The notes below the pieces were generated by a model that was given only the letters and a program-made list of their open reading frames with translations, was not told the origin of the DNA and did not search any database. Below are positions 1 through 64,000 of a DNA stretch of 64,000 nt, piece after piece; the stretch's first letter is position 1; every line of letters begins with the position of its first letter. This DNA comes from Microcaldota archaeon (GTDB taxonomy: Archaea; Micrarchaeota; Micrarchaeia; Micrarchaeales; CABMGC01), in NCBI GenBank assembly GCA_028867135.1, contig JAGWGW010000002.1, positions 25,544 through 89,543 on the forward strand. Reading direction: 5' to 3'. A program made the translations under genes and the position numbers.

Positions 1-936
1 GCCTCGCTAAAGTTCATACTCTATTCGATAGTGTCGAGCCTTTTGCTGCTGGTAGCGATAATGCTGCTGTACACCAGTTCTGTTGTCCATACCTTCAACA
101 TCGCCGACCTGAGGACGTATTCGTTCGGGCTGCCTATAGGCGCCCAGTTCATGCTAGTTGCGCTCTTCCTGGGCTCCTTCCTGATCAAGATGCCAGTGTT
201 TCCGCTGCACACGTGGCTGCCTGACGCGCACACCGAGGCCCCGACAACAGGCAGCATGATTCTCGCTGGGGTGCTCCTGAAATTCGGAGGCTACGGCCTG
301 TTCCTGATGTTCGTGCTCGTGCCGCTGGCGCACAACTACGCATTCTACATGGCGCTGCTCTTCATCTTCTCCTCGACATACGCCGCCATTGTCACGCTCA
401 GGCAGACGAACATAAAGAGGATGATAGCCTACACGAGCATAACGGACATGGGCATAGTCGCGATGGGGATCGTCTCAGGGAACCCGTTGGCCATCTCCGG
501 CAGCCTCTACCTCATGCTCGCGCACGGGATCGCGGTCTCGCTGCTGTTCCTTATAGCCGGAACCTTAGACGAGCTCTACGGCACGATGGAGATAAAGAAG
601 ATAAGCGGGGTGGTAAGGCACTTCCCCGGGCTGACGTACCTGTTCATCATGGCCTCGTTCATGCTTATCGGGCTTCCGCTCACGTCGGGGTTCGTAGGCG
701 ACATACTGGTGTTCATAGGCTCCTTCAGCTCCTTCAGGCTCGTTTCCCTGCTGCCGATCCTGGGCATCATAGTTGTAGGCGCGACCCTCTTTTGGGTGTC
801 TGAGATCACGTTCTTCGGCGCCTCGAGGACCACCGAGCCCTACAACGTCGTAGAAAGGGAGGTGATGGTGGGCGCCCTGATCCTCGTTGCCGCATCCGTC
901 GTCCTTGGAGTGCTGCCCTTCCTGCTCCTTGGCTAG
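1..936 (+). CDS. nuoM: NADH dehydrogenase/antiporter-like subunit M (NuoM/MrpD family), 5' truncated by window edge
   Basis: Polytopic protein with hallmark 'KMPVFPLHTWLPDAHTEAPT' and 'LRQTNIKRMIAYTSITDMG'; frame is open to the window start. Confidence 0.85.
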   Translation, partial: ASLKFILYSIVSSLLLLVAIMLLYTSSVVHTFNIADLRTYSFGLPIGAQFMLVALFLGSFLIKMPVFPLHTWLPDAHTEAPTTGSMILAGVLLKFGGYGLFLMFVLVPLAHNYAFYMALLFIFSSTYAAIVTLRQTNIKRMIAYTSITDMGIVAMGIVSGNPLAISGSLYLMLAHGIAVSLLFLIAGTLDELYGTMEIKKISGVVRHFPGLTYLFIMASFMLIGLPLTSGFVGDILVFIGSFSSFRLVSLLPILGIIVVGATLFWVSEITFFGASRTTEPYNVVEREVMVGALILVAASVVLGVLPFLLLG

Positions 937-1874
937 TATGCGAGGCCGGTGTGCCTTGCGATAAGTATTATGACGACTAGTATGAACGCCACTGTGAAGT
1001 TGTCGTCCATCCTCACATCGAGGCCCTCGGAGAAAGCTGCTATCAGGGACAGCGGCAGCGAATACGCGCCTATGAACGGGTACGAGAGCGCCAGGGTGGT
1101 CGCAAAGTAGGCAAGGGAGCCGGATACGCTTTTCTTCCTGTTGTACGGGAGCCTCGGCCCCTTGAGCCTCAGGCCCACGAAGGTGGCTATAGGGTCTCCT
1201 ATGAATATTGCGATGAGCGTTGCTATGACGAAGGGCCCCGAAAGGAACGATGCAACCAACATGGAGCCCAGGGCGAGCCAGACGGCCCCATGGCCCAGTA
1301 TGCTGCCCCGCCTCTCAAAGCTGTAGACAAACATCGAGAAGGCGCTCTTTTTGTATACTTCTGAGAGCACTATGGCGTATATCGTGAAGATGACAAGGAG
1401 CATGAGGATCAGCGAGGCTGTGCTCTCCCTGAATGCGAAGAATATCGATATCAGCAATATGCCCACAAAGAAATGGAGGACATCGCGCTTCTCCTCCTTC
1501 TGCTTTTCGACAAACCCGGTCCTTGTCGACTCCTTGTATATTACTGAGCTCATTATGCCGAAGAGGACCGATTGCAGGAGGAAGTTGGTGTACGAGAGGA
1601 TGTTTGCCAGCACGTACAGCGTGCCTATTGCAAGGTAGAAGAGCCTGTGGGACGGCGAATCCGAGCCCAGCACGCAGTTGAATATGAGGATCCCCACGGC
1701 AAGCATCGCCATGTACTGCACAGAAAGCCCCTCCCCGAAGAATATGACGATGCCTAGCAGCACGAAGAAAAGCAGCGACGTGAGCTGCTTCCCGTTGTAG
1801 CTACGCATCCTGTTCAGCGAGAGCAAGGCTGCGGAGACGTAGAATGCGAGAGTTGCAAATGCCATCGGTTCCAT
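933..1874 (-). CDS. CTP-dependent dolichol kinase/phosphatidate cytidylyltransferase-like membrane protein
   Basis: Multi-TM; C-terminal 'FIGDPIATFVGLRLKGPRLPYNRKKSVSGSLAYF' typical of SEC59/DGK1-like family; start chosen at MEPMAF. Confidence 0.7.
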   Translation of the reverse strand: MEPMAFATLAFYVSAALLSLNRMRSYNGKQLTSLLFFVLLGIVIFFGEGLSVQYMAMLAVGILIFNCVLGSDSPSHRLFYLAIGTLYVLANILSYTNFLLQSVLFGIMSSVIYKESTRTGFVEKQKEEKRDVLHFFVGILLISIFFAFRESTASLILMLLVIFTIYAIVLSEVYKKSAFSMFVYSFERRGSILGHGAVWLALGSMLVASFLSGPFVIATLIAIFIGDPIATFVGLRLKGPRLPYNRKKSVSGSLAYFATTLALSYPFIGAYSLPLSLIAAFSEGLDVRMDDNFTVAFILVVIILIARHTGLAY

Positions 1875-1876
1875 GT

Positions 1877-3718
1877 TCACACTATGTATATTATCCATGC
1901 TGCTACTATGAAGCCCAGTACCACAAGGAACGGCACGTAGCGCTTGCTCATCCTTATTACGTCCATGCCGACCCTGGTTACCAGCGCCTCGGAGCCCGTC
2001 CCCCACGTCTTGAAGCCCTTGATCGTCGTGGTTGTATGCGAGCTCCTTACGGGCCCCACGTCCTTAAGGGCCTCGTCTATCATCCCGTCGAGTATCGGCA
2101 TCACCTCGCTTGCCTTGGTATATCTGCCCAGCGAGTTGCTTGCTGACAGCGCAAGCGAGTTGACCGAATGGGTATCGGTCGTGTATATCTCAGCCTCGAG
2201 CCCGAACCTTTTCCTTATGTGCTCCACCATGGACTCGCGGAACGCAGGAAGCATATTGTTCGCATCGAAATACACCATGCAGAACCTCCTTCCGCTTGCA
2301 GAGAAGATCCCGACGCTGCTGTACCCTATCCCCAAGTCCCTTGCGTTGATGAGCATTGATGACAGCCTTCTTGTGGAGGATCCGAAGAGCATCCTCGAGG
2401 AGCCTGTCCTCCTCGCTGCGCTCCTTATCGCGTTCTCGTATCTCCTGACGTATGGGCTCCCGTCGTATATGCCCCTGAGGTCGTCCGAAGGGGCCGACTC
2501 GAACCTTGAATTGTGCGCGTCTATCAGTATGGTCCTCGAGGCGCCGTTGAGGCTTGCAGACCTCTCCATCCTGAGCCCCATGTCCCTTGAGATGTCCTCG
2601 GTGACCGATGGAGCCTTAGTCAGCGTCAGCAGGTTTGTAGAGTTTATCCTTATGTTTATCGACCTGCACTGCCCGTCCCTGCCCATGCCTATGCTGCCGA
2701 CCGACGGCACGAAGCTCTTGTCCTTCATCGCATCTATGCGCTCTATGATATGCCTGTTGAGGCTCTCGACCTGCGATGTGCTTATCGGGTTGTCGTCTAT
2801 GTTGACGGCGCCGTGAACTATGAACGGGCTGGCCTTGTAGTTCGAGATTATGCGTCTGCCCAGCTGCTCCGTTATCACGCTGCCGCCTATGTTCGCGAAC
2901 GGGCCATAATGCAGGTCTGGCTTGACGAATACGGCCTTGTATCTGTTCTTGCGCTTCAGGACCAGTATGTCGACGTTTACGTCGCGCTTGACCCCTCCGC
3001 TTCCAAGTATTTTCGTATCCTTGGTGAATTCGAAGAGCAGCTGCCCCACCATGGACCCGAAGAGCGCCACCCCGCTTATCTCCAGCTCCCTTTTCGCCGG
3101 CCTGTCTATTATGTATATTACAAGGTAGCCTATCGCCAGGAACACCAGCATGCCAGAATAGAGCTTGATCAGGATCGCTTCTATCGGGACGTTGAAGTCC
3201 AGTATGTACCTGCCGAATGGTATGTAGAATAGAACGTTGAGCAGCGGCTGTATCGAAGCCGTTATCGCAGCGCTCTTCTTCTGGCCCACAGCGAGCTTGT
3301 TTATGAAGAACCAGTAGCCGTACACGCCCGCGTTTCCGAGGAGGAGGAGGAGGTAAGCTGCGAACGTGCTGTTGGACAGCATGTAGAGAAGGTCCCCGAG
3401 GAGCAGGAATATGGAGTATATCGTGGATATCGCCAGCACAGCGAACATCGCGTGCTTTATCCTCATGCTCCTTTTCATCCCCTTTATCGTTATCACTGTA
3501 AGTATCGCGGGCATGCTTATGACGAATATGCCGGAGCTGAGGCCGTAAAGCGCAAGCTTGAAGACGCCGTCAAGGCTCCTCATGTGTATTATGAAGACAG
3601 CGAGGATGCCCACGACCGCGCCGAGCGCCAGCAGGATAGCCAGCTGCGCAAGTATGCCCGGCACTGACATGTTGAAATAAGTGGCATACTTTGTTAGATC
3701 GCCCTTGCGAGCAGGCAT
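1877..3718 (-). CDS. DUF2070 family archaeal membrane protein
   Basis: About 610 aa, N-terminal TMs then soluble domain with 'KPDLHYGPFANIGGSVITEQLG' and 'HGAVNIDDNPISTSQV'; start set at MPARKG to avoid overlap with uppS. Confidence 0.7.
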   Translation of the reverse strand: MPARKGDLTKYATYFNMSVPGILAQLAILLALGAVVGILAVFIIHMRSLDGVFKLALYGLSSGIFVISMPAILTVITIKGMKRSMRIKHAMFAVLAISTIYSIFLLLGDLLYMLSNSTFAAYLLLLLGNAGVYGYWFFINKLAVGQKKSAAITASIQPLLNVLFYIPFGRYILDFNVPIEAILIKLYSGMLVFLAIGYLVIYIIDRPAKRELEISGVALFGSMVGQLLFEFTKDTKILGSGGVKRDVNVDILVLKRKNRYKAVFVKPDLHYGPFANIGGSVITEQLGRRIISNYKASPFIVHGAVNIDDNPISTSQVESLNRHIIERIDAMKDKSFVPSVGSIGMGRDGQCRSINIRINSTNLLTLTKAPSVTEDISRDMGLRMERSASLNGASRTILIDAHNSRFESAPSDDLRGIYDGSPYVRRYENAIRSAARRTGSSRMLFGSSTRRLSSMLINARDLGIGYSSVGIFSASGRRFCMVYFDANNMLPAFRESMVEHIRKRFGLEAEIYTTDTHSVNSLALSASNSLGRYTKASEVMPILDGMIDEALKDVGPVRSSHTTTTIKGFKTWGTGSEALVTRVGMDVIRMSKRYVPFLVVLGFIVAAWIIYIV

Positions 3719-3728
3719 TCGAAAAACC

Positions 3729-4427
3729 TTATCTCCCGAAACGCCTTTCCCTTTTGCCATATTCCAGGAGCGCAAGGTTGAGGTCGCGTTTCGTGAAGTC
3801 GGGCCAGAGCTTGTTCGAGAAATACAGCTCTGAATAGTAGGACTGCCACGGCATGAAGCCTGACAGCCTCCTCTCTCCGGAAGTCCTTATTATAAGGTCG
3901 AGGTCTGGAACAGCGGATGAGAGCAGCTCGGACTTGAATCTTTCCACAGTTGCGCCGAAACCTTTCTTGACGTCGTTCGCAAAGTTCCTTGCAGCATGGA
4001 ATATGTCCTCCCTTCCGCCGTAGCCTATGAGCAGGTTCATCGTCCTGCCCCTGTAGTGCGCAGTTTCCAGCTCGAGCTGGTGGAGCGCCTTGTATAGGTC
4101 CTTCGGAAGGAGCGAGCTTTTCCCTATTATGTTGACCCTCGCCCTGTTGTCATGGATCATGTCAAGCATCTTCCTGTCATTGGCGACCTTCTTGTATATG
4201 GTGAAGAGCGCCCTTACCTCGTTGCGGTTTCTCTTGAGGTTCTCTGGCGAGAGGGCCCATACGCTGACGTTGTTGATCCCGTAGTCCATGCACCACCTGC
4301 TGAAGTCTATGAACTTCCCGACGCCGAGTTCGTATCCGTTGAAGACAGACATTTTATGCTGGTGCGCCCACCTCCTGTTCCCGTCCGGTATAAGAGCTAT
4401 GGTCTCGGGTAAAAATTCAAAAGCCAT
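3729..4427 (-). CDS. uppS: Polyprenyl diphosphate synthase (undecaprenyl/decaprenyl type)
   Basis: 'IALIPDGNRRWA', 'DLIIRTSGERRLSGFMPWQSYYSELYF' motifs. Confidence 0.92.
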   Translation of the reverse strand: MAFEFLPETIALIPDGNRRWAHQHKMSVFNGYELGVGKFIDFSRWCMDYGINNVSVWALSPENLKRNRNEVRALFTIYKKVANDRKMLDMIHDNRARVNIIGKSSLLPKDLYKALHQLELETAHYRGRTMNLLIGYGGREDIFHAARNFANDVKKGFGATVERFKSELLSSAVPDLDLIIRTSGERRLSGFMPWQSYYSELYFSNKLWPDFTKRDLNLALLEYGKRERRFGR

Positions 4428-4524
4428 CGAATTCACTTAGATAGCGTTTGAAATGTATATAAACATTTATGTTGAGAGCGACGGATTTCAATAGCGTTAT
4501 AAATTAGCTGAGCAAATCCCTATC

Positions 4525-5052
4525 ATGAATAACGTGGAAGACACGCTGAAGGGGAAGATACGGGACATTCCCGATTATCCGAAGAAGGGCATACTCTTCA
4601 GGGACATAACGCCTTTGCTGAAGGACGGCAGCTCGTTTGCGTTGTGCGTCGACGAGCTCGCGAAGAGGGTTTCGGACATCGACTTTGATTACGTTGTTGG
4701 CATAGAGGCGAGAGGATTCATAATAGGCGCTGCGCTCGCGTACAAGATGAAGAAGGGGTTCATACCGATAAGAAAACTTGGGAAGCTTCCCTACAGGAGG
4801 ATAAGCAAGGAGTACGCTCTCGAATACGGCACCGCGACGATAGAGATGCACCATGACGCGCTCGCAGGCGGGCAGGAGGCCCTTCTTGTCGACGATCTTC
4901 TTGCGACAGGCGGAACTGCCAAGGCCGCGGCTGAGCTGGTAGAGTCGGTAGGAGGGAAGGTCGCGGGCTTCGCCTTCGTGATAGAGCTTGCCGGGCTGAA
5001 CGGCAGGAGCATGCTCGGAAAGAGCAGGATAGACACGCTGATGAAATATTGA
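4525..5052 (+). CDS. apt: Adenine phosphoribosyltransferase
   Basis: 'DYPKKGILFRDITPLL', 'GIEARGFIIGAALA', PRPP motif 'ALLVDDLLATGGTAKAA'. Confidence 0.93.
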   Translation: MNNVEDTLKGKIRDIPDYPKKGILFRDITPLLKDGSSFALCVDELAKRVSDIDFDYVVGIEARGFIIGAALAYKMKKGFIPIRKLGKLPYRRISKEYALEYGTATIEMHHDALAGGQEALLVDDLLATGGTAKAAAELVESVGGKVAGFAFVIELAGLNGRSMLGKSRIDTLMKY

Positions 5053-5687
5053 TGCTTATGCTATTTGCCTTCTCGATAATACAGGCGATCATTTCGCTGC
5101 TCGCAGGCGCGTCTGGCGCGATAAACGCGATAATATCGCAGTACGGCTACATAGGCATATTCGTATTGATGACGCTCGAGTCCGCGTCGATGCCGATACC
5201 CAGCGAGGTGGTGCTTCCTGCAGTCGGCCATTTCGTATACACGGGGCAGCTGAACATCTACATAGCCGTCATTGACGTGCTGCTTGCAAGCCTGGCAGGC
5301 TACATGATAGACTACGCCATAGCTTATTACGTAGGAAAGGAGGTGGTGTACAAGCACCTGGGACTTTTCCGCATAAAGAAGGAGAGCATAGATGCTTTTG
5401 ACAGGTGGTTCCTGAGGAACGGCCCCTTTGCGGTCTTCGTCGCAAGACTGCTTCCAGGGGCAAGAGGACTGATAAACTTTCCTGCTGGTTTCGCGGAGAT
5501 GCCGCTGAAGAAATTCATATTCTATTCAATGGTAGGCGCATTTATATGGGAGGTGGCGCTCATAGGCTTCGGGTACTACGCGCTATCCACAGGAAGCCTG
5601 ACCATAACTGCTGTGGCGATAGCGCTCTTCCTGATAGCGCTGTACCTAATCTACGACTATGCGCTGAAGAGGATAAGGAAGGGATAG
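5049..5687 (+). CDS. DedA family membrane protein
   Basis: 'ESASMPIPSEVVLPAVG', 'FVARLLPGARGLINFPAGFAEMPLKKF'. Confidence 0.88.
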   Translation: MMLMLFAFSIIQAIISLLAGASGAINAIISQYGYIGIFVLMTLESASMPIPSEVVLPAVGHFVYTGQLNIYIAVIDVLLASLAGYMIDYAIAYYVGKEVVYKHLGLFRIKKESIDAFDRWFLRNGPFAVFVARLLPGARGLINFPAGFAEMPLKKFIFYSMVGAFIWEVALIGFGYYALSTGSLTITAVAIALFLIALYLIYDYALKRIRKG

Positions 5688-6014
5688 TCACTTGGTTTCA
5701 GGCTCCCTTTTCTCTATTATGTAGTTCTTTACTATCTTTATTACCTGGTCTATCGCCCTCTTTATGTCAGCCTCTGTCTTCGCACCTGTGCAGATTATCT
5801 TGCCGTTCTTGAAAAGAAGCAACGCTGTCTTGGGATCGTGTATCTTGCATATGGCTCCAGGGAACTGCTCAGGCTCGTAGTCGACGTCGGGCGATGCCTT
5901 GGCGATGCCGTAAAGGTCGAGCTCTACCCCCAGATCGGCGCTGGCCACTATATTCTCGATCTTGAAGACCGGGTGGAGCTCTACCCTTTTTCCGGATTTA
6001 GCGTGCTTTGGCAT
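5688..6014 (-). CDS. Single-repeat (half) TATA-box-binding protein homolog, 108 aa
   Basis: 'FKIENIVASADLGVELDLYGIA...DYEPEQFPGAICKIHDPKTALLLFKNGKIICTGAKTEADIKRAIDQV' matches one TBP repeat; ORF from ATG at 6012-6014 to stop at 5688-5690 contains no second repeat. Confidence 0.88.
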   Translation of the reverse strand: MPKHAKSGKRVELHPVFKIENIVASADLGVELDLYGIAKASPDVDYEPEQFPGAICKIHDPKTALLLFKNGKIICTGAKTEADIKRAIDQVIKIVKNYIIEKREPETK

Positions 6015-6043
6015 TCGAATCACACTACTATTAAAAAGCAAGT

Positions 6044-6063
6044 GTTTATAAAGGTTTATAAAG
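6044..6063. promoter_or_regulatory. Tandem duplicated palindromic TATA-like element in divergent promoter (half-TBP / L21e)
   Basis: Perfect direct repeat GTTTATAAAG at 6044-6053 and 6054-6063; core TTTATAAA is self-complementary. Confidence 0.6.
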
Positions 6064-6103
6064 CAAAGAATAAGTGTTTCTATTTTGGTTAGAGGTAGTA
6101 GGC

Positions 6104-6391
6104 ATGACTGGAAGGTCGCACGGTCTTTTTGTAGGCAGGACAAGGCAGCTAGCCAGGCATAACCCTCCTTCAAGGCTGGGGATAAGCAAGCTTCTCAAGA
6201 GCTTCGCGATAGGCTCCAGGGTGCTGATAATGCCCAAGGGCAACTTCAACAACATACCCCACCCTAGGTACAGGGGAAGAGTAGGCACGGTTGTTGAGAA
6301 GAGGGGTGGCGCATACGTAGTTGAAGTGCACACGTCGAAGTCGACCATCAGGAAGCTTGTTGTCCCGCAGATGCATCTCGACAAGGCATGA
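6104..6391 (+). CDS. rpl21e: Large subunit ribosomal protein L21e
   Basis: 'SHGLFVGRTRQLARHN...FAIGSRVLIMPKGNFNNIPHPRYRGRVGTVVEKRGGAYVVEV'. Confidence 0.92.
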   Translation: MTGRSHGLFVGRTRQLARHNPPSRLGISKLLKSFAIGSRVLIMPKGNFNNIPHPRYRGRVGTVVEKRGGAYVVEVHTSKSTIRKLVVPQMHLDKA

Positions 6392-6444
6392 TCTTTTTCT
6401 GAACCGGCAATAAGTATAAATACCAGAATCAGGTCCATCTCAGT

Positions 6445-7125
6445 ATGGCCGGTCTTGATTCTTATAAGTCGAAGCCTAACAGCGCGCAGGCAAGGTTCCG
6501 CGGCAAGGGAGGCATAGACCAGGAGAAGGTAAGGGTTGCAGTAGAGAGGAGCAGGCCGTATTTTGAGCTTGTGAGGAGGGTTGAGGGCGAGTTCGGGAAC
6601 CTGCGCGACAGCTATGAGGGCCTTCCGAAGGAGCTGAAGGCTTTGTGGGTTAGCAGGAGGATATACGTCGAGAGCGAGCTGCTGAATGGGGTTGTTATAT
6701 CGTCCGTTGTTGGCATACAGCCTGCGCTAGACGTAGGAAGCAGGACATACAAAAGAGTGCTGAAGAACCGTTACGGCGTGATCTTGGACAATAGGGAAGC
6801 GAGAAGGGTTGCTGCGTTAAGGGAGGCGCAGAGGCAGAGCGATAGGGAATTTGAGGAAAGTTATGCATCATCAAGAGGCAATGGCAATGCAAGGGCCAGG
6901 CTTAACGGAGCAGCAAGGGGAGGAAGGAAATCCAGGATAACCGACGAGCAGATCAGGGCTGCGCACAGCGACAAGAAGACGGCCGCGGAAATGGCTAAGG
7001 AATTCGGCATCGGCAGGAATCAGGTATACGTGCGTCTGAGGGCATTGAGGCTTAAGCCCAACGGCAGGATTAGACAGGGCCAGGGTTCTGCGCTCACACA
7101 TCATGATGGAAGGACGGCCTTGTGA
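6445..7125 (+). CDS. Hypothetical protein with C-terminal helix-turn-helix-like region
   Basis: 226 aa; C-term 'ITDEQIRAAHSDKKTAAEMAKEFGIGRNQVYVRLRALRLKPNG' reads as an HTH. Confidence 0.7.
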   Translation: MAGLDSYKSKPNSAQARFRGKGGIDQEKVRVAVERSRPYFELVRRVEGEFGNLRDSYEGLPKELKALWVSRRIYVESELLNGVVISSVVGIQPALDVGSRTYKRVLKNRYGVILDNREARRVAALREAQRQSDREFEESYASSRGNGNARARLNGAARGGRKSRITDEQIRAAHSDKKTAAEMAKEFGIGRNQVYVRLRALRLKPNGRIRQGQGSALTHHDGRTAL

Positions 7126-7672
7126 GAATGTAGAACCTGCTGTCCCCTTTCAGCTCGATGATTACCCGCTCTGCAAGCAGCTTGACCGGGTCCTGTAGCA
7201 GCGACACCCTCTTTGTTATGTCCTCGAAGCTCTCGAAGGACTTGTCCTCCCTTGCGTCTAGGATCGCGGCCAGGTGCTTCTTGCCTATCCCCGGAAGCAG
7301 CTCCAGAGAATGCATGCGTATGTTGAGCGGCGATGCCGTGTTGAACAGCTCCACGAAGTGCTTCTCGTTCTGCTTTATTATCGCATAGATCGCTGGCATG
7401 AGCTCGTTCTTTGCCCCTTCGGTAAGCTCGCTGTACGAGAGCCTGCCCTTTATGAGCGATATCTTGTCCCTCTCCCCTTTTCCTATGTAGACCCTTGTGC
7501 CTGTCCTGATGTCGCTGTCCTTCGCCACGGCCTCGAGGAGCGTGAACCTCTGCTCTCCGAGCAGCTGCACCAGCGGCTCAGACTTTATCGACGATGACCT
7601 TCCGGTGGGAAGATAGTCTAGCACCACTGCGTACTCTTCCAGACCCTCCCGTTTCTGCTCCATCTCCTGCAT
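7094..7672 (-). CDS. DUF655 family protein (HhH-containing)
   Basis: 'EYAVVLDYLPTGRS...LEAVAKDSDIRTGTRVYIGKGERDKI...LELLPGIGKKHLAAILDAR'. Confidence 0.88.
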   Translation of the reverse strand: MQEMEQKREGLEEYAVVLDYLPTGRSSSIKSEPLVQLLGEQRFTLLEAVAKDSDIRTGTRVYIGKGERDKISLIKGRLSYSELTEGAKNELMPAIYAIIKQNEKHFVELFNTASPLNIRMHSLELLPGIGKKHLAAILDAREDKSFESFEDITKRVSLLQDPVKLLAERVIIELKGDSRFYILTRPSFHHDV

Positions 7673-7690
7673 GCTCTCCCCTGTGCAGCC

Positions 7691-8032
7691 TTATTGCTTT
7701 CCCCTATAGCTTTCGACTATACCCATAAGCTTCTTGCAGGCTTCGTCGTCGGGGGTGAGCCTGTCCATGACCAGTATCAGCTTCAGCTGCGTGATGTCGA
7801 CCGGCATTATCTCCACCGTCTTCAGCGCCGTCTTCTCCAGCATGCCGTTTTCCATCAGCTCGGCCTTCATCTTCTCGGCTTCCTTCTTGCTCAGCTTTGA
7901 GAACTTCTTCGCGTGCTCGTACTCTATCTGCTGCTCATATCCGAGCTCGCCGTCCTTCTTCCTCTCTTCCAATATGTCAAGTACGTCTGCTATCGAGACC
8001 ATCCTTGAGGAAGCCTGCTTCTTTCCAATCAT
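7691..8032 (-). CDS. rpoF: DNA-directed RNA polymerase subunit F (Rpb4)
   Basis: 113 aa; Rpb4-like 'LGYEQQIEYEHAKKFSKLSKKEAEKMKAEL...'; adjacent to DUF655 as in many archaea. Confidence 0.83.
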   Translation of the reverse strand: MIGKKQASSRMVSIADVLDILEERKKDGELGYEQQIEYEHAKKFSKLSKKEAEKMKAELMENGMLEKTALKTVEIMPVDITQLKLILVMDRLTPDDEACKKLMGIVESYRGKQ

Positions 8033-8105
8033 AAGTACCCCGTAGATAAGTATAGCGAATGCCTTAATTTAAATGTTTTGTTTAGTATAGAGTATTGGTG
8101 ACTGG

Positions 8106-9014
8106 ATGGATGCCCGCGACGCGTATCAGAAGGTAAAGGCCGAGATGAAGAAGCACATAGCGGGCAAGGACGAGACCATAGAGCTGCTCTTCATAACGCT
8201 GGTCGCGAACGGCCACGCGCTCCTTGAGGGGGTTCCTGGAGTTGCAAAGACGACCATGTCCAAGGCGCTTGCGGACTGCATACAGGCAGACTTCAAGAGG
8301 ATACAGGGCTCGCCGGACCTTGTGCCCAGCGACATCCTCGGCGAGTCGTATCTGGACAAGGACAACGAGACGCAGTTCAAGAAGGGTCCGATCTTCACTA
8401 ACATACTTCTTGTAGACGAGCTCAACAGGAGCCCGCCGAAGACCATGGCAGCTTTCCTCGAGACGCTTGAGGAGAGGATGGTGACCATTGGCGGGGTGAA
8501 CATACCGCTTCCGAGGCCTTTCACAGCCCTCGCGACGCAGAACCCGCTGAGGATAGAGGGAACAGAGCAGCTGCCCAAGGTTCTTGCTGACAGGTTCATA
8601 ATGAAGATAGACGTTGACTACCCGTCGATGGAGGAGGAGGTCAGCATGCTTAGGATTAAGGAGGCCGAGGAGAAGATAATAACCAGCAAGGTGATAAGCA
8701 TCGAGGATATCCTCGACTTCCAGGAGAAGGTCAAGGCGGTGAAGATGCCTGACGATGTTGCCAGGTTCATAGCGTCGATAGTCTCTGAGAGCAGGAAGGA
8801 GATACACGTAGTCATGGGCGCGAGCCCGAGAGCCGATATAGCGTTCATGCAGTGCTCCAAGGCAAGGGCGCTTATAAGCGGAAGAACAGAGACGACGAAG
8901 GACGACATAAGGTTCCTTGCAAAGCCGATACTCAGCCACAGGATGACGGTCAGGTCAACCGGAGGGATAGGAATCCACGGAATCATCGACGGTATAATCG
9001 CTTCAGTAACCTGA
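8106..9014 (+). CDS. MoxR family AAA+ ATPase
   Basis: 'LLEGVPGVAKTTMSKALA', 'LLVDELNRSPPKTMAAFLETLEERMVTIGG', 'ATQNPLRIEGTEQLPKVLADRF'. Confidence 0.93.
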   Translation: MDARDAYQKVKAEMKKHIAGKDETIELLFITLVANGHALLEGVPGVAKTTMSKALADCIQADFKRIQGSPDLVPSDILGESYLDKDNETQFKKGPIFTNILLVDELNRSPPKTMAAFLETLEERMVTIGGVNIPLPRPFTALATQNPLRIEGTEQLPKVLADRFIMKIDVDYPSMEEEVSMLRIKEAEEKIITSKVISIEDILDFQEKVKAVKMPDDVARFIASIVSESRKEIHVVMGASPRADIAFMQCSKARALISGRTETTKDDIRFLAKPILSHRMTVRSTGGIGIHGIIDGIIASVT

Positions 9015-9617
9015 TCATCTTATTATCTCTGATAGCGCCTCGTAGCTCCTGAGCGCGTCCTCCTTGCTTACTATGAGCATCGTCTCGGTGTAGCAGGATA
9101 TGAACTCTATGACATTTATGTTCCTCTCCGCAAGCAATGAGGTCACGAAAGCGAGGACTCCTGATACGTTCTCCAGCTTCTCCTCCGAGTATATTATTAT
9201 GGCGGAGCAGTTCTCGTGCACCTTTATCAGCGACTCCTTCTGCTTCCTTGTCATCGACTTGAACGCGCTCTTGTCCGTGAGGTATACATAATACGAATCC
9301 ACCTTGACCTCCGCCTTGTTCTCGATCTCCAACCTTTTGTCTGATATGGCAACGTATATGCCGTCGAGCAGCGTTATCCTGTTCTCCTTCAGCACATCGA
9401 GGGCCCTTTTCTCTATCGTGTTCTTTATGCTGCCTATGTGCTCAGCATGCCTTCTCACAGCAGCCTTGACGGCCTGGTAGCTCTTTATGCTGAGCTCCTT
9501 CTGTATGAGCCTTGACAGGGAGCTGAAGTTCACTATCCCGCTCTCGAGGGCTTCCATAGTGTACGGCTTGTTCTTCAGGTACGTCCTTACAAGGTCTGCT
9601 ATCTTTGTCCCGACCAT
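9015..9617 (-). CDS. ACT-domain-containing archaeal regulatory protein
   Basis: C-term 'SGVLAFVTSLLAERNINVIEFISCYTETMLIVSKEDALRSYEALSEII' ACT-like; helical N-term. Confidence 0.65.
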   Translation of the reverse strand: MVGTKIADLVRTYLKNKPYTMEALESGIVNFSSLSRLIQKELSIKSYQAVKAAVRRHAEHIGSIKNTIEKRALDVLKENRITLLDGIYVAISDKRLEIENKAEVKVDSYYVYLTDKSAFKSMTRKQKESLIKVHENCSAIIIYSEEKLENVSGVLAFVTSLLAERNINVIEFISCYTETMLIVSKEDALRSYEALSEIIR

Positions 9618-9698
9618 TTTGTCCCATTTGATACATTTTAGGCTTGATTTGCATCAAATATGTCGCAAGCTTAATATATATAATTAGCGCCTATCTCT

Positions 9699-10577
9699 TT
9701 GGTAATCTTAGTGAACGCTACTGTTGCAAAGGGGCAGAAACTCGAGCTTGTTACGAAGGTGCTTGTGCGGGCGGATGTTCCAAGCACGATGAATAAGGGA
9801 ATAAGGAGCAGCGGCAGGACGGAGGCCGTTGATTTGGGTATGGCAAGCCAGGAACATGCATTGTACAAGCAGGCAATACGCAATGCGGGAGGGAAGGTCA
9901 TCGAGATGCCTGTGAGCAGGCATCCCGACAGCCTTTACGTGCAGGATACGGCCTACATAGTGGCCGGCCCGGGAAGCGATTGGAAACCGGTAGCGATCAT
10001 TGCAAACCCGGGAAACCCTGAGAGGCGCAAGGAGGTTGGCGAGATAAAGGAGTTCATATCCTCGCTGAACATAGAGATAAAGGAGATAAAGGGCAAGAAT
10101 GCGTTCATCGAGTTCGGCGACGTGGAAAAGGTGGATGGCGTCAACGGAGGGCTTATGGTAATAGGATTATCCGAGAGGACCAACTGGAAGGGAGCAAGCA
10201 AGTTCATAGACATCGTGCGTGAGATAGAGCCCATGGCGTTCCAATTGCAGGACATCAAGGGGGTACTGCACCTGACCACGGGCATGACGCCAGTGCACCC
10301 CGAGCTCTTCCTTAAGAGCCCCTATCTCGTCGCTCCGATAATGCTTCCGAACTGGATAGAGGTCGTCGAGCTCGGTGAGAAGGACGCTTACGCAGCAAAT
10401 GTCCTGCGCATCAACGGCGGCATAGTCGTGCCTGAAGGCTTCAAGACCGTGAAGGACATCGCCTTGAAGCATTACGACGCTGAAAAGGTCCAGGAGGTGC
10501 CGACAAGTCAGACGCAGATACTCAACGGCAGCCTTACCTGCGCATCGATAGTCTGGCAGGAGCTGGCAAGGGAATAG
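9699..10577 (+). CDS. Dimethylarginine dimethylaminohydrolase / arginine deiminase superfamily (citrulline-forming) protein
   Basis: 'DSLYVQDTAYIV', 'SERTNWKGA', 'GVLHLTTGMTPV', C-terminal nucleophile 'NGSLTCASI'; start TTG 9699 or GTG 9711. Confidence 0.8.
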   Translation: MVILVNATVAKGQKLELVTKVLVRADVPSTMNKGIRSSGRTEAVDLGMASQEHALYKQAIRNAGGKVIEMPVSRHPDSLYVQDTAYIVAGPGSDWKPVAIIANPGNPERRKEVGEIKEFISSLNIEIKEIKGKNAFIEFGDVEKVDGVNGGLMVIGLSERTNWKGASKFIDIVREIEPMAFQLQDIKGVLHLTTGMTPVHPELFLKSPYLVAPIMLPNWIEVVELGEKDAYAANVLRINGGIVVPEGFKTVKDIALKHYDAEKVQEVPTSQTQILNGSLTCASIVWQELARE

Positions 10578-10587
10578 CCGCGATGGT

Positions 10588-11130
10588 TTGATGACGATTT
10601 ACCAGGCTGCGGGGCTTGAAAAACAGCTTGCAGCTGCGAAGAGCGCTTCAATAAGCGAGAGGGCAGAGAAGGAGCTCATGCGGAGCGGCTCGGCCGGCAT
10701 ACTGCTGGCCTTGGCCGGGAACCCGAAGCTTTCCAGCGGGACATCGTGGGAGCTGCTCAACAAGGGCAGGGTTGAGCTGAAGAAGACAGGCGCATCAGCA
10801 GTTCTGGTTGCGCTTGCGAAGGGCACCAGCTGGCCGGCCGTCCAGGAGGAGCTGCTCCTGATAGCGAGGACGCAGAAGGTCGGAGGAATCTGGAAGGGCC
10901 TTGCATCAAACGCGGGAAAGTCCCCAAGGATAGAACTTGAGCTCGCGAAGAGGGGTACGTCCGCAACAAAGGCCATGCTTGCGATGGATGCAGGGATATC
11001 GAAGGAGGCCTGCCTGGCCATATGGGACCAGGGAGTTTCCGACGCATCCTTCATGCTTGCAGCCAATCCCACAGCAATAGGATACATGCATAATGGCATA
11101 AAGGAGTTTCTTGCGAAAGTTAATCGATAA
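10588..11130 (+). CDS. Alpha-helical repeat protein (LRV/HEAT-like)
   Basis: Repeating helical units 'ELMRSGSAGILLALAGNPKLSSGTSWELL...LAKRGTSATKAMLAMDAGISKEACLAIW'. Confidence 0.55.
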   Translation: MMTIYQAAGLEKQLAAAKSASISERAEKELMRSGSAGILLALAGNPKLSSGTSWELLNKGRVELKKTGASAVLVALAKGTSWPAVQEELLLIARTQKVGGIWKGLASNAGKSPRIELELAKRGTSATKAMLAMDAGISKEACLAIWDQGVSDASFMLAANPTAIGYMHNGIKEFLAKVNR

Positions 11131-11148
11131 TGATAAATAGATGAGAAA

Positions 11149-12411
11149 ATGGCAAAGGAAAAAGTTGTATTGGCATACAGCGGCGGGCTGGACACGTCGG
11201 TTATCCTGAAGTGGCTTGCGAATAGGGGGCTTGAGGTCATCTGCTTCGTAGGGGACATAGGGCAGCACGAGGACTTCGATGCCATAAAGAAGAAGGCGCT
11301 GGCCACAGGGGCCTCGAAGGTTTACGTTGTGGACTTGAAGAAGGAGTTCGTCACGGATTTCATCTTCCCCGCACTGAAATGCAACGCATTGTATGAAGGA
11401 AGGTATCTTTTGGGAACATCCCTTGCAAGGCCGCTGCTCTCGAAGGCGCAGATAGCGGTAGCGAGCAAAGAAGGCGCGAAGTACGTGTCGCACGGCTCTA
11501 CTGGAAAGGGCAATGACCAGGTGAGGTTCGAGCTCTCATACTTTGCGCTTGACCCGAAGATAAAGGTCATAGCGCCTTGGAAGGACAAGGACTTCCTGAA
11601 CCAGTTCAAGGGAAGGGATGACCTCATCGCGTTTGCGAAGAAGTACGGAATACCTGTCAAGGCGTCGGTATCGAAACCTTATAGCGAGGACGAGAACCTC
11701 ATGCACATAAGTCACGAGGCTGGAATACTGGAGGATCCGTTGCTGAGACCTGCGGAGGATGTCTTCAGCAGGACGACATCGCTGCAGAAGGCGCCTGACA
11801 AGGAGACCATGCTTGAGATATACTTCAAGGACGGCATACCGATAAAGGTAGTTGACAAGACCAACAAGGTCACGAAGACAGACCCTCTCGGGCTCTTCAT
11901 GCACCTCAACAAGGTCGGAAGCGAGAACGGAATAGGCAGGCTGGACATGGTCGAGAACAGGTACATAGGCATAAAGTCGAGGGGAGTGTACGAGACCCCT
12001 GGGGCGACGATACTGTGGACAGCGCACAGGGACCTTGAAGGCCTTGCAATGGACCGTGAGGTGATGCACATACGTGACATGCTCACGCAGAAGTTCTCAG
12101 AGCTGGTCTACAACGGCTTCTGGTTCTCGCCTGAGATGGACTTCCTGATGAATGCGTTCGACAAGAGCCAGGAGGCGATCGACGGCATGGTCAAGGTCGC
12201 GCTGTACAAGGGCAATGTCATGACCGTTGGCAGGGAGAGCGACAGGAAGCTCTACGACCAGAAGTTCTCGAGCATGCACGAGGAAGGAGGATTCAACACG
12301 GAGGACTCTAAAGGCTTCATAAGCGTCAGCGCTATAAGGCTTAAGGCCCATTATGTAGCATTGGGAGAGAAAGACCCGTATGCGTGGCGCAGCAAGAAGG
12401 CCAAGAAGTGA
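11149..12411 (+). CDS. argG: Argininosuccinate synthase
   Basis: '[19 protein letters not shown]', '[22 protein letters not shown]'. Confidence 0.96.
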
Positions 12412-12417
12412 AATGAG

Positions 12418-13593
12418 ATGAAGCTCTGGGACAAAGGCTATGGCATAGACAGGGGCATCGAGGAGTTCACCACGGGCAATGACTACATCCTCGACAGGAA
12501 GCTCCTGAAATACGACTGCAAGGCCAGCATAGCCCATGCTAAGATGCTAGGAAAGATAGGTGTGCTGAGCGATGCAGAGGTCAAGAAACTGGTATCGGGG
12601 CTGAACCAGATAATCGAGCTCGACAAGAAGGGCAAGTTCGAGATTAAAAAAGAGGACGAGGACTGCCACACTGCGATAGAGAACTATCTTACCAGCAAGC
12701 TCGGCGCAGTGGGCAAGAAGATACATACGGCACGTTCGAGGAACGACCAGGTTGCCGTTGCCCTCCGCCTCTACTACAAGGACGAGCTCAAGACGTGCCA
12801 GACGCTTGCAAGCGCGTTCATCAAGTCGCTCAAGGCATTCAGCAAGAAGTACGGAAACATCGTCATGCCTGGATATACGCACACGCGCAAGGCGATGCCA
12901 TCCTCCGCAGGCATGTGGACAGCCGCATTCATTGAATCGATGGAGGATAACGTCAAGCAGCTGAAGGACGTTTATTCCCTGATAGATCAGTCGCCGCTGG
13001 GCACAGGTGCAGGATACGGTGTCCCGATGAAGGTCGACAGGCAGTTCACAGCAAAGGAGCTGGGGTTCGCCAAGGTGCAGGAGAGCCCGATATACGTGCA
13101 GAACAGCAGGGGCAAGTTCGAGGCAGCGATAGTCCATGCATTGTCGATGCTGATGCTCGACCTGAACAAGATGTCGCAGGATCTCATAATGTTCAGCATG
13201 CCTGAGTTCGGCTACTTCATCATGCCCAAGGAATTCACCACTGGCAGTTCCATGATGCCGCACAAGAGGAATCCTGATGCGCTTGAGCTGCTGCGTGCGA
13301 GCTACCATGTGGTCAATTCGTACGAATTCCAGATAAAGGGCATTGTGTCGAACCTCATCTCGGGATACAACAAGGACTTCCAGCTGACCAAGGAGCCTAC
13401 GATGAAGAGCTTCGAGATTGCTGAGCAGTCAATGGTAATCGCAAGCACTTTGATGAACGGCATAAAGGTGGACAAGGAGGCATGCAAGAAGGCGATGACG
13501 GAGGAGCTCTTCGCTACTCAACAGGCATACCTGCTTGTTAAGAAAGGAGTCCCTTTCCGTGACGCTTACAAGAAAGTCGGGAAGAAGTACTAG
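12418..13593 (+). CDS. argH: Argininosuccinate lyase
   Basis: 'DCHTAIENYL', 'IHTARSRNDQVAVALRLY', 'GSSMMPHKRNPDALELLRA'. Confidence 0.95.
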   Translation: MKLWDKGYGIDRGIEEFTTGNDYILDRKLLKYDCKASIAHAKMLGKIGVLSDAEVKKLVSGLNQIIELDKKGKFEIKKEDEDCHTAIENYLTSKLGAVGKKIHTARSRNDQVAVALRLYYKDELKTCQTLASAFIKSLKAFSKKYGNIVMPGYTHTRKAMPSSAGMWTAAFIESMEDNVKQLKDVYSLIDQSPLGTGAGYGVPMKVDRQFTAKELGFAKVQESPIYVQNSRGKFEAAIVHALSMLMLDLNKMSQDLIMFSMPEFGYFIMPKEFTTGSSMMPHKRNPDALELLRASYHVVNSYEFQIKGIVSNLISGYNKDFQLTKEPTMKSFEIAEQSMVIASTLMNGIKVDKEACKKAMTEELFATQQAYLLVKKGVPFRDAYKKVGKKY

Positions 13594-13595
13594 GA

Positions 13596-13925
13596 GTGCG
13601 CATGGTAGTCGAGCAGAGGCCAATCATAATAGCAACTGAGAAGAGGATATTCGCGATACTGAGACCTCCTGCGTCCTTCGAGGAGCGCGTGGATAGGCAC
13701 AGGAAGCTGCTTGCTGAGCAGTACCCTCGGGCTTCGCCCAAGGTTGTCGACATGTCTGCGAAGAACCTTGCGCGCCTTGACGAAAGAATCTCTAAGCTTG
13801 AGAACGCAGGAGGGCATGTGGCCGACGCAGACAGAAACCTCTGGTGCGAATATACGGCTGCTGTTGCTGAGAGCCATCGCAGCAGCGTGGAAGGCGATGT
13901 GCGTCATCTGCTAAGGATTGTCTGA
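13596..13925 (+). CDS. Hypothetical protein
   Basis: 109 aa ORF between argH and a GNAT gene, co-directional. Confidence 0.5.
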   Translation: MRMVVEQRPIIIATEKRIFAILRPPASFEERVDRHRKLLAEQYPRASPKVVDMSAKNLARLDERISKLENAGGHVADADRNLWCEYTAAVAESHRSSVEGDVRHLLRIV

Positions 13926-13937
13926 TTTGGGGAGCGG

Positions 13938-14351
13938 ATGAGGATAAGGAGGATGTGCAATAGGGACTTCAGTTCCATGTTCAGGGTATGGAAGAGGGCA
14001 GGTCTCGATCTAAGCAGCATTGCGGTCGAGAGGTACGAGACTAAGGAGATGCTGAGGATAAACACGAAGACATGCTTCGTTGCAGTGAACGGGAAGGTCG
14101 TGGGCACGGTCTTCGGAGTGTACAATGGAAGAAGGGCATGGATACATCACCTTGCTGTGGATCCTGACTATCAGGGTAACGGGGTTGGCAGCGCACTTCT
14201 GGGGAAGGCGGAGGTTGCGCTCAAAGGAGTCGGGGCGAGGAAGGTCCTTCTCTTCGTCAATCACACGAACAAGAGGGTGAAAGCGTTTTATCGTAAGCAG
14301 GGATACACGGAGCCGAACGAGGCGGTCTGGATGAGGAAGGTGCTGAAGTAA
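13938..14351 (+). CDS. GNAT family N-acetyltransferase
   Basis: 'AWIHHLAVDPDYQGNGVGSALLGKAEVALKGVGARKVLLFVNHTNKRVKAFYRKQGY'. Confidence 0.9.
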   Translation: MRIRRMCNRDFSSMFRVWKRAGLDLSSIAVERYETKEMLRINTKTCFVAVNGKVVGTVFGVYNGRRAWIHHLAVDPDYQGNGVGSALLGKAEVALKGVGARKVLLFVNHTNKRVKAFYRKQGYTEPNEAVWMRKVLK

Positions 14352-14391
14352 AGAACTGTTTTTAATTGCTTGCATACCAATATTCTAACAC

Positions 14392-14527
14392 GGGTCCGTA
14401 GCTCAGCTTGGATAGAGCAGCACCGTCCTAATCCGAAAGGATTAAGGTGATGGTCACGGGTTCAAAATAAATCCTTACCCTTATTAATCTGGATGGTAAG
14501 GTATTTATGAAATTCCCGTCGGACCCG
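14392..14527 (+). tRNA. tRNA-Arg(CCU) interrupted by two putative introns (about 14 nt after anticodon, about 47 nt in T loop)
   Basis: Acceptor GGGTCCG/CGGACCC, D-stem GCTC/GAGC, anticodon CCT 14427-14429, T stem ACGGG...CCCGT; inserts 14431-14444 and about 47 nt within 14461-14514; the second contains ATAAATCCTTACC/GGTAAGGTATTTAT helix. Confidence 0.85.
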
Positions 14528-14541
14528 TTCATTGTGATTTG

Positions 14542-15591
14542 ATGGCGAGCAAGAAGGACAAGATAGACATCGATGAGCCAAGCATAATAGTCAAACCGTT
14601 GTCGAAGTTCGGCGGCCTTGACAACATACACGTAGCATTGCTTGGATTGGTTGTCATACTCATACTGCTTCTTCTTGTCGTCTCGTACAACAAGCAGGTG
14701 CTCGTAAAGAACGTATCGTCAAATTCGACATGCGTATACGGCGCTGTAAACGGGACGTGCGTAACCCCGCATTACAATTCCAGCCAGATCAAGGGTATAA
14801 CCGAAAGGCTGCTCGCGAGCTACGCGAACCTCAATACATCACTGTCGCTGATACCGTACATAACCAATGTGAGCGCCATAGAGGCGCAGTACATGCCGAG
14901 CGCAAAGGAGTGGTACGTGTCTGTCAGGGCCAACAATCCGCTGCAGAACAGGAGCTTCAACCTGTCTGCTGTGATAAGCGATACGGACGGCTCCGTGGTA
15001 ATGACCTTCATTGAAACGATAAACCCGACTCCTCTGTCATCCAATTATGTTGCATCGGCAGGCATAGTCAGGCTTTACGGGAAGGTCCCGTGCCTGCAGG
15101 GCAACGGGGCGGTTCCAGTGTACTGGTTCATAGACCCATACGCCCCTGGAGCGCTGCAGAGCCTCCAGAACTATACCCAGCTGCAGAGAAGCTTCGGAAG
15201 CAAGGTCAACATGAGCCTGGAGATACTCTACAGCCAGTATTCGCAGAACATAGGAAAGGCGGACGGCCAGGACAACACGCAGCAGCTCGGCAAGTACCTG
15301 TTCTGCGCATCGGCGCAGCGGAACTTCGCGAACTTCTCCGGGAGCCTGTCTTCATTCCAGGGATACATATCGCCAGGGACGCTCTCTAGCATGGCTAACA
15401 TATCCAAGCTGGACATCGCTCAGCTCAACTCGTGCCTGGCATCCTCGCAGTCCACAATAAATGCGCAGGCAATACTTGCACAGTATTACAACATCACGAC
15501 AACTCCTGTTGCGGTTGCCGACTGCCAATATATGGCTATACCGCAGACAGCAAGAAGCGCGATATGCTATTCTCGGAACGGTTTATGCTGA
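14542..15591 (+). CDS. Membrane-anchored thioredoxin/DsbA-fold-like protein lacking a CxxC active site
   Basis: N-terminal TM; 'VPVYWFIDPYAPGALQS' at CxxC position and cis-Pro-like 'YYNITTTPVAVADCQ'. Confidence 0.5.
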   Translation: MASKKDKIDIDEPSIIVKPLSKFGGLDNIHVALLGLVVILILLLLVVSYNKQVLVKNVSSNSTCVYGAVNGTCVTPHYNSSQIKGITERLLASYANLNTSLSLIPYITNVSAIEAQYMPSAKEWYVSVRANNPLQNRSFNLSAVISDTDGSVVMTFIETINPTPLSSNYVASAGIVRLYGKVPCLQGNGAVPVYWFIDPYAPGALQSLQNYTQLQRSFGSKVNMSLEILYSQYSQNIGKADGQDNTQQLGKYLFCASAQRNFANFSGSLSSFQGYISPGTLSSMANISKLDIAQLNSCLASSQSTINAQAILAQYYNITTTPVAVADCQYMAIPQTARSAICYSRNGLC

Positions 15592-15592
15592 T

Positions 15593-16087
15593 ATGCCCAT
15601 GAAATATACGATAATAGGGATAGATTCGGGGAAGACGGTCGCGGTAGTGTCGATGAGCCTCGATAGGGAGGTCATAGGCATCGATACCGGGAGATTTGCA
15701 GGGCTTGATTGGTTCGTGGACAGGATAAGGGAGAAGGGAATGCCTGTTGTTATCGCGAGCGACAAGAAGGATGCGCAATCCCTTGTGCGCAGGCTGGCTG
15801 CGATATTCAACTCGGTCATATTCACGCCCAACGCGGACATAAACGTTGAGAGGAAGCAGGAGCTGGCGCAGGGCTACAAAGTAGGGAACCTTCATGAGAG
15901 GGACGCGCTTTCGGCCGCAATAGTCGCCTACAACTCATACGTTAGCAAGCTGAAGCAGGCGGAGAGGGCAGCAAGGGAGCAGAACTTCGGGGATGTTGAC
16001 AGGATGAAGATGCTTGTGATAAAGAGATACTCGATACATGAGGCTCTGAAGGAGGAAAAGAAGGTACATAGATTTGTAAGGGGTTAA
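15593..16087 (+). CDS. DUF460/COG2433-like RNase H-fold (RuvC/YqgF-like) domain protein, short form
   Basis: 'YTIIGIDSGKTVAVVSM', 'FNSVIFTPNADINVERKQELAQGYKVGNLHERDALSAAIVAYNSY'. Confidence 0.7.
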   Translation: MPMKYTIIGIDSGKTVAVVSMSLDREVIGIDTGRFAGLDWFVDRIREKGMPVVIASDKKDAQSLVRRLAAIFNSVIFTPNADINVERKQELAQGYKVGNLHERDALSAAIVAYNSYVSKLKQAERAAREQNFGDVDRMKMLVIKRYSIHEALKEEKKVHRFVRG

Positions 16088-16189
16088 AGTTTGGTGCCAG
16101 CCCCATCATTACAGACGAAGGCTCAGCGGAGCATATATAAACCATATTGAAAGATTATTTAATTAGGCACAGCAAGAAGAGATTTGCGC

Positions 16190-17941
16190 ATGAGGGTTTC
16201 AGGCTTAGCCGCACCGTTTCTGGTTCTTGTATTGTCACTCGGAATCTCGAACGCCTGGACCCTGCAACAGGGTTATTCCGTCCAGTATGCGCTCAATGTA
16301 TCGGTGCCGTCAACGATAGCCATAGGCTACAATGTAAGCAACATTGCCGTTTTGTCAGTGATGTCATCATCGCAGTATGGCTCATACCTGAACGGGTCCA
16401 GCGTCTATCCATTATACAACAGCACCGTCTCCGGTCAGGACATCAAGACGATCAGCTTGCCAGCCGGTTCGTACTACGCTATCCTCGATGCCAAATACGC
16501 TACCATCAACTATTCGTACAGCGCATTTGCAGCCCCTGCCGGCAGCATTCAAAGCATACTTGTCAATACCAAATACAGTCTTCCCCTGGACCTGCAGAAT
16601 TACAGCGATATAAACCTAAGCTTTGTCAGCGATCATCCGCTAAAAGTCTATCTTCCAGGCGGCTATAACTATACGATAAATGGGTCTGTTCTATATTGGA
16701 ATTTCCACGAGAACAGGGGACAGAACTATATCAACTTTACCTCCCTGCAGGCGACAAGGGTGTTTTTATTACTGAACGCCACGCCTGCCATAATCGACCC
16801 CCTTAGATACAACATGACAAACTTTACAAATCCCCAGCCAATCGGGATCGCCAGCTATGGACTCTACAACTACTCAGGACAATTCACCCCGTACCAGATA
16901 AACACCACGGAGATAGAAGGGACCGCTAACATTACCGAAATATCTGCTTATAACGCAATGCCTCCGGTGAACGTATCGAAATACGGGGCCAGCCTGCAGT
17001 TGAACGCCTTGATGAACATCGAATCAAATGGAAAGAGGTACACTTATTGGCTGCAAAACATCATGTCATTGAACACCAGCAACATGTCCTACTATATATA
17101 CGACAACGTATGGAACTACAGCGGCAGCAGGGCCAACATTTCAAATTCGACTTTATCTGGCAACGGCTGGATCTCAAGCACTTCAGTAATAGACAACGGA
17201 GGAGCGGTCTATGAGCAGGAATTCTATGGTTCCCCAATTCATGCGCGTCTTTATACCTATCCGCTATATTTCTCGCCGATCATAAAGATAGGATATAAAC
17301 TAGGCAATCCGATAGTGTCATTCGGCTACTACTCGGCACTGGGAACCTACTACTATGACAATGTATCATTCAATATTCCGTCGGATAATGCCTACATCCT
17401 GATGACACCGTACTACGAAACCCCATCCGGGAACCTCTATGATATAGAATTCGTCTTCGGAGGGGAGAACAGTGGAGAGATTACCAATTTTGGGCAACTC
17501 AACGCAACAATCCAAGCCTATTACTATGACAACGGCACAATGAAACCTCTACAGTCTGTCTATACCTTCGGAAGCGATACTGCAGAAGCTGCCACGAACC
17601 TCAGAACTCTTCCGAGCCCTAGAGGTGCGCTCGTTACCACGGGCACGCCGAACTACACCCGCATATTGTATTCCCAAAACAGAATTACGGTTTCCACCAC
17701 AACAACAATGTCTAGCACGGTTCCCACAACCTCGTTGTCGGTGAACCAAACAACAGTGCCAACATACAGCACAACGACAATTCCACAGAACAATCCCTCT
17801 TCAAACGACCTGTTGATAGGAATCGTCGCCCTCGTCGTGATAGGCGGCTTTGCAATTGCCGTAATCTACCTGGTATTAAGGGGCATGATATCTGCTGCTA
17901 AAAAAGGAAAGGGCGGTAGAAGAGGCATGAAGATACAGTAA
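16190..17941 (+). CDS. Secreted/membrane-anchored surface glycoprotein-like protein
   Basis: N-terminal signal peptide, many NxS/T sites, Ser/Thr-rich stalk, C-terminal TM plus basic tail. Confidence 0.7.
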   Translation: MRVSGLAAPFLVLVLSLGISNAWTLQQGYSVQYALNVSVPSTIAIGYNVSNIAVLSVMSSSQYGSYLNGSSVYPLYNSTVSGQDIKTISLPAGSYYAILDAKYATINYSYSAFAAPAGSIQSILVNTKYSLPLDLQNYSDINLSFVSDHPLKVYLPGGYNYTINGSVLYWNFHENRGQNYINFTSLQATRVFLLLNATPAIIDPLRYNMTNFTNPQPIGIASYGLYNYSGQFTPYQINTTEIEGTANITEISAYNAMPPVNVSKYGASLQLNALMNIESNGKRYTYWLQNIMSLNTSNMSYYIYDNVWNYSGSRANISNSTLSGNGWISSTSVIDNGGAVYEQEFYGSPIHARLYTYPLYFSPIIKIGYKLGNPIVSFGYYSALGTYYYDNVSFNIPSDNAYILMTPYYETPSGNLYDIEFVFGGENSGEITNFGQLNATIQAYYYDNGTMKPLQSVYTFGSDTAEAATNLRTLPSPRGALVTTGTPNYTRILYSQNRITVSTTTTMSSTVPTTSLSVNQTTVPTYSTTTIPQNNPSSNDLLIGIVALVVIGGFAIAVIYLVLRGMISAAKKGKGGRRGMKIQ

Positions 17942-17953
17942 GACTGGGAAATG

Positions 17954-18028
17954 CGGGCATGACGGGATTTGAACCCGCAACCAACGGCTCCGCAAGCCGA
18001 CGTGCTATCCAAGTTGCACCACATGCCC
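17954..18028 (-). tRNA. tRNA-Arg(GCG)
   Basis: Reverse complement GGGCATGTGGTGCAACTTGGATAGCACGTCGGCTTGCGGAGCCGTTGGTTGCGGGTTCAAATCCCGTCATGCCCG folds as a cloverleaf; anticodon loop TTGCGGA. Confidence 0.92.
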
Positions 18029-18100
18029 AGCTACATATCTTTTTATATATTGTTATTTAATAGCTTAATACTTGTCATTGGTTTTAACAATAGTGAGCAT

Positions 18101-18268
18101 ATGGCAGATAACCCTGGAAAGATTTGCGTTTCATGCGGGAGGCTTACGAACCAGTATGTGGAGTTCAGGTGCCCGAGCTGCAGCGAAGGCGACATGATAA
18201 GGTGCTACAGCTGCAGGGAGAAGCACACGAGGTACAGATGCACGAAGTGCGAGTTCGAGGGACCGTAA
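18101..18268 (+). CDS. Small zinc-ribbon protein (DUF1610-like)
   Basis: CxxC pairs 'CVSCGR..FRCPSCSEGDMIRCYSCREKHTRYRCTKCEFEGP', directly upstream of aEF-1beta. Confidence 0.8.
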   Translation: MADNPGKICVSCGRLTNQYVEFRCPSCSEGDMIRCYSCREKHTRYRCTKCEFEGP

Positions 18269-18507
18269 TGGGAATGGTCGCGACCGTCTTCAAGGTCTAT
18301 TCTGACGATACGGAGGGCACTGCGAAGGCGATTAAGGAAAAGCTGTCTCCAAAGTCTCTGCAGTTGATGGAGATCGCGTTCGGGATCAAGGTCATAAAGG
18401 TCATGTTCGTCCACGAGGATTCTGAGGGCAGCAACATATTCGAGGACAGGCTCAGGAACATAGAAGGGGTCAAGGAGGTCGAAGTCGAGGACGAAACCCT
18501 CCTGTAA
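18268..18507 (+). CDS. ef1b: Elongation factor 1-beta (aEF1B)
   Basis: 79 aa 'MGMVATVFKVYSDDTEG...IAFGIKVIKVMFVHEDSEGSNIFEDRLRNIEGVKEVEVEDETLL'. Confidence 0.9.
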   Translation: MGMVATVFKVYSDDTEGTAKAIKEKLSPKSLQLMEIAFGIKVIKVMFVHEDSEGSNIFEDRLRNIEGVKEVEVEDETLL

Positions 18508-18566
18508 CTGCTCATCCTACAGAGGAATTATATTGTTTTTCAGGCATAGGATAGTGTTTCCTTTGC

Positions 18567-20876
18567 GTGATTAAAGTGATAAAATCCATAGAGCTTGTTA
18601 ACTGGAAGACGCATGGCTCTACAAGGCTCAATTTCGCCAGGGGCACCAACCTCCTCATAGGCCAGATGGGAGCGGGCAAGAGCTCCATAATGGATGCGAT
18701 ATCGTTCGCGCTCTTCGGCACGTTCCCGTCGATGAGCAGGGGCAGCGTCGGCGGCCTCATAAGGAACAAGCCGTCGCAGAAACGCGAGGCGAAGATAAGG
18801 CTGGAATTCACAAACGGTGACGATGAATACGCTGTCGAGAGAAGGCTGACGCTCGACGGCCCATCCTCAGCTGAGCTCAAGAGGAACGGCTCGTACCTAC
18901 AATCGCAGCCGAAAAGGGTTACCGAGGAGATAGAAAGGATACTGAGGATAGACTATGACCTTTTCTCCAAGGCGATATACGCAGAACAGAACGGCCTAGA
19001 TTATTTCCTCAACATAGACCCTAGGGAGAGGAAGAGGAAGATAGACGGGTTCCTTGGCTTGGACAGGTTCGTAAATGCATTGGAGAACACCAAGGCTACG
19101 ATGAACGACCTGAACAGGACTGCCTCTTCTGACGAGCAGATCGCCGAGGGTTTCGATGTCAAGCAGCTAAACGAGCAGCTAGGTGCAATTGCAGCTGAGC
19201 TTGAGGGGTACAGGAAGACGAACAGCGAGGCCAAGGAGAGGAAAAAGGACGTGGAGAAGGAAAAGGATGCTGTGGAGAGGGAGCTCAAGGCCTCCAAAGA
19301 GATGTACGACAAGAGGATGAAGCTCGACAAGCAGATACAGGAAATGGGAGGAAGGCTCTCCGCGCTTAAGCATGAGATAGGGGAGATAAAGAAGAAAGGG
19401 CTGATGGGTAAGGAGGAACTGGATGCTGGGATCAGGAAGGCTGAGAAGCAGTTGAAGGCATTGGTAGATGACGAGAAAGAGATGGGAGAAAGGCTGCTCA
19501 GTGCGCAAGGCGTAAAGGCAAAGCTGGAAGGAGACCTTGCAAGGGCCAGGAAGGACCTTTCGGAGATGGAACGCCTGAAGAAGGAGATACACGGAAAGGA
19601 CATAGACGAGTTCAGGAAGAGGCATGAGGCACTTGCGAAGGAGATTGAAGAGGCTGTGAAGGAGTCTGCATCCTCGATGGCCATGAAGGAAGAGAAGGAG
19701 AGGGCGCTTGCGGAATTGAAGAAGCATATAAGCAAATGCCCCGTATGCGAGAGGGATCTTGACGAAGGACTCAAGCAGAAGCTGACGCAGAAGAACATGA
19801 AGGAGATAGCGAGCATGAGGAAGAGGATCGACGAGCTCAAGAGCATGGACGGCTCCAAAAGGAAGGAGCGGGACTCGATTTCAGAACAATTGAAGAAAAT
19901 GGAGATCTCGTCTGACAAGCTCAAGGACTATGAGGGTATAGAAGGTAGGCTGAAAGAGATAGAGGGCAGCATCACCAAGTCTGCGAAGGATTCCGAGTCT
20001 GCAAAGAGCGGGCATGAAGCGGCCAAGGAGCGCGTGCTTAAGGCCAGAGACAGCATAGCCTCGCTCAGGTCATCCAGGGAAACCGTTGAGAGGGGGGAGG
20101 CGTATGCGGCTGAGGCTAAACGCATTGATAAGGAGATATCCGACAGGAGGGCAGAGCAGCAGGGGATAGACGTCAGCCAGGAGAGGCTTGACGCGCTGCA
20201 GGCCGATTTCTCGGATAGGAGCTCGATGCTGAGCAAGATCAACGCGGAGATAGAGTCCAATTCGAGATACATGTCGGACAAGGAGAAGCAGATCGAGGGC
20301 AAGAGGGTTGAGATAGCGAAGGTCGAGAGGATATATGAGACCATAAAGAAGAAGAAAAGGATCGTGGAGGAGCTCGCGAAGTTCAGGAGTTCGCTTGAGG
20401 AGACGCAGGTCGTGCTCAGGAGCAGGCTTGTCGGCTCGGTCAACGAGATAATGCACGAGATATGGCCGCAGATATACCCTTATGGCGATTATACAAGCAT
20501 AATGCTGGATGCTACTGACAACGATTACGTGCTCAAGCTGAGATCTGTAGTCGACAATGAGGAGATATGGCAGGAGGTGGAGGCGATAGCCAGCGGCGGC
20601 GAGAGGAGCACCGCATGCCTTACCATGAGGATAGCGATAGCCCTGGTCCTTGTGCCAAACCTGAAGTGGCTGATCCTCGACGAACCGACCCACAACATCG
20701 ACAGGGAGGGGATAGCAAAGTTCGTCGAGGTGCTCAACGATGCAATCCCTAAGATAATCGACCAGACGTTCATAATAACGCATGACGAGGCGCTGAAGCA
20801 GGTCAGCAACGCCAAGATATACATGCTTAACAGGAACAAGGACGAGCATCAGGAGACAGGCGTAATAGAGCTTTGA
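18567..20876 (+). CDS. rad50: DNA double-strand break repair ATPase Rad50
   Basis: N-terminal 'LLIGQMGAGKSSIMDAISFALFG', long coiled coil, zinc hook 'CPVCERDL', C-terminal 'LKWLILDEPTHNID'; GTG start. Confidence 0.9.
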   Translation: MIKVIKSIELVNWKTHGSTRLNFARGTNLLIGQMGAGKSSIMDAISFALFGTFPSMSRGSVGGLIRNKPSQKREAKIRLEFTNGDDEYAVERRLTLDGPSSAELKRNGSYLQSQPKRVTEEIERILRIDYDLFSKAIYAEQNGLDYFLNIDPRERKRKIDGFLGLDRFVNALENTKATMNDLNRTASSDEQIAEGFDVKQLNEQLGAIAAELEGYRKTNSEAKERKKDVEKEKDAVERELKASKEMYDKRMKLDKQIQEMGGRLSALKHEIGEIKKKGLMGKEELDAGIRKAEKQLKALVDDEKEMGERLLSAQGVKAKLEGDLARARKDLSEMERLKKEIHGKDIDEFRKRHEALAKEIEEAVKESASSMAMKEEKERALAELKKHISKCPVCERDLDEGLKQKLTQKNMKEIASMRKRIDELKSMDGSKRKERDSISEQLKKMEISSDKLKDYEGIEGRLKEIEGSITKSAKDSESAKSGHEAAKERVLKARDSIASLRSSRETVERGEAYAAEAKRIDKEISDRRAEQQGIDVSQERLDALQADFSDRSSMLSKINAEIESNSRYMSDKEKQIEGKRVEIAKVERIYETIKKKKRIVEELAKFRSSLEETQVVLRSRLVGSVNEIMHEIWPQIYPYGDYTSIMLDATDNDYVLKLRSVVDNEEIWQEVEAIASGGERSTACLTMRIAIALVLVPNLKWLILDEPTHNIDREGIAKFVEVLNDAIPKIIDQTFIITHDEALKQVSNAKIYMLNRNKDEHQETGVIEL

Positions 20877-20928
20877 CCATTGCGATGCGCCGTCTGAAGC
20901 CCCAGCCTTTGGCCGGATGAGGAGAAGA

Positions 20929-21159
20929 TCAACTTTGCTTTGACTTTCTTACAATAAAATAGGCTAAGCCGCTTGTTACCCAAGCAATCACAAGTCCGAC
21001 TCCAACTCCTCGGAAGTATGCGTTTCCTGTGAGATGTCCTGCTAAAAGCATTATCACGCTGACAATAAACTCTAATAGAATGAGCATTAGTATGAGAGAC
21101 GCATAGGTCACGCTCCTCCGCCACATCTCCATACGACTTCTTTTATCCGTATTCTTCAA
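20929..21159 (-). CDS. Small two-TM hypothetical membrane protein
   Basis: 76 aa with two hydrophobic segments. Confidence 0.5.
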   Translation of the reverse strand: MKNTDKRSRMEMWRRSVTYASLILMLILLEFIVSVIMLLAGHLTGNAYFRGVGVGLVIAWVTSGLAYFIVRKSKQS

Positions 21160-21204
21160 CTCTTAACCATGTTTTGAAATGCCCAGTTCTTTAGGATGAG
21201 TCCT

Positions 21205-22248
21205 TTATATCATTCCGAAGCCCAGATTGCTGCCCTGCGGCTCCTCTTCCTTGCCCACTATCGACGATCCCTTTACCCCTGTGAATATAGCTATCACCTC
21301 TACCTTGCCTGCGTAATCCCTGTCGAGCCTTGCGCCCCAGATAACCTCGGCGTTCGGAGCCGAGCTTGCCGTGAGCTTCTCGCCTATCTGGTTCGCATCG
21401 CCTAATGTAAGGTCCGGTCCTCCTGTTATGTGAAGCAGCACCCCTTTCGCGTCGCTGTAATCAACATCGAGCAGCTTGTTCCTGAGCGTATCCTGCACAA
21501 CCTCCTCTACCCTGTTTGATCCGTGCGCAGAGCCTACGCTTATCATTGCGAGCCCTCCCCTGTTCATGATGCTCCTTACGTCCGCGAAGTCGAGGTTGAT
21601 CAGGCTGGGCTGCGTGATCGCCTCTGTTATGCCGCGTACGGCCTTTGCGGTTATCTCGTCGGCAATCGCAAACGTCTTCTCTATTGGAAGGTTTGGATAC
21701 ACCTGCACGAGCTTCTGGTTGTCTATTATTATGAGCGTGTCGACCTGCTCCCTCAGCCTCTTTATCCCCTTTCTTGCAGTCTCGAGCCTTACCCTCTCGA
21801 GCGAGAAAGGTATAGTTACCACGCCTATGACTATCGCGCCGTTCTCCCTAGCTATCCTTCCCACTATCGGCGCCGCGCCTGTTCCCGTTCCGCCTCCCAT
21901 TCCTGCTGTGAGAAAGACCATGTTCAGGTCCTTTATCAGAATCTCTATCTCGTGGCTTGACATCTCAGCCGCTTTCTCCCCTATCTCCGGGTATCCGCCA
22001 GCGCCCAATCCGTGTGTCAGCGTCTTTCCCAGCATAAGCTTCGTTATGTTGGGAGGTATCATGTTTATCTGCTTCGCATCTGTATTGAACGCAAAAAGGC
22101 TAGCCCCTCTTACGTCAAGTCTTCCCAGCCTCTCGACCGTGTTGTTTCCTCCTCCTCCGACTCCAACAACCCCTATCCTGGGTTTGAAGGCCTCAAAATC
22201 GCTTGCGTCAAAATTAGCGTTCTTTATCGTGTCGCCGTACATGCACAT
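21205..22248 (-). CDS. ftsZ: Cell division protein FtsZ
   Basis: 'RIGVVGVGGGGNNTVERL', 'TAGMGGGTGTGAAPIVGRIA', 'NLDFADVRSIM'. Confidence 0.96.
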   Translation of the reverse strand: MCMYGDTIKNANFDASDFEAFKPRIGVVGVGGGGNNTVERLGRLDVRGASLFAFNTDAKQINMIPPNITKLMLGKTLTHGLGAGGYPEIGEKAAEMSSHEIEILIKDLNMVFLTAGMGGGTGTGAAPIVGRIARENGAIVIGVVTIPFSLERVRLETARKGIKRLREQVDTLIIIDNQKLVQVYPNLPIEKTFAIADEITAKAVRGITEAITQPSLINLDFADVRSIMNRGGLAMISVGSAHGSNRVEEVVQDTLRNKLLDVDYSDAKGVLLHITGGPDLTLGDANQIGEKLTASSAPNAEVIWGARLDRDYAGKVEVIAIFTGVKGSSIVGKEEEPQGSNLGFGMI

Positions 22249-22315
22249 CCCTCTGATTAATGACGCATGGCAATAATAAATATCTTTGCAAAAAAGCACA
22301 TATAGTGGAAATGAC

Positions 22316-23170
22316 ATGGGAGAGCTGAAAAACGCAAAGTCGCAGTCTGCGATGGAGTACCTGATGACCTATGGATGGGCGATACTCGCAATCGCCATTG
22401 TGATGGTTTCGTTGTATTCGTTGGGTATCTTCAACCTGGGCAACTTGGCGCCTACTGCAACTCCGGGCTCCTGCCAGGTGATAAGGACCGCTGCGCAGAC
22501 GAGCCTTGCAGGGCAATGCAACAACCTGATTCCGAAGTACGTCGGACAGTTCAACGGTGGCTACATTACAACAGGTGCAACGGGTTTTCCTAAGGGTAAT
22601 GCCGATATATCCATGTTTGCATGGATAAATGAACGGCAAGCCACCTCTTATCCTAATGTAGCCTATATAACTGGCTCTGGAACGAGTGCCCAGATAAATA
22701 CGAATAATGCGACTTCATCGACACTTAACCCAAGAATGTGTACCGCTGGATATTGCTGGATAGATTCTAGGATATTTACAACGAACCAGTGGGCTATGCT
22801 AGGTTTCACCTATTCAGCTAGCACAGGCAATGTGATCATCTATTTAAATGGGGTTGGAGGGAGTCCCTTAACAGGTGGCGGGCAAAACTTCCAAACAACG
22901 TCATTTAGTATAGGCGCAGGTCCGCGTTTCTTCAATGGTTCAATCGCTAATGTCCAAGTTTACAATATCTCATTAGACAATGCCACTGTAAAGGCGCTCT
23001 ACCGGGAAGGGATAGGCGGTGCGCCGATAGATCTCCAGCATATTGTCGGATGGTGGCCTCTCAACGGCAATGCCAATGACTACTCTGGCAACAATAATCA
23101 GGGAACAGTTACTAATCCTGTAGTCTGGAACGCGAACTGGCAGAGCGGATATACATCCCCTGCCTCCTGA
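22316..23170 (+). CDS. Class III signal peptide pilin-like protein with C-terminal LamG/concanavalin-like domain (copy 1)
   Basis: 'KSQSAMEYLMTYGWAILAIAIVMVSLYSLGIFNLGNLAPTATPGSCQVIRTAAQTSLAGQCNN' head; LamG-like 'NVIIYLNG...ANVQVYNISLDNATVKALYREGIGGAPIDLQHIVGWWPLNGNANDYSGNN'. Confidence 0.85.
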   Translation: MGELKNAKSQSAMEYLMTYGWAILAIAIVMVSLYSLGIFNLGNLAPTATPGSCQVIRTAAQTSLAGQCNNLIPKYVGQFNGGYITTGATGFPKGNADISMFAWINERQATSYPNVAYITGSGTSAQINTNNATSSTLNPRMCTAGYCWIDSRIFTTNQWAMLGFTYSASTGNVIIYLNGVGGSPLTGGGQNFQTTSFSIGAGPRFFNGSIANVQVYNISLDNATVKALYREGIGGAPIDLQHIVGWWPLNGNANDYSGNNNQGTVTNPVVWNANWQSGYTSPAS

Positions 23171-23212
23171 CGAAAAGACAAAATTTATCTATTCCTAACG
23201 CATACGTTTATC

Positions 23213-24937
23213 ATGATGAATTCGAAGATTGCAGAGATCTTTGAGGAAATCGCTGACATGCTCGAGCTTGACGAGGTTGACAGGAAATTCGAGGTCCTTG
23301 CTTATAGGAAGGCTGCACAGACAATCGAGGGATTGCAGGAGCCTGTGGAGGATGTATACGCCAGGGGAGGGTTGGAGGCGCTGCAGGAGCTGCCTGGAAT
23401 AGGGAAGTCGACGAGCTCGCACATCGAGGAGTACATCAAAACCGGACGCATCAAGAAATACGATGAGCTGAAGAAAAAGTTCCCGGTAGACTTCAACACC
23501 CTCACGAAGATTCCCGGATTGGGAGCCAAGAAAGCAGCAAAACTCTTCGTTACACTCAAGGTGAAGGATATTGATGATTTGAAGAAGGCACTTGAGAGGC
23601 ACAAGATAAAGGACCTTGAAGGATTCGGGGAGAGGAGCGAGGAGGTCATACTGAAAGGGGTGCAGCAGTACGAATCAAGCAAGGGCAGGATGCTCCTCGG
23701 AAGGGCGCTGCCTGAGGCAGAAAGGATAATCAAGAAGATAAAGGACTCGGGGCTCGTGCACGAGGTTGTCATAGGAGGGTCGACAAGGAGAAGGAAGGAG
23801 ACTGTTGGCGATCTGGACATATTGGTGACATCGGACAAGCCGGAGAAGGTCATGGACTTCATCTCGAAGATGCATGAAGTCGAGAGCGTAGCGCTGAAAG
23901 GGCCCACCAAGACAACTGTAAGGCTGATGATAGGGCTGAGCTGCGATGTAAGGGTTGTCGAGGATGACAGCTTCGGCGCTGCGCTGCAGTACTTCACTGG
24001 AAACAAGGAGCACAACGTCAGGATGCGCGAGATTGCGATAGGCAAAGGTCTCAAACTAAACGAGTACGGACTGTTCGACAAGAAGGACAGGAACATATCG
24101 AAGGACGGTGAGGAGGATATCTACAAGAAGCTGGGGCTCGACTGGATGCCCCCCGAGATGCGCGAGAATCGCGGGGAGATAGAGCTTGCGATGAAGCACA
24201 AGCTTCCCAAGCTTATAGAGCTTGATGAGATAAAAGGGGACCTGCACACGCACACCATTGCAAGCGACGGCTCGTACAGCATAGTGGAGATGGCTACAGC
24301 GGCCAAGAAGCTGGGAAGGGAATACATAGGCATAAGCGACCACAGCAAGAGCGAGTACATTGCGCGCGGGATGGACGACAGGAAGTTCGTGAAACACCTG
24401 TCTGATATAGACAAGGCGAACGATGCGGTGCAGGGAATAAGGATTCTGAAGGGCGCAGAGATCGACATACTCAAGGACGGCTCGCTTGACCTGTCTGGCA
24501 AGACCATGGAGCTGATGGACTACACGCTTGCAAGCATACACACAAACCTTTCGATGCCTAAGGAGGAGATGACGAAGAGGATAATAGCGGCTTTCGATTC
24601 AGGCTATGTCGACATATGGGCGCACCCGACAGACAGGCTGATAAACGCCAGGGGGCCGATAAGCGTGGACTTTGACAGGGTGTTCGAGGCTGCAGAGAGG
24701 AACAATGTTGTTATGGAGATCGACAGCTTTCCGGACAGGCTGGATCTCAGCGACGAGAACATATTCAAGGCCAGGAAGTACAAGCTCAGGTTCTGCATAG
24801 ACACGGACTCGCATTCCACAGAGCATCTCTCGTTCATGAGATTCGGGATCGGCATCGCGAGGAGGGGATGGCTTACAAAGGAGGATGTCGTAAACACGAT
24901 GAACGCCAAGGAGCTGCTATCGTTCCTAGGGAAATGA
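23213..24937 (+). CDS. polX: DNA polymerase X family with C-terminal PHP domain
   Basis: HhH 'LQELPGIGKSTSSHI', pol beta 'VIGGSTRRRKETVGDLDILV', PHP 'KGDLHTHTIASDGSYSI'. Confidence 0.94.
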   Translation: MMNSKIAEIFEEIADMLELDEVDRKFEVLAYRKAAQTIEGLQEPVEDVYARGGLEALQELPGIGKSTSSHIEEYIKTGRIKKYDELKKKFPVDFNTLTKIPGLGAKKAAKLFVTLKVKDIDDLKKALERHKIKDLEGFGERSEEVILKGVQQYESSKGRMLLGRALPEAERIIKKIKDSGLVHEVVIGGSTRRRKETVGDLDILVTSDKPEKVMDFISKMHEVESVALKGPTKTTVRLMIGLSCDVRVVEDDSFGAALQYFTGNKEHNVRMREIAIGKGLKLNEYGLFDKKDRNISKDGEEDIYKKLGLDWMPPEMRENRGEIELAMKHKLPKLIELDEIKGDLHTHTIASDGSYSIVEMATAAKKLGREYIGISDHSKSEYIARGMDDRKFVKHLSDIDKANDAVQGIRILKGAEIDILKDGSLDLSGKTMELMDYTLASIHTNLSMPKEEMTKRIIAAFDSGYVDIWAHPTDRLINARGPISVDFDRVFEAAERNNVVMEIDSFPDRLDLSDENIFKARKYKLRFCIDTDSHSTEHLSFMRFGIGIARRGWLTKEDVVNTMNAKELLSFLGK

Positions 24938-24982
24938 GGGCTCAGAACAAGGTATATAAGCCTTGTCGCAAAATTCCTAATC

Positions 24983-25411
24983 ATGGACTTGAAGGGCATC
25001 GAGAGGAGGGCTGCACTTTTCTCCATCGTGGTATTCGTAGTCGCAGCTGCGGCATTGGCAGTAGGCTCGCAGTACATACTTTCCAATTACGGCACGGCGC
25101 AGCAGCAGCTGTATAGGGGCGGAGTCATAACAACATGGAGCACGACGGTATCGACAACGCTCAGCAGCATCTCCACAAAGACCACGACGTTCACGACCAC
25201 TACAAGGACTACAACGATAAATTGCGGCTCCGCATTCTGCTGGGGCAGCTCTGGCACGCAGCCGAATTCCTCCTATTGCCCTAAGGGCTGCTCGCCGAGG
25301 CTTATAGGCACGTGCGGCAACGCGAACAAGTACCAGTGCTTCACAACAACCGCATCCACGACATCGACTGCGACTACAAGCAGCGTCAAGACAACCGCAA
25401 AAGCGGCCTAG
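24983..25411 (+). CDS. Membrane-anchored Thr-rich hypothetical surface protein
   Basis: N-terminal TM, Thr/Ser-rich stretches flanking a Cys-containing segment. Confidence 0.6.
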
Positions 25412-26670
25412 TACCAGCCCCTCAGCTTCATTGCCTTTGCAACCCTGTCCACGGCAACGATGTATGCGGCCATCCTCGGGCTTATCTTCCTGCCCCTCTT
25501 CCTGTACGTCTCCTGCATGGCTATTACGTCGTTGTACGACCTGGTTATTATGTGGTCTAGCCTTGAATAGACGTCCTGCTCGCTCCAGTAGTAGTTCTGC
25601 GTATTCTGCGCCCATTCGAAGTACGACACTATCACTCCGCCAGAGTTGACGAGGAAGTCTGGCATGTCGACGATCCCCTTCTCAAACAGGATTTTGTCAG
25701 CCTCAGGGGTCACGGGCCCGTTCGCGAGTTCCAGGACCAGCCTCGCCTTTATCTTGTCGGCATTCTTCTTCGTTATCTGGTTCTCTATCGCTGCGGGTAT
25801 GATTATATCGACATCAAGCTTGAAGAGCTCCTCGTTGGTTATCCTGTCGCCCCCCTTGTAGTCCTCAACTGTGCCCTTCTTCTTCGCTGCCTCGAGCTTC
25901 TCGTAGTCAAGGCCGTTGGGGTCGTAGACTCCGCCCTTTGAATCGGTTATCGCGACTATCTTCGCGCCGAAGACCTTCTGCGAAAGCTCGTACGCGAACT
26001 TGCCGGCGTTGCCGAATCCCTGTATCGCAATCTTTGCCTTCTTGGGATCCAGGTTCAGCCTCTTGGCCGCTTCCCTAAGCACGTACATGCCCCCCATCGC
26101 AGTGGAATCGAACCTGCCCTCCGAGCCCCATACCTCCACCGGCTTTCCTGTTATGACGCCGAATTCGTCGTAGCCGACTATCTTGCTGTACTCGTCCATC
26201 ATCCACGCCATTATCTGCGGATTTGTGTACACGTCCGGGGCCGGAATGTCTGTCCTTGGACCTATGAACTTGCCTATCGCCCTTATGTATCCCCTCGACA
26301 GGTTCTCGAGCTCGGTCTCGTTCATTGATTTGGGGTCGCAGATCACGCCTCCCTTGGCACCTCCGTATGGTATGTTCGCAAGCGCGGTCTTCCACGTCAT
26401 CCATGCTGCGAGCGCCTTGACTGTGTCCAGGTTCTCCGCAGGGTGGTACCTTATGCCGCCCTTGCCCGGCCCCCTAGCATCGTTGTACTGAACCCTGAAG
26501 CCGTTGAATATCTTCACCGAATGGTCCCGCATCTTAACTGGTATGTTGACAACGAGGGTGCGCATCGGCTCCCTGAGGATCTCGTGCGCTGTCTTGTCAA
26601 GCTTCATTATTTCTGCTGCTTCGTCCAGCTGCGACTGCGCTATCTTGAACGGATCAAGTTCTTCTACCAT
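25408..26670 (-). CDS. gdhA: Glutamate dehydrogenase
   Basis: '[47 protein letters not shown]', '[14 protein letters not shown]'. Confidence 0.96.
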
Positions 26671-26685
26671 ATATCACACCAACAA

Positions 26686-27000
26686 TCATGATTCTGCGAG
26701 CGCATTGCATAGCTCGTCTATCCTGAGCACTATCTTCTCTGAAGGCTCTCCCATCTCTATGCCGGCCACTATCGCGTTTGCAAGGCCCTTTCTCTCTATG
26801 CGCCCCTTTATCTTCGCAACCTCACTGGAATACCTTCCGTTGAGGTATTTGCTCACCGCGACCTGCACTATGCCGAGCTTCTCCGCTATCTCGCCCTGCC
26901 TGTAGCGCTTGGTCATGCTCATCTTCTCCGCTATCGACGCCCTTACAGCGGGCAGCACATACCTTGTTATCTTTCCGCATTCAAGCTCCATGAAGATCAT
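26686..27000 (-). CDS. HTH transcriptional regulator (COG2522-like)
   Basis: 'RYVLPAVRASIAEKMSMTKRYRQGEIAEKLGIVQVAVSKYLNGR'. Confidence 0.75.
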   Translation of the reverse strand: MIFMELECGKITRYVLPAVRASIAEKMSMTKRYRQGEIAEKLGIVQVAVSKYLNGRYSSEVAKIKGRIERKGLANAIVAGIEMGEPSEKIVLRIDELCNALAES

Positions 27001-27017
27001 TGTCAAACTGCATCCTT

Positions 27018-27641
27018 CTAGCTGTCGATTATGCCAAGCTCGTCCTTGAGCCTTCCCAGGATTCCTTTCCTGCGCACCTTGGGCTGCCTCTCAGCAGCTG
27101 GCTTATCCTGGACAGGCTCCTCACCACTCCTCTCAGGAAGCGTTACGAGCTTCTGCAGGTCAGGCATCTTGAACCTTGGAGCCTTGAAGAGGCCCTGGCG
27201 CTGTTGCTGGGGCTGCGGCTGCTGCTGCTGCGCCGGCTGCTGCCTTGCCTGCGGCCTTCTCATGGTCGCAGTTTCATGCCTGCTCATCAGGTAGCCCAGG
27301 ATGCCCTGCATGTCTCTCGCACCGAGACTCTTGAATATTATGGCGTTGGCCTTGCTCGAGAGCGCCTCCTCTATATCGCTCTGGCTGCCGCATACAACCG
27401 CCCTTATGCCCTCGTACTTGTTCAGCGCTATGCCTGTACCCGACGGATTGTCAGGCACGCACACTATGAGGTCGAATCCCTTCCTGTCCATGAGCCTTGA
27501 CGCTGTCTCCGCAAGGCCCTCTGCGTCAGAGTCCACCTCCTTGGCGACTACGCTGACCTCGTTCTCGTCGAGCGCGTCTATTATCCTGTCAGTGCCACCC
27601 TGGATGTTGCTTAACAGCAGTACCTTTATGGACTCACCAAT
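27018..27641 (-). CDS. RpiB-like (sugar-phosphate isomerase fold) protein with Gln-rich tail; no ATG/GTG/TTG start at the fold's N-terminus
   Basis: 'IKVLLLSNIQGGTDRIIDALDENEVSVVAKEVDSDAEGLAETASRLMDRKGFDLIVCVPDNPSGTGIALNKYEGIRAVVCGS'; the ORF track starts at GTG 27536 but the frame stays open to 27662. Confidence 0.55.
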   Translation of the reverse strand: MGESIKVLLLSNIQGGTDRIIDALDENEVSVVAKEVDSDAEGLAETASRLMDRKGFDLIVCVPDNPSGTGIALNKYEGIRAVVCGSQSDIEEALSSKANAIIFKSLGARDMQGILGYLMSRHETATMRRPQARQQPAQQQQPQPQQQRQGLFKAPRFKMPDLQKLVTLPERSGEEPVQDKPAAERQPKVRRKGILGRLKDELGIIDS

Positions 27642-27701
27642 ACAGAGATATACAGTTAATGTTTAAATACATGAGCGGCGAAGACTAATCAAGGTGTTCA
27701 T

Positions 27702-27938
27702 TTGAGAGGACGAGAGCCACCAGTATCATGCAGCAGCTGCGGAAGGACTGTTCCAAGGAACAAGGCAGTGGTAGACGAGAGAGCGATAAGGTTCAGCACA
27801 GAGCAGAAGGAGGCCGAGGTCAGCTACTTCTCGACCAGGAAGGTATACTATTGCATAAGCTGTGCCAAGCACAGGGGAATTTTCCAGAAGAAGGCGGAGC
27901 AGGCTGCGAGGATGGCTGCCAGACGGCAGGGCATGTGA
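27702..27938 (+). CDS. rps26e: Small subunit ribosomal protein S26e
   Basis: 'VSCSSCGRTVPRNKAVVDERAIRF...SYFSTRKVYYCISCAKHRGIFQKKAEQAARMAARR' matches S26e zinc fold; TTG start. Confidence 0.82.
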   Translation: MRGREPPVSCSSCGRTVPRNKAVVDERAIRFSTEQKEAEVSYFSTRKVYYCISCAKHRGIFQKKAEQAARMAARRQGM

Positions 27939-27946
27939 GGCAGACC

Positions 27947-28741
27947 ATGGATTCGTCCGACCTTCTCATATTCAAGCTGCGAAAAGAGGGGGGCGAAACA
28001 GGGAAGGCAAAGGAGAAGGAGAAGCCAGCGCAAGCCCCGAAGACTGTTCCAAAACCAGAACCCAAGATAGAACCGAGAGCCGTGCCTAGGGCCGAGGAAA
28101 AGGTGATAAGGATGGCCCCGAAGCAGAACGACGTAAAGAACCTGAACTGCATAAGCCATCCTTGGAGGCCCGCATACGCGATATGCTCTGTCTGCAACCT
28201 TCCGTTCTGCTATGCGGACATAATGACGCACAACGGCAAGTACTACTGCCTGGCTGACATAGACAAGGCATCGATGGAGAAGGAGGTACAGGTCCAGAGG
28301 AATACCTTCAACTACGTGACAGCCTTCATATTCGCTGCGAACACCGTAGTCCTTTTCCTGTTCTTCAACCAGCAGGCATACTACATAATAGGCTACATAA
28401 TGCAGTCAGGCATATCCAGCCTGATCCACACGTACAACTACAGCTACATGATAGCGCTCGCGGACACTGTGATGCTGCTGTGCAACGCTATCGCGGCGCT
28501 CGTGTCATTGTCCAGGTCCAACAGGGCATTCCTGTTCTCCAGCGTGGTCGTGGGCTTCTCGATGATGCTGCTTGTATACGAGTACCTAACAAGCGGCACC
28601 CAGAACCTGCTTCTCTCCGCAGTCATACTTCTCTTCGCGCTTATGATGCTGACATTCAGCAGGATGAGCTCGATAGGCAGCGTTGCTGACAGGATGAGCG
28701 TTGCCAATGTCGAATGGCCGCATCCCGGCGCATACCAGTAG
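27947..28741 (+). CDS. B-box-like zinc finger membrane protein
   Basis: 'NCISHPWRPAYAICSVCNLPFCYADIMTHNGKYYCLADID' followed by several TMs. Confidence 0.6.
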   Translation: MDSSDLLIFKLRKEGGETGKAKEKEKPAQAPKTVPKPEPKIEPRAVPRAEEKVIRMAPKQNDVKNLNCISHPWRPAYAICSVCNLPFCYADIMTHNGKYYCLADIDKASMEKEVQVQRNTFNYVTAFIFAANTVVLFLFFNQQAYYIIGYIMQSGISSLIHTYNYSYMIALADTVMLLCNAIAALVSLSRSNRAFLFSSVVVGFSMMLLVYEYLTSGTQNLLLSAVILLFALMMLTFSRMSSIGSVADRMSVANVEWPHPGAYQ

Positions 28742-28759
28742 ATGGGCTAAGGTTTTTGC

Positions 28760-30565
28760 TTGGTTCGCATAGACAGCATGTCCGCATATCTCTCGCTTGC
28801 GATAGCAGATCTTGGCTTATCGTACCTTCTGTTCACAAACCAGCAGTACTTCTCCGTGTACGGCTCGGTTGGCATATTCGCGCTCGCGGCAATGGCGCTC
28901 GCGCTTTTCATGCTCCCTTCAAGGCCCGGAAAGGGATCTCGATTGGAGGGCAGGCGGCTCGGCGTGTTTGCATCGCTTCTTGCTGCCTCAATTGTCTTCG
29001 CGCTCTACGAATTTGCCATTGACCTGCCTGCGCCGAACATCTTGCAGACAGTGTCGGTTCCTCTGCTGCTGGCCTCCACAGCAGCTGCAGCCTCGGTACT
29101 TGGACTGTACTATCTGAGAAGGTCCATACAGGGGCTTGGCGGATACAGAAAGAAGATTGCGGCGCTCGTAGGCATAGCGGTAATGGCTGCTATCGCGTAT
29201 TTCATAATGTACGCTTTCGTGCAGCTGAGCTGGCACGGGGTCGATGAGCTTGCGTTCAATTACTATGCATCATACCTTTTCATCCACGGCCAGAATCCGT
29301 ACACTGCAAGCATGGAGTACATCACCACGAAGTTCCACATCTTTCCGACCGTGATGCTGAATGGAACATACGAATACGCATACGACTATCCTGCACTGAG
29401 CTTCCTTGCATTCCTCTTCATCCCGCTGCTCAACATAACATCCTTCATGAGCTACATAGCGATAGTCATCTTCCTGAGCCTGCTTTCCGCATACATGGTG
29501 TACGAGAGGTCGAATGGAAACATGGCGATGCTGTTTCCAATAGCTGTATGGCTTGTCGCCACATACGGATTGGTAGGGGTGGTGGCGCCATATCTTGCAG
29601 TCGGCATCTTTGTGCTTCTTGCATACCTGGAGAGAAGGAGGGTCCTACTTGCCGGCGCGCTGCTAGGGCTTGGCGCAAGCACGACGCAGCTCGCGTGGTT
29701 CGCCCTTCCACTGCTCTATGTCCTCATACTCAAGGAGCATGGGATAGAAGGCATGTCCAAGGCCGTCGGGGCCTCTCTGCTTGCCTTCCTTCTCGTCAAC
29801 GCATACTTCATTGCACTATCGCCGAGCGCGACGATAGGAAACATGTTTTCGCTGCTCGGAGCGACAAAGCTGCCTTTTTACGGCACAAACATAATGCAGT
29901 TCCTGGTGCCTTTCTATCCAGTCAGCTACTGGTACCCCACAGCCCTATCCATAATGGCAATTCTCTCGATGGTTGTCCTGTTCTATTTCCGCACAAACGA
30001 GATGATGCCCTTGATAGCCGTAATGCCCGCGATGATATTCTTCCTTTCGTGGAGGAACATCTCGATATACGGGCTTTCGTTCATGCCTCTGCTTCTTGCG
30101 GTGTATTACGCGCGCGATAGGCATGAACGCCATGATGCCAATGCAGGGCTAAGGGCCTGGCATGTGACGCTGTTCCTCGTCTTGATAGCGGCATTGATGG
30201 CCGCCGTTGCCCACGATGAGCATGAGAGCAGCAGGCTGGTGGCCATTAACAGCATAACGCCGGTGCTGTACCAGAGCAACGTGTACGGATACCAGAACGG
30301 CTATGCGCTAGGCGCTCTTAGCATAAACGTCTCAAGCGACTACGACAGCCAGCAGAATGTCTCTTTCTACATAGTCAGCCGGAGCCCGAACCTGCAGGGG
30401 TACATACTCGCAATGCAGCTGCCCAAGCTGCCTGCCCACCAGTCAATAGTATACAATGTGGACTACCGGCTACCCTTGGTAAACAATCATACGAAAATAT
30501 TTGTAGTCGCGTTCAACGAACGGTACATGGCCTCGAAGGAGCTGGAACTGACGCAGCTGAGATGA
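28760..30565 (+). CDS. Polytopic membrane protein, putative GT-C-type glycosyltransferase
   Basis: 601 aa, many TMs, 'VDELAFNYYASYLFIHGQNPYTASMEY' early loop reminiscent of GT-C. Confidence 0.6.
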   Translation: MVRIDSMSAYLSLAIADLGLSYLLFTNQQYFSVYGSVGIFALAAMALALFMLPSRPGKGSRLEGRRLGVFASLLAASIVFALYEFAIDLPAPNILQTVSVPLLLASTAAAASVLGLYYLRRSIQGLGGYRKKIAALVGIAVMAAIAYFIMYAFVQLSWHGVDELAFNYYASYLFIHGQNPYTASMEYITTKFHIFPTVMLNGTYEYAYDYPALSFLAFLFIPLLNITSFMSYIAIVIFLSLLSAYMVYERSNGNMAMLFPIAVWLVATYGLVGVVAPYLAVGIFVLLAYLERRRVLLAGALLGLGASTTQLAWFALPLLYVLILKEHGIEGMSKAVGASLLAFLLVNAYFIALSPSATIGNMFSLLGATKLPFYGTNIMQFLVPFYPVSYWYPTALSIMAILSMVVLFYFRTNEMMPLIAVMPAMIFFLSWRNISIYGLSFMPLLLAVYYARDRHERHDANAGLRAWHVTLFLVLIAALMAAVAHDEHESSRLVAINSITPVLYQSNVYGYQNGYALGALSINVSSDYDSQQNVSFYIVSRSPNLQGYILAMQLPKLPAHQSIVYNVDYRLPLVNNHTKIFVVAFNERYMASKELELTQLR

Positions 30566-30578
30566 GGCGCGGGCATTT

Positions 30579-31091
30579 TCAGACAGTAGTGCTTACGGAA
30601 GTGGTTATCGAGACGCCTGACGTGACCTTGTCCAGCAGCTGGCCGTACACGACATGCGGTATGCCCGTCTGCGTCTCTGTGTAGTTCAGCTGCAGCGTGC
30701 CCCTGAACAGGGAGCCGATCTTGCCAGAGAACGCCGTTGTTCCGGAGTAGCACTGCGTCGATATTGCGGCGGTGCTGCCTCCCTGTATCACAAGGCTCTG
30801 GCTCTGCGTCACTATGCCGGTCTGGTTGCTGTTGCATCCTGAGGCGGTTATCTTTATGGGATACGGGTTTGCATTCGCTATGCTCAGGTAGAGTATGCCG
30901 TTGCTCGAAAGGAGGGCCTGATTGCACTCAAGGTTTGCGGGAAGCGCGCATGAGACTATCTGGCCGGAAGGATTCAGGATGCCAAGCGCAACGAATGTGG
31001 TGGTAGCGATTGCGATAAGGAGGAATGCCCAGGAGTAGGTTGTAAGATACTCCATTGCGGATTGCAGCATGCGCGCGTTTTTCCCCATCAT
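30579..31091 (-). CDS. Class III signal peptide pilin-like protein
   Basis: 'ARMLQSAMEYLTTYSWAFLLIAIATTTFVALGIL' pilin head, Thr/Ser-rich tail. Confidence 0.75.
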   Translation of the reverse strand: MMGKNARMLQSAMEYLTTYSWAFLLIAIATTTFVALGILNPSGQIVSCALPANLECNQALLSSNGILYLSIANANPYPIKITASGCNSNQTGIVTQSQSLVIQGGSTAAISTQCYSGTTAFSGKIGSLFRGTLQLNYTETQTGIPHVVYGQLLDKVTSGVSITTSVSTTV

Positions 31092-31167
31092 AATTGCATC
31101 GTTTCTATTAGGCTGGATAACATATAAAACATGTTGGGGCATTACGCCCTTGCGGCTTCGCTGAGGC

Positions 31168-31719
31168 TCAGATTGTTGTGCTTGTCGAGGTGGTGAACGT
31201 GGTCTGGATTATCGCCCCGCTTACCACCTTCGTGTTTATGTTGCCGAACGTCGTTTTCTTCACTCTTGTGTACTGGTCCGTGTAGTTCAGTATGAGATAG
31301 CCCGTGAATGCAGAACCTATGTTCGCTGCGAACTTGTTCGTCCCGATATAGCACTGCACTGTGAACGTCGACGATGATCCCGTAGGTATGTAGATCGAAT
31401 TGTTCTGGGGGCCCGCTATCCTGACGATGTTGATAACGCTCTTGTTGGCGTTGCAGCCCAAGCCGCTAACGTAGACTGGGTATTGTCCCGTATTTACTAG
31501 ATTGAATTGGAGCACGCCCGTGCTTCCGAGCTTGAGGTCCGAACAGCCGAATGCTCCTGAAAAGGAGCACGTGCCTATAACGTTGTTTTGTGGAGAATAG
31601 ACGCCGAGGAGGTATAGGGCTGACGCGGCAGCTGCGATGATCAGCAAGGCCGTGCCGTAGATTGAAAGATATTCGAGTGCAGACTGTGTCTTTGCCCCGT
31701 CCATGAATTCAATCCTCAA
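31168..31719 (-). CDS. Class III signal peptide pilin-like protein
   Basis: 'AKTQSALEYLSIYGTALLIIAAAASALYLLGVYSPQN' head; same overall layout as neighbouring 30579-31091 gene. Confidence 0.75.
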   Translation of the reverse strand: MRIEFMDGAKTQSALEYLSIYGTALLIIAAAASALYLLGVYSPQNNVIGTCSFSGAFGCSDLKLGSTGVLQFNLVNTGQYPVYVSGLGCNANKSVINIVRIAGPQNNSIYIPTGSSSTFTVQCYIGTNKFAANIGSAFTGYLILNYTDQYTRVKKTTFGNINTKVVSGAIIQTTFTTSTSTTI

Positions 31720-31734
31720 TTGATGTTTTTAAGA

Positions 31735-33624
31735 CTACATGCTGCTTACCGTTGCTATGCCCAGCACCGTGAGCATCTCGTTAAGCACTTCCGCAGTTGA
31801 ATCCACTATCATGAGCCTCAGTTCCCTCGCCGAGCCGCCCTTGAGCACCGGCATCGTCTCGTAGAACCTGCTGAATGCGGTGCATAGTTCTATGAGATAA
31901 TCCGTTATGACGTTTGTCCTGTACTCGCTGCATGCCTTCTCCGTGACTTCGGGAGCGTTGCCAAGCAGCTTGACAAGCCCGAAGTCGTGTTTCCTTGTCA
32001 TGCCATTGTAATCCTTGAGGGATTTCCTAATCTCCTGATTGCGGAGTATCTTTGTCGCCCTTGCGTACGTGTACATGCAGTACGGGCCGGTGTTGCCCTC
32101 GAAATTGAGAGCGCGCGCCCACGAGAAGGTTATGTTCTTCTCAGGGGCGATCTTCAGGAACTCGAACTTTATAGCGCCTATCGCGACGCTTCTTGCTATG
32201 GCCTTCGCGTTTTCCTTGTCGCTTATCTTTTCGCTGCTCTTGACTATCTCCAACACCTTCCTCTCTGTTTCCTCAAGCAGCGAATCCGCAGTGTAGCTCC
32301 TTCCGCTGCCCATCCATCCCCCTTCCCTTCCGCTCAGCGTGCCTCCTTCGACGTCGACCTTTCCGTACGACAGGTGCATTATCTGCTCGGCGATGTCCTT
32401 CCTACCCATCAGCATGAACATTGATTTGAGGATCAGCTGCGGATACCTCTGCCTATTGTCTATCACGTTGACCGCCTTTTTTACATTGGCAAAGTCCATC
32501 CTCTCCCCGGATTGCGCTGTGGTGTAGAGCGGCTTTCCGTTCTGCTGCTTTCCTATGAAGATGCCGTAGTTGAATGTGTCGCTGAGCATTCCGAATTTCC
32601 ACATGTGGAACGCTATGTCCTTTGCGACATATGTGGCTGTACCGTTGCTCCTTATCAGCACCTTGACGTCTTCGCTCGGGCTCTCGAAGTCCTTTGCCAT
32701 CTGCCTTATCCTCTCAAGATCGACGATTATGCAGTCCTTGTATTCTCCGCTTGTCTCCTTCTTGACGATCCCGTTTTCAAGCAGTATTGAGAATGCCTTG
32801 TCCAGCAGCTTCGCCCTGACTATGTCGCTCTCCCACACAAGGACGTCGTGGTATACGGAATAGCCGCTTGCCGTCTGGTACTGCGCCTTTACGCACTCCT
32901 CTGAGAGCCTTCTAGCTTCATTCGACTCTTTTGAAGAGCCTTCCTCCATCTTCTCGAGCAGACTCTTGACCTGCTGTTCAACGCCCTTTTCCTTGAGCCT
33001 CTTGTTGACCTCTACGTACTGCTCGCCCAGCCACGTATCGAACTTCTTGTCAGGCTTGCTTCCCAGGTTCATGTATCCCCAGAAGCTCTCCGCAACCTGC
33101 ATGCCTAGGTCGTCTATGTAATCTTCCCTCTCCACCTTGAAAGAGCATGCCTCCATCATGTTCGATATGGCATCTCCCAGCAATGCGTTCCTAAGGTGGC
33201 CTATGTGCCACGGCTTGTTGGGGTTGACGCTCGGAGACTCGACTATCACCTTTGCGCCTCGTCCCATGTCGCTCCTTGCGTATTCTCCTTTGCCCCCTTC
33301 TATGCTCTCCAAAACATGCTTCGCGTACTCTCTCTCGTCTACAAACGCATTCACGTAACCGTTGAGCGCCTCGATCCTAGTTATGAACCTGGCGCCCTTT
33401 GCGCCTGCAGCCAGTTTCTCCGCTATCTCCTTCGGGTTCTTTTTCGCGGCTTTTGCGATCCTGAACGATATTGATGAGCTTATGTCCCCGTTATCGGGTT
33501 TGGGGATAGACAGCGACAGCAGTATTTCCTCTTCTGCTACATCGGATTCCTTGAAATTCCTGGATACGGAGCCCTTTATTGCAGCTATGAATTCGTTCTT
33601 GAGGTCCTTGCCTGGAGCTGACAT
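31735..33624 (-). CDS. argS: Arginyl-tRNA synthetase
   Basis: 'VIVESPSVNPNKPWHIGHLRNALLGDAISNMMEA', 'SGREGGWMGSG', ALBA-like C-terminus. Confidence 0.94.
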   Translation of the reverse strand: MSAPGKDLKNEFIAAIKGSVSRNFKESDVAEEEILLSLSIPKPDNGDISSSISFRIAKAAKKNPKEIAEKLAAGAKGARFITRIEALNGYVNAFVDEREYAKHVLESIEGGKGEYARSDMGRGAKVIVESPSVNPNKPWHIGHLRNALLGDAISNMMEACSFKVEREDYIDDLGMQVAESFWGYMNLGSKPDKKFDTWLGEQYVEVNKRLKEKGVEQQVKSLLEKMEEGSSKESNEARRLSEECVKAQYQTASGYSVYHDVLVWESDIVRAKLLDKAFSILLENGIVKKETSGEYKDCIIVDLERIRQMAKDFESPSEDVKVLIRSNGTATYVAKDIAFHMWKFGMLSDTFNYGIFIGKQQNGKPLYTTAQSGERMDFANVKKAVNVIDNRQRYPQLILKSMFMLMGRKDIAEQIMHLSYGKVDVEGGTLSGREGGWMGSGRSYTADSLLEETERKVLEIVKSSEKISDKENAKAIARSVAIGAIKFEFLKIAPEKNITFSWARALNFEGNTGPYCMYTYARATKILRNQEIRKSLKDYNGMTRKHDFGLVKLLGNAPEVTEKACSEYRTNVITDYLIELCTAFSRFYETMPVLKGGSARELRLMIVDSTAEVLNEMLTVLGIATVSSM

Positions 33625-33625
33625 G

Positions 33626-34879
33626 CTACCATCCCTTCATTGCGCCGTGCAGTTTATCTGCATACTCCTTCTTGGTGTACACCCTCGCGTCATACAGCGT
33701 CTTCTTGCCAACCATCCCCAGGATAAGTCCGCTGTTCTCGGACAGCGGCAAGGACCTGCCCATCTTGTTGGTGTATATCTTGCTGCCTTCGTCTAGCAGG
33801 CTCAATGGCCTCAGGTACACAGGGAAGACCCATTCCTCGTCTATCCCGGCCCTCTGCGCGAATGCCCCCTTGGACCTGTCGCTGCCCTCCATCTCCTTTA
33901 TCTCCTGCGATGCCTTTGACAGCTTGCCCTTTTCCGATGGTTGCGGGTCCATGTATGCGGCAGCAAGCGGTTTTCTGAGAAGGAACATCTTTACCAGTTC
34001 CTTGAGGTGCTTACTCTTGCCATTTTTCATGTACGCGTACATTGCTGAATAGAACATGTTGTCCGTATACGCGAGAACATCAAGTTCGCTTTCCCGCCTC
34101 AGCAGCTCGTCGGGGTGTAGTATGTACCCTTCCCTTATCAGCATCTCGAATATCTTATCAGCCATCAACCCGAAGGAGACAGCCGTCTTGTGGTGATAGA
34201 CGGACCTGAACATATGGTACCTTCCCAGCAGGAAGCTCTCGACAACGCTCTCGTCCTTGCTGAAGGTTATCCTGTCGCCATCGATGCTCATAGTGCGCAT
34301 GAGTCTCTCCACGTTTATCCTTCCGTATACGACTCCAGTATGGTATGAGTCCCTGAGAAGGTAATCGCTCTTGTCAGCGTCGAAGGCGGAGGAGATCAAT
34401 GCTGAGAACTTGTGCTTCCTCTTTTTTGTGAATATGTCGGTAATCTCGTTTGCCCCGTATGTGTCTAGCCTGCCAGCCAGGAATTTTTCCACGAGCATGG
34501 ACCCGAACTGCTCGTGCCCCATGCCCTTGAGCCTTTGCACTATTCCGTTCTCTGTGGTGTGCGACATCGGATAGTGTCCTATGTCGTGCAGCAGCGCGGC
34601 CAGCCTCAGCTTCTGTATCTCGTCATCGTCTGTTGTCAGCAACTCGCCATGGCTCTTCACGTTGTCGAGGAACTGCTGCATCATGAACATCGAGCCTATG
34701 CAGTGCGCAAACCTGGTATGAGTCGCGCCTGGATAGACGTAGTATGCCGGGCCCATCTGGCTTATGTGCCTCAGCCTCTGGAATATCGGGGTGTCTATCA
34801 CCCTTGTCTCCAACTCCGTAAGTTCTATGTATCCGTGAACATTGTCGTATACCTGCTTCTTGACCTTGAGCGCCATCAT
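33626..34879 (-). CDS. HD domain phosphohydrolase (dNTPase-like)
   Basis: 'HTRFAHCIGSMFMMQQFL', 'AALLHDIGHYPMSHTTE'. Confidence 0.9.
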   Translation of the reverse strand: MMALKVKKQVYDNVHGYIELTELETRVIDTPIFQRLRHISQMGPAYYVYPGATHTRFAHCIGSMFMMQQFLDNVKSHGELLTTDDDEIQKLRLAALLHDIGHYPMSHTTENGIVQRLKGMGHEQFGSMLVEKFLAGRLDTYGANEITDIFTKKRKHKFSALISSAFDADKSDYLLRDSYHTGVVYGRINVERLMRTMSIDGDRITFSKDESVVESFLLGRYHMFRSVYHHKTAVSFGLMADKIFEMLIREGYILHPDELLRRESELDVLAYTDNMFYSAMYAYMKNGKSKHLKELVKMFLLRKPLAAAYMDPQPSEKGKLSKASQEIKEMEGSDRSKGAFAQRAGIDEEWVFPVYLRPLSLLDEGSKIYTNKMGRSLPLSENSGLILGMVGKKTLYDARVYTKKEYADKLHGAMKGW

Positions 34880-35787
34880 CTCCCTATTGTCTTATCGTAT
34901 TTCTTTAGGACTGAAGGTATCATATCTATTACGTCAGATGCGATGACATGGTTTCCCTTCGCCTCGAACAGCAGGTCCCCTATCCTGCCATGAAGGTATG
35001 CTCCTGCGACAGCGGCCTCGTAGACGGGTGCTCCTGCAGAGGCGAAAGCCGCTATCATCCCCGACAGCACGTCGCCGGTGCCCATCGTCGCCAGCGCAGC
35101 TGCCTTCGGTATGCTTACCTTGGCCCTTGTGCCGTCTGTTATTATTGTGTAATGGCCTTTTAGCAGGACGTTTGCGTTGAGCTTCCTTGACACCGTCATC
35201 GCTTTTGCAGCCCTGTCCTTTATATCGGTCTTTGATACAGTCAATCCTGAGAGCCTCAGGAATTCCTTCTCGTGGGGAGTTATAACGACGTCCTTCGAGA
35301 GCTTCCTGCCTTTCACGGACCCTATCGCATCCGCATCCACGATCATCTTCTTGCCTTTTGCCATTCCGTGCTTTATTATGCTATAAGCTGCCCTGAGCGC
35401 TGCGCTCTTCCTTCCTATCCCCATCCCTATGGCTATCGCGTCAGACTTCTCTATCTCCCTCTTTATGGCGCTGTTGAAGACTATCGACTTGCTGCCCAGC
35501 GCGTTGACGACCATGTTTGGCGAGAAGCCCCTCGTGAGCGCCAGTATGTCCCTTGGGACATATGTCTTCGCATAGCCCGATGCAGTCCTCAGCGCGGCAA
35601 GGGAGTTGTATGCAGCTTTGGATGCGAGGACAGGAGCGCCGTAGAGCCTGTCGCTTCCGCCTATCACAAGCACAATGCCCCTCGTAGCCTTGTCTGAGAA
35701 TACACTCCTTGGTGCAGATGCGAGCGAGAGATCCGCCTCGCTCGCAAGATCCACCTTTACCTCGCTGTTTTTAACGTCGTCAGGCAT
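34876..35787 (-). CDS. nnrD: ADP/ATP-dependent NAD(P)H-hydrate dehydratase
   Basis: 'IVLVIGGSDRLYGAPVLASKAAYNSLAALRTASGYAKTYVP', 'ATMGTGDVLSGMIAAFASAGAPVYEAAVAGAYLHG'. Confidence 0.9.
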   Translation of the reverse strand: MPDDVKNSEVKVDLASEADLSLASAPRSVFSDKATRGIVLVIGGSDRLYGAPVLASKAAYNSLAALRTASGYAKTYVPRDILALTRGFSPNMVVNALGSKSIVFNSAIKREIEKSDAIAIGMGIGRKSAALRAAYSIIKHGMAKGKKMIVDADAIGSVKGRKLSKDVVITPHEKEFLRLSGLTVSKTDIKDRAAKAMTVSRKLNANVLLKGHYTIITDGTRAKVSIPKAAALATMGTGDVLSGMIAAFASAGAPVYEAAVAGAYLHGRIGDLLFEAKGNHVIASDVIDMIPSVLKKYDKTIGR

Positions 35788-35858
35788 CTTACAAACACTT
35801 TTAATACTTTGATTTCTATATCTTAACGCATATATTAAAAGCTCCTGTCGGTGTTTCC

Positions 35859-36740
35859 ATATCAAAAATTTATAAGCAGAAGGACAAGCTGATCGTGTAC
35901 CTGCCGTTCGAGGTAATAGGCGCTCTCAAGCTCAAGGAGAACGACGAGGTCGACTTCATCAGGCTCAACCCGAACTCGTTCGCGTTTGCGAAGAAGTCGG
36001 ACATAGCGACTTTGTTGGTAGGGGGAACGAGGGCCAGGCAGGAGGCTGCGCAGGAGCAGAGGCCCGAGGCAAGAGCTGCCACGCAGCAGGTAACTGTATC
36101 GGATGCGGAGCTTTCAGTGCTCAAGAAGCTCGATACGCTCAGGTACATGAACAGGACCCCCGAGAACGTGGGCAGGATACTTAATGAGAACGAGAAGGCG
36201 ACGCTGAAGCAGCTCCTGGACAAGAAAAGGGTCACGCTGTTCAAGACAAACAAGGGCGCGCAGCTGTACAGCATACCAAAGAGCATCTACGATTCGTTCC
36301 TCATGAGGAAGAAACAGCAGGCGAAGCCTGAAGAGAGCATGAAGGAGAGCAAGGTCGTGAAGCAGTACACCTACATGCTGAAGAAGAAGCCGGAGAGCGC
36401 GCAGGACCTGAACGTGAGGGCGCTGGAGCAGAACGGCTTCGTCGTGGTTCCGACCGAGGGAGAGGCATCGACCCTTTCGCTCGCATTGGAGGAGTCGATA
36501 AGGCAGGGCCTGGTGCTGGGCACAAGGGCCTTCAACAAGAAGTTCTACGTGGTGCTCAGGGCGTTTTTCGAAAGGTACAGCGGCCAGGTCATAAAGGAGC
36601 TCAGGGAAGGGTCGAGCAAGGTCAGCGAGATTGCTGACAACATGGGTTTGGACGAGGATGGGGTAAGGGGCATACTGTACCTTTTGTCCGAGAACGGAGA
36701 TGTCAGCGAGAAGAAGAGAGACACATTTACCCTTGCCTAG
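35859..36740 (+). CDS. AbrB-like N-terminus plus winged-helix-like DNA-binding protein; non-canonical start likely
   Basis: 'ISKIYKQKDKLIVYLPFEVIGALKLKENDEVDFIRL' AbrB-like; in-frame ATA at 35859 or ATT at 35868, first GTG at 35895 truncates the domain. Confidence 0.6.
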   Translation: MSKIYKQKDKLIVYLPFEVIGALKLKENDEVDFIRLNPNSFAFAKKSDIATLLVGGTRARQEAAQEQRPEARAATQQVTVSDAELSVLKKLDTLRYMNRTPENVGRILNENEKATLKQLLDKKRVTLFKTNKGAQLYSIPKSIYDSFLMRKKQQAKPEESMKESKVVKQYTYMLKKKPESAQDLNVRALEQNGFVVVPTEGEASTLSLALEESIRQGLVLGTRAFNKKFYVVLRAFFERYSGQVIKELREGSSKVSEIADNMGLDEDGVRGILYLLSENGDVSEKKRDTFTLA

Positions 36741-36886
36741 ACCACGAAGTGATTGAAGATTATCACAAGGACCGCAAAGATCACTACCGCTATCAGTACC
36801 ACTCTCGGATTCAGCGACGGCCCTCTTTCGGGAGCGTCGTAGAAGCTCAGTATCCCTGCCTGCGACTGCGGCGTTGACAATGCCAT
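36737..36886 (-). CDS. Preprotein translocase Sec61 beta subunit homolog, 49 aa
   Basis: MALSTPQSQAGILSFYDAPERGPSLNPRVVLIAVVIFAVLVIIFNHFVV: 'FYD..ERGPSLNPRVVLI' plus single TM; absent from ORF track (short). Confidence 0.82.
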   Translation of the reverse strand: MALSTPQSQAGILSFYDAPERGPSLNPRVVLIAVVIFAVLVIIFNHFVV

Positions 36887-36933
36887 AATATCACTTCTGC
36901 ATTAATTTATTTAACGTTTCCATATGGTATCGT

Positions 36934-37530
36934 ATGGGAAGGTATTATCTCAAAAACGAGGAGGCCTTCGGGCCAATCACCGCAAGGCTCTATTCCATAT
37001 TCACAAGGATGGGCAGGATAACCGATTTCTACAGGTTCGTCGTGAACGACATAAGGAAAAGCAGGGCAAAGAGGATACTTGACATAGGGACGGGCCCCGG
37101 AAGGATACCGATGCTGATATACGAAGCGAAGAAAAGGAGGGTTTATGCGATTGATCCCTCGCCTGCAATGGTAGGCATAGCAAAAAGGAATGCGATGAAG
37201 ATGGGTTATGACATAGACGTAAGGCTTGGCTCGAGCAGGAGCATACCTTTCAGCTCGAAATTCGACCTGATAATCGCGACAATATCCTTCCACCATTGGG
37301 CCGAGAAAGCGACATCGATGGCACACATAAAGGAACATCTTGCGAAGAACGGTGAGTTCAGAATCTACGAATTCAAGATGCATGGAAGCTTTGCTCATAG
37401 GATACTCGTAGGCATGCATTCGCTGGACCCTGATGAACTGAAAGAGGCTGCAAAGAATTCCGGAATGAAGGTGAAGGACATAAAGGAGAAGGACACAATG
37501 TTAAGGGTATCACTGGTGCGGGGCAATTAG
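36934..37530 (+). CDS. Class I SAM-dependent methyltransferase
   Basis: 'KRILDIGTGPGRIPMLIYEAKKRRVYAIDPSPAMVGIAKRNA'. Confidence 0.88.
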   Translation: MGRYYLKNEEAFGPITARLYSIFTRMGRITDFYRFVVNDIRKSRAKRILDIGTGPGRIPMLIYEAKKRRVYAIDPSPAMVGIAKRNAMKMGYDIDVRLGSSRSIPFSSKFDLIIATISFHHWAEKATSMAHIKEHLAKNGEFRIYEFKMHGSFAHRILVGMHSLDPDELKEAAKNSGMKVKDIKEKDTMLRVSLVRGN

Positions 37531-37578
37531 CAGATGCTGATTCAAAAGCAATAAATAGAGTTGACTTGTAATTGTCTT

Positions 37579-38446
37579 ATGCGTAAATCACAGTCCGCGA
37601 TGGAGTACCTGATGACGTATGGATGGGCGATACTCGCAATCGCGATTGTCATGGTCTCCCTTTATAGTCTTGGAATATTTAATCTGGGAAACCTGAAACC
37701 TACAGCGTTGCCTGGCTCGTGCCAGGTGATAAGGACTGCTGCGCAGACGAGCCTCGCTGGCCAGTGCAGCAACATGATTCCCAAGTATGTTGCATACTTT
37801 ACTGGCAGTACAGCCTATGTAAGCGTACCTTCCAATTCAAACTTGAATCTTAACTCTGCGACCTTTAGTTTCTGGCTTTATCCTATCATCATATCCGCGG
37901 CTGACATTATAGAAAGAGGTGTTGGATCTGGCGCTTTTCAGCAATATTACATTAGATATACCTCGTCTACGCAATTCCAATGCGTTCTCGACAACGGGGT
38001 GAGATTTTATAGCATTACGGCAACTGATGCAAGCTTAGGAATAACAGCCAATAGGTGGAATCATATAGCATGTGTCGTGAACGATACCGGAAACATGGCA
38101 TACTTATACGTTAACGGTATCCTGAAGGCCAGTGCATCTCCAACGTCATCGTCAACTTCGAAAGGCAGTAGCCTTTTGTATATAGGTGGCTACTCATGGG
38201 ACGGCTATTCAAAAGGATACATGGCAGATGCCCAGATCTACAATGCATCACTTGATAACGTAACAGTAAATTTGCTTTATAAGGAGGGTATTGGGGGGGG
38301 CGCCGACCAATCTGCAGCACCTTGTAGGGTGGTGGCCATTGAATGGCGATGCGAATGATTATTCAGGAAACAACAACCAAGGAACAGCAACCAGCGTAAT
38401 CTGGAACGCGAATTGGCAGGGCAACTACACTGCTCCAGCTTCGTAG
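37579..38446 (+). pseudogene. Pilin-LamG protein (copy 2), reading frame shifted by a G8 tract; frame-switching ORF or pseudogene
   Basis: Head MRKSQSAMEYLMTYGWAILAIAIVMVSLYS...; frame ends at 38358 with aberrant '...GGGADQSAAPCRVVAIEWRCE'; removing one G at 38293-38300 restores 'GGAPTNLQHLVGWWPLNGDANDYSGNNNQGTATSVIWNANWQGNYTAPAS*' ending 38446. Confidence 0.8.
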
Positions 38447-38453
38447 CGGAGGG

Positions 38454-39005
38454 TCAGATTCTGCCCTTGCTTTCCCCCCTTACAACGGCCCCTGCTATCA
38501 GGTGGGCTAGCCTCAGGTACTTGACCGCATCGCTGACCAACCTGCCTGCATCACCCTTCTCAATACCAAGTGTTTGCAGGTAGTAGCCCTTTGATTTGTA
38601 TATGCTGATCTCCTTTGAGAGCCTGTTGAATAAGGCCAGCTTCTCCCTGTCCTTTGTCATGACCCTTATCGCCCTTCTCAGCAGCATGGGTCTTGGCTTC
38701 TTCCTTGTTATTGCGATTGCACCTATCCTCAGCCTCCTCTTTATCTCTGTCATGTCGACGATATTGAGGCCGGCAATCGCAATCCCGTTCGTCACGACGA
38801 GCTTTATCTGGTCCGAGAACCTTGATTTCCTCACGCTCCTGATTATCATTTCCGCAGCGTCATCTCCATCCTTGCCGACATAGAATGAGATGGCGCCCTC
38901 GACTATGTCGTTTCTTGCTATGATGCCCAGTATGAATACGCTCTTGTCGTTCCTCTTGAACGGCGAGTCTTCGATTACAAGAATTCGTGCTCCCTTCTTC
39001 AGCAT
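38454..39005 (-). CDS. DUF99 family protein (endonuclease V-like fold)
   Basis: 'RILVIEDSPFKRNDKSVFILGIIARND', 'IKLVVTNGIAIAGLNIVDM'. Confidence 0.75.
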   Translation of the reverse strand: MLKKGARILVIEDSPFKRNDKSVFILGIIARNDIVEGAISFYVGKDGDDAAEMIIRSVRKSRFSDQIKLVVTNGIAIAGLNIVDMTEIKRRLRIGAIAITRKKPRPMLLRRAIRVMTKDREKLALFNRLSKEISIYKSKGYYLQTLGIEKGDAGRLVSDAVKYLRLAHLIAGAVVRGESKGRI

Positions 39006-39009
39006 TCAA

Positions 39010-39285
39010 TTACTTCTTGGGCACCTGGGAGGCTAGTTCCTTGAACTCCTCCTGCACCTCCTCGATGGCCTTAAGCACAAGATGCCTTGCATTCTTCTCA
39101 GCCTTTACCACCAGCCTTGGGTTCCCAAGCTCCGGATGCTCCTTGACGACTCCTGCGAAATCTACGTCCTTGCTCTCGAGGAGCCTGTCCTTTATCAGGT
39201 CGGGTATTCCCCTGTCAAAGCCCTCGAACTCTATCGTAAGGCTCTTTGCCTCGTCTTCTATGAAATTCAGTTTCAAACAATCCAC
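39010..39285 (-). CDS. rpoL: DNA-directed RNA polymerase subunit L (Rpb11-like)
   Basis: 91 aa, 'SLTIEFEGFDRGIPDLIKDRLL...DFAGVVKEHPELGNPRLVVKAE'. Confidence 0.87.
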   Translation of the reverse strand: MDCLKLNFIEDEAKSLTIEFEGFDRGIPDLIKDRLLESKDVDFAGVVKEHPELGNPRLVVKAEKNARHLVLKAIEEVQEEFKELASQVPKK

Positions 39286-39395
39286 CTATGAACAAGCAGA
39301 AGCAAGTATATGTTGTAGATGGTATACTTAAATATATATAGTTTATCCATATCAATATACGTTACAGATTCCTACGTTTTCAGGGGTTCTAGTAC

Positions 39396-39815
39396 ATGGC
39401 AAACATACTCGAGGTCGATACACAGAAGCTTGTGGAGAGCGCAGCCCAGAAGCTCAAGCAATCTGGAGGCATGGACAAGCCGAAATACGTCGATTTCGTA
39501 AAGAGCGGGGCGAGCAGGGAGAGACCCCCTTCGGATCCTGACTTCTGGTACATGAGATGCGCCTCGGTACTTAGGCAGGTGTACCTTGAAGGCCCCATCG
39601 GCGTATCGAAGCTCAGGACAAGGTACGGTTCCAGGGTCAACCATACGGTCCACAGGCACCACCACTTCCGTTCAGGAGGTTCGCTGATCAAGGATGCGTT
39701 CGACGCGCTCGAGAAGAAGGGATACGTAAAGAAAGGCAAGAAGGGGAGGATAATCACGCCGGTCGGAAGGTCATTTCTCGACAAGGTGGCTGGTGAGCTG
39801 TCCAAGGGTGCGTAG
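39396..39815 (+). CDS. rps19e: Small subunit ribosomal protein S19e
   Basis: 'DFWYMRCASVLRQVYLEGPIGVSKLRTRYGSRVNHTVHRHHHFRSGGSLIKDAFDALEKKGYV'. Confidence 0.95.
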   Translation: MANILEVDTQKLVESAAQKLKQSGGMDKPKYVDFVKSGASRERPPSDPDFWYMRCASVLRQVYLEGPIGVSKLRTRYGSRVNHTVHRHHHFRSGGSLIKDAFDALEKKGYVKKGKKGRIITPVGRSFLDKVAGELSKGA

Positions 39816-39817
39816 CC

Positions 39818-40120
39818 TTGCCTGAAGAGCAGGAGGAGCAGAACAAGGCAAGGAAGGCCATCGAGAAAAGAATACGTGCAATGCAGGTAGAGCAGCAGAA
39901 GAGGGGAATAGCGCAGAAGTTCATGGAGCCCGACGCTTATGAAAGGCTTATGAATGTTAGAGTAGCAAATTACCAACTGTATTCGCAGCTTGTTGACCTG
40001 ATAATCGCGATGGTGCAGCAGAACAGGATACAGGGAAAGATGACAGATGTGCAGCTGAGAGACCTGCTGTCGAGACTGACTTACAGGCCTGATTCGAAGA
40101 TAGAGTTCAAGCACAAGTGA
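39818..40120 (+). CDS. PDCD5-family DNA-binding protein
   Basis: 'FMEPDAYERLMNVRVANYQLYSQLVDLIIAMVQQNRI...DLLSRL'; TTG start. Confidence 0.9.
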   Translation: MPEEQEEQNKARKAIEKRIRAMQVEQQKRGIAQKFMEPDAYERLMNVRVANYQLYSQLVDLIIAMVQQNRIQGKMTDVQLRDLLSRLTYRPDSKIEFKHK

Positions 40121-40129
40121 AGTGAGAAA

Positions 40130-40294
40130 ATGTCGAAGAAAAGCCAGAAGCTAAAGATGAGACTGGGAAAGAAGCTCAAGCAGAACAGGAGGGTTCCCGC
40201 GTTAGCCATGCTCAGGACGCACAGGAGCGTGCAGTACAACAGGTTCCAGAGGAGCTGGAGGCACAGGAAGATGAGGCTTAGCAAGGAAGTGTGA
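40130..40294 (+). CDS. rpl39e: Large subunit ribosomal protein L39e, 54 aa
   Basis: MSKKSQKLKMRLGKKLKQNRRVPALAMLRTHRSVQYNRFQRSWRHRKMRLSKEV; absent from ORF track (short). Confidence 0.93.
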   Translation: MSKKSQKLKMRLGKKLKQNRRVPALAMLRTHRSVQYNRFQRSWRHRKMRLSKEV

Positions 40295-40296
40295 AA

Positions 40297-40695
40297 ATGT
40301 CTGTAATGAGGATAAACCTTAGGAAGGGCCTTGTAAGGCTGCATATGTCGAGAAGGCACGCGAAGGCAGCTGACCTGCTGAAGAGCTTCGTGGCAAGGCA
40401 TCAGAAGGTTGACAAGGCCGTGGTGAAGCTCGACAAGGAGCTTAACCAGCATCTCTCGATAAAGGTTTCAAGGAGCATGGAGCCCATAGAGGTTAACGTT
40501 GAGAAGGTTGGCGACGGGGTAAGCGTCAAGCTTGCCAAGCAGACTGAGAAGGCGAAGGAGGCACAGAAATCCAAGGATGCTCCAAAAGAGAAGGCATCAG
40601 TGCATTCGAACGTGAAGCCCAAGCCCCTTGAGCCGCCAAAGCCTCATCCTCTGAAGAACGAGCCCAAGGACAGCAAGGTGCAGAACAAGACTTAG
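40297..40695 (+). CDS. rpl31e: Large subunit ribosomal protein L31e with Lys/Pro-rich C-terminal extension
   Basis: 'RINLRKGLVRLHMSRRHAKAADLLKSFVARHQKVDKAVVKLDKELNQHL'; L39e-L31e-aIF6 synteny. Confidence 0.85.
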   Translation: MSVMRINLRKGLVRLHMSRRHAKAADLLKSFVARHQKVDKAVVKLDKELNQHLSIKVSRSMEPIEVNVEKVGDGVSVKLAKQTEKAKEAQKSKDAPKEKASVHSNVKPKPLEPPKPHPLKNEPKDSKVQNKT

Positions 40696-40705
40696 GTTGC
40701 ATTCC

Positions 40706-41374
40706 ATGAGCATCGTGAAGGGCAGCATTCTCGGCAACAGCTACATAGGCGCTTTTGCAACGACCAACGACAGATTCACAATCCTCAGCAACGCGGCCAC
40801 CATGAACGAGGAGAAGATGGTAGAGGAGGCGCTGGGGACCGAGGTCGCAAGGGCTACCGTCAACGGCTCCGGACTTGTAGGGGTATACACTGTTGCCAAT
40901 TCAAATGCGATAATGGTGCCGGAGATAATGGAGAGGCACGAGATAGACATGGTCAAAAGGGCATTTCCCAGCATAGGCGTGCACGTGATAAGGACGAGCC
41001 TGAACGCGCTGAAGAACAACATCCTTGCAAACGACAGGATAGCCGTGATCAATCCTGAGTACAGCAACAAGGAGGAGAAGGAGATATCCGATGCCCTCGG
41101 GGTTGAGACGATCAGGCTCTCTGTGGGCGGATTTGGGACGGTTGGCGCGAACAACATAATCACGAACAAGGGGCTGGTGCTCAACAACAGGGCCAGCGAC
41201 GAGGAGAGCGAGAGGCTCAAGCACCTATTCAAGTCAATATCGTATTCCACGGCCAACCTGGGGGCAGCGTCGATAGGGCTGTGCGCTATTGCGAACTCGA
41301 AGGGAATTGTCGTCGGGGAGGATACTACCGGGTTCGAGCTTGCAAGGATCTCGGAAGGCCTTGACCTTGAATGA
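40706..41374 (+). CDS. eif6: Translation initiation factor 6 (aIF6)
   Basis: 'GSILGNSYIGAFATTNDRFTILS', repeated 'TVNGSGLVGVYTVANSNAIMVPEIM' and 'SVGGFGTVGANNIITNKGLVL'. Confidence 0.95.
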   Translation: MSIVKGSILGNSYIGAFATTNDRFTILSNAATMNEEKMVEEALGTEVARATVNGSGLVGVYTVANSNAIMVPEIMERHEIDMVKRAFPSIGVHVIRTSLNALKNNILANDRIAVINPEYSNKEEKEISDALGVETIRLSVGGFGTVGANNIITNKGLVLNNRASDEESERLKHLFKSISYSTANLGAASIGLCAIANSKGIVVGEDTTGFELARISEGLDLE

Positions 41375-41420
41375 CAAATAAGTTATAAATACGAATCCTT
41401 CCCATTGTTAGTGGGGTTTT

Positions 41421-41906
41421 ATGAGCAGGAGGTCAAGAACGTTCAACCCGGTGATAGGCGATGACAAGAGCATTGTCAGCGCGCACTGGCAGGGGAGAGA
41501 GGCTGAGGTAAGGACGCTCATGAGGAACGGCGGCGATCCGAACCTTGACTTCGGCTCCAGGACAGGCACAGCAAACATGAAGATAGGAGAGGAGAGCATA
41601 GGAAAGCTCAGAAATGCTGTCGAAGTCAGGGAGACGCTGACAATATGGTACGCCTCCAACGGCACGGTTCAGAGGGCGCAGGGCATCCCACGCTCTGTTG
41701 ACCTGAGGAAGGGCATAACGCTCTTCGGGAAGGACGATGCGATACCGTTCATAGGAGATACGGTTGCGATAAGGACGATAACGTTGAGGGGCAATACGGT
41801 ATACGACAACAGGAGCAGGATAGGCGCAGAATACGGCACCAAATCGGCTTCTGACATCGAAGCACTCATGAGAAGGAGCTTCGATAGCTCAGTGTCAACA
41901 AGATAA
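41421..41906 (+). CDS. Hypothetical protein at the usual L18Ae/LX position
   Basis: 161 aa ORF between aIF6 and prefoldin alpha, no family recognised. Confidence 0.7.
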   Translation: MSRRSRTFNPVIGDDKSIVSAHWQGREAEVRTLMRNGGDPNLDFGSRTGTANMKIGEESIGKLRNAVEVRETLTIWYASNGTVQRAQGIPRSVDLRKGITLFGKDDAIPFIGDTVAIRTITLRGNTVYDNRSRIGAEYGTKSASDIEALMRRSFDSSVSTR

Positions 41907-41916
41907 GATTGATCCG

Positions 41917-42363
41917 ATGGCTGAGAACAAGGACAACGCGAACATAGACCCGAAGGAGCTCTACGTGCAGCTCCAGTACCTGCAGAACCTCTACAGCCAG
42001 CAGTACGATTACATAGAGGAGAACCTTGCGAGCTACACTATAGCCAACAATTCCGTCAGGAGGAGCATAGAGCTCCTGAGCGGCGCGGACTCTGTGAAGA
42101 ACTCGAAGGTGCTGATGAGCCCAGACGCAGGAATCTACATGGAAGCCAGCATCGGGGAGCTCAGGAGCATCATAACTTATGTTGGTGCAGGATATCTAGT
42201 GGAGAAGAGCGTTGAGGATGCGAAGGCCTTCATGGAGCAGAACCAGAGGAAGGGAGAGGAGGTGCTCATGAAGCTCGTGTCCGACAAGCAGAAGCTCGAG
42301 AAGGAATTGCTGGACATAAACTACAGGATGGGAGTCCTCCAGCAGCAGCTGTCAGGACAGTAG
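41917..42363 (+). CDS. pfdA: Prefoldin subunit alpha
   Basis: Coiled-coil/beta/coiled-coil 'ELYVQLQYLQNLYSQQYDYIEENLASY...LMSPDAGIYMEASIG...VGAGYLVEKSVEDA'; upstream of ftsY. Confidence 0.85.
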   Translation: MAENKDNANIDPKELYVQLQYLQNLYSQQYDYIEENLASYTIANNSVRRSIELLSGADSVKNSKVLMSPDAGIYMEASIGELRSIITYVGAGYLVEKSVEDAKAFMEQNQRKGEEVLMKLVSDKQKLEKELLDINYRMGVLQQQLSGQ

Positions 42364-42371
42364 GTAATCCG

Positions 42372-43619
42372 ATGTTTGAAGGCCTGAAGAAGAAGTTCTC
42401 GAATTTTATAGACAACATCACGAAAAAGGAGAATGAGGAGGTCAAGGAAGAGGCCAAGGAGGGGAAGGCTGAGGAGAGGGAGGAGCCAGCCCAGGCTGCT
42501 CCTGCGCAAGAACAGGAGAAGATGTCTGATATCGAAAAGGAGGAAAAGGCAGAGGAGATAGAGGAAGAGGAGAGTGACGAGGCCCAGTACGAAAGGCAGA
42601 TGGCAAAAGGAAGCGAGGGAGAAGAGGCAAAGCCAGAGGCACAGGAGCAGGAGCATGAGCAGGTTCGCCAGGGCAGGGATTCGGCCCCTAAGCCGCAAGA
42701 GGAGAGAAAGGGCATAAGGTTGTCTGCCGCAACAAGGATAAAGGGCTTCATTTTTGGGCAGGTCGAGATAAAAGAGAAGGACGTAAGCTCGTTTCTTGAG
42801 GGCCTGAGGATGGACCTGCTGCAGTCCGATGTCAACTACGATGTCGCTGAAAGGATGGTCGGCAACCTGTCTAGGGAACTGGTAGGGATGAAGGTGAACT
42901 CCAGGGACATAGAAAGAGAGGTGAGGAGCAGCGTGAGGAGCTCGATACTTAGGACCATAGCGAAGAAGGAGGGCTCTGACATGGTTTCGATGGCAAGGGA
43001 GAAGAAGCATAAGGGAGAGATGCCGTTCAGGATACTTTTCCTGGGACCCAATGGGGCGGGAAAGACGACAACGATGGCCAAGGTCGCGAGGATGCTGCTT
43101 GACAACGGTTTTTCGTGCGTGATGTCGGCAAGCGACACATTCAGGGCAGCTGCAATGGAGCAGACCGCAATACATGCGCAGCGACTTGGGATAAGCGTCA
43201 TAAAGGGCGCTTACGGCGCTGACCCTGCTAGCATTGCATTCGATGCCATAGCCCATGCGAAGGCCCATGGAATAGACGTGGTGCTCATGGACAGCGCGGG
43301 AAGGCAGGAGACGAACAGGAGCCTGATAGAGGAGCTGAAGAAGATGGCAAGGGTGACCATGCCTGACATGAAAATATTCGTAGGCGAGGGCATAGCGGGC
43401 AACGCGCTGCTGAACCAGGTCAAGGCCATCAATGAAGCTGTAAGGATAGACGGAATAATACTGACAAAGCTCGATGTGGATGCGAAAGGCGGCAATACCA
43501 TATCGATACTCAGCGACACGACGATACCCATACTCTTCTTCGGCATGGGCGAGAAGTACTCTGACCTGATGGCCTATGACCCGGAATTCATAATAAACAA
43601 CATAGTGCCGGACAACTGA
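42372..43619 (+). CDS. ftsY: Signal recognition particle receptor FtsY
   Basis: 'ILFLGPNGAGKTTTMAKVARML', 'SASDTFRAAAMEQ', 'VVLMDSAGRQETNRSLIEELKKM', 'LTKLDVDAKGG'. Confidence 0.95.
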   Translation: MFEGLKKKFSNFIDNITKKENEEVKEEAKEGKAEEREEPAQAAPAQEQEKMSDIEKEEKAEEIEEEESDEAQYERQMAKGSEGEEAKPEAQEQEHEQVRQGRDSAPKPQEERKGIRLSAATRIKGFIFGQVEIKEKDVSSFLEGLRMDLLQSDVNYDVAERMVGNLSRELVGMKVNSRDIEREVRSSVRSSILRTIAKKEGSDMVSMAREKKHKGEMPFRILFLGPNGAGKTTTMAKVARMLLDNGFSCVMSASDTFRAAAMEQTAIHAQRLGISVIKGAYGADPASIAFDAIAHAKAHGIDVVLMDSAGRQETNRSLIEELKKMARVTMPDMKIFVGEGIAGNALLNQVKAINEAVRIDGIILTKLDVDAKGGNTISILSDTTIPILFFGMGEKYSDLMAYDPEFIINNIVPDN

Positions 43620-43668
43620 ACATTATAAAAGAGTTAAAATAGCATAAAGGCGATATAGATGGGTTTGC

Positions 43669-44985
43669 ATGGATGAGGAATTTCTGCAGTTCGAGTCAAA
43701 GGTCTTCGAGCTTCTCGAGGGCAAGCTGAGCTCCATAAACGACGAGGGCGAGCTCCTTAGGAACATCGAGACCATATCCAAGACTGTCAATCCGGCGGTC
43801 ACGCAGGACGAGATAAACCAGGCCATAGCCGATGCCAGGAAGTTCGACCCGATAGACGACTATCTCCACAACGAGGAGATAGAGGACATCATGGTGAACA
43901 ACACGAGGAACATATTCGTATACAGGACAGGCGCAGGCATAGAGATGGTGAAGGAGAGGATACCTACAAGGAAGGAGCTTAGCAGGTTTGTCAAGAAGCT
44001 GAGGATGTACGCGACAAGCGACATGGCCAGCAAGCAGATATTCGACGTCCACATGCCGACCGGCGCAAGGGCCAACATAGTGGAATCGCCGCTGGGCGCA
44101 GACGTAACGATAAGGAGCTTCAAGAAGAAGGCATACAGCATAATAGACCTGATAAACAGGGGAGAGCTCAGCTACAACATGGCCGGAAGGTTGTGGGTGT
44201 ACTCGGAGGGGCTGAAGGTCAGGCCAGCGAACATAGTGATAGGGGGAACGCCTGGAAGCGGGAAGACGACGCTCCTCAACGCCATGTTCTCGTTCTTCAG
44301 GCCTGAGGAGAGGATAGTCGTCATAGAGGAGACATACGAGCTAAACACCGAGACCCAGGAGAACTGCGTAAGGCTGGAGACCAGCCCGCAGGTCGACCTG
44401 CAGGACCTTCTCAAGAACTCGCTCAGGATGAGGCCCGACATGCTCATAGTCGGGGAGGTGAGAGGGGCTGAGGCGCAGGACATGATGGTTGCGATGAACA
44501 TAGGGAAGATAGCGATGTCAACGATACACGCGAGCACCACGAGGGATATAATAACAAGGCTGGAAAGCTCGCCAATGAACATCGACAGGAACGCGATATC
44601 GCTGGTCGACGTCCTGATGGTGGTCTCGCAGGTGCAGGAGGAGGGCATGTACACCAGGAAGATAACGCAGGTATCTGAAGTGTCCGGAGTGGAGACAAAG
44701 GTGCTGCTCTCGGATCTCTTCCTATACGACTACAAGACAAGGAAGGGTTCGCAGATACTGCCCAGCGTAACGTACAGGGACAACCTGTCCAAGCTCAGCG
44801 GCTACTCGCCGAGCAAGATAATAGAGGAGGAACAGAGGAGGGCCAAGATACTTGAGAAGCTCAACAAGATGGGGATAAGGGACCTCGCGGGCATCAACAA
44901 CTTCTGCAAGGAGTATTATGAGGATCCCGAGAAGGCGCTTAACAAGATAGAGCTCTCGAACCTCGGCATCCTCACGTACGACTGA
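43669..44985 (+). CDS. Type II/IV secretion system ATPase (CpaF/TadA/archaellum FlaI-like)
   Basis: 'VIGGTPGSGKTTLLNAMFSFFRPEERIVVIEETYEL', 'RMRPDMLIVGEVRGAEAQDMMVAMNIGKIAMSTIHAST'. Confidence 0.92.
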   Translation: MDEEFLQFESKVFELLEGKLSSINDEGELLRNIETISKTVNPAVTQDEINQAIADARKFDPIDDYLHNEEIEDIMVNNTRNIFVYRTGAGIEMVKERIPTRKELSRFVKKLRMYATSDMASKQIFDVHMPTGARANIVESPLGADVTIRSFKKKAYSIIDLINRGELSYNMAGRLWVYSEGLKVRPANIVIGGTPGSGKTTLLNAMFSFFRPEERIVVIEETYELNTETQENCVRLETSPQVDLQDLLKNSLRMRPDMLIVGEVRGAEAQDMMVAMNIGKIAMSTIHASTTRDIITRLESSPMNIDRNAISLVDVLMVVSQVQEEGMYTRKITQVSEVSGVETKVLLSDLFLYDYKTRKGSQILPSVTYRDNLSKLSGYSPSKIIEEEQRRAKILEKLNKMGIRDLAGINNFCKEYYEDPEKALNKIELSNLGILTYD

Positions 44986-44991
44986 GATTCC

Positions 44992-45780
44992 ATGAAGATA
45001 ACGCATCTTATTATCGCCTTCCTGATGCTGCCGCTCATCGCTAGCGCAGGCACAGTCACGCTCAGCGGCACGTGCCCTTCGAAGCTTGTGAACGGCAACG
45101 CAAGCTTCTCCCTCAGCAACAGCGGCAACGAGTCAGCCACAAGCCTCATCATAACGCTCCATTTCATAGGCAACGTGACATCCAACAAATCAGTGCAGAT
45201 AGGCAAGATAGCGCCTGCGCAGAGCCTGAACGTTTCCGTGCCCGTGTCCGGCAACGGCAACTCGGGCACTTTCGGCTCCTATTTCCTTGTGGCGTACAGG
45301 CAGGACAGCTCCGTATTCTCCGCGATATTCCCATGCCTGATAGACATAGGCAACGGAACAGCGTCGCAGCTCCTCGTCAATTCAGAGGTCGTTTCGAAGA
45401 TCAGCGGAAACAGCACCGTGAATGTGTCTGTTGTGAACGGCGGGTACACGTCCATCAACGCGTCAGTGGATCTGGTGCTGCCGATAGGCCTCTCTGCGCC
45501 TTTCGGAAGCCACAAGGCTCTCCTTCTAGGCCCCAGCTCAAGGGATGGCATATTCTTTCCAGTAACGTATCCTAACGGCACCGGGAGCTATGCAGGTGCT
45601 GTGGTGGTCTCCTATCAGGAGAATGGCCTCAACCATGCCTCGCTGTCCACGATAACCATAGGCACTCAGGGACTGAAGAAGGGCATGCAGCTGGGAGCAT
45701 TGCTGGAATATGCTGTGGCGATAGTGTTTGTGGCGTTTGTCATCCTGATCCTCAGGGCAAGGCTGAGAAGGAAAGGCTAG
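44992..45780 (+). CDS. Secreted/membrane-anchored protein with CARDB-like beta-sandwich repeats
   Basis: Signal peptide 'MKITHLIIAFLMLPLIASAG', N-rich beta regions, C-terminal TM with basic tail. Confidence 0.6.
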   Translation: MKITHLIIAFLMLPLIASAGTVTLSGTCPSKLVNGNASFSLSNSGNESATSLIITLHFIGNVTSNKSVQIGKIAPAQSLNVSVPVSGNGNSGTFGSYFLVAYRQDSSVFSAIFPCLIDIGNGTASQLLVNSEVVSKISGNSTVNVSVVNGGYTSINASVDLVLPIGLSAPFGSHKALLLGPSSRDGIFFPVTYPNGTGSYAGAVVVSYQENGLNHASLSTITIGTQGLKKGMQLGALLEYAVAIVFVAFVILILRARLRRKG

Positions 45781-47519
45781 TGCGAATAGTTGAGTATGTA
45801 GTAGAGGCTTACGTTAGTGGCCTCGGAGCTAGGGATGCTGCCGGATACAATGCTTCTCGTCGCATAGCTTTTCAGTATCTGGCTGCACATGCCGCCATGG
45901 TTGGGAGGGACCGTGCACCAGTAGCCGTAATCGAATACATAACAGCTGTACCGCCTTGAGAAGTCGGTGAAGTTGCTGTCGCCTCCGTATATGTAGCCTA
46001 TCTGGGCTGCGCTCCTGTTGACCTCTAGCCAGATGTCTGGAGTGAAGCTGAAGACAAGGCAGTTGTTGGGCACATGGCTGTAGTTGCCGTAGAAGAAGCT
46101 CATCGCAGGGTATATGACGTTCTGCTGGGGCATGTTCTGGGGCGCTATCGTTATTATGCCCAGATACTGCGAGATGGAAAGGCAGAGGAATGTAACCGTT
46201 ACAAAGGAATAGATGGCAGTGAAGATTACGCTCCGCTTGAGCGCGTTTTTATTGCGCAGCTTTCCCTGCACCAGGCCGTAAATAGCAGATATGATGCCGT
46301 AAAGCCCGACGCCTGCGAGTATCGCGATCGCAGGATGCAGCTGGAGCATGAACCTTGCGTCGACCCCGTAGACCGCAGAGCCTGCATAGAAGAAGTCGTA
46401 GAAAAGCTCATAGAACAGTATCCACATGAACAGGAGGGCTGATGAGATGCCTTTGCCCCTAATGCCCCTGTCCAGAATCAGGGTGATTATCCCTATCAGG
46501 GCCATTACAGAGAATGACAGCGGGAACGATGCCGGATAGTAGGACTGCTGGTCGTAGTATCCTGACAGGTAGAGGAGATTGTCGCGTCCGTTGTGCATGA
46601 GGTTCTGTATCGAGAAGAGATGGTGCTGTGCGTCCTGTCCGAACTGCGGATTCGGCAGCTGGTAGGCTATGAAGAATATCTGCGGCGATATGACAAGGAA
46701 GAACGCAAGCAGGCAGAGCAGGGTTCCGGTGTCGTTTGAAGCAGACATGGCAGAGCCGTAAAACGATTTTAGCTTCCTGCGGAGCGACCCTTCGAAGGAG
46801 AGCAGGTACGCTATTATGAACAACGGTATCAGGAGTATGCCTTCAGTCCTCATGCCGACCGAAAGCGCAAGGGAGAACAGAAAGGCGAGCAGGCTTGCCC
46901 TGCTCCTGTTCCTTATGTATACGGCAAAGAGGAGCATTGAAAGGGTTGTGAGCGCCATGAAGCCAAGGTCGGGTGACGCCTGCACCCTCGACCATATGTA
47001 AAGCTCAGGCATTATCGCAAAGAGGGCTGTAGCGATGGGGCCTATTCGCTTGCCGAAAAGCGCGGACGAAAGGAGGAACACGAACAGCACCGCTAGGAAG
47101 CCGAAGAAGAGCGTTGTGGCAAATGACGTTGCTGTGCCTATGCCGAACAGTGCGAATGCGATTGCTATGAAGAAGGAGAACTCCGCAGGGTCATGGTATA
47201 TCAGTGTGGAGCCGCAGCTTGACACCATTCCGGTGCCGTACTGGCACCATGTGGCATCGAAATGCTTCAGTATGTTTATCGCAATGCCCTGGTATATGTT
47301 CTCGTCAAAATAGAGCTGCTCTGCAGGATGCACCAGGAGAATCGAGACCATGAGGAAGAACGCAAGGGTGCCGATAAGCACCGCAAGGGAGTATCGGTCA
47401 ACCCTTCCGCGGAGGGCGTCGTAGATGCGCCTTCTTGAGAGGTATACGAATGCAAGAAGCCCGAGGAGAGCTGCAGTGTAGCCTAGGACAAGCAGATTTC
47501 CCAATATGTAGAACATCAA
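45777..47519 (-). CDS. GT39/PMT-like membrane glycosyltransferase
   Basis: 580 aa polytopic; 'YFDENIYQGIAINILKHFDATWCQYG' first-loop DE motif typical of GT-C. Confidence 0.7.
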   Translation of the reverse strand: MMFYILGNLLVLGYTAALLGLLAFVYLSRRRIYDALRGRVDRYSLAVLIGTLAFFLMVSILLVHPAEQLYFDENIYQGIAINILKHFDATWCQYGTGMVSSCGSTLIYHDPAEFSFFIAIAFALFGIGTATSFATTLFFGFLAVLFVFLLSSALFGKRIGPIATALFAIMPELYIWSRVQASPDLGFMALTTLSMLLFAVYIRNRSRASLLAFLFSLALSVGMRTEGILLIPLFIIAYLLSFEGSLRRKLKSFYGSAMSASNDTGTLLCLLAFFLVISPQIFFIAYQLPNPQFGQDAQHHLFSIQNLMHNGRDNLLYLSGYYDQQSYYPASFPLSFSVMALIGIITLILDRGIRGKGISSALLFMWILFYELFYDFFYAGSAVYGVDARFMLQLHPAIAILAGVGLYGIISAIYGLVQGKLRNKNALKRSVIFTAIYSFVTVTFLCLSISQYLGIITIAPQNMPQQNVIYPAMSFFYGNYSHVPNNCLVFSFTPDIWLEVNRSAAQIGYIYGGDSNFTDFSRRYSCYVFDYGYWCTVPPNHGGMCSQILKSYATRSIVSGSIPSSEATNVSLYYILNYSH

Positions 47520-47562
47520 ATCCGATGTTTTATTGGAAAGGAAGAAAAATAAAGCTAATTGC

Positions 47563-49044
47563 TTATCCTCTCAGCAGCTCCGGAACGCCATCCAGCGCCC
47601 TCATTATCGAGACGGTGTCCCCAGGAGCAACGTCCTGCTCCGGAGCCGCCCTGGCTATGACTCTCTTGCCAGAATGCATCTGCGCTACTACAAGCCTTAC
47701 CACGTCGGGGGAGTCCTTTGCTGTTGCGTATGAAACAGTAGTCGACAGGACCGTAGCCATCAGCTGGCATGCGTGCTTGTCGATGACGGAGCCGAAAGGA
47801 GAACCGTTGTGCGACCCGTTCATTGAATAGCTGATTTCCTGTGCGAACGCCGGATGGATTCTTTGCCTCTCATCCCCGTCCTTGCTAAGTACCGTGAATA
47901 CGACCGAGTTTGCGAAGCCGCCAAGGCTTGCGAATGCTACATTCTGCACATTCTTGACCTGCCTCTCTCCTGCCTCGCCCCTGATCTGCATATACGCCTC
48001 AATCGCCTGCTTCAGCCCGGATACCGCTATGGGATGGCCGCATGATATGAGGCCGCCGCTGGTGTTTACAGGGATGTCCCCGTGTATCGACGTCCTGCCC
48101 TCAGACGCCGCAGTCCATGCTTCCCCGCCATTGAGTATTCCTGCAGCTATCATCTGCATCGGCTGCAGTATCGTCGACATGTCGTGCGCCTCGAATATGC
48201 TTATCTGGGCCGGGGTTATGCCTGCCAGAGCATAAGCCCTGGAAGATGCCTGCTCTACCGATGGCATGCTGACCAGGTCCTTCCTGGATGATATAAGCGC
48301 AGAGTCCGCTCCTAGTCCTATGCCCCTCACGAACACGGGATTGTCTGTGAAGCTCCTTGCAATCCCATTCGATGTGACGAGCAGGGCAGCTGCACCGTCA
48401 GCATTAGGGCAGAACTCGAAGCGCCTCAAAGGAGAGACTATCATCTTAGATTCTAGCACCTGCTCCAATGTCACTACGCCCTTCTCAAAATGGTAAGAGT
48501 TGGGATTCAGTGAGCCGTTGAACCTGTTCTGCACTGCAACGTTGGCTATGTCCTCTCTGCTTATTCCAAATTCTGAAATGCATGCCGTTGCCATCAGGCC
48601 TGCAAGCGATGGCAGCGTGAGCCCGGCAGCCCTCTCCTCCTCGAATAGAAGCGTGGATATCGCGGTTGTTATCTCCTTTGTAGGCATGTGTGTCATCTTC
48701 TCAGCGCCGACCACAAGCACTACGTCCGCATCCCCGCTCTTTATTATCATGTCCGCCTGGTGCAACGCTGTTGCCCCTGAGGCGCTGATGTTGTTTACCA
48801 GCTGCGAAGGCAGTTGCTCTAGCCCTATCGCCTTTGCAATTTGCAGATGCACCCCGGATATGCCGTTGAACTCGGCCGCATAGCTGTTCGCTATGACCAC
48901 CCTGATTCTGGATGCTGCCTCCCTGCCTTCAAATAAGGACTGGTGCCTGCCGATTACAGGCCTTGCGGCGTCTGCAGCAAGCTCAAGAAGGTTCTTCTCG
49001 CTCTTTCCGAATTTCGTTATGTTTGCATCCACTATGGCTGACAT
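47563..49044 (-). CDS. Thiolase-superfamily protein with C-terminal OB-fold-like extension; nucleophile Cys apparently replaced by Ser
   Basis: 'LVNNISASGATALHQADMIIKSGDADVVLVVGAEKMT', 'FEAHDMSTI', 'GGLISCGHPIAVSGLKQAIEAYMQIRGEAGERQV'. Confidence 0.8.
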   Translation of the reverse strand: MSAIVDANITKFGKSEKNLLELAADAARPVIGRHQSLFEGREAASRIRVVIANSYAAEFNGISGVHLQIAKAIGLEQLPSQLVNNISASGATALHQADMIIKSGDADVVLVVGAEKMTHMPTKEITTAISTLLFEEERAAGLTLPSLAGLMATACISEFGISREDIANVAVQNRFNGSLNPNSYHFEKGVVTLEQVLESKMIVSPLRRFEFCPNADGAAALLVTSNGIARSFTDNPVFVRGIGLGADSALISSRKDLVSMPSVEQASSRAYALAGITPAQISIFEAHDMSTILQPMQMIAAGILNGGEAWTAASEGRTSIHGDIPVNTSGGLISCGHPIAVSGLKQAIEAYMQIRGEAGERQVKNVQNVAFASLGGFANSVVFTVLSKDGDERQRIHPAFAQEISYSMNGSHNGSPFGSVIDKHACQLMATVLSTTVSYATAKDSPDVVRLVVAQMHSGKRVIARAAPEQDVAPGDTVSIMRALDGVPELLRG

Positions 49045-49160
49045 AGAATCGTCAATGTCTTGAATGAGGTATGCACACCTTTAAATCTTGCATGCCCATC
49101 GGCAATGGACGAAGGGTTGCCTTCAGGAAACATATAAAGGAAGGTCAGTGATAGACAATT

Positions 49161-49631
49161 ATGGAGGAGAGGGTCGTAATCCTGCTGCTAGCTGTCGCGG
49201 CACTGTTCTCCGTAGTTTCCCTTGCCAGCTACCTGCCATCCTCCAGCAAAAGCCAGTGGCATTTTACAGTCGGGGGCAAGACGTATGCTGCAACTTACGC
49301 TGAGACAAACCAGGCTGGATGGGAGAGGGGGCTCATGAACCAGACTAACATATCCAACGGCACCTTTGCGCTTTTCGTGTTCAACAGGCACAGCATATGG
49401 CCGTTCTGGATGAAGAATACGTACGTGCCCTTGGATATAATATGGATAAACAACAGCAAGGTGGTGTACGTGGCGAATGCCGTGCCCTGCATACAGTACG
49501 ACAAGAACCAGAGCGACTGCACCCTGTACGTGCCTACCAATGCCTCCAATTACGCAATAGAGGCGCGCTCAGGGTTCGCTGCCATGAACAACATCACAAT
49601 AGGCAGCGAGATAAGCATAGGCAAGAATTAG
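49161..49631 (+). CDS. DUF192 family protein, membrane-anchored
   Basis: 'YAETNQAGWERGLMNQTNI...FWMKNTYVPLDIIWINNSKVVYV...YAIEARSGFA'. Confidence 0.9.
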   Translation: MEERVVILLLAVAALFSVVSLASYLPSSSKSQWHFTVGGKTYAATYAETNQAGWERGLMNQTNISNGTFALFVFNRHSIWPFWMKNTYVPLDIIWINNSKVVYVANAVPCIQYDKNQSDCTLYVPTNASNYAIEARSGFAAMNNITIGSEISIGKN

Positions 49632-51254
49632 CTACATGCTTTTGAGTTTCTCTGCGCCGCTTTTCATGAACTGCGAGAAGCCCATCACCTCCACTCCGTT
49701 CAGGGCTTTGTACCCGTACACCTGCGCATCGTTCACAACGACCATTATAGCTTCGTACCTTCTCTTCCTGTTCTCGAGCATTCTCGCAGTCTCTTCAATC
49801 TGCTTCATTCCTGTCTCATACTCGATTGCTATCCTCTTGCCGGTCCTTGCTATTATGTCAGGCCCGTATGAGCTGTCGTACACGCTGTTCTGGAGCTTGT
49901 TGTCCTTCAGGTATTTGCTTATTATCCTTACCCTTATCTCGTGCTCGGGAGAGTTCCTCGGCATGTAGACATACCATGCGCCATCGTATATCGAGCCTGC
50001 ACTTATGACATGCGAACCGAGAGTCTTGTCAGCCACCAGCCTTTGGATCGTGTCGCGGATCTCCTGTTGCAAGGCGCCCCTTTTCTCCAGTTCAGCGACC
50101 AGTTCAGACTCTCTTATGCACTCCCGTGAAAGGCTGCTGATCATGTACTTTGCATTGACCGAATTCTCATCGCACCTGAAGAATGTCGCGACGAAAGGCT
50201 CGTGCTCCTTTGAGTCGAGCACCATCGCCTGGCCTCTCCTGAGATGCCTGATCCCCTTCTTGACCTCTGCAAACCTGTTCAGTTCGTTTCCTCCAGCAAT
50301 CAGGTTTGCGATGTAGTTCAGCTCCTCAGGTTCTCTCTGGTAGAAGGTGATGAAGAGCGACGAGTTGCTCCTTAGACTCTTGCTTATCGACTTTGCCCTC
50401 TGGGATATCGCTATTATCCCTATGCCGTACTTCCTGCCTTCCGCGGCCAGCTTCCCGAGCATCTTCGATTCCGATACCTTCTCGGCCTCGTCTATCAGTA
50501 TGTAGAGCAATGGCTTTGAGGACTTCTCCGATGAGAGCATGCTTGAGTAGACCTTCCTAAGGAATGCCTCTATGTAGACAGCCTGCGCTTCGGGCGTATG
50601 CAGGCTTCCAAGAAGGAAGATGCTGTTTCCCTCCAGGAGCCTGTCCATCTGCACGTTCCTCGAGCTCCTGCCGTTCTCTATCAGCGAGAGTCTTCTCTCC
50701 AGCCCCTCAAGCACCGAATGCTCGGACTTTCCGGCATGGGCCTTGAAGACCTTTACGGAATACATCAGGTCCCTTATCGTAGGCACCCTGTTCCTCTGGC
50801 CCATTATGTAATACGAATATGAGATGCACCTGTAGAGCGTATATGCCTGCACGTCCCCAAGCCTGAAGACCTTCCTGAAAAGAGCCGTCAGCTCGCTTGT
50901 TTTCTCCTTGACATCCATGCCGTCAAGGTCCAAAACGTTCATGCCGTCGTAGCGAGCGTCGTATATGTCAGCGCCTATCCTGCCTGCGATGCCTATGTAC
51001 TCGTTGTGGGGATCGAGTATCGCGACCTTCGCGCCTTCGCTTGCAAGGCAGCTCGCTATCAGCTTGCTGAGATTGGACTTGCCGCTTCCTGATTCGCCGA
51101 CAATCACCATGTGGGGATTGATGCCTGTTGCGTCTATTCTCATCTTCCTGAAGAACTGCCTTTTCCACCGCCAGCTTCTCTTGTAAGAGTACAATCCCTT
51201 TATCGAGAGCCTTTTGTCTATCTTTCCTATCGCAATTTTGTTGTTTTCGAACAT
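49632..51254 (-). CDS. HerA-type (DUF87) ATPase with C-terminal winged-helix-like and PD-(D/E)xK nuclease-like region
   Basis: Walker A 'VIVGESGSGKSNLSKLIASCL', 'AILDPHNEY', Walker B 'LYILIDEAEKV'; C-term 'YGPDIIARTGKRIAIEYETGMKQIEETARML'. Confidence 0.8.
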   Translation of the reverse strand: MFENNKIAIGKIDKRLSIKGLYSYKRSWRWKRQFFRKMRIDATGINPHMVIVGESGSGKSNLSKLIASCLASEGAKVAILDPHNEYIGIAGRIGADIYDARYDGMNVLDLDGMDVKEKTSELTALFRKVFRLGDVQAYTLYRCISYSYYIMGQRNRVPTIRDLMYSVKVFKAHAGKSEHSVLEGLERRLSLIENGRSSRNVQMDRLLEGNSIFLLGSLHTPEAQAVYIEAFLRKVYSSMLSSEKSSKPLLYILIDEAEKVSESKMLGKLAAEGRKYGIGIIAISQRAKSISKSLRSNSSLFITFYQREPEELNYIANLIAGGNELNRFAEVKKGIRHLRRGQAMVLDSKEHEPFVATFFRCDENSVNAKYMISSLSRECIRESELVAELEKRGALQQEIRDTIQRLVADKTLGSHVISAGSIYDGAWYVYMPRNSPEHEIRVRIISKYLKDNKLQNSVYDSSYGPDIIARTGKRIAIEYETGMKQIEETARMLENRKRRYEAIMVVVNDAQVYGYKALNGVEVMGFSQFMKSGAEKLKSM

Positions 51255-51301
51255 AAAACCATCTTTTTCTGCTTCGGCCGAACATACAGCAATGCATAAA
51301 T

Positions 51302-52018
51302 ATGAGGAAAAGAGAGCCATTCCTTATGGCATCTAGGGAAATGGCACTGTCCGCACTGGCTGGCAGGGAGAGGATGCTTGACGACGTATCAAGGATCGCA
51401 AGGTGCGCGGCGAGGGCATGCGAGCACATCAGGGATACTACAAGGGGCATGGCGCACAGCTCCTTTGCGGTATTCACGAGCGCCCCGCTGTTCTATCTCT
51501 ATTCAGCAAGCAAGGACGCCAAGTTCATGGCAGCTAGCGTTATCGTGGGAGGCATAGGCGCGACGGGTATGATGAATTCCGTATACAACGCAGTGATCGC
51601 TGCCAAGGAGGTGAGGCTCGTAGGGAAAAGCGCAGAGAAGGCGGGGGTGGCTCTGGTGGTTGTTAAGAATGCGCTGACAAGCTATGATTACGGCATTGCG
51701 AACAAACAGATGAAGGAGCTTGACGACCAGGTCAAATCCCTGCGAATGCTTGGCGGCAAACTCACCGAATTCGCAGTAACCAGCACCCTGGGGACATTGG
51801 CGATGGGGCTTTCCGTCTATTGCGCAGAGCTTTATAGGATGCATCCTAGCTTCAACGAGGTCACGGGAGCGGGATACGGCTTCGTCTTCGGGACCCTTGC
51901 GCTCCAGACCGGCTATTTTGGAGGCTTGTACCTCGAATCGAGGATATCCCAGACCATGGAGGGCTTCAAGAGCATTGTCAGAGGCAGGGAGGGGATAAAC
52001 TCTACTGTCTCAAAATAA
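51302..52018 (+). CDS. Hypothetical membrane protein (about 4 TM)
   Basis: 238 aa, amphipathic N-terminus, four hydrophobic segments. Confidence 0.6.
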   Translation: MRKREPFLMASREMALSALAGRERMLDDVSRIARCAARACEHIRDTTRGMAHSSFAVFTSAPLFYLYSASKDAKFMAASVIVGGIGATGMMNSVYNAVIAAKEVRLVGKSAEKAGVALVVVKNALTSYDYGIANKQMKELDDQVKSLRMLGGKLTEFAVTSTLGTLAMGLSVYCAELYRMHPSFNEVTGAGYGFVFGTLALQTGYFGGLYLESRISQTMEGFKSIVRGREGINSTVSK

Positions 52019-52079
52019 CAAAATTCGTCAATAAACATACCGAAATCGGCTTGTTTAAATATGAGCCATCTCATGTTGT

Positions 52080-52604
52080 ATGAGCATGAACGTACAAAGC
52101 ACTAATAGGGCATTATCTGGAGAGAAGGCACGCAACGTAATCGACATCAACATAAGGGATTTGAAGAGGGCAGTAAGGAACCGTTCAGTAGTTTCCACTC
52201 TTGGTTCTGTAGCTTCAACAGCAGGTTTCGCGATGATGGACCTGCATTTCTCAAGATATGGGAATATGCCAAGTCTTAAGGACATCGGCATCTACGGCGG
52301 TGCAAGTGCTGCGTCTGGATTGATTGCCGCAACCGTTTCTGCAGTATCCGCGAGTAGCCTGAGGGGGAAGGTGCATGGAACTGTAGAGGGGCTGAAGAGG
52401 AGGACTGGGACTGTAATGGCAGGAGTGATGATGAGCGGAATGGGGGCAGCGTTCTTCGACGGCTCGAGCAACGTGCCTTACTCGAATCCTGCGTTCCATA
52501 TTGCCGCTGCCGGGCTTACTGCCGGAGGAGTGGCGATAACCGCAGTTAACGTGCTTACACTGAAGAAGTTTCATGAGAGGATCCGCAACGCCAGAAGGAT
52601 GTAG
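52080..52604 (+). CDS. Hypothetical membrane protein (about 4 TM), similar layout to upstream neighbour
   Basis: 174 aa, basic N-terminal helix, four Gly/Ala-rich hydrophobic segments. Confidence 0.6.
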   Translation: MSMNVQSTNRALSGEKARNVIDINIRDLKRAVRNRSVVSTLGSVASTAGFAMMDLHFSRYGNMPSLKDIGIYGGASAASGLIAATVSAVSASSLRGKVHGTVEGLKRRTGTVMAGVMMSGMGAAFFDGSSNVPYSNPAFHIAAAGLTAGGVAITAVNVLTLKKFHERIRNARRM

Positions 52605-53435
52605 TCATTTCAACGATTCGTAGATCTTGATTACGCTCCTGAGCTCTTCGCCTTCATCCAGGCCTGCTCTTGAAGGAGTTTCAAGAATCAGCGGCTTCGC
52701 AGGTATCTTGTCGTACGACAGGAACTTCCTGAAGCCTGCTATTCCTATGTGGCCGTATCCTATGTTGTCGTGCCTGTCAAGCCTCGACCCCAGCGGCTTC
52801 TTGCTGTCGTTGAAGTGTATGGCATGGACCTTGTCCCATCCAAGTTCGTCATCTATGTTCTCCAGCACGCTCCTTCTGGTTATGTCGTAGCCGGCGGCAT
52901 AGAGATGGCAGGTGTCAAGGCAGAAGCCTATGCCCTTTGAGTGCGCATTCTCGTATATGTATGAAAGATCGCTGATGTCTGCACCTACCGCATTCATGTG
53001 ACCTGACTCGTTCTCGAGAAGGAGCCTCGTGCTCCCCATCTCTTGCTCTGCCATCGATATCGCCTTCAGGATGTTGTCCAGCCCCCTGTGCCTTCCCATC
53101 CCCATGTGGCTCCCCATGTGCGCAACAAGGTACCCTATCCCAAGATCGTTGCATTTTGCGAGGTTCTCCATTAGGGCATTGACAGACTTCTTGAATATTA
53201 GCGGATTTGAGGATGCGATGTTGGGGAGATACGGCATGTGCGCAACGACCTCTATGCCTGTGCCTGACTGCTTTTGCAGGAACCTTTCCTTTTCGTCCCT
53301 GGCGACCTTCCTGCTTGCCCACCCTCTCGGATTCGTGATGAATATCTGCATTGCGGTGCATCCGAGCGCGCTTGCCCTGTCGAACGCAAGGTCCATGCTC
53401 TTTGCTATAGACACATGGTAACCTATCCTGAGCAT
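52605..53435 (-). CDS. nfo: Endonuclease IV (AP endonuclease, xylose isomerase-like TIM barrel)
   Basis: 'RIGYHVSIAKSMDLAFDRASALGCTAMQIFITNPRGW', 'IGFCLDTCHLYAAGYDI', 'AIHFNDSKKPLGSRLDRHDNIGYGHIG'. Confidence 0.95.
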   Translation of the reverse strand: MLRIGYHVSIAKSMDLAFDRASALGCTAMQIFITNPRGWASRKVARDEKERFLQKQSGTGIEVVAHMPYLPNIASSNPLIFKKSVNALMENLAKCNDLGIGYLVAHMGSHMGMGRHRGLDNILKAISMAEQEMGSTRLLLENESGHMNAVGADISDLSYIYENAHSKGIGFCLDTCHLYAAGYDITRRSVLENIDDELGWDKVHAIHFNDSKKPLGSRLDRHDNIGYGHIGIAGFRKFLSYDKIPAKPLILETPSRAGLDEGEELRSVIKIYESLK

Positions 53436-53497
53436 AAAAACGACTGAATGAATCTGCATTTGAAGTATTATAATTTTTGCCGTCGACCTGATTGTTT

Positions 53498-54367
53498 ATG
53501 AGGGGAATGTGCAAGTCACAGTCCGCAATGGAGTATCTGATGACGTATGGATGGACCATACTCGCGATCGCGATTGTGATGGTTTCGCTCTACAGCCTCG
53601 GCATATTCAACCTCCAGAGCCTTGCGCCAACTGCGACACCCGGCTCATGCCAAGTCATAAGGACGGCGGCGCAGACCAGCCTTGCTGGGCAGTGCAATAA
53701 CATGATACCAAAGTATGCGGGTAAATTTAATGGCCAGAACAGTTATGTTGGTGTAAACGGCATGACGTTTGGGACTGGGGCGCCGTTTACCGTGCTTGTC
53801 TGGGCTAACGTAATGAACAATGCAACATACAGGGGCATTGTGAGCAAGACTGCGGGGAACCTGCCTGCGCCTTTCGACGTATATGTCATTTCGCAGACCA
53901 ATCAGATATCCTACCTGGTTGGCAATGGAAATAGCAATCAGGGCATCAGCACGGCCAGCGGCACTGTCGTGTTTAACACCTGGCAGCAATGGGCGTTCGT
54001 ATACACTGGAATTGCGATGTCGGTTTACAGAAACGGGGTTTTAATCTCGGGTCCTACGACCGTGTCCGTACTGGTTGCAGATACTGGCCAGCCGCTTAAA
54101 ATCGGGAACAGAAACGATGGCGTAACCAAAATGTACGGTTCCATCGCCAATGTCCAGATTTACAACACCTCCCTTGACAATACTACGATAAAGAGGCTAT
54201 ATCAGGAAGGTATAGGCGGGGCTCCGGTAGACCTGCAGCATCTTGTAGGGTGGTGGCCATTGAATGGCGATGCGAATGATTACTCGGGGAGCTTTAGGAA
54301 TGGGATGCCTGCAAACGTGACATGGAACGCGAACTGGCAGAGCGGATACGCTGCGCCGACAACATAG
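53498..54367 (+). CDS. Pilin-LamG protein (copy 3)
   Basis: 'CKSQSAMEYLMTYGWTILAIAIVMVSLYSLGIFNLQSLAPTATPGSCQVIRTAAQTSLAGQCNNMIPKYAGKF' head; tail 'EGIGGAPVDLQHLVGWWPLNGDANDYSGSFRNGMPANVTWNANWQSGYAAP'. Confidence 0.85.
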   Translation: MRGMCKSQSAMEYLMTYGWTILAIAIVMVSLYSLGIFNLQSLAPTATPGSCQVIRTAAQTSLAGQCNNMIPKYAGKFNGQNSYVGVNGMTFGTGAPFTVLVWANVMNNATYRGIVSKTAGNLPAPFDVYVISQTNQISYLVGNGNSNQGISTASGTVVFNTWQQWAFVYTGIAMSVYRNGVLISGPTTVSVLVADTGQPLKIGNRNDGVTKMYGSIANVQIYNTSLDNTTIKRLYQEGIGGAPVDLQHLVGWWPLNGDANDYSGSFRNGMPANVTWNANWQSGYAAPTT

Positions 54368-54409
54368 GATACGGCCCGCAGGACGGATGTTATTTTCCTG
54401 CTTCTGCCG

Positions 54410-54952
54410 CTAGCCTTTCCCGAGGGCCTGATTCAGAAGCGTCATCTCGCTTTCCGTAAGGGCCTCGTTCTCCCTGAACTTCTTGCTTGACAGGATGTAC
54501 TTGAGCGCCTCTATTCTCTGCTCGTTAGTCATGCCCTTCTTCAGCAGCTGCAACGGGTCCTTTACTGCAGGGTAATTGCCCGTTTCCTCGGCCCATGATT
54601 CGAATACATGGCTCATGGCCATAAGGAAATCTATGGCATCCATCGCCATCACCAGCTTCTTCAGCTCCTCTATCCTTGAGAGCTCGCTGGGGTCCTTCGT
54701 ATCCTTGCCAAGGTATGAAGCGTACTGCGACTTTATCTGCTCCTTGTTCGCGAGCATGTTGTTTATTATGAACATGTCCTTCTGCAATTCCTCCGACTTG
54801 TCCATCAGCACAGGCACGTATCCCCGTATGTCTATCCTCTTCTCGTTTATCTGCTCGTGGAGTATGTCTATCGCTTCGAGTATCAGCTCGTCCTTAGCCT
54901 TTGTGAGCATGTCCTCGCAGAGCATCCACGCCGGCGTATCGTCGCTGTTCAT
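54410..54952 (-). CDS. Hypothetical alpha-helical protein
   Basis: 180 aa, charged helical composition, coding-like. Confidence 0.6.
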   Translation of the reverse strand: MNSDDTPAWMLCEDMLTKAKDELILEAIDILHEQINEKRIDIRGYVPVLMDKSEELQKDMFIINNMLANKEQIKSQYASYLGKDTKDPSELSRIEELKKLVMAMDAIDFLMAMSHVFESWAEETGNYPAVKDPLQLLKKGMTNEQRIEALKYILSSKKFRENEALTESEMTLLNQALGKG

Positions 54953-54991
54953 GCAGATTTCTATAAGGAATAGCGATTAAGGTATATATAT

Positions 54992-55207
54992 TCAGTCCGC
55001 TGCACGGGGCATCATCCTGATGTCGATGTGGAATATGTCTTCGGCATGCATCCTGTTCGAGACGTCGATGAGCTCCAGCCCGAGAATGCCGCTCGTATGG
55101 TCGTAATCCAGCATCGTTTCGTTGCCGAGCTTCATGGTTTTGGAGAACTTGCCCCTCTTTATCGAGATGTACATGATGTCGGCCTGCGGGTCGAAGCTTA
55201 TCTCCAT
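54992..55207 (-). CDS. DUF2283 family protein (putative antitoxin)
   Basis: 'MEISFDPQADIMYISIKRGKFSKTMKLGNETMLDYDHTSGILGLELIDVSNRM'. Confidence 0.8.
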   Translation of the reverse strand: MEISFDPQADIMYISIKRGKFSKTMKLGNETMLDYDHTSGILGLELIDVSNRMHAEDIFHIDIRMMPRAAD

Positions 55208-55432
55208 TCATTCGCCCGGATACGCGGTCAATACTGTCACCTTTCCTTCCTTCTCGGTATACAGGACGCTAATCCTTCCAACGTCGGTATTTCCGGTGGC
55301 CTTGTACCTGTCGCCCCTTGAGGCGACGACCTTGTCAGGCTTTAGGATCGCCTGTTCCACTGCGCCTATGGTAAGGCCTCTCGCGATGATCCTTGCCAGG
55401 GCGTTGTTGGTATACGCAATCTTCTTGTCCAT
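55208..55432 (-). CDS. DUF4258 family protein (putative toxin)
   Basis: 'YTNNALARIIARGLTIGAVEQAILKPDKVVASRGDRYKATGNTDVGRISVLYTEKEGKVTVLTAYPG', directly abutting DUF2283. Confidence 0.75.
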   Translation of the reverse strand: MDKKIAYTNNALARIIARGLTIGAVEQAILKPDKVVASRGDRYKATGNTDVGRISVLYTEKEGKVTVLTAYPGE

Positions 55433-55733
55433 CGGAATCCGGACCGTTGTGCATTTTTGTGAGGGGAGGAGGCCCCGCCTCTTCCCTGCTGCACTGGTAT
55501 GCGACAGTGTCAGCCGATGACAGTATGCTGTGGTTGTACCACCGCCTCTTGTCAAGGCCGCTTCGCCTGAAGCCCTGCGAGAGCGCTATGCACTCGGTTA
55601 CAGAGCCTATCGCGCTGCACAGTTCCTCTACCAGTTCCTTTCTTGGCTTCTCAGAAGACGCCTCCTCTATCATCTCCGAGATTATCCTCTTCAGTTTTCC
55701 TATTCTCCTCTCACGCCTCACAATACCTTGCAC
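55335..55733 (-). CDS. Hypothetical ORF overlapping the DUF4258 gene start
   Basis: 'MQGIVRRERRIGKLKRIISEMIEEASSEKPRKELVEELCSAIGSVTECIALSQGF' looks coding in its 5' half only. Confidence 0.35.
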   Translation of the reverse strand: MQGIVRRERRIGKLKRIISEMIEEASSEKPRKELVEELCSAIGSVTECIALSQGFRRSGLDKRRWYNHSILSSADTVAYQCSREEAGPPPLTKMHNGPDSDGQEDCVYQQRPGKDHRERPYHRRSGTGDPKA

Positions 55734-55913
55734 CTTATCACCCAGAAATAGGTCGCCGCTTTGTATAGCGATGGCTTCGCTTTCTCCCTGTCATATATCC
55801 TAGTAAAAGTATTTATATCTTGCTATAATCGCATATACATAAGTAAAGATATATAAAGGAGAAGGCGCATATTGCATGCGCTGAACAATATCAGCAAACA
55901 CCTGGAAATAGGT

Positions 55914-55933
55914 GGGGCGGCGAAAGCTGCCCC
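55914..55933. other. 8-bp stem with GAAA tetraloop (GGGGCGGC-GAAA-GCTGCCCC)
   Basis: Direct complementarity with one G-U pair; lies between divergent genes, downstream of a TATA-like GATATATAAAG. Confidence 0.5.
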
Positions 55934-55948
55934 ATTCTTGCTTCAGCC

Positions 55949-56551
55949 TTATCCTGGGACCCACTTTGCGAAGGATGTGGCGTGGGCGAATATGGCAGGC
56001 ACGTCTATGACTGCCACTGCAAGCGTTGCCAGAACGAACAGGAATATCGCGATGTTGGTGAACATGGGGTTCTTGCGCATTATAGCGTACGCAGTGGATG
56101 CCGCAGCAAGGCCTTCAAGCGCGAAGAATGCGCCGGCGAGCAGCGGCTCTGAAGAGAGGCTGTTCGCGTACACGGATGCGCCGTAGATTATGGAGAACAG
56201 GCCCGCGAAGAGCAGGGGGACCGAGATTACGGGGTACTGCCTTGGAACGTAATAGAGCAGAAGGCCGGCAGACAGCAGGACGACCGAGAAGAGAAGGAAT
56301 GCGTCGCCGTATATGATGTTGTAGCTTCCTGGAAGGGGCCATATCGCGGAGGTGAACAGCGCAAGCACCAGGGAAGGCACAGCCAATGATGCAAGTACGA
56401 GGCCGTGCGCCTTGAGCCTGTCTATGTTGAGCGCTGACTTGATCGAGATGAGAAGGCTTACCGCAACAGCGTTGGCTATTATGATGATGGCCATCTGTAT
56501 TGTCAGCGGATCGACGAACAAAGCCAAGATACCAACAATCCTCCTTTGCAA
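55949..56551 (-). CDS. DUF981-like membrane protein
   Basis: 200 aa, 6 TM; 'YGDAFLLFSVVLLSAG', layout of DUF981. Confidence 0.6.
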   Translation of the reverse strand: MQRRIVGILALFVDPLTIQMAIIIIANAVAVSLLISIKSALNIDRLKAHGLVLASLAVPSLVLALFTSAIWPLPGSYNIIYGDAFLLFSVVLLSAGLLLYYVPRQYPVISVPLLFAGLFSIIYGASVYANSLSSEPLLAGAFFALEGLAAASTAYAIMRKNPMFTNIAIFLFVLATLAVAVIDVPAIFAHATSFAKWVPG

Positions 56552-56572
56552 TGCATGCTTAATAAGCTTCCC

Positions 56573-58435
56573 CTACCTGGCCCTTAGCGCGTTGAGGATC
56601 ACGGTGACGTCTATCGCTTCCTGCATGATCGCGCCTATTGCAGGGGGTATCACCCCCGTGGTAGCGACCACCATCAGGAATACCGAGAGCCCTATGCCTG
56701 CCAATATCGACTGCTTTGCGATCTTGAGCATACGCCTGCCTGTTGTTATGGCATCAGTCACCTTGGTCACGTCGTCGACAAGGAGCACTATGTCCGCAGC
56801 CTCTGCAGATATGCCTGTGCCGTGCGCGCCCATCGCTATGCCTACGGTGGCGGTGGCGAGCGCAGGGGCGTCGTTTATGCCGTCGCCCACCATGACCGTG
56901 TTGAACCTCCTCTTGGCGTCCTTGACTATGGTGACCTTCTCTGCAGGAAGCAGCCCTGCCCTGTAGTCCTTTATGCCGGCAGCATCGGCTATGACCCTCG
57001 CATTCTGCTCGTTGTCCCCCGTGAGCAGGGTTATCTGGCTTATTCCCAGGCTCCTGAGCCTGCTCACCATCCTCGGCACCCCCGGCCTTATCCTGTCTGT
57101 GAATACTATTATGCCCGCGAGCCTGCCGTTTATCGCCACGAACGAATAGAGCTTGCCCTCGGATGCGCTCTTCTCGAGCAGCTTGAGGTAAAGCCTCGTA
57201 GAGCCGTCTATCCTTTCCTCGAAGAAGCTCCTGGAGCCCACGAGCACATGCTCCTTTCTCACATAGCCTTCAACCCCTTTGGAAGGGGTCTCCTTGAACT
57301 TCTTCGGCTGCTCCAGCTTCCTGAACTCCTTCCTTGCAGCGCTTACAACTGACATGGATAATGGATGGGATGAGAGCTGCTCGACAGCCGCGCTCTTGTA
57401 CAGTATCTCGTTTTTGGTGTGCTTGCCGAATGGTATTATTCCCTCTACAAGGGGCGTTCCGTATGTTATGGTCCCGGTCTTGTCGAAGAGGATGGCCTTT
57501 GCGCCGCCTATCTGCTCTATCGCAGCCCCGTTCTTGACTATGACGCCGTCGTTGGCGGCCCTGTTTATCGCTGCTATGACGGCTATGGGCACCGCGATTA
57601 TCAGCGGGCACGGGGTCGCAACTACAAGCACGGCGAGCACCGTCGTGACGCTGTGCGTCATCAGGTACCCTATCATGCTTATGAGAATGGTCAAGGGGGT
57701 GAAGTACGTTGCGTATCTGTCCGCAAGGCGCTGTATCTCTGGCTTGTTCTGCTGGGCCTCGCGCACCATCTTGACTATCTTCGCATACTGGCTCTCCTCG
57801 CTTATGGCTGTTGTCCGCATCTCGAACGTATCGCCTACGTTTATCGATCCGCTCAGGACGTTGCCGTTTGCCTCGACTGTCCTGGGCACGGGCTCTCCTG
57901 TGAGCGCGGATTCGTCCACGTACGCGTTCTCGCTGGTGACCTTGCCGTCCGCTGGTATGAGATCCCCGTGTCTTATCACGAGTATGTCGCCGACCTTGGC
58001 GGCATCGGCATCTATCTCCTCTATGTGGTTGCCGATCTTTCTCCTGGCCCTCTTCGGGGTCCTGGCCGTCAGCTCCTCGAGCGATGAGGAGGCCCTGTTG
58101 AAGCCGTAGTCTTCGAGAGCCTCGCCTCCTGACTGCATCAGCACTATTATCGTTCCTGCAAAGGTCTGGTTGACCAGGATCGCGACCACTATGGCAAGCA
58201 TAGCGATGACGTCTGCCGAGAACTTGCCCCTGAATAGCTTGCGCATGGTGCCTATTATTATCGGCACGCCTCCAAGCACAAGCACCACGTACCATACCGC
58301 ATCTGCGTAGAAGCCTTGTCCTGCGAGGAACAGGATAGAGCCTATTATGAGGCCGATGAGAGCGAAGAACGGCAGCGGATACCTTCTCGCGGATGAATAG
58401 AGCGATTTGAGGTCAAGCTTAACCATGCGATTCAC
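56573..58435 (-). CDS. Heavy-metal P1B-type ATPase without N-terminal HMA domain
   Basis: 'ATPCPLIIAVPIAVIAAINRAANDGVIVKNGAAIEQIGGAKAILFDKTGTITYG', 'MVGDGINDAPALATATVGIAMGAHGTG'. Confidence 0.93.
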   Translation of the reverse strand: MNRMVKLDLKSLYSSARRYPLPFFALIGLIIGSILFLAGQGFYADAVWYVVLVLGGVPIIIGTMRKLFRGKFSADVIAMLAIVVAILVNQTFAGTIIVLMQSGGEALEDYGFNRASSSLEELTARTPKRARRKIGNHIEEIDADAAKVGDILVIRHGDLIPADGKVTSENAYVDESALTGEPVPRTVEANGNVLSGSINVGDTFEMRTTAISEESQYAKIVKMVREAQQNKPEIQRLADRYATYFTPLTILISMIGYLMTHSVTTVLAVLVVATPCPLIIAVPIAVIAAINRAANDGVIVKNGAAIEQIGGAKAILFDKTGTITYGTPLVEGIIPFGKHTKNEILYKSAAVEQLSSHPLSMSVVSAARKEFRKLEQPKKFKETPSKGVEGYVRKEHVLVGSRSFFEERIDGSTRLYLKLLEKSASEGKLYSFVAINGRLAGIIVFTDRIRPGVPRMVSRLRSLGISQITLLTGDNEQNARVIADAAGIKDYRAGLLPAEKVTIVKDAKRRFNTVMVGDGINDAPALATATVGIAMGAHGTGISAEAADIVLLVDDVTKVTDAITTGRRMLKIAKQSILAGIGLSVFLMVVATTGVIPPAIGAIMQEAIDVTVILNALRAR

Positions 58436-58465
58436 GGAAGGATATCATGCCATGGGATTAATAGC

Positions 58466-59242
58466 CTATCTTGCGGACCAGCCGCCGTCAACCTTGAGCA
58501 CAAGTCCCGTAACGTAGCTGCTCGCGTCTGATGCAAGGTACACTGCCGCTCCCTTCAGCTCGTCGGGGTCGCCTAGCCTGCCCATCGGGGTCCTTCCCTG
58601 TATGTAGCCAAGCGTGCTCTTGTCCTCAAGGACACCCTTGGTCATCTCGCTGGGGAAGAATCCCGGGGCAATTGCATTCACCCTGATGCCGTACTGGACC
58701 CACTCAACGGCCAGCGCCCTTGTCATGTTGACAACGGCTCCCTTTGCAGCGTAATATGGGACTGCAGGTATGATGTCGCCGAAAAGCCCGTAGATGCTCG
58801 CTATGTTTATTATCCTGCCCCTGACCTTGTTCCTTATCATGGATTTGGCCGCTTCCTTCGCGCAGTAGAACGTGCCGTTGAGGTCCACGTTCAGCACGCT
58901 GAGCCATTCCTTCTCCGTGAATGAGACCGCTGGTTTTGCACTGCCTATGCCGGCGTTGTTGATCAGTATGTCGACCTTCCCGAATTTTTCCTCAGCAGCC
59001 TTTACCGTCCTTGCTACCATCGATTCCTTTGTGACGTCGAGCGCTACGGGCACGACCTGCCTCCCGGTCGACTTTGCAATGCCTTCGGCATTGGCCTTCA
59101 GCTTGTCCTCCCTCCTTGCGCATACTATTAGATCGGCTCCCGCCTCCGCAAGGGCTGTAGCGAACGATACCCCCAATCCGCTTGAGACACCCGTCACTAT
59201 GCCTATCTTTCCGTCGAGCCTGAATGAGTCAAGAACGTTCAT
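58466..59242 (-). CDS. SDR family oxidoreductase
   Basis: 'IGIVTGVSSGLGVSFATALAEAGADLIVCARR', 'NNAGIG', 'YYAAKGAV'. Confidence 0.93.
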   Translation of the reverse strand: MNVLDSFRLDGKIGIVTGVSSGLGVSFATALAEAGADLIVCARREDKLKANAEGIAKSTGRQVVPVALDVTKESMVARTVKAAEEKFGKVDILINNAGIGSAKPAVSFTEKEWLSVLNVDLNGTFYCAKEAAKSMIRNKVRGRIINIASIYGLFGDIIPAVPYYAAKGAVVNMTRALAVEWVQYGIRVNAIAPGFFPSEMTKGVLEDKSTLGYIQGRTPMGRLGDPDELKGAAVYLASDASSYVTGLVLKVDGGWSAR

Positions 59243-59430
59243 GATACCACGCAGAAATAGGAGAGTGAAGGCCAAGAAGGACCGTTTTTCCCTTCTTTTC
59301 CTTTTTCCATCGTTGTCCAACCCCGACTTGGTTGCTAGGCCCTTTTCTGGCCTCCACGATTATATTGTGGCTTATAAGGTATATACGCCTTTCCATTTTC
59401 GGATGACGGGATCGCGCTTGGCCGCGAGGG

Positions 59431-60702
59431 TCAGTGCTTTATCTCGGCTATCTCCTTCCACCAGCGCAGCTTCTTCTCCAGCAGGCTGTCCACTGTCTGG
59501 CCTGAGGTCCCGTATATAGCGTTTATCACGGCAAGCAGCAGGAACACGATTGCGTACGCGACTCCCGTGCCTATGTCTGTCGATGCCGGGCCGTACGGGC
59601 CTCCGGGCCCTGCCGGTATCGACCATATCACAAGGCTCAACAGGAATCCCCCGCCGTATACGAATTTCCTCATCAGCCCGAGTATGAGGGACAGCGACAC
59701 AGCGGTCTCCAATATGACTATCACTGCGGCGAACAGCGCCGGATTCAGCGAAACTATCCCTGCCCACAGGTAGAACCACGGGCCGAGCCATGAAGGCTGG
59801 AGCGATGCTGATGAAGTTATGAGCTGGGGCAGGTTGCTGAAGAAGTAGCTGTTGAGCTTGAGGGTAGCGTCTATGCCCCAGACAGCTCCGAATACCACCT
59901 CGATGAACCTGCCTATCTCCATCGCATTCCTTGAAAACCAGTTGTCGGCTGTGTCTATGTCCTTCTCCAGGTAATGAAGTATTGTGTTTGCGGGCAGCTG
60001 CTCGTGGTGCACCCTCACGCTCTTCAGCCCGTCCTTGAGCACGAAGGAATCGACGCCGTACATGCGCTTGAGGAACCTTGAGAAGGTCGCTGATACAGTG
60101 CCGTAATGGTCAACTAGGACAGAATCCTTCAATGAAAGTATGTCAGCCTTGCCGAGCGCATTGACATTCCCGGGATTGACATGGACTATCTTGTTGCCCT
60201 CCACGCCGAGCAGCGCAGCGACATGGCTGAGGTTGTTCCTGCCCAGCCATACGAACTTCGCGCTTCCGGTCTTCGCCAGCTCGTGGGCCTCCTCGAGGCT
60301 CACCTCCTCGATCTGCTCCCTCTTGACCCCTTCCTTGTACTCCTGGACAAAGCTCACCAGTATGCTCGCGTCGTTGTGCCACAGCCCGTCTATTCCAAGC
60401 GTGTTCTTTATGAAGTCGCTCTGGCCGAACCCTGCAATCTTTATAGTGACTGTCGAAAGGAACTTGCCCTTGTCCACTAGGAGGCCTATCACCCTGTCGT
60501 AGGGGAGTATCGTGAATTCTGTCTTGGATATAAGGTTATAGCCGGTGTACCTGCCCCAGAAGGAGTAGTGCACTATGATCATGTTCTTGTCCGTCACGAC
60601 GATATTGTCGGGCGCTATGTTCGACATAAGGCTCTGTTTCAGCACCATCAGTACCGTTTCCCCTGGCTGAAGCACACTGTTAAGCTCGTCCATTAAAGGC
60701 AT
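59431..60702 (-). CDS. PH-like domain + degenerate rhodanese-like domain + DoxX-like membrane domain protein
   Basis: PH-like 'NIVVTDKNMIIVHYSFWGRYTGYNLISKTEFTILPYDRVIGLLVDKGKFLSTVTIKIAG'; rhodanese-like 'VSLEEAHELAKTGSAKFVWLG...VLVDHYGTVSATFSRFLKRMYGVDSFVLKDGL'; 4-TM C-terminus. Confidence 0.6.
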   Translation of the reverse strand: MPLMDELNSVLQPGETVLMVLKQSLMSNIAPDNIVVTDKNMIIVHYSFWGRYTGYNLISKTEFTILPYDRVIGLLVDKGKFLSTVTIKIAGFGQSDFIKNTLGIDGLWHNDASILVSFVQEYKEGVKREQIEEVSLEEAHELAKTGSAKFVWLGRNNLSHVAALLGVEGNKIVHVNPGNVNALGKADILSLKDSVLVDHYGTVSATFSRFLKRMYGVDSFVLKDGLKSVRVHHEQLPANTILHYLEKDIDTADNWFSRNAMEIGRFIEVVFGAVWGIDATLKLNSYFFSNLPQLITSSASLQPSWLGPWFYLWAGIVSLNPALFAAVIVILETAVSLSLILGLMRKFVYGGGFLLSLVIWSIPAGPGGPYGPASTDIGTGVAYAIVFLLLAVINAIYGTSGQTVDSLLEKKLRWWKEIAEIKH

Positions 60703-60783
60703 ACGCTCCACCGCGGTATACCGTCAATAATACATGGCATGCTCTCCTTAAAATCACTATCGTTGGATGCGAATTGGGGCCTG

Positions 60784-61638
60784 TCATCTGCGCCTCTTGT
60801 GCAGCGTGCTGAGTATGCCTCCCCTGAGATTGTACGCGGCTACCCCGTTCTCCTTCAGCTCGTTTATTACGTGCTCGGAAACAGCGTCGCTGTATGCAAC
60901 GAATATGCAGCCCTCGAACTCCTTGAGCCGCTCGCCCTCAAGCTCCATGATCTCCTTCGGGTCGCGCTTGGTCAGGTTCTCCTGGCTGACCCCCAGGAGG
61001 TATGCGACGTATTCGAGTGGCTCGAGGCCGAGCCATACCATCTTCTTGCCGCTCGATGCGACCAGCCTCCTTGCCTCGTCTATGCCTATCCCGGAATGCG
61101 CGTAAGCATGCTCCTTTGCATCGATGCGCATTGCAGCACTTTCCCCGTCCGCCTTTGCGCCGTTTGCGCCGTAATCCCTCCTTGTGTTGACTATCTCCTC
61201 TATGAAGTCCATGAACTTCTCCGCCTGCCTCGTCCTTATGCCGTTGACCACTCCTTCGTTCCTTATCGCTGCGCTAGCGTCGGTGAACCCGTGTATGCGC
61301 ATGTTTATCGTCGAAAGGAACTTGCCTTTTGAAACGACAACGCTGATGACGTTCTTGTACGGGACCATGCTGAACTCGGTTGGCGACAGCAGGTTCCTGC
61401 CTATGTAAAGGCCCCAGAATGAGGGCCTGACTATTATTATGCGCTTGTTCGTGGCTATGATCCTGTCAGGCGATATGGAATTCAGGTACGACTGCTTGAC
61501 CTCTATGATCGTCTTCTCGTCATGGGCGAGGACGTGGCCTATGAGCCTGAGGCAGCGCACCCCGTGCTGGTGCATGTTCTTGACTTTGCTGGTGACGAGC
61601 GTAACGCTGTCGGAAGCATCTACGACGTCCTTCTCCAT
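60784..61638 (-). CDS. PH-like domain + degenerate rhodanese-like domain protein (paralog of 59431-60702, lacking DoxX part)
   Basis: 'RIIATNKRIIIVRPSFWGLYIGRNLLSPTEFSMVPYKNVISVVVSKGKFLSTINMRIHG'; 'IGIDEARRLVASSGKKMVWLG...IFVAYSDAVSEHVINELKENGVAAYNLRGGI'. Confidence 0.65.
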   Translation of the reverse strand: MEKDVVDASDSVTLVTSKVKNMHQHGVRCLRLIGHVLAHDEKTIIEVKQSYLNSISPDRIIATNKRIIIVRPSFWGLYIGRNLLSPTEFSMVPYKNVISVVVSKGKFLSTINMRIHGFTDASAAIRNEGVVNGIRTRQAEKFMDFIEEIVNTRRDYGANGAKADGESAAMRIDAKEHAYAHSGIGIDEARRLVASSGKKMVWLGLEPLEYVAYLLGVSQENLTKRDPKEIMELEGERLKEFEGCIFVAYSDAVSEHVINELKENGVAAYNLRGGILSTLHKRRR

Positions 61639-61676
61639 GCCGCTTACCCCGTCAATATAGCTCTCAGTATGGTTAT

Positions 61677-62651
61677 TTACGTCTTTTCTATTTGTTTGGA
61701 TAAGGAGGGGATGTCGAAGCTCCTGGTGCTTGCGATGGGCCTCGCGTCGCAGCCGTTAGCCTTCAGGTTCTTTGCCAGCGTGCCGGCTCCGCTGCCGTAT
61801 GTGTAGACAATCTCGGGAGAGCATCTGTCTACATATTCGAGCGCCTGCCTGAAGTCTGCATGGTCGCTCAGGGTGAACTGCACGTCTGTATCGAACTTCA
61901 TCATCCTTGCAAAGCCCGATGCAACGGCCGTAAGCACGGGAACCTTGCACATCCTTGATATCGAGTCCCTGGCTTCGGCCAGCCTGTGCTGCTCAACCAC
62001 TGCGGCAAATGTGCCGCAGTTCTGCTGCAGTTCCCCGGCGCTGAACACGCCGTATGAAAGCCCGATCCCGTGGTCGCCGTATATCTTGTTCATCTTCGCT
62101 ATACCTTCTGTGACAAGGGGGCTTATGCCTATGCCGTTGCATATCTTGATGAGCTCCTGGGCCTTGCCCGAGGAGTACGCCCCGAATAGGACCACGTTCC
62201 TGGCGATCCTGCTCTCCACATAGTGCTGTATCGATGTCATGACTTCGTCTCTGTCCTCGAACTCTATGTTTGCGTACGGATATGTGGAATCCATGAGCAG
62301 TATGTCCGCTTTCCTTATCTCTATCTCTTCGGATGCAATGGACCGCTGCATCTGGTAATCCCCGGTATAGACAATCCTGCACGACTGCTCTTCGGATTCG
62401 ATGTACAGCTGCTTTGAGCCGAGCATGTGCCCTGAATTGAGCAGCTCTATGCTCTCGGGCTTGTCCACGGTCAGCAGCTTCGTGCCCTTCTTCGCCTCTA
62501 TCATTTCGATTGTAGCGCTGCTTGCGATGGTGCCCTTGCCCTTCCTCAACCCTGACAGATGGTCGGAGTGCGCATGCGATATGAAATTCACGTTCGAGCT
62601 GGGCTCGTGCATATCCAGCGCTATGCTATAGTTCCCAACCTGCAGTGCCAT
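61677..62651 (-). CDS. MBL-fold exonuclease-like protein (COG1236/SNM1-like)
   Basis: 'VNFISHAHSDHLSGL', 'ELLNSGHMLGSKQLYI', 'IVYTGDYQMQ', 'DILLMDSTYPY'. Confidence 0.85.
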   Translation of the reverse strand: MALQVGNYSIALDMHEPSSNVNFISHAHSDHLSGLRKGKGTIASSATIEMIEAKKGTKLLTVDKPESIELLNSGHMLGSKQLYIESEEQSCRIVYTGDYQMQRSIASEEIEIRKADILLMDSTYPYANIEFEDRDEVMTSIQHYVESRIARNVVLFGAYSSGKAQELIKICNGIGISPLVTEGIAKMNKIYGDHGIGLSYGVFSAGELQQNCGTFAAVVEQHRLAEARDSISRMCKVPVLTAVASGFARMMKFDTDVQFTLSDHADFRQALEYVDRCSPEIVYTYGSGAGTLAKNLKANGCDARPIASTRSFDIPSLSKQIEKT

Positions 62652-62729
62652 GGAGTCGCCAAAGGATAATGCCCTGCAATCATTATATATTTGCCTTTCC
62701 ATAATTATACCGCTTTTGCTGTGGTTTTG

Positions 62730-63650
62730 ATGGCCGAGAAGGTACTGATAATAGGGGGAGGGCCTGCGGGCCTCTCAGCAGCAATATATGCCGCAAGGGA
62801 GGGGTTCGAACCCCTTGTCATCGCAGGGTTCAATGCAGGAGGACAGCTGCTGCTTACAACCGTTGTTGAGAACTTCCCGGCATTCCCTAACGGAGTAAAT
62901 GGCCCTGACATAATAAGCCTGATGAGAAAGCAGGCGGAGAAGTTCGGCGCAAGGTTCATCGACACCAATGTTTCTGCAGTTGACCTGGACTCAAGGCCTT
63001 TCAAGGTAACGACAGACGACAAGACATATGAGGCCCATTCGCTGATAATAGCGACAGGCGCTAACGCAAAGATGCTCGGACTCGACTCCGAAACAAGATT
63101 CATGGGAAAAGGCGTGTCAAGCTGCGCTACCTGTGATGGACCGTTCTTCAAGGGCAAGAACGTTATTGTGGTAGGAGGGGGAGACACGGCAATGGAAGAC
63201 TCGTTATTCCTCACGAAGTTCGCAGAGTCTGTAACGATAATCCACAGAAGGGATTCTTTCAGGGCCAGCAAGATAATGCAGGAGAGGGTGCTCAAGAACC
63301 CAAAGGTAAAGGTGCTTTGGAACATGGAGGTATTGGAGATACTCGGGAACAGCAAGGTGACAGGCATAAGGCTCAAGAACAACAAGACAAACGAGGAGAG
63401 CGAGCTCGAGTGCGACGGCGTCTTCGTGGCGATAGGTTACTCGCCGAACACAGAGGCATTCAAGGGAAAACTGAAGACTGATGAGTTGGGATATCTCGCC
63501 ACGAAGGATGAAGTGCTGACAGAGATAGAGGGGGTGTATGTCGCAGGGGACGTCTCCGACAGGTTCTACAGGCAGGCTGCGACAGCGAGCGGCAGCGGCG
63601 TGAAGGCTGCGCTCCATGTGCGCGAATATCTAATGAAGATGGAGAAATAG
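62730..63650 (+). CDS. trxB: Thioredoxin reductase
   Basis: 'VLIIGGGPAGLSAAIYAAREG', active site 'SSCATCDGPFF', 'VIVVGGGDTAMEDSLFLTKFA', 'GVYVAGDVSD'. Confidence 0.95.
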   Translation: MAEKVLIIGGGPAGLSAAIYAAREGFEPLVIAGFNAGGQLLLTTVVENFPAFPNGVNGPDIISLMRKQAEKFGARFIDTNVSAVDLDSRPFKVTTDDKTYEAHSLIIATGANAKMLGLDSETRFMGKGVSSCATCDGPFFKGKNVIVVGGGDTAMEDSLFLTKFAESVTIIHRRDSFRASKIMQERVLKNPKVKVLWNMEVLEILGNSKVTGIRLKNNKTNEESELECDGVFVAIGYSPNTEAFKGKLKTDELGYLATKDEVLTEIEGVYVAGDVSDRFYRQAATASGSGVKAALHVREYLMKMEK

Positions 63651-63700
63651 GCTTCGACTCTTCCTTACGGATTAATAACTTTTGAGGTGTTATTAGGCTG

Positions 63701-64000
63701 ATGCGACATATTGCCGGAATAAGCCCGACCAAGTCCCAGTCAGCAATGGAGTACCTCATGACTTACGGATGGGCGATACTCGCCATTGCGATAGTGATGG
63801 TTTCGCTGTATTCCTTGGGAATATTCAATCTTGGCGGCCTTGCTCCAACAGCAATCCCTGGGTCGTGCCAGGTTATAAGGACAGCGGCTGAAGTGGGTCT
63901 TGCCGGTCAATGCAATAACCTTATCCCAAAATACGTGTCAAAATTCGGCGGAAGCACCACACAGTACATAAATGTCACACAAAAATCTTTCAAGATAAAT
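63701..64000 (+). CDS. Pilin-LamG family protein (copy 4), truncated by window end
   Basis: 'TKSQSAMEYLMTYGWAILAIAIVMVSLYSLGIFNLGGLAPTAIPGSCQVIRTAAEVGLAGQCNNLIPKYVSKFGG' head. Confidence 0.85.
   Translation, partial: MRHIAGISPTKSQSAMEYLMTYGWAILAIAIVMVSLYSLGIFNLGGLAPTAIPGSCQVIRTAAEVGLAGQCNNLIPKYVSKFGGSTTQYINVTQKSFKIN

Follow-up and report, generated by a model that had tools for sequence, protein, structure and literature searches.

The only TBP detectable in the genome of this Micrarchaeota archaeon consists of a single lobe, and with a probability of roughly 0.78 it is the general TATA-binding protein of the cell in one-lobe form, presumably acting as a homodimeric saddle. In every textbook TBP two lobes are fused, and it is usually held that a single ancestral lobe first functioned as a dimer before one duplication took place. 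The gene, here called half-TBP, lies in the window (the whole 64,000-nucleotide stretch of DNA that was analysed) in the following setting.

5049–5687, forward strand: DedA/VTT-domain membrane protein gene, convergent with half-TBP; its stop abuts half-TBP and rules out a lobe on the 3' side
5688–6014, reverse strand: half-TBP gene, copy A; 108 aa with one TBP lobe at residues 17–98; ATG at 6014, stop at 5688–5690
5721–5966, reverse strand: TBP-lobe segment, PF00352 positions 2–85 of 85 (contig C6 31264–31509 minus an offset of 25543), with the stirrup YEPEQFPG and F51 and F68
6045–6052, reverse strand: palindromic TATA box TTTATAAA of half-TBP, about 30–38 bp upstream of the ATG
6053–6057, reverse strand: BRE-like AAACC, on the 5' side of the half-TBP TATA box
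6050–6062, forward strand: rpl21e promoter, BRE-like AAAGG plus palindromic TTTATAAA (6055–6062), overlapping the half-TBP promoter
6104–6391, forward strand: ribosomal protein L21e gene (rpl21e), divergent from half-TBP and a conserved TBP neighbour across much of the class

One TBP lobe and no second

In a profile search, half-TBP matches Pfam PF00352 without a break over residues 17–98 (104.1 bits, E 3.5e-30, cut-off 22.9). It thus has both a full-lobe match over the curated cut-off and the fold of a TBP lobe (see below), as members of PF00352 do. The two-lobe NCBIfam TBP models match over half their length only, with 65–98 bits against cut-offs of 181–347, and half-TBP lacks the two tandem lobes, about 180 aa long and scoring above the equivalog cut-off, of NCBIfam PRK00394. 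It is assigned to the TBP-domain family and not to the canonical two-lobe TBPs. No Pfam domain besides TBP is found in the 108 aa, and thus there is no fusion to a catalytic domain of the RNase HIII type; the N-terminal domain of RNase HIII is likewise a single TBP-like domain, but is part of a multidomain nuclease.

A six-frame search of window positions 3501–8500, with stops read through and at maximum sensitivity, finds no second TBP lobe or remnant of one, and the in-frame extension on the 5' side to a TTG at 6173 (161 aa) is also without a second lobe. The sequence-only reading of this DNA had described a complete 108-aa ORF with a single TBP repeat, on which ORF, PF00352 match and fold agree, and flanks encoding no second repeat, as the six-frame search bears out. 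Its further suggestion that the lobe is closest to the second repeat is not supported: N and C lobes of canonical TBPs score nearly equally (N/C 77.8/78.8 bits for P. woesei, 75.6/77.6 for M. jannaschii and 75.1/58.2 for S. acidocaldarius), and among the two-lobe TBPs of Micrarchaeota the best matches are to the N lobe, with identities of about 65%.

Just 3' of rpl21e there is a 226-aa ORF (6445–7125, forward strand), which is arginine-rich and has a weak, sub-cut-off resemblance to a resolvase-type HTH near its C-terminus.

Predicted fold and conserved residues

An AlphaFold2 model of half-TBP, built with 67 sequences (the window's and related ones), has a mean pLDDT of 87.8. In a fold search with this model, 44 PDB entries match at E ≤ 0.001, every one of them a TBP. 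The top matches superpose at 0.8–0.9 Å over about 82 residues, with a target-normalised TM of 0.44 that corresponds to one lobe of two, and RNase HIII is marginal, with E 0.2 at best. A fold other than that of TBP had been named as grounds against the sequence-only reading; the predicted fold is that of a TBP lobe.

In an alignment of 67 halves, from the window and related sequences, 39 positions are invariant, including N21, V23, F51, F68, T76 and the entire YEPEQFPG. The first five we take to be the DNA-contact positions of TBP (minor-groove Asn/Val/Thr and an intercalating Phe pair), and YEPEQFPG to be the TFB stirrup. With this residue correspondence, which is established knowledge, half-TBP carries the Phe pair and the minor-groove Asn/Val/Thr that are expected of each lobe of a canonical TBP. 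The dN/dS is below 0.15 against eight relatives, so that purifying selection is strong.

The canonical archaeal TBPs of P. woesei (1PCZ/1AIS), M. jannaschii (2Z8U) and S. acidocaldarius (1MP9) have the same fold, with 41–46% identity over the structurally aligned lobe. Half-TBP resembles canonical archaeal TBP in its DNA-contact residues and TFB stirrup and occupies the genomic slot common to the two-lobe TBPs of the class, but it has one lobe in place of two fused ones, and the monomer cannot form a saddle.

The sole TBP of the genome and the halves of its relatives

The source genome assembly has 961 kb in 33 contigs and is 94% complete. The whole-genome search for a further TBP that had been proposed along with the sequence-only reading finds no other PF00352 match in this assembly. 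Contig C8 encodes a complete TFB of the ordinary kind, which has two cyclin repeats, and RNA polymerase B is also present; judged by sequence, half-TBP would thus have both the EPEQFPG stirrup and the encoded TFB partner of a canonical TBP.

Matches are found in 59 of 60 genomes of the same order, all as stand-alone one-lobe frames except for a tandem fragment in G018. One-repeat TBPs, for which a survey of relatives had likewise been proposed, are thus common in the order. They are of two kinds: A, like the window gene (about 104 bits in its family), and B (about 88 bits, AIFRIKEPKAVIILFKNGKLICTG). Many genomes carry both A and B, at separate places, among them the closed genome of Micrarchaeum sp. 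A_DKE and the single-contig G042, G048 and G058. A sub-group of the window gene's family has A alone: the source genome (G000) and G001, G003, G029, G011, G019, G025 and G033, of which G001 is of the same genus, G003 is 97% complete in 3 contigs and G029 is one contig. Half-TBP is the only detectable TBP of the source genome, where, given 94% completeness, the absence of another rests partly on these relatives.

In a tally of the 98 genomes of the phylum that are at least 90% complete, one half-TBP is found in 24, two or more separate halves in 42 and a two-lobe TBP in 28. The other four are G110 (a half, in a more contaminated genome), G052 (one match, its relatives having two), and G057 (family f2) and G113 (family f7), which have no TBP-lobe match, probably through assembly gaps. 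In family f7, the genomes G074, G082, G085 and G099 have two or three separate half-TBPs, probably independent of the A/B pair. An 8.4-kb contig (L031, G161:C43) encodes a two-lobe TBP with ordinary, less symmetric archaeal lobes; half-TBPs are present in the same genome, and the two-lobe gene is probably contamination from another archaeon.

The 42 genomes with separate halves, the closed A_DKE genome and the 94% completeness of the source assembly together speak for a heterodimer, of which half-TBP would be one half and a different B half would be absent from the assembly or so divergent that it escapes detection. This is unlikely. A profile of B halves retrieves only the A gene in the source genome, and no divergent partner half is found there; the same holds for all eight A-only genomes (90–97% complete, one in a single contig), yet the profile finds both halves in G014 and G042. 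Loss of B from all eight by incompleteness alone would be improbable.

The rpl21e slot

A-type half-TBP is divergent from rpl21e in nearly all relatives examined, and half-TBP fills the same slot in the other half-TBP families f4, f7, f13 and f16, while B-type genes are located away from it. Within the same class, a two-lobe TBP fills the slot in families f3, f8, f10, f12, f14, f19, f23 and f26. Half-TBP is thus the positional orthologue of TBP and not a side protein, and, as expected of a canonical TBP, it is at once at the TBP locus of the lineage and the only match in its genome. Close relatives show no two-repeat gene here, the finding that had been named as pointing to a deletion in the assembly.

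The two-lobe Micrarchaeota TBPs (the families just listed and f22) are at the rpl21e locus in nearly all cases. Like half-TBP, they have the YEPEQFPG stirrup and an FKNGK motif, in both lobes, and a symmetric TATA core. Unlike half-TBP, they have two lobes per chain, which are 50–76% identical to each other, compared with 41% in P. woesei.

A regulatory or accessory role for half-TBP, with a full TBP or another initiation factor doing the general job, is very improbable. According to a passage of PMC7221094, single lobes serve other purposes in the TBP-domain proteins RNase HIII and RnlA; however, a full TBP is absent from the source genome, from closed A_DKE and from other few-contig relatives, the position beside rpl21e is common to half-TBP and two-lobe TBPs, and the sequence is of TBP type and not RNase HIII-like, as the poor RNase HIII fold match also indicates. 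The sequence-only reading had left the choice between a homodimer and an accessory factor beside a full TBP; the former is favoured and the latter disfavoured by the sole PF00352 match and the rpl21e slot. Least credible is a two-lobe gene that lost a lobe in assembly or sequencing by collapse of near-identical lobes, as the 50–76% lobe identity and, in G018, an exact repeat of 97 bp that is in frame and lies at the edge of a contig might suggest: dozens of independent genomes, a closed one included, have this single lobe too, its start, stop and neighbours all intact, the window gene is directly flanked by DedA and rpl21e, and at the level of the lineage the artefact is refuted by the closed and few-contig relatives.

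Symmetric promoters

Genes were called with a simple codon model and their upstream regions were submitted to an EM motif search. In the half-only genomes of the window gene's family, the motif is aAAg-n-TtTATATat, that is, a BRE (AAAG) and then an 8-bp TATA core that reads almost the same on either strand (JS/information 0.05, with as low a value in 1.9% of column shuffles). Scored with the motif from half-only genomes, the TATA box and BRE of half-TBP reach 12.3, where the 99.95th percentile of the window is 6.0. The two divergent promoters share 6045–6062, where two perfect palindromes stand in the arrangement TTTATAAA-GG-TTTATAAA, in which the inner half of each TATA box plus GG is the BRE of the other promoter; transcription of rpl21e and half-TBP may compete over this shared promoter.

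The TATA core is equally palindromic in the two-lobe relatives (JS/information 0.015), which fits because their lobes are unusually alike. The palindromic TATA box was considered as a fingerprint of a homodimer; it is real and consistent, yet it is common to the two-lobe relatives and thus not diagnostic. The symmetry of the motif suggests that the direction of transcription is set by the BRE. The control sets (M. jannaschii, T. barophilus, Sulfolobus plasmids) look less palindromic, though at about 30 upstream regions each they are too few to rely on; an initial control run picked up ribosome-binding sites instead of the promoter motif.

Proposed mechanism

In ordinary TBP the two lobes make up a pseudo-dimer. 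As half-TBP has one lobe per chain and there is no other TBP, a homodimer is the simplest working form. Two chains would pair via the strand by which the N lobe of ordinary TBP is connected to the C lobe, giving a two-fold symmetric saddle. Each subunit would contribute a Phe pair, half of the minor-groove sheet and a stirrup for TFB. This homodimer would bend the palindromic 8-bp TATA box. Because such a saddle is symmetric, TFB and the BRE would have to make the choice of stirrup: TFB on the upstream BRE (AAAG) would pick one of two equivalent stirrups and so decide which way transcription runs. Where relatives have two halves, a heterodimer of A and B is possible. An unrelated protein could also supply the role of the second lobe in place of a second half-TBP.

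Halving and possible re-doubling

In a tree of RNA polymerase B rooted with Thermococcus and Sulfolobus, half-TBP is found in the deepest branch and several others, and at least four changes of state are required. Grouping of the two-lobe families into a single clade is not rejected (p-AU 0.335). In the tree of lobes, Micrarchaeota lobes (N, C and single) form one group, separate from both kinds of lobe in other archaea (SH-aLRT 94–95), and N and C clades are mixed among them. Adachi et al. 2016 (PMC4910066), working with 34 TBPs, saw N lobes and C lobes fall into clean, separate clades and inferred a single duplication; mixed clades would, by the same work, imply more than one. The mixed lobe tree is suggestive of a separate duplication in Micrarchaeota. 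The constraint of classical N-lobe orthology costs 39.6 log units with a borderline p-AU of 0.063, so that a phylogenetic proof of re-duplication fails, grouping of all N lobes together being only borderline rejected.

One tentative history, to which we give somewhat less than even odds, is that a halving of TBP close to the base of Micrarchaeota was followed, in one branch, by re-doubling, which would be a second independent duplication. Repeated halving with gene conversion between lobes is a possible alternative. The half-TBP state may well be derived and not ancestral, because the lineage is nested within archaea that have two-lobe relatives; for the same reason, the parallel with the ancestor of TBP drawn in the sequence-only reading is unproven.

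G153 and G061 look like later halvings in which the N lobe was retained. In G153 (family f12, L190:9266–9697), the half-TBP adjoins rpl21e and groups with the N lobes of the family, which looks like recent loss of the C lobe. In G018 (L072:2–412, contig C39), the contig starts inside a second lobe, which precedes the half-TBP and is joined to it in frame, and a stretch of 97 bp is exactly repeated between the two lobes; this is possibly a very recent re-doubling and possibly an effect of assembly.

Relation to known TBPs and significance

Single-TBP-domain proteins were reportedly noted in some Archaea by Brindefalk and co-workers. Single-lobe TBPs in archaea are mentioned in the Methods of Ravarani et al. 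2020 (PMC7221094), with attribution to Brindefalk et al. 2013; these are stand-alone single domains and very probably of the same general kind as half-TBP. Single-lobe archaeal TBPs are thus already known per se. The Ravarani passage itself specifies neither a lineage nor a function, and says nothing of sole-TBP status, synteny or A/B pairs. Beyond that one Methods sentence, a search of the open literature found nothing on half or split TBPs, and no description of a single lobe as sole TBP, of A/B split pairs, of rpl21e synteny or of re-doubling in Micrarchaeota.

Since curated two-lobe models score half-TBPs far under their cut-offs, annotation by such models would miss them. One-half, two-half and two-lobe states at one locus in close relatives form an unusual natural series. 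Living cells with a single lobe as sole TBP make the ancestral dimer step testable, both as to whether a symmetric TBP works and as to how direction is set. If re-doubling is true, it would contradict the published conclusion that the TBP repeat arose once, and the living homodimeric TBPs would be a working model of the ancestor.
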